Shown here one piece after another: positions 1-14,295 of a stretch of DNA of 14,295 bases. The translations under genes were made by a program, and so were the position numbers. Source of the stretch: an uncultured Collinsella sp. (GTDB lineage: Bacteria > Actinomycetota > Coriobacteriia > Coriobacteriales > Coriobacteriaceae); NCBI GenBank assembly GCA_902475865.1, contig CABSBK010000005.1:1-14295 (forward strand), given 5' to 3'. Within the stretch, counting starts at the first letter, position 1. Every line of letters begins with the position of its first letter. A model generated the notes under the pieces. It made no database searches. It was not told the origin of the DNA and was given only the letters and a program-made list of their open reading frames with translations.

Positions 1-19
1 ACGTTTAGGTTGGTCTCCC

Positions 20-1072
20 CTACGCGTTCTTCTGAACCTTGAAGCGCTGCTTGAGTTGGCCGCAAGCAGCGTCGATATCGTTGCCGCGAGAGTTACGGAT
101 CGTGGTCTCAATGCCACGGGACTCAAGACGACGCTGAAGGTCTTCAACCTTATGAATCGGTGACGGTTTGAGAGGACTGCCCTCGATATCGTTGAGCTGG
201 ATCAGGTTGACGTGGCACAGCGTGCCCTCGCAGAAGTCGCAGAGCGCCTGCATCTCGGGGTTGGTGTCATTGACGCCCTCGATCATGGCGTATTCGTATG
301 TCGGACGGCGGCCGGTCTTTTCGGTGTAGAGCTGCAGTGCCTCATGAAGGCGCAGGAGCGTGTACTTCTTGACACCAGGCATAATCTTGTTGCGCGTGGA
401 CTGAATGGCAGAGTGCAGCGAGACGGCGAGCGTGAACTGCTCGGGAATGTCGGCAAACTTGCGAATACCAGGAATAACACCGCTGGTAGAGACAGTAAGG
501 TGACGGGCTCCAATACCGATACCGTCAGGGTCATTAAGAATGCGCAGCGCCTTGAGGACCTCGTCGTAGTTGGCAAACGGCTCGCCCTGGCCCATGAACA
601 CGACGCTCGTTGCGCGCTCGCCAAAGTCGTTGGATACATGAAGTACCTGGTCGACGATCTCTTGAGCGGTCAGAGAGCGCTTGAGGCCGTTAAGGCCGGT
701 GGCGCAAAAAGCGCAGCCCATGCCGCAGCCTGCCTGGGTGGATACGCAGACAGACAGCTTGTTGCGACGAGGCATGCCGACGGTCTCGATGGAGATGCCG
801 TCGTGGTACTCGAGTAGGTATTTACGAGAGCCATCCTTAGACACCTGCTTGGTGAGCTCGGTCGGCGTATCGAAGGCAAAGGCCTCTTTAAGCTGCTCGC
901 GGAAGGCCTTGGGAAGGTTGGTCATGTCATCAAACGAACAGACGTTCTTCTCAAAAACCCATTCGATGAGCTGCTTTGCGCGAAAAGCGGGTTGGCCGAG
1001 TTCGGCGACAAGTTCGCGAATATCGTTTTGGCTCAAGTCGCGAATGTCTTGAGATTTAGTCCTGGGATTCAT
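20..1072 (-). CDS. rlmN: RlmN, 23S rRNA/tRNA adenine-C2 methyltransferase (radical SAM)
   Basis: 350 residues. Known role of the family: cytoplasmic radical-SAM methylation of C2 of A2503 in 23S rRNA and A37 of some tRNAs, which tunes decoding and peptidyl-transferase function. Visible in the sequence: the CxxxCxxC iron-sulfur motif at C116, C120 and C123; C109, seven residues before it, matching the second catalytic cysteine of E. coli RlmN (C118); and C337 in the C-terminal NDIDAACGQL motif, matching the methyl-carrying cysteine (E. coli C355). The SAM-binding GQGEP segment is also present. The ATG at 1072 has an AAAGG ribosome site about five bases upstream. The stop (TAG) lies only 20 bases from the window edge, so whatever follows is unseen. 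The gene is divergent from ddl across an 85-base gap. All catalytic cysteines are intact, so the enzyme should be active. A Cfr-type (C8) enzyme is less likely given the close RlmN motif match and housekeeping context. Confidence 0.97.
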   Translation of the reverse strand: MNPRTKSQDIRDLSQNDIRELVAELGQPAFRAKQLIEWVFEKNVCSFDDMTNLPKAFREQLKEAFAFDTPTELTKQVSKDGSRKYLLEYHDGISIETVGMPRRNKLSVCVSTQAGCGMGCAFCATGLNGLKRSLTAQEIVDQVLHVSNDFGERATSVVFMGQGEPFANYDEVLKALRILNDPDGIGIGARHLTVSTSGVIPGIRKFADIPEQFTLAVSLHSAIQSTRNKIMPGVKKYTLLRLHEALQLYTEKTGRRPTYEYAMIEGVNDTNPEMQALCDFCEGTLCHVNLIQLNDIEGSPLKPSPIHKVEDLQRRLESRGIETTIRNSRGNDIDAACGQLKQRFKVQKNA

Positions 1073-1087
1073 GGAAGCCTTTCGATT

Positions 1088-1117
1088 TTGGGGAAACGTA
1101 GAGGGTATCGCTACAAT
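1088..1117 (+). promoter_or_regulatory. Putative sigma-A promoter of ddl-dinG
   Basis: TTGGGG at 1088-1093 and TACAAT at 1112-1117 (5/6 match to TATAAT) are separated by 18 bases. Transcription would start near 1124, giving a leader of about 34 bases that carries the AGGAGG ribosome site at 1143-1148. The -35 is weak (3/6). This is inferred from consensus only. Confidence 0.5.
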
Positions 1118-1157
1118 ATGGTATCAGCTGCAGGAATTATAGAGGAGGAGTCTGCCC

Positions 1158-2123
1158 ATGCCGGGTAAAAGCCTAGAGAACATGCACGTAGCGGTCTTGG
1201 CGGGCGGCCATTCCGCCGAACGCGAGATTTCGCTCAATTCGGGAAAGAACGTCGTGGCGGCACTGAAGGAGGCTGGCTACACCTCGGTGGAGCTGCTCGA
1301 CACCGCTGCCGATGACTTTATGGTGACTATGGCGACCGGTGGCTTCGACGTGGCGTTTATCGCCATGCACGGCGCCGGCGGCGAGGATGGCGCCATGCAG
1401 GGGGCCATGGAGACGCTGGGTATTCCCTACACGGCGTCAGGTGTGCTCGCCAGCGCATGTGGCGCTGATAAAGAGGTTTCAAAGCTTCTGTATGCCAAGG
1501 CGGGCATCCCCATTGCCCCCGGCCTGGCGCTTGAGGCGGGCGACGAGGTCGATATTGATCGTATCGTCGAGATTTGTGGCGAGCGTTGCTTTGTAAAGCC
1601 CGCCGTCAACGGCTCTAGCTACGGCATTTCGCTCGTTCACGAGCCCTCCGAGCTGCCGGCGGCAATCGTCAAGGCTTTTGAGTACGGCGATAAAGTGCTG
1701 GTCGAAAAGTGCATCGAGGGAACCGAGATCACTGTGGGCGTGTACGGCGAGGACGACGTGCGCGCGCTGCCGATTGTGGAGATCCGCAAGCCTGAGGACT
1801 GCGAGTTCTACGACCTGGATGTAAAGTACGTCGACCCCACAGACATCCACCGCATTCCGGCGCAGATTTCGCCCGAAAACTATGCGCGTGCCCAGGAACT
1901 TGCCTGTGCGGCCCATAAGGCCCTCGGCTGTCTGGGCGTTTCGCGCAGCGATTTTATCGTAAGCGAGGACGGTCCTGTCATTCTCGAGACCAACACCATT
2001 CCCGGCATGACCGATACGTCGCTGTATCCCGATGAGATTCGCCATACCGACGACATGACGTTCCCGCAAGTGTGCGACAGCCTGATCCGTATGGGTCTCC
2101 GTCGAGCGGGCGTTGCATGCTAA
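1158..2123 (+). CDS. ddl: D-alanine--D-alanine ligase
   Basis: 321 residues, cytoplasmic ATP-grasp enzyme. It joins two D-alanines using ATP to make the dipeptide that ends the peptidoglycan stem. Motifs in order: N-terminal AGGHSAEREISL (residues 15-26, with the conserved Glu of the D-Ala site); HGAGGEDGAMQG (72-83), the Ddl signature; FVKPAVNGSSYGIS, the central-domain lysine and serine loop; VEKCIEGTEITVGV; YDLDVKYVDP, with the tyrosine region typical of D-Ala-D-Ala rather than D-Ala-D-Lac ligases; and ETNTIPGMTDTSLYP, the C-terminal metal/substrate Glu and Asn. The ATG at 1158 follows a strong AGGAGG with nine-base spacing. ATG 1182 is possible but has no ribosome site. No vanH or vanX neighbour is present, so a vancomycin-resistance role is not supported. 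The 3' end overlaps the helicase gene by seven bases. Confidence 0.96.
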   Translation: MPGKSLENMHVAVLAGGHSAEREISLNSGKNVVAALKEAGYTSVELLDTAADDFMVTMATGGFDVAFIAMHGAGGEDGAMQGAMETLGIPYTASGVLASACGADKEVSKLLYAKAGIPIAPGLALEAGDEVDIDRIVEICGERCFVKPAVNGSSYGISLVHEPSELPAAIVKAFEYGDKVLVEKCIEGTEITVGVYGEDDVRALPIVEIRKPEDCEFYDLDVKYVDPTDIHRIPAQISPENYARAQELACAAHKALGCLGVSRSDFIVSEDGPVILETNTIPGMTDTSLYPDEIRHTDDMTFPQVCDSLIRMGLRRAGVAC

Positions 2124-5011
2124 TTGAGGACGCCGTATCTCCTGGAACGCCGCAGTTTGTCATCGATTCTTACGCCACGCTCGCCGAGCGCGCTAAGACG
2201 CAGTCGTTTGGCCTCATCGAGGAGGACGTAATCGTCCTCGATACCGAGACCACGGGTCTTTCGGTGCAGGACAACGAGTTAATTGAGATTTCCGCGGCCC
2301 GCCTTTCGGGCCGCGAGGTCATTGACCGCTTTGATACGTTCGTGCATCCCAAGCAGCTAATTCCTGCAGAGATTACCGAGCTTACGAGTATTACGAACGC
2401 CGATGTGGCAGATGCTCCGTCGGCCGTCGAGGCCGTCGCGGCACTCGCCGACTTTGTAGGCGGCTGTCCTGTTATCGCGCATAACGCCACGTTTGACCGG
2501 TCGTTCATCGAATCGGTCAAGGGCGGCGTCAACGTGAGTGATATCTGGATCGATTCGCTGGCGCTATCGCGCATTGCGCTTCCGCGCCTGATATCGCACA
2601 AACTGTCCTTTATGGCCGACTTGTTTGGGTGCGATTCGGTGTCGCACCGTGCGAACGCCGACGTTGATGCCCTGTGCGGCGTGTGGCGCGTGCTGTTGGT
2701 CGCACTTACCGACCTGCCTTCGGGCCTTATGGCGCGCATGGCGGACATGCACGCGGACGTGCCTTGGTCCTATCGCCCCATTTTTTCCTTTTTGGCTGGC
2801 CAGAATCCAGGTTCGATATTTTCGCTCAGCGCCGCTCGTGCCGATGTGCTCAAGGCCGATCGCGCAGGCGATCGCGTTGATGCGGACGAGTTGTCGGTCC
2901 TTAAGATGCCGAGCCGTGAAGAGATCGAGGCAGATTACGCCCCCGGCGGCCTGGTCAATCGTATGTACCCCACCTATGAGCCGCGCGACGAGCAGATCGC
3001 GATGGCGGTTGAGGTGCGCGATGCGCTGGTCACGGGTACCCATCGCGTGATCGAGGCGGGCACGGGCGTCGGTAAGTCGATGGCCTATCTCGTGCCCTTC
3101 GCCGAGGCCGCCCGCCGAAACAACATTACCGTCGGCATCGCGACCAAATCGAATAATCTTGCCGACCAGCTTATGTACCATGAGCTGCCAAAGCTCGCCG
3201 AACAGCTGGACGGGGGCCTGTCATTTTGTGCGCTCAAGGGCTATGACCACTATCCGTGTCTGCGCAAGCTCGAGCGCATGAGCCGTAGTCAGATTGAGAT
3301 CACCACCAAGCGCGATCCTGCTGACACGCTCACGGCGGTTGCGGTGATCATGGCGTATGTGTGCCAATCTGCCGATGGCGACCTCGATTCACTCGGCATT
3401 CGCTGGCGCAGCGTCAACCGTCCCGACTTTACGACGGCTTCGCGCGAGTGTGCTCGTCGTCTGTGTCCGTTCTTCCCTGACAAATGCCTGGTCCACGGGG
3501 CGCGCCGCCGTGCGGCACATGCCGACGTGGTGGTTACCAACCATTCCCTGCTGTTCCGCAACGTGGCCGCCGAGGGAAGGATTTTGCCTCCGATTCGTCA
3601 CTGGGTGGTCGATGAGGCCCATTCCATCGAGCGTGAGGCTCGTCGCCAATGGGCGCGCGTGGTTTCGGCAGATGAGTCGCGCGTGCTGTTTGAGCGCTTG
3701 GGTGGGTCGAGTGCCGGCGCGCTGAGTCAGGTTTCCCGAGATTTGGCCACTTCCGAGGGCTCCACGCTCTACCTGGGACTCACCGCCAAAGCAACGTCGA
3801 CGGTTGCCCGCGCGAGCATGGCGATTGCCGATGTGTTCGATGGCGTGCGCGAGCTTGGCCGCCGTGCCCGCGGGGGCTATGACAACGCGAATCTGTGGAT
3901 TGGTCCCGAGCTGCGCGAGTCGGATGACTGGCACGATTTTTTGCAGTCGGCCTATACCGCAATTGATGCACTGGACCAGGCGGATAAAAGCGTAGACGCG
4001 CTGGTGCAAGCTGTCGCTGCCGATAAGCCCGAGGTCGTCGTTGACCTGGGCGACATTTCGCGCCGTCTGCACGAGTTGGTCGAGAATCTCAAGCTCATCA
4101 TTGAGGGTACGGATGAGCACTATGTGTACTCACTGCAGGTTAACCGCCGGCTGCGAGCGGGCGGGGAGTCTATGACCGCCGAGCGCATCGACATCGGCGA
4201 GGCCTTGGCGAACGAGTGGCTGCCCGAGGTGCACACAGCCATCTTCGCTTCGGCGACCATGACGGTGTCTAAGAGCTTTGAGCACTTCAACCATGCCGTC
4301 GGCCTCGATCGCATCGGTGCGTCGACATCCTCATCGCTACACCTGGATTCGAGCTATGACTTTGACTCGAATATGGCCGTGGTTGTGGCGGGGGACATTC
4401 CTGATCCGCGCGATCGCGAGCGCTATCTGTCGGCGCTCGAGCGTGTGCTGGTCGATGCCCATTTCGCCATGGGTGGATCGGTGCTCACGCTCTTCACCAA
4501 CAGGCGCGATATGGAGGACCTGTATGCCCGCGTCGAGCCCAAATTGGCGCGAGCGGGCCTGGAGCTCAATTGCCAGCAACGCAACTCGTCCCCGCGTCGC
4601 CTGCGCGATCGGTTTATCAACGAGCCGACTTCATCGCTCTTTGCGCTCAAGGCCTTTTGGGAGGGCTTTGACGCCAGCGGCGAGACACTGCGTTGCGTCA
4701 TTATCCCCAAGCTGCCGTTCTCGAGCCCCACGGATCCTCTTTCGTGTGAGCGCAACCTGCGCGAGGACCGCGCTTGGGCGCGCTACTCGCTGCCCGAGGC
4801 GGTGCTCGAAGTCAAGCAGGCCGCCGGCCGTCTCATCCGCTCGTCGACTGATTGCGGCGTGCTCATCTTGGCAGATCCGCGCTTGGTGACAAAGGGCTAC
4901 GGTAAGAAGTTCTTGACGTCGCTGCCCACGACTTCCTACCAGCGTATCGAGTCGGCGCAGATCGGTCATTATTTGCAGCTGTGGCGTGCACGCCACGAGC
5001 GACGCCGTTAA
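2117..5011 (+). CDS. dinG: DinG-family protein: DEDDh exonuclease fused to an Fe-S-type DNA helicase
   Basis: 964 residues. Role inferred from the family: 5'-3' unwinding of forked DNA, D-loops or R-loops during repair, plus 3'-5' exonuclease trimming. Exonuclease domain (about 35-200): DTETTG (D42, E44), HNATFD (D127) and H177-x4-D182, a complete DEDDh set. Helicase domain (about 280-964): Walker A GTGVGKS (K320), TKSNNLADQL, VVTNHSLLF, Walker B VVDEAH (499-502), TLFTNRRDMEDLY, FWEGFD and motif VI QAAGRLIR (901-908). Four cysteines, C381, C445, C450 and C457, are spaced like the Fe-S ligands of E. coli DinG. Start choice: ATG 2117 overlaps the ddl stop (ATGCTAA), implying coupled translation. 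An in-frame ATG at 2072 would lie deep inside ddl and is less likely. The stop is shared in TTAA with the convergent WYL gene. The exonuclease fusion resembles Gram-positive DinG (YpvA) rather than E. coli DinG. Confidence 0.93.
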   Translation: MLIEDAVSPGTPQFVIDSYATLAERAKTQSFGLIEEDVIVLDTETTGLSVQDNELIEISAARLSGREVIDRFDTFVHPKQLIPAEITELTSITNADVADAPSAVEAVAALADFVGGCPVIAHNATFDRSFIESVKGGVNVSDIWIDSLALSRIALPRLISHKLSFMADLFGCDSVSHRANADVDALCGVWRVLLVALTDLPSGLMARMADMHADVPWSYRPIFSFLAGQNPGSIFSLSAARADVLKADRAGDRVDADELSVLKMPSREEIEADYAPGGLVNRMYPTYEPRDEQIAMAVEVRDALVTGTHRVIEAGTGVGKSMAYLVPFAEAARRNNITVGIATKSNNLADQLMYHELPKLAEQLDGGLSFCALKGYDHYPCLRKLERMSRSQIEITTKRDPADTLTAVAVIMAYVCQSADGDLDSLGIRWRSVNRPDFTTASRECARRLCPFFPDKCLVHGARRRAAHADVVVTNHSLLFRNVAAEGRILPPIRHWVVDEAHSIEREARRQWARVVSADESRVLFERLGGSSAGALSQVSRDLATSEGSTLYLGLTAKATSTVARASMAIADVFDGVRELGRRARGGYDNANLWIGPELRESDDWHDFLQSAYTAIDALDQADKSVDALVQAVAADKPEVVVDLGDISRRLHELVENLKLIIEGTDEHYVYSLQVNRRLRAGGESMTAERIDIGEALANEWLPEVHTAIFASATMTVSKSFEHFNHAVGLDRIGASTSSSLHLDSSYDFDSNMAVVVAGDIPDPRDRERYLSALERVLVDAHFAMGGSVLTLFTNRRDMEDLYARVEPKLARAGLELNCQQRNSSPRRLRDRFINEPTSSLFALKAFWEGFDASGETLRCVIIPKLPFSSPTDPLSCERNLREDRAWARYSLPEAVLEVKQAAGRLIRSSTDCGVLILADPRLVTKGYGKKFLTSLPTTSYQRIESAQIGHYLQLWRARHERRR

Positions 5012-5925
5012 AGCGGGCAGGTCAGGCTCTTCGCCATATCGCATAGACGCTTTGCCGAGGCGGGGTCATCCAGTATGCGGATGGCTCCGCCCGCTGCGAT
5101 TACCTGGCAGAACAGCCAGTGCTCTGACCCATAACGCACGGTCACCGTCGCCATGTCTGCCCCGTTTGGCTCAATCGACATGATGCCGGCCCAGTCTAGG
5201 CGCTCTGCCATGTCGAGCGGCATGAGGAGTTTTGCGCTCTGCTCCGCTTGGGAAAGGGATTCGTGGAGGGACGAGGACACGGATGTGTGGCGCTCCACAG
5301 AATCGTCGGTAAGGGCAAGGCCTTCGATTTTGTCCATGCGGTAGGAGCGCTGCGCATCAACTTCGACATCCCAGGCAATCAGATATGTTTGGTCGCCATG
5401 CGTCGCGATGCGCAGGGGGTCGATGAGACGCTCACGCGGCCGTGTGTCGTCCATCGAACGGTAGATGATGCGGCATCGAACGCCGTCTTGAATCGCGCAG
5501 TTCAGCTGTTGCCAGTGCGATCCTCGGGCAACGGTATCGACGACGCGCTGGTTGTAGCCGAGTTTCTCGGGTAGGAGGGCGTGTCGGATACGCTCTGCTG
5601 CCCGAGAGTCGATTCCCATCGATTCGAGTTCGTGGTTGAGCACGGCACCTTCGGCGGCACTTAGGCGCAAGGGCAGCACACGCCCCGCATCGCCTGTCAG
5701 GATGATGCACTCGCCGTGGCGTTCGCAGATGATGCGTGCGCCCGACTCACGGTCAGCGAGGGTCGAGACGATATCGATAATTTCGTCGAGCGCCGCACCC
5801 GTGATATCAAAACGGCTGCAGATATCCCCTCGTGTCATACCGGTCTCACCGGCAGCGTAGAGGGCCTCCATGATGTCAATCGCACGCGAGAGCCTTTGCT
5901 CGCTGGTGAGTTTACGCGCGGGCAT
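5008..5925 (-). CDS. WYL-domain transcriptional regulator, PafC-like
   Basis: 305 residues, cytoplasmic DNA-binding regulator. Visible order: N-terminal winged-helix region (about 8-60, RLSRAIDIMEAL then TRGDICSRFDITGAALDEII); a linker with PLRLSAAEGAVL (85-96), typical of PafC-like proteins; a WYL domain (about 145-205) with IDPLRIATHG, TYLIAW (the WYL triplet is TYL, 180-182) and RSYRMDKI (193-200); and a C-terminal WCX-like region (about 225-305). In mycobacteria PafB and PafC act together as a DNA-damage-responsive activator, and WYL domains sense nucleic-acid ligands. That role here is inference from fold and order. Start: ATG 5925 is chosen because it overlaps the upstream WYL gene by 14 bases; its AAAGGA is rather far (12 bases), so translation is probably coupled. 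An in-frame ATG at 5985 lies inside the upstream gene. Confidence 0.85.
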   Translation of the reverse strand: MPARKLTSEQRLSRAIDIMEALYAAGETGMTRGDICSRFDITGAALDEIIDIVSTLADRESGARIICERHGECIILTGDAGRVLPLRLSAAEGAVLNHELESMGIDSRAAERIRHALLPEKLGYNQRVVDTVARGSHWQQLNCAIQDGVRCRIIYRSMDDTRPRERLIDPLRIATHGDQTYLIAWDVEVDAQRSYRMDKIEGLALTDDSVERHTSVSSSLHESLSQAEQSAKLLMPLDMAERLDWAGIMSIEPNGADMATVTVRYGSEHWLFCQVIAAGGAIRILDDPASAKRLCDMAKSLTCPL

Positions 5926-6934
5926 GCTCGTGCACCGTCCTTTCGATGAGGTGGTTCCACGCCAGTTTAAGTGCATCGGGGGCAACGGGTCTCATGCCGT
6001 CCATGGCGTGCTCCATACAAAACGAGGCAGCGGCATTAAGGTCGCGCACGCCGACGGTCCAGGTCCAACCCTCTTCGGTGTGCGTGAGCTCCCCGCGACC
6101 GCGCGTTAGGCCGCTGACCATGTCGGCCTGGGCTTGCGGGGCAAACGAAAAGGTCGCCATAACGGGCTTGCAATCGGCAAAATCAAACTCAAAGAACAGG
6201 CGATCGTTCAGGTTAAAGTCGGCGGGGATGGAGTAGGCCTTCGAGGGGCGCCATGCGCGAACGATACGGTCGCAGCGAAACGTCCTGATTTCATCGGTGG
6301 CGTTGTCGAGTCCGCAAAAATACGCCACACCCTCGTGCTCAAACATGCCGTATACGCAGACGGTGCGCTCTTTTTGCTCCCCGTGCCCGTTTTGATACAA
6401 AAAGCGCAGTGCGCAGCGTTCGGCGAAAGCGCTCCACACTGCATCGACGGCGGGTAAGCGACGGGCGGGAGGCTCTTCTGCGGTCGATGCGCCGGTGAGG
6501 TAGGCGATCTTGGAGCGTATGTCTGCAAGCGGCGTGGCAAACGCGGCCGAACCGGTCGCAAGGGTCTGGTCGATAGCGTCGAGCAAGATGTCCGCGTCGT
6601 CTGCGGTGATGAGGCCACCGGCCGCAAACGTGTGCTCGCGATCGATGGTCCACGCGCTTTCTTCGGTTTCTTGGGCGCCTGCTGCGCGAACTTCCTTGAT
6701 CGTGATTCCGCGTTCGAGGAGTTTTTCGCGATCGCGGCGAAACTTGCGCTTGTCCGAGTCGATATTGCCCGACCCATAGCCAAGATCGGAATCCAGGACA
6801 ATTTGCTCTGTGGTCAATGGCTCGGGAGAGCTGTTGAGGACAAAGAACAGATTGAGGATGCGCTGGGCGGTCTTGTCGAAACCGGGTTCCGGCACCCCAT
6901 TTTTATTCGTTACGGTTGTATCGCTTGCCGTCAT
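5912..6934 (-). CDS. WYL-domain transcriptional regulator, PafB-like
   Basis: 340 residues, first gene of the two-gene WYL operon. N-terminal helix-turn-helix region (about 20-85): AQRILNLFFVLNSSPEPLTT, then KRKFRRDREKLLERGITI, which closely follows the PafB pattern of a helix-turn-helix and a charged FxRDxxxLxxxGI helix. WYL domain (about 165-230): LRFLYQNG, a degenerate WYL triplet in VAYFCGL (203-209), and EIRTFRCDRI (215-224), the usual RxFRxDRI strand. The C-terminal WCX-like region ends at 340. Start: ATG 6934 has GAGG five bases upstream. The in-frame ATG at 6967 has no convincing ribosome site and would leave almost no leader below the putative promoter. Ligand and targets cannot be read from the sequence. 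No proteasome or pup genes are nearby, unlike mycobacterial pafBC. Confidence 0.83.
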   Translation of the reverse strand: MTASDTTVTNKNGVPEPGFDKTAQRILNLFFVLNSSPEPLTTEQIVLDSDLGYGSGNIDSDKRKFRRDREKLLERGITIKEVRAAGAQETEESAWTIDREHTFAAGGLITADDADILLDAIDQTLATGSAAFATPLADIRSKIAYLTGASTAEEPPARRLPAVDAVWSAFAERCALRFLYQNGHGEQKERTVCVYGMFEHEGVAYFCGLDNATDEIRTFRCDRIVRAWRPSKAYSIPADFNLNDRLFFEFDFADCKPVMATFSFAPQAQADMVSGLTRGRGELTHTEEGWTWTVGVRDLNAAASFCMEHAMDGMRPVAPDALKLAWNHLIERTVHEHARA

Positions 6935-6992
6935 AGAATCCTCGCATGGGAAGGTGTTTGATGCCATGATTTTAGTCCGATATGGAGATTAG

Positions 6993-7021
6993 GCTATATC
7001 CTTGTCCGCTTGGGGCGTTAA
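6993..7021 (-). promoter_or_regulatory. Putative promoter of the WYL operon
   Basis: Read on the minus strand, TTAACG (7021-7016) and TATAGC (6998-6993) are exactly 17 bases apart, each a 4/6 match to sigma-A consensus. The predicted start near 6986 gives a leader of about 50 bases before ATG 6934, which supports that start over 6967. Consensus match only. Confidence 0.42.
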
Positions 7022-7057
7022 GATGCCCAGAATTCGGCCGTTTGCGCCCGCTCGGGG

Positions 7058-7063
7058 TATACT
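7058..7063 (+). promoter_or_regulatory. Possible -10 element for the split M28-like gene
   Basis: TATACT at 7058-7063 is a 5/6 match to TATAAT and lies about 70 bases upstream of ATG 7132. No good -35 is seen at 16-19 bases. A second AT-rich hexamer (TATATA, 7070-7075) also lacks a -35. The promoter may be weak, activator-dependent, or elsewhere in the 197-base divergent gap. Confidence 0.28.
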
Positions 7064-7131
7064 TTCGACTATATACGGTTCTAATGTGCATACATTGGGC
7101 CTATTTGTCGGATTATGGATGTGGAGCGCAT

Positions 7132-10100
7132 ATGGCGAACACCCAGAACTATATTAACCACCTGTTGCAGAACACTGGCATCACGCCGGCGTGCAGCGAA
7201 GAAGAGCGCTTGGCTGCCGAAGATATCGCTCAAATTTTCCGCAACCACGGCTTTGATCCCGAGGTGCAGGAGTTTAATGCTCCCGCGCCGAGCAGGATGG
7301 CGTTTGCCGTTACGGGCATTCTGGCATTTGCCGGTGCCCTGCTTATGGGCATCGGTGGCGGTATCGGCTTAGTCGGCACCCTGTTGGCCATTGTCGGAGC
7401 CGTGCTCTATGTGCTCGAGCGAACCGGGCGCCCCGTGATCTCGCGCCTGGGCAAGACGGGCGTGAGCCAAAATGTCATCGCCTATCACAAGGCCTCTGGT
7501 CCGCTTGCCTCTCCGCGCAATCGCCCGGTTGTCGTCGTCGCGCACTATGACTCCCCGCGCGCCGAACTGCTCGCTCGCGAGCCCTATGCGCCGTACCGAG
7601 CGCTGATCGCCAAATTGTTCCCGATTGCCACGATTGCTCCCGCGGCTATTGCCATCCTGCGCATCTTGCCGCTTCCCGGCGCGTTGAAGGTCCTGCTGTG
7701 GATTGCCGCGATCCTTGCCTCCCTCGTGGCGCTCGCCAATGCCGCCAATATCATTTCCAATCGTTTTGTCCTTCCCTACACGTCCGGCTCGGTTTGCAAC
7801 AAGTCCTCTGTTGCCGCCATGCTGGGTGTCATGGATAACGTCGCCCCCTATCAGGGCGAGAACGAGTTCCCTGACGATATTCCGTTTGACACGTATTTTG
7901 GCGAGCAGAAGCGTCGCGCCGAGGAGATGGCGCGCGCGGCGGCCGAGTACGCCGCGGCCCAGCAGCAAAACGATTACGGCAATACCATCGAGTACGAAGA
8001 GCCTGCCTATACCGAGGATGAGTATGGCCAGCCGGTCGCTCCCGAGGGTGAGCAGGGCGAGGCTTTTGATGAGCAAATCGATGGATTCGAAGGTGCTTCT
8101 GCCGACGAGACCCTGATTGGCGTCATTGCACCCGAGTCCCAGGTCCAAGATATTCCGGCCGAGGAGCCCGTTGCAGACGAGTCCGCTGCCGAGTCGGCAG
8201 AGGAGCCTACCGCGGCCGAGCAGGCCGAGCCCGAGCCCAAGCTTTATCGCAATGCCGCCGGCAACATCCGGTTTGGCTCGGATGCCATCCGTGCCCTGGG
8301 AATGCTTCCCGAGTCCTGTACGCTCGATTACGAAGAGGGCGAGGAGCCGACGTTCGAGCCCGCGCCCCAGCCCGATCCGGTCGTGGCTGCACAGCCCGAT
8401 GAGGCCAATGCCGTCGAGACGGAAGCCGATGCGGAGACTGTTATCGATCCCGCAGCCGGTCTGGACGTCATGGCGCCTGCCCCGGCGCCCGAGGAGCTCG
8501 ATAATACCGAGGACGACTACGATGCGTATCCGCAGCGTGTGTCCTACGAGAGCGACACCGATTTTTCTGCCGAGCTTCCGGTGACGACGCCCCATGCCGA
8601 TATCGCTTCCGCGTTTTCTTCGATCGGTGCCAGCGCCTCCCATTTCTTTAAGGGGGCATTCGAAAAGGGCAAGAAACTCGTTGACGACTTTGAGGAAAAG
8701 CGCGTCGCTGCCCGCGAGGCAGCCGAGCGCGAGGCCGCAGCCCAGCAACAGGCGGCCGAGGCCGAGCGCGAGCGCGCGGCACAGGAATTTGAGCAAAACG
8801 ACGCCGAGCAGCCGGTATCGCCGGTATCCGTTGATGTTGCCGACGCCACGACGTCTTTCGAGGCGCCGCAGCCTTCGCCTGCGGAAGTTGCCGGGGAGAC
8901 GGTGACTTTCGAAACCCAACAGCCAGTCGACAGCACTGTGTCGTTTGATGCCACGATGACGTTTGAGAAGCAGGGCACCGCTATCGCCGAGCCCCTTTCC
9001 GCTCCTGTCGAGGACGAGCCCGCTGCGCCCGATACGGTCGAGGATCAATCTGCGGCGGAACAGGTCGCTGCGGACAGCTCCGAGCAAGAGCCTGAGCCCG
9101 TGGCCCCCGAAGCTCCGCAGGCGGATGAGTCGAGGCCCTACTCTACGCAGATCTTCACCATGCCCGCGCCGAGTGATCCCGGCGCCACGGTTGCCAACGC
9201 TGCTCCGTCGCAGGCCGAGACGGTCGATGCTCTGATGGCTCAGATCTCGTCTCAGGCGTCGCCGCGCCCGAACATGAACGTTCCCGACCCGGCATCCGCG
9301 CCGACTCCCATGCCCTCTGCGTCTCCGCTGGCCTCGGTCCCCGATCCCTCGATGCCTTCGATGCAGCAGGCCAATGTCGCCTCGCGCACCTCGCTGTTCG
9401 ACCTTCCCGACCCTTCGGCTCAGGTCAACGATCCCTTCGCGACGGCACAGGGTCCCGAGCCCATATCGGCTCCGGTTGTTCCTCCCATGCCGGCCACCTC
9501 GGATGTTCAGCCGCTTGAGACTATCTCGGCTCCTGCCGCTCCGGCCGCCAAGCCGCAAAAGCGCGGCTTGGGCGGTCTGTTCGGTCGCAAAAAGAAAAAC
9601 GAGCAGGACAGCATGAGCGATTGGCTTGGTGTCGAGGATGATTACGACGCCAAGAAGTCTGGTCGCGGTATCGGCTCGTGGGATAACTTCGAGGATGACG
9701 ACGACGGCTGGAAGGGCGGTGCCACGTCTTCCGATGGAGCTTCCGCCGAGGATATGCTCGCTGCCGTTGCCTCCATGGGCGATGACGAGCTGCTTGGCCA
9801 CGACATCTGGTTTGTGGCTACAGGCGCTTCCGATTGCGACGGCGCCGGCATGAAGGCGTTCCTGGCCGCGCATCGCGACAAGCTCCGCGGCGTGTTCTTT
9901 ATCAACCTTGAGTCCATTGGTGCCGGTAGGCTTTCGGTCGTGACGGTCGAGGGCGAGCAGCAGCTGCTCAAGGGTGACCGACGCATCATGAACTTGGTCA
10001 ACAAGGTGTGCAAGTCGTTCCATGTCGATTGCGGTGCATTTGAGATGCCCTATGCCAAGACCGATGCCTATGCTGCTCTCGAGGCAAGCCGACGCGCCCT

Positions 10101-10230
10101 TACCATTGCCGGCGTCGACGGCCCACGTTTGGCATGCGCTCACACTGAGGACGATCTGCCGTACAACGTCAATCCGACAAATATCGCTACGGTGTCCGAG
10201 GTCGTGACCGAGGTCATTCGTCGTTCGTAG
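7132..10230 (+). CDS. Membrane protein with a split, degenerate M28 peptidase fold and a long acidic insert
   Basis: 1032 residues. Residues 1-55 match an M28 N-terminus (EEERLAAEDIAQIFRNHGF). Four hydrophobic segments follow as two hairpins (about 57-76/78-95 and 162-180/187-205), with VVVVAHYDSPRAE (H138, D140) between them. SVCNKSSVAAMLGVMD (220-235) matches the M28 helix that normally begins GxxDNxSG, but here the bridging Asp is replaced by C222. About 650 residues of Ala/Glu/Pro/Asp-rich sequence follow. The second half resumes at 890: DIWFVATGASDCDGAG (the usual Glu-Glu is missing), FINLESIG (NLD has become NLE927), and AHTEDDLPYNVNP (H1004 kept). The family norm is a 300-500-residue di-zinc aminopeptidase; here activity is doubtful or altered. 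No signal peptide; both hairpins place the soluble parts in the cytoplasm. Start: ATG 7132 has GGAG five bases upstream, and an in-frame ATG at 6982 has no support. It is followed 21 bases later by a small membrane-protein gene. Confidence 0.8.
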   Translation: MANTQNYINHLLQNTGITPACSEEERLAAEDIAQIFRNHGFDPEVQEFNAPAPSRMAFAVTGILAFAGALLMGIGGGIGLVGTLLAIVGAVLYVLERTGRPVISRLGKTGVSQNVIAYHKASGPLASPRNRPVVVVAHYDSPRAELLAREPYAPYRALIAKLFPIATIAPAAIAILRILPLPGALKVLLWIAAILASLVALANAANIISNRFVLPYTSGSVCNKSSVAAMLGVMDNVAPYQGENEFPDDIPFDTYFGEQKRRAEEMARAAAEYAAAQQQNDYGNTIEYEEPAYTEDEYGQPVAPEGEQGEAFDEQIDGFEGASADETLIGVIAPESQVQDIPAEEPVADESAAESAEEPTAAEQAEPEPKLYRNAAGNIRFGSDAIRALGMLPESCTLDYEEGEEPTFEPAPQPDPVVAAQPDEANAVETEADAETVIDPAAGLDVMAPAPAPEELDNTEDDYDAYPQRVSYESDTDFSAELPVTTPHADIASAFSSIGASASHFFKGAFEKGKKLVDDFEEKRVAAREAAEREAAAQQQAAEAERERAAQEFEQNDAEQPVSPVSVDVADATTSFEAPQPSPAEVAGETVTFETQQPVDSTVSFDATMTFEKQGTAIAEPLSAPVEDEPAAPDTVEDQSAAEQVAADSSEQEPEPVAPEAPQADESRPYSTQIFTMPAPSDPGATVANAAPSQAETVDALMAQISSQASPRPNMNVPDPASAPTPMPSASPLASVPDPSMPSMQQANVASRTSLFDLPDPSAQVNDPFATAQGPEPISAPVVPPMPATSDVQPLETISAPAAPAAKPQKRGLGGLFGRKKKNEQDSMSDWLGVEDDYDAKKSGRGIGSWDNFEDDDDGWKGGATSSDGASAEDMLAAVASMGDDELLGHDIWFVATGASDCDGAGMKAFLAAHRDKLRGVFFINLESIGAGRLSVVTVEGEQQLLKGDRRIMNLVNKVCKSFHVDCGAFEMPYAKTDAYAALEASRRALTIAGVDGPRLACAHTEDDLPYNVNPTNIATVSEVVTEVIRRS
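7834..9786 (+). other. Low-complexity acidic linker inside the M28-like protein
   Basis: Encodes residues about 235-885, rich in Ala, Glu, Pro and Asp and probably disordered. Distinct islands stand out. RNAAGNIRFGSDAIRALGM (373-391) looks like a short folded or conserved motif. A charged heptad-like stretch (about 507-556, many Glu/Arg/Ala/Gln) is probably coiled coil. Six T-x-x-F motifs start at T573, T590, T602, T608, T672 and T753. KRGLGGLFGRKKKN (810-823) is strongly basic, and a run of aspartates follows just before the second peptidase half. The frame stays open with the same codon bias as the flanks, so this is real coding sequence and not an assembly join. Confidence 0.75.
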
Positions 10231-10251
10231 GTTGACCTATAAGGAGTCTGC

Positions 10252-10470
10252 GTGTTTTCGTACATCAAGCGCCACTGGCCCGTCTATCTCATCTTGGCCC
10301 TGATCGCCATTGTCCTTGGTTTCGGGGCCGCGTATATCGTGGGCGTTAAAGGCTCAACGCCTGAGTCCACGATTAGCGAAGAAGTGGAGCACGAGCAGAG
10401 TTTGGGAGCCGATGGCATCTCCGAGTCCGATCAAGCGCTCATCGACGGTGGGTCTGCATCTGGGGAATAG
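10252..10470 (+). CDS. Small single-pass membrane protein
   Basis: 72 residues; no known family recognised. It starts with GTG at 10252, five bases after AAGGAG (10241-10246). A short basic N-terminus (IKRH) precedes one hydrophobic helix (about 10-32), then an acidic, Ser/Glu-rich tail of about 40 residues. The positive-inside rule predicts N-in, tail outside. There is no lipobox and no cleavage site that would clearly make it secreted. It lies 21 bases after the split M28-like gene and just before a strong terminator, so the two are very probably cotranscribed. A role as partner or anchor of that protein is inference. Confidence 0.72.
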   Translation: MFSYIKRHWPVYLILALIAIVLGFGAAYIVGVKGSTPESTISEEVEHEQSLGADGISESDQALIDGGSASGE

Positions 10471-10490
10471 CCATTTCGCCACGAACGAAT

Positions 10491-10526
10491 AAGAGGCGAG
10501 CCGGGAGACGGGCTCGCCTCTTTTTT
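10491..10526 (+). terminator. Rho-independent terminator after the M28-like operon
   Basis: A perfect 12-bp stem (AAGAGGCGAGCC at 10491-10502 with GGCTCGCCTCTT at 10511-10522) and an 8-base loop run into a T tract ending at 10526. It sits between two convergent genes. On the minus strand the hairpin is followed by a weaker T-rich TTATTCGTT, so it may also end the adhesin transcript. Confidence 0.93.
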
Positions 10527-10532
10527 ATTGCG

Positions 10533-13500
10533 TCAGCGACGTTTTGACGCCAGCTTTAGATGGGCAAACCAGATTGCCGCGGCGCCGGAGGTCACGAAGG
10601 CGGTGAGGCAGGCGGCAATGGGAAGGGAGCCCGTTGCCGGTAAATCTTGCGGCATGGCGCATCGCTGGATGACGCGATCCTCGTCATGTGATTCAAGGTT
10701 GCTACCGCCGCCATTGCGACAGAGGTCAACGCGAGCGCTGTTGGCGAGTGCGGTCTGAGGCGTGTAAGACGACGCGGCCTGCATATGGATGACGGCACCG
10801 TGAATATCCGAGTCAAGGACGGCGCTCACATCATCAAGGTCGTCATGCTCGTCTTTGAGGTCCTCGCGGGTCCAAGATTCTGCAGCGCCTCTTGTCGTGA
10901 AGTCGGCCGATACGGCCCCGTACTCAAGACGAATGCCCGTGACGGCGGTATCGTCCAAAAGAGCGAGCTCTTTTGCCTCGAGGGTGACCGACTCCGTTGT
11001 TGGGATATCGGCTTTCCAAAGATGCCAATCGCCGTAATCGACCATGCGCAAATCGTCACCTAGGAGCTTTTTGACCTCGTCCGTTTCGAGCCAGGGGTTG
11101 TCATGCCCGTCGCTGAGCGTTGCATTGGTCTGTTCGCCCGTATCGATACTTCCCACTGGAGACGTTCGATACCACACGTTGCAAAGACCGTCGATGTCCC
11201 CGGTCGCGACAGGGGTTTCGATGGCGATGAGTTTGGCAGTGCCTTCCTTGGCGCATTCGAGATCGTCAGTGATGGTGAATTCATCAACCCAGGTATTCGA
11301 CTCATTTTTAGCATCGAGCGTATAAGAGAAGGAGCCGTCCGCATCGGATTGTGCCACGGCTCGGTTTTTGCCATCGCCGTTGGCGACGAGACCCTTACCG
11401 ATAGGGCGGGCGATCTCTTGCCGCTTGTCGACTCTGCCCTCGATCTCGATGGGTGCGTCCTTCATGGTTACCGTCTGCACTTCTCCTGTGGCCTTAATTT
11501 CAAACGTCATGTCTTCGGCAAGGTCGTAAGTGCGCGGGGGCATCACTTCGCACAGGGTGTAGGTGCCGGGCAAAAGATGCTCGATGCGATGCGGTTTGTC
11601 AGAGGAGGTCCAAGCGTCAATTTCGGTTCCGTCGGCACCGTGGAGGGAGAGCCGAGCGCCTTCCACTTCTTGTTTGCCGGTCAAATCTACTTTGGAGATG
11701 TCGATTTTGGTGTAGTCGTTAGAAACATCGAGGTGCGCATTGATCACGGGTGTTTCCTGACCGGCATACGACAGCTCGACGGTGTGGACGCTTTGGTCGA
11801 GCAGGTAACCTTCGGGTGCCTGCACCTCGATTACCTCATAGGTGGCGGTTCCGCACCCCAGTGAAAGATGAGTCGCGCACGCAAATCCCCGCTCGTCGGT
11901 CGTGATGGATGTGACGGTTTCGCCGTCCAGGGCAGCAATGCTGCCGTCGGGGCGCACGATATCGCCCGCGGCACGGATATCAAAAACAGCACCGGCAAGG
12001 GCGCGCCCACCTACGGCATCGTTCTTGACGATCTCGATGCTTCCTGTTGCCGCGTCGTCGTAAAACGAGGCGACCGCGACGGGCGTTAAGTTCATGTCGG
12101 CGGGAATCGTTATCTCCAGATCTTCACCAACAAGATACGGTTCCTTGGCGGAAGTCTCTCGTATGTAATACGTGCCCGGGTTAAGCGATTCGGGTAGGGT
12201 GACGGTGCCGGTTTCATCGGTCGTAAAGGTATTCATAACGGTATGGGCGGGATGCCAGGATGTTTGCGAGATGGGCTCACGGTCGCCGTTGAGCAGCTGA
12301 AAGGTGAACCCAGCGCGTGGTACGGCGTTGCCGGTCTGAGCATCGCGCTTCACGATTTGAAGATGTGTCGACAGGGCGTGGTTGTCTACGATGTACTGAA
12401 GCTCTGCGCCGTCCGTGATCTGCTCTGCTGTGATAGTCCATTCCCCTGCCTGCTTAAAGCCGTCGGGCACAGTGTCGACAACCTCACGAATGGTGTAGCC
12501 GGCACGGTCATACGGTATGGTTCCGCTGACGCCATCGGGGCGCTCTCCTGCGCCAAACCATGCTCCGGCCTGGTCTTTGGTCGATGCGAAGCCGTAGATA
12601 TTGGTGGTCAGCGTTCCAACAACCTGCTGCGAAGTGTTGCTTGCCACTTCAAAGACCACGCCTTCCGCCGGCTGCTCTACACCAGATTCGTCACTATTAC
12701 CGCAGTCCTTGAACTTTGAAATCTCGAGGTCAAAAGCGATGGGGATGTTGGGGATGCGACGCTCGAGTTCAACGACGCCCGCGTCTCCGAGCTGGTCGGC
12801 ACCGATGGTATAGCTCCAGGTTTCATTGGAGGGCAGATAACCCTCGGGAGCTCTCGACTCATAGATGCTAAAGGTGCCCAGGGGGATGTCGGTAAGTGTT
12901 GCCCGGCCGTCCTCATCCGTCGTGAGGGTGTGCGTCCAGCCCGGGGTAGACTGTGAGACGCAGGTGAACTCAGCGCCGGCAAGTGACGCGCTGACTTGAG
13001 GGCCTGCCCCTGTCGCGGCATCGACCTTTGCGATGCGCAGGGTAATGGTACCGGGCTGCTCATCGATGACGACATTCCCGCCGTCATTGCCGGTGGAAAA
13101 GGCGATGTGGTCACTCCTGGGGATATAACCCGCCGGAGCTTTGGTTTCGACCAGGTAATATGCCGCGTTGGGCAAAAGTGTCGCCTGCGCACGACCGCTG
13201 CTGTCCATCTGGATGCTGCCGACACGCTTGTCGCCGACGCTCTCATAGATGTCGAACCTCGCTCCGTCGAGCCTGTAGGTATCGTTTTCGCTCGTGATGG
13301 CGGCGTTGGCTGACTGTTTTTGGAAGGATACGGAGACGGCCGGGAGCACGTAGAGCATGTCTTGACGTTTACTGCCGTCCGACACAGCTCCCAAATAGCG
13401 CCGCGCGCGATGCGGTGCGGCTTTAATGCTTCCCGACTTGGCGCCGTCGTGGAGCCAGCGCGCTGCGGCAACGACCTCATTGTCGCCGGAAAAATTTCCC

Positions 13501-13964
13501 CTCTCTGTGACGCCCCGGGCGGTTGTATATGAGAATGATCCGTCGGTATGGGTGGTGCCGTTGAGCATCCAGACGGCAAGTTGGGTTGCGGCACGTGCTC
13601 GATCGGGGGATAGGTTATGCCCGCCAAAGGATGTGGCGGTGGGGTAGCCATGACAGATGATGGCCGCGAATTCGTCTTCGAGCCATACCCAGCCCTGATT
13701 GTAGGTGAGCCAGGGTCCGCCCGGTGTGCTAGGGCCAAAGCGCTCCTGGTTCATGCAGTAGGCAATCGAAGAATCCTGTGCCTCGTATTTGCCAACTTCA
13801 AAAGGACCGCATTCATTGCTGATAGTGCGGAATCCGAGCGATTCATAACCGTCGACGGCGAGCGCGGCATCCGGTGTCATGCAGCCTAAAAGTAAAAAGA
13901 GGACTAGGAGCAGCGATCCTGCTGTGATTGCGCTGTGGACAGAGTGCGTGGGTGCGTTGGACAT
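10533..13964 (-). CDS. LPXTG-anchored thioester/isopeptide surface adhesin
   Basis: 1143 residues. Order: signal peptide (hydrophobic core about 17-27, likely cut after ALA at 36); a thioester (TQXA) domain (about 40-208) with C70 in AYCM and Q128 in ATQLAVW, the pair that forms the thioester in this family; six SpaA/CnaB-like domains (about 211-840); a fimbrial-type stalk domain starting VDKRQEI (845) with FSYTLDAKNESNTWVDEF; then LPATG (1108-1112), a hydrophobic span and the tail KLASKRR. The family binds host surfaces covalently through the thioester, and the Ig-like stalk is stiffened by isopeptide bonds; attachment is by a sortase. No sortase is in the window. Start: ATG 13964 has AAGGAG (13970-13975) five bases upstream, and an in-frame TAA four codons earlier excludes a longer form. 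The n-region has no Lys or Arg, which is unusual. The LLGC at 25-28 resembles a lipobox. Convergent with the M28-like operon. Confidence 0.93.
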   Translation of the reverse strand: MSNAPTHSVHSAITAGSLLLVLFLLLGCMTPDAALAVDGYESLGFRTISNECGPFEVGKYEAQDSSIAYCMNQERFGPSTPGGPWLTYNQGWVWLEDEFAAIICHGYPTATSFGGHNLSPDRARAATQLAVWMLNGTTHTDGSFSYTTARGVTERGNFSGDNEVVAAARWLHDGAKSGSIKAAPHRARRYLGAVSDGSKRQDMLYVLPAVSVSFQKQSANAAITSENDTYRLDGARFDIYESVGDKRVGSIQMDSSGRAQATLLPNAAYYLVETKAPAGYIPRSDHIAFSTGNDGGNVVIDEQPGTITLRIAKVDAATGAGPQVSASLAGAEFTCVSQSTPGWTHTLTTDEDGRATLTDIPLGTFSIYESRAPEGYLPSNETWSYTIGADQLGDAGVVELERRIPNIPIAFDLEISKFKDCGNSDESGVEQPAEGVVFEVASNTSQQVVGTLTTNIYGFASTKDQAGAWFGAGERPDGVSGTIPYDRAGYTIREVVDTVPDGFKQAGEWTITAEQITDGAELQYIVDNHALSTHLQIVKRDAQTGNAVPRAGFTFQLLNGDREPISQTSWHPAHTVMNTFTTDETGTVTLPESLNPGTYYIRETSAKEPYLVGEDLEITIPADMNLTPVAVASFYDDAATGSIEIVKNDAVGGRALAGAVFDIRAAGDIVRPDGSIAALDGETVTSITTDERGFACATHLSLGCGTATYEVIEVQAPEGYLLDQSVHTVELSYAGQETPVINAHLDVSNDYTKIDISKVDLTGKQEVEGARLSLHGADGTEIDAWTSSDKPHRIEHLLPGTYTLCEVMPPRTYDLAEDMTFEIKATGEVQTVTMKDAPIEIEGRVDKRQEIARPIGKGLVANGDGKNRAVAQSDADGSFSYTLDAKNESNTWVDEFTITDDLECAKEGTAKLIAIETPVATGDIDGLCNVWYRTSPVGSIDTGEQTNATLSDGHDNPWLETDEVKKLLGDDLRMVDYGDWHLWKADIPTTESVTLEAKELALLDDTAVTGIRLEYGAVSADFTTRGAAESWTREDLKDEHDDLDDVSAVLDSDIHGAVIHMQAASSYTPQTALANSARVDLCRNGGGSNLESHDEDRVIQRCAMPQDLPATGSLPIAACLTAFVTSGAAAIWFAHLKLASKRR
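10536..10643 (-). other. Sortase cell-wall sorting signal
   Basis: Encodes residues 1108-1143: LPATG, a hydrophobic stretch of about 20 residues (including LPIAACLTAFVTSGAAAIWF) and a basic tail (KLASKRR). This is a classical class-A type sorting signal; cleavage between Thr and Gly is expected. Confidence 0.93.
11445..13334 (-). repeat. Six tandem SpaA/CnaB-like domains
   Basis: Encodes residues about 211-840. Each domain has a strand with the bond-forming lysine (K216, K313, K417, K539, K647, K758), an E-box ending in a catalytic Glu (E273, E369, E494, E603, E713, E806), and a terminal Asp or Asn (D301, N406, N528 or D527, D636, N742, D836). The repeats are related but divergent at the sequence level, so recombination between them is not obvious. 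Confidence 0.85.
13341..13847 (-). other. Thioester (TQXA) domain coding segment
   Basis: Encodes residues about 40-208 of the adhesin. C70 (SSIAYCMNQERFGP) and Q128 (AATQLAVWML) match the Cys and the TQxA-motif Gln that cross-link in thioester-domain adhesins of Gram-positive bacteria. Conserved aromatic-rich segments (PWLTYNQGWVWLED and ARWLHDG) fit the fold. Confidence 0.85.
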
Positions 13965-13977
13965 GGCTGCTCCTTAT

Positions 13978-13997
13978 CCCTCGTGCGCCGCACGGGG
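13978..13997 (-). promoter_or_regulatory. Hairpin in the adhesin leader beside the ribosome site
   Basis: On the mRNA, CGTGC-GGC-GCACG forms a 5-bp stem with a 3-base loop. Three further G-C pairs (CCC with GGG) extend it across a single bulged A. It ends two bases before the AAGGAG at 13970-13975. It may affect translation start or mRNA stability; this is inference. Confidence 0.4.
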
Positions 13998-14080
13998 AGG
14001 CCGCGGCGCTTGGGATGAGGCTACCCCCGAGGTTCATGCGGGTAAGTACCGGAGCCTGACCAAAAGCTTGCCCGATATCT

Positions 14081-14132
14081 GACAAATGGCGCCTACGAAA
14101 GACAATGGAATAAATCTGCAGGTAGACAATGG
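14081..14132. repeat. Short direct repeats upstream of the adhesin
   Basis: AGACAATGG occurs at 14100-14108 and 14124-14132 (24 bases apart), each followed by an A/T-rich ATAAA-like run. A looser copy, GACAAATGG, is at 14081-14089. The spacing is close to two helical turns, which would suit a regulator binding one face of the DNA, but no known motif is recognised. Confidence 0.4.
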
Positions 14133-14218
14133 TAAATAAAAGAGCCTACAGGTCCTCATCTACACAATTGGCCTATTTTTAGGAGGATTCTCCATAGCTA
14201 AAACAAGTATCGTCACCC

Positions 14219-14248
14219 TTGTATCGAACAAGACAACCGCGTTATACT
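14219..14248. promoter_or_regulatory. Possible promoter element at the contig end
   Basis: On the plus strand, TTGTAT (14219-14224) and TATACT (14243-14248) are 18 bases apart, directed out of the window. On the minus strand the same spot reads TATAAC (14246-14241), a 5/6 match to a -10. Its -35 would fall beyond 14254, where the true sequence is lost to adapter. Either reading is possible; the second would make it the adhesin promoter. Confidence 0.25.
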
Positions 14249-14254
14249 ATCCCC

Positions 14255-14295
14255 AGATCGGAAGAGCGTCGTGTAGGGAAAGAGTGTAGATCTCG
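14255..14295. other. Illumina TruSeq adapter sequence (artefact)
   Basis: All 41 terminal bases, beginning AGATCGGAAGAGCGTCGTGT, agree with the reverse complement of the Illumina TruSeq universal adapter as I know it. This is untrimmed read-through assembled onto the contig end, and it is not part of the genome. Nothing to the right of 14254 should be interpreted. Confidence 0.97.

Follow-up and report, generated by a model that had tools for sequence, protein, structure and literature searches.

Among the M28 enzymes of solved structure, LapB (5gne), the aminopeptidase of Aeromonas proteolytica (1amp) and BSAP of Bacillus subtilis (6hc6) are soluble proteins that are not known to carry the two membrane hairpins or the long insert. 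The catalytic glutamate of this family adjoins a ligand glutamate, and corresponds to Glu151 in AAP. M28-like folds are also found in eukaryotic non-peptidases: nicalin (of the BOS complex), nicastrin and the transferrin receptor function as subunits of membrane complexes or as a receptor. These proteins are luminal or extracellular and are not known to have a disordered split. The zinc ligands of M28 enzymes, referred to below as sites 1 to 5, are His, Asp, Glu, Asp and His, as given for PaAP in PMC11313473. In PMC7522609, one zinc is held by sites 2, 3 and 5 and the second by sites 1, 2 and 4, with the glutaminyl cyclases described as single-zinc M28 proteins using sites 2, 3 and 5. PMC7505659 describes nicalin as having been modelled on nicastrin.

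The window analysed here is a stretch of 14,295 nucleotides from an uncultured Collinsella sp. It contains a gene whose product has an M28 fold that differs from the enzymes above in its membrane helices, its insert and its active site.

Gene layout and membrane topology

The gene and its parts are as follows.

7132..10230, plus strand: whole gene, encoding a putative membrane M28-fold pseudo-peptidase of 1032 amino acids; one open frame, with both halves also held by relatives
7132..7851, plus strand: N-terminal half of the M28 domain, residues 1-240 (BLASTP to the uninterrupted relative P0242; AF2; VIA-align)
7291..7422, plus strand: membrane hairpin 1, helices 54-72 and 76-97 (AF2; hydropathy)
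7588..7770, plus strand: membrane hairpin 2, helices 153-177 and 183-213 (AF2; hydropathy)
7852..9726, plus strand: acidic, mostly disordered insert, residues 241-865 (AF2; P0242 has a loop of about 4 residues there)
9727..10227, plus strand: C-terminal half of the M28 domain, residues 866-1032 (Pfam PF04389; AF2; VIA-align; BLASTP to P0242)
10491..10522, plus strand: terminator-like hairpin and T run 3′ of the gene (pattern match; two such matches in the region against a shuffle average of 3.2)

The two halves pack as a single M28 alpha/beta fold in the AF2 model and in structure alignment with VIA-align, the model being weak at residues 861-900, where the insert rejoins the fold. Both halves are collinear with the uninterrupted P0242 by BLASTP. 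An M28 fold split by a disordered acidic insert and accompanied by four helices had been proposed in a preliminary description of this DNA; it is confirmed by AF2, BLASTP and VIA-align, and structure prediction returned the single domain that was then in question. The fusion of two unrelated domains is ruled out by the contiguous relative and the single-fold model. The expectation that each half would match M28 by profile held in part. The C-terminal half matches PF04389 at 32.1 bits (cut-off 21.3), a match that covers this half only, and the N-terminal half alone has no match in Pfam. The whole protein found no match among PDB sequences at E 10 or better and none in NCBIfam.

In the P0242 model, a helix ends at residue 233 and the next strand starts at residue 238, so the insert occupies the short loop before the strand of the catalytic Glu pair. 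The insert contains 129 acidic and 34 basic residues, giving a net charge of -95. The features of the ortholog group of Coriobacteriia membrane M28 proteins are all present in the window: a single frame, the N-terminal half, an insert with WLGV...IGSWDNF...WKGG and the C-terminal half. The genome G001 (71% shared words) was used as a stand-in for the window's own genome, and a profile search found no second strong M28 protein in it. Two weak matches in G001, at 22.8 and 19.9 bits against the cut-off of 21.3, are probably relatives of other peptidase families.

All four helices have a mean hydropathy of at least 1.0 in the window. The same four-helix test is passed by 116 of 126 rows from the window's order, 159 of 208 other class rows and 64 of 67 uninterrupted rows. 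The helices are ancestral and older than the insert, because uninterrupted relatives with intact sites carry them; that they belong to the novelty, as the preliminary description implied, is not supported. The positive-inside rule would put both M28 halves, together with the insert, in the cytoplasm, a prediction of moderate strength. In 402 of 402 rows, lysine and arginine are more numerous on the M28 side than in the outer loops, but counted over flanks of unequal size (about 47 residues on the M28 side versus 10 outside). Normalised per residue, the difference is evident in rows of the order (0.11 on the M28 side versus 0.00 outside) and small in the groups outside it. R177 and K186 of the window lie within the set helix limits and hence are not part of this tally.

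Occurrence, insert motifs and gene neighbourhood

Searches with the window protein detected the gene in 190 of 197 Coriobacteriia genomes, including 170 of 170 good ones; the seven class genomes without a match are 59-86% complete. Among the relatives, it was detected in 57 of 58 genomes (48 of 48 good ones). These counts rule out that the window protein is a lone oddity, and the layout first taken for a singleton is that of a conserved gene. Locus retrieval from mostly already-positive genomes yielded a match in 30 of 30 and 27 of 30, figures that are not independent of the class survey; the three genomes without a match (G044, G069 and G148) had none there either. In a draw from the phylum, 42 of 246 genomes match an intact relative, 21 of the 42 belonging to the class, and the non-class matches examined (L074, L087, L090) are uninterrupted. 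Within open-licence PMC, strict search terms returned no paper about this protein and no essentiality study of a relevant genus, as judged by title or the start of the abstract.

The row set used for comparison began with 430 frames holding both halves, of which 406 passed a coverage and duplicate-locus filter and 401 were distinct and counted; many loci had lost one half at the end of a contig or locus and so are uncounted. The 203 class rows outside the degenerate clade (see below) consist of 168 database proteins, which came from intact-query searches and are biased toward intact sites, and 35 sampled-genome rows, which were picked regardless of site state. The window's family is f1, probably Coriobacteriaceae, while f5 comprises Atopobiaceae (Olsenella, Parafannyhessea) of the same order; 78 named loci all carry a provisional f5 label, several with titles that give just a higher rank or Coriobacteriaceae. 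When taken between two profile positions, with a scale offset of about 25 residues, the median insert length is 222.5 in the 168 database class proteins, 684 in 23 f1 proteins, 661 in 17 of f2 and 428 in 75 of f5. Inserts of 85 to 341 are found in five rows of the degenerate clade that lie outside the order (f11, f13, f14), so growth has not occurred in every branch.

Three motif regions are distinguished in the insert.

9622..9723, plus strand: class-wide insert motif WLGVEDDYDAKKSGRGIGSWDNFEDDDDGWKGGA (residues 831-864), with a basic stretch before it (profile and pattern searches)
9394..9417, plus strand: LFDLPDPS motif (residues 755-762); the pattern is in 21 of 23 f1 and 68 of 75 f5 rows, and in 0 of 296 other rows tallied
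8848..8967, plus strand: four copies of T-x-(S/T)-F-(D/E) (residues 573-612; pattern count)

Across the motif, from W831 to A864, eleven columns are invariant among twelve examples chosen from eleven families. A profile built from these examples matched 17 of 17 class genomes, with a single hit per genome that always lay within the M28 gene, and matched 0 of 5 genomes outside the class. The pattern G.W(D/E).F is found in all 23 f1 rows, 15 of 17 f2 rows and 165 of 168 database class rows, in just 13 of 75 f5 and 2 of 12 f12 rows, and in none of the 67 uninterrupted rows. The motif is independent of catalysis, because it is common to intact and degenerate members. Its use as a wider docking module was rejected, since no second copy was found at E 0.1 or better across the 17 class genomes. 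Of the 15 nearest relatives (L001-L015), 14 carry three to four copies of the T-x-(S/T)-F-(D/E) repeat, against shuffle means of 0.03-0.06 there, and the repeat could represent an array of phosphosites. It was rejected as a general feature, being absent from 8 of 23 f1 sequences.

Upstream of the gene lie two recurrent neighbours.

5008-5985 and 5912-6967, minus strand: two overlapping WYL-domain regulators, divergent from the M28 gene and found as neighbours in many families of the class

This regulator pair is taken by us to be PafBC-like. Divergent WYL-regulator genes recur upstream of the M28 gene in the class along with a helicase gene, which is presumably DinG-like. At eight loci of f2, f4, f6, f8, f9 and f10, a single-pass membrane protein is encoded directly upstream of the M28 gene, and coordinates show the same arrangement in five f11, f13 and f14 genomes. 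This protein (L035:2258-3502, L049:6847-8238 and relatives) has no Pfam or NCBIfam match. It occurs in 47 of 79 class genomes (10 of 12 for f2, 0 of 8 for f5 and 0 of 13 for f1), and nonetheless at two f5 loci, L122 and L133. It may be a partner in families other than the window's; as a required partner it is ruled out for f1 by the 0 of 13 genomes. When ten recurrent neighbour clusters were compared with Pfam, the only peptidase was of the M23 type, near intact-site members.

Genes for TrkA-type regulators of potassium uptake (L035:6836-7501 and relatives), often in tandem, are located directly downstream in several families. The window also encodes a 1143-amino acid surface protein (10533-13964, minus strand) with a thioester (TED) domain, five SpaA-type stretches and LPATG near the C-terminus, a putative adhesin or pilus-tip type protein.

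Active site and order of events

The site positions of the window are as follows.

7543..7551, plus strand: H138-Y139-D140; zinc site 1 His and HxD Asp both retained (site alignment)
7795..7797, plus strand: C222, replacing the bridging zinc-ligand Asp (site 2); Cys in 23 of 23 f1 sequences
9829..9834, plus strand: S900-D901 at the Glu pair, with Ser for the catalytic residue and Asp for the ligand of zinc site 3 (site alignment)
9910..9912, plus strand: E927, replacing the zinc-ligand Asp of site 4 (site alignment)
10141..10143, plus strand: H1004, zinc site 5; Arg in 14 of 23 f1 sequences

Two of the five ligand positions (H138, C222, D901, E927 and H1004) are canonical, and all five hold metal-capable side chains (H, C, D, E, H). 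All seven canonical residues are present in 65 of 67 uninterrupted rows and, among class rows, in 190 of the 203 that fall outside the degenerate clade and in 0 of the 131 that belong to it. For the sampled-genome rows outside the clade, the five ligands are canonical in 33 of 35 and all seven residues in 27 of 35. Within f1, H138 is kept in 23 of 23 sequences and E927 in 22 of 23, so that C222 and E927, the substitutions remarked on earlier, are conserved. Position 900 is Ser in 22 of the 23 and Thr in one, and H1004 is replaced by Arg or Tyr in 16. D140 is retained in all 131 degenerate-clade sequences. In f2, Glu stands at position 900 in 15 of 17 sequences; the general base was therefore kept or regained in that family. 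Judging from these residues, normal M28 catalysis has very probably been lost in the window protein. A pseudo-peptidase or altered site reused as a scaffold had been suggested at the outset: the loss of the site is borne out by the counts above, and the scaffold is the best inference.

In 6 of 12 rows of family f12 (e.g., L072, L073, L179), Lys takes the place of the catalytic Glu while every ligand is conserved. This is a second change of the catalytic residue, separate from that of the degenerate clade.

Trees were built with the uninterrupted set as outgroup. In the careful 66-row tree, which has the seven site columns masked and is without the long-branch rows L038, L045, L046, L198 (the sole f14 row) and L224, a single branch separates the 33 degenerate rows from all others (support 100/99, recovered in 200 of 200 bootstrap trees). 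A quick 112-row tree with those five rows included agrees (SH-aLRT 100, 55 rows), and in it isolated ligand losses outside the clade are seen in L190, L188 and P0226. Parsimony on the 66-row tree gives 2 to 9 changes per site. According to the tree, the insert is older than the site loss.

The degenerate M28 fold is under purifying selection. Omega values are approximate, because dS is 0.7-1.1 for the three large regions; against 14 relatives (L002-L015; about 85% identity, close to one another and non-independent) they are 0.032-0.050 for the N-terminal half, 0.019-0.031 for the C-terminal half and 0.115-0.147 for the insert, whose stretch 815-855 gives 0 to 0.027. Against eight more distant f1 relatives, omega reaches 0.12-0.33 in the halves and 0.25-0.45 in the insert. 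A site that is very probably dead inside a little-changing fold therefore points to a pseudoenzyme in use and not to decay.

Interpretation and comparison with known systems

On balance, the window protein is probably a non-catalytic membrane pseudo-peptidase that serves as a scaffold, with its loop binding a partner via the motif. It descends from a four-helix, membrane-anchored M28 aminopeptidase with two zinc ions, whose peptidase domain probably faced the cytoplasm. A motif-bearing disordered loop was inserted just before the strand of the catalytic Glu pair in the common ancestor of the sampled Coriobacteriia. The site then decayed in one clade, to which the window's order belongs, while the gene was retained and the loop mostly lengthened. 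Today, the M28 fold and hairpins would fix the acidic loop by both its ends to the inner face of the membrane, and the conserved loop motifs would recruit a putative partner. Several points count against the scaffold. G.W(D/E).F is missing from 62 of 75 f5 and 10 of 12 f12 rows, so the motif is not universal; the window's family lacks the upstream membrane protein seen elsewhere (0 of 13); the topology argument depends on short outer loops; and metal-capable residues at all five zinc positions make a changed metal site possible by sequence.

More tentatively, and with some doubt as to the whole, the protein could form the core of a membrane hub, so far undescribed, in the class Coriobacteriia. 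An M28 enzyme would have gained a disordered loop with its own docking motif, and docking would have become the main function. One clade would then have dropped catalysis, retaining a remnant one-metal site in some families. The loop would mostly have lengthened, and several families would have put the gene directly behind the unannotated single-pass membrane protein. On this reading, the presence of the gene in nearly all genomes would suggest that it matters for growth in these bacteria.

The other explanations begin from the same residues. It is rather unlikely that H138, C222 and E927 (sites 1, 2 and 4) still coordinate a single metal, in a structural or sensing role or for a new reaction, the general base and zinc sites 3 and 5 having been lost. 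This would suit the lopsided loss in the clade: 91 of 131 sequences keep residues able to bind metal at sites 1, 2 and 4 (H; D or C; D or E), versus only 16 of 131 at sites 2, 3 and 5, and the former trio is present in 22 of 23 f1 sequences. A single-zinc precedent exists in the glutaminyl cyclases, but at sites 2, 3 and 5 (PMC7522609); the window has residues that could bind there (C222, D901, H1004), but the last is Arg in 14 of 23 f1 sequences. However, 82 of the 91 trios stem from two families (60 from f5 and 22 from f1) and therefore reflect few independent events, and f2 keeps the gene with the trio in just 3 of 17. An enzyme with a rebuilt active site, acting as a hydrolase or transferase, would draw on the possible ligands at all five window positions, on the invariant D140 (131 of 131) and on Glu at position 900 in 15 of 17 f2 sequences. 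It is very unlikely, as the catalytic Glu has become Ser or Thr in 23 of 23 f1 sequences, H1004 has become Arg or Tyr in 16 of 23, and the families of the clade differ in letters at the same sites, unlike a conserved enzyme.

The dead cleft might instead bind N-termini, so that the protein would act as a peptide-binding receptor or inhibitor controlling another protease or a membrane protein. In favour of this, constraint is stronger on the M28 halves than on the insert, so that the fold itself would do more than anchor. This explanation is nevertheless improbable, since the cleft residues vary between families and the sole neighbour peptidase is the M23 type near intact-site members. A decaying gene, or a chance fusion of unrelated domains, would be in keeping with the drift of site letters between families, but is next to impossible with an omega of about 0.03, an uninterrupted frame, presence in 170 of 170 good class genomes and a single M28 fold.

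Compared with LapB, 1amp and BSAP, the window protein is without the catalytic Glu and has three ligands changed. The membrane M28 proteins of other Actinomycetota (P0242-P0308, L074, L087) share the four-helix layout and have halves collinear with those of the window. They differ in having no insert, in the motif pattern (0 of 67) and in keeping all seven residues (65 of 67); where named, they are called “M28 family peptidase” or “Zn-dependent exopeptidase M28”. A fold search with the window model returned entries of the BOS/multipass translocon (9c7u_A and 7tm3_7, E 0.004), chains that we take to be nicalin, and a search with the uninterrupted model returned the transferrin receptor (6okd_B). 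The likeness to nicalin, nicastrin and the transferrin receptor is that of an M28-like fold in a membrane setting, with no evidence of direct descent.

A graded series is thus found in one bacterial protein, from active-looking forms with no insert, through active-looking forms with a short insert, to dead forms with a mostly longer one. The intermediate stages are alive in the class and its neighbours, and the order of events in the birth of a pseudoenzyme is therefore testable. Non-catalytic M28 folds that serve as subunits of membrane complexes are, to our knowledge, known from eukaryotes, and this class-wide bacterial case offers a good starting point in the search for a new membrane complex.
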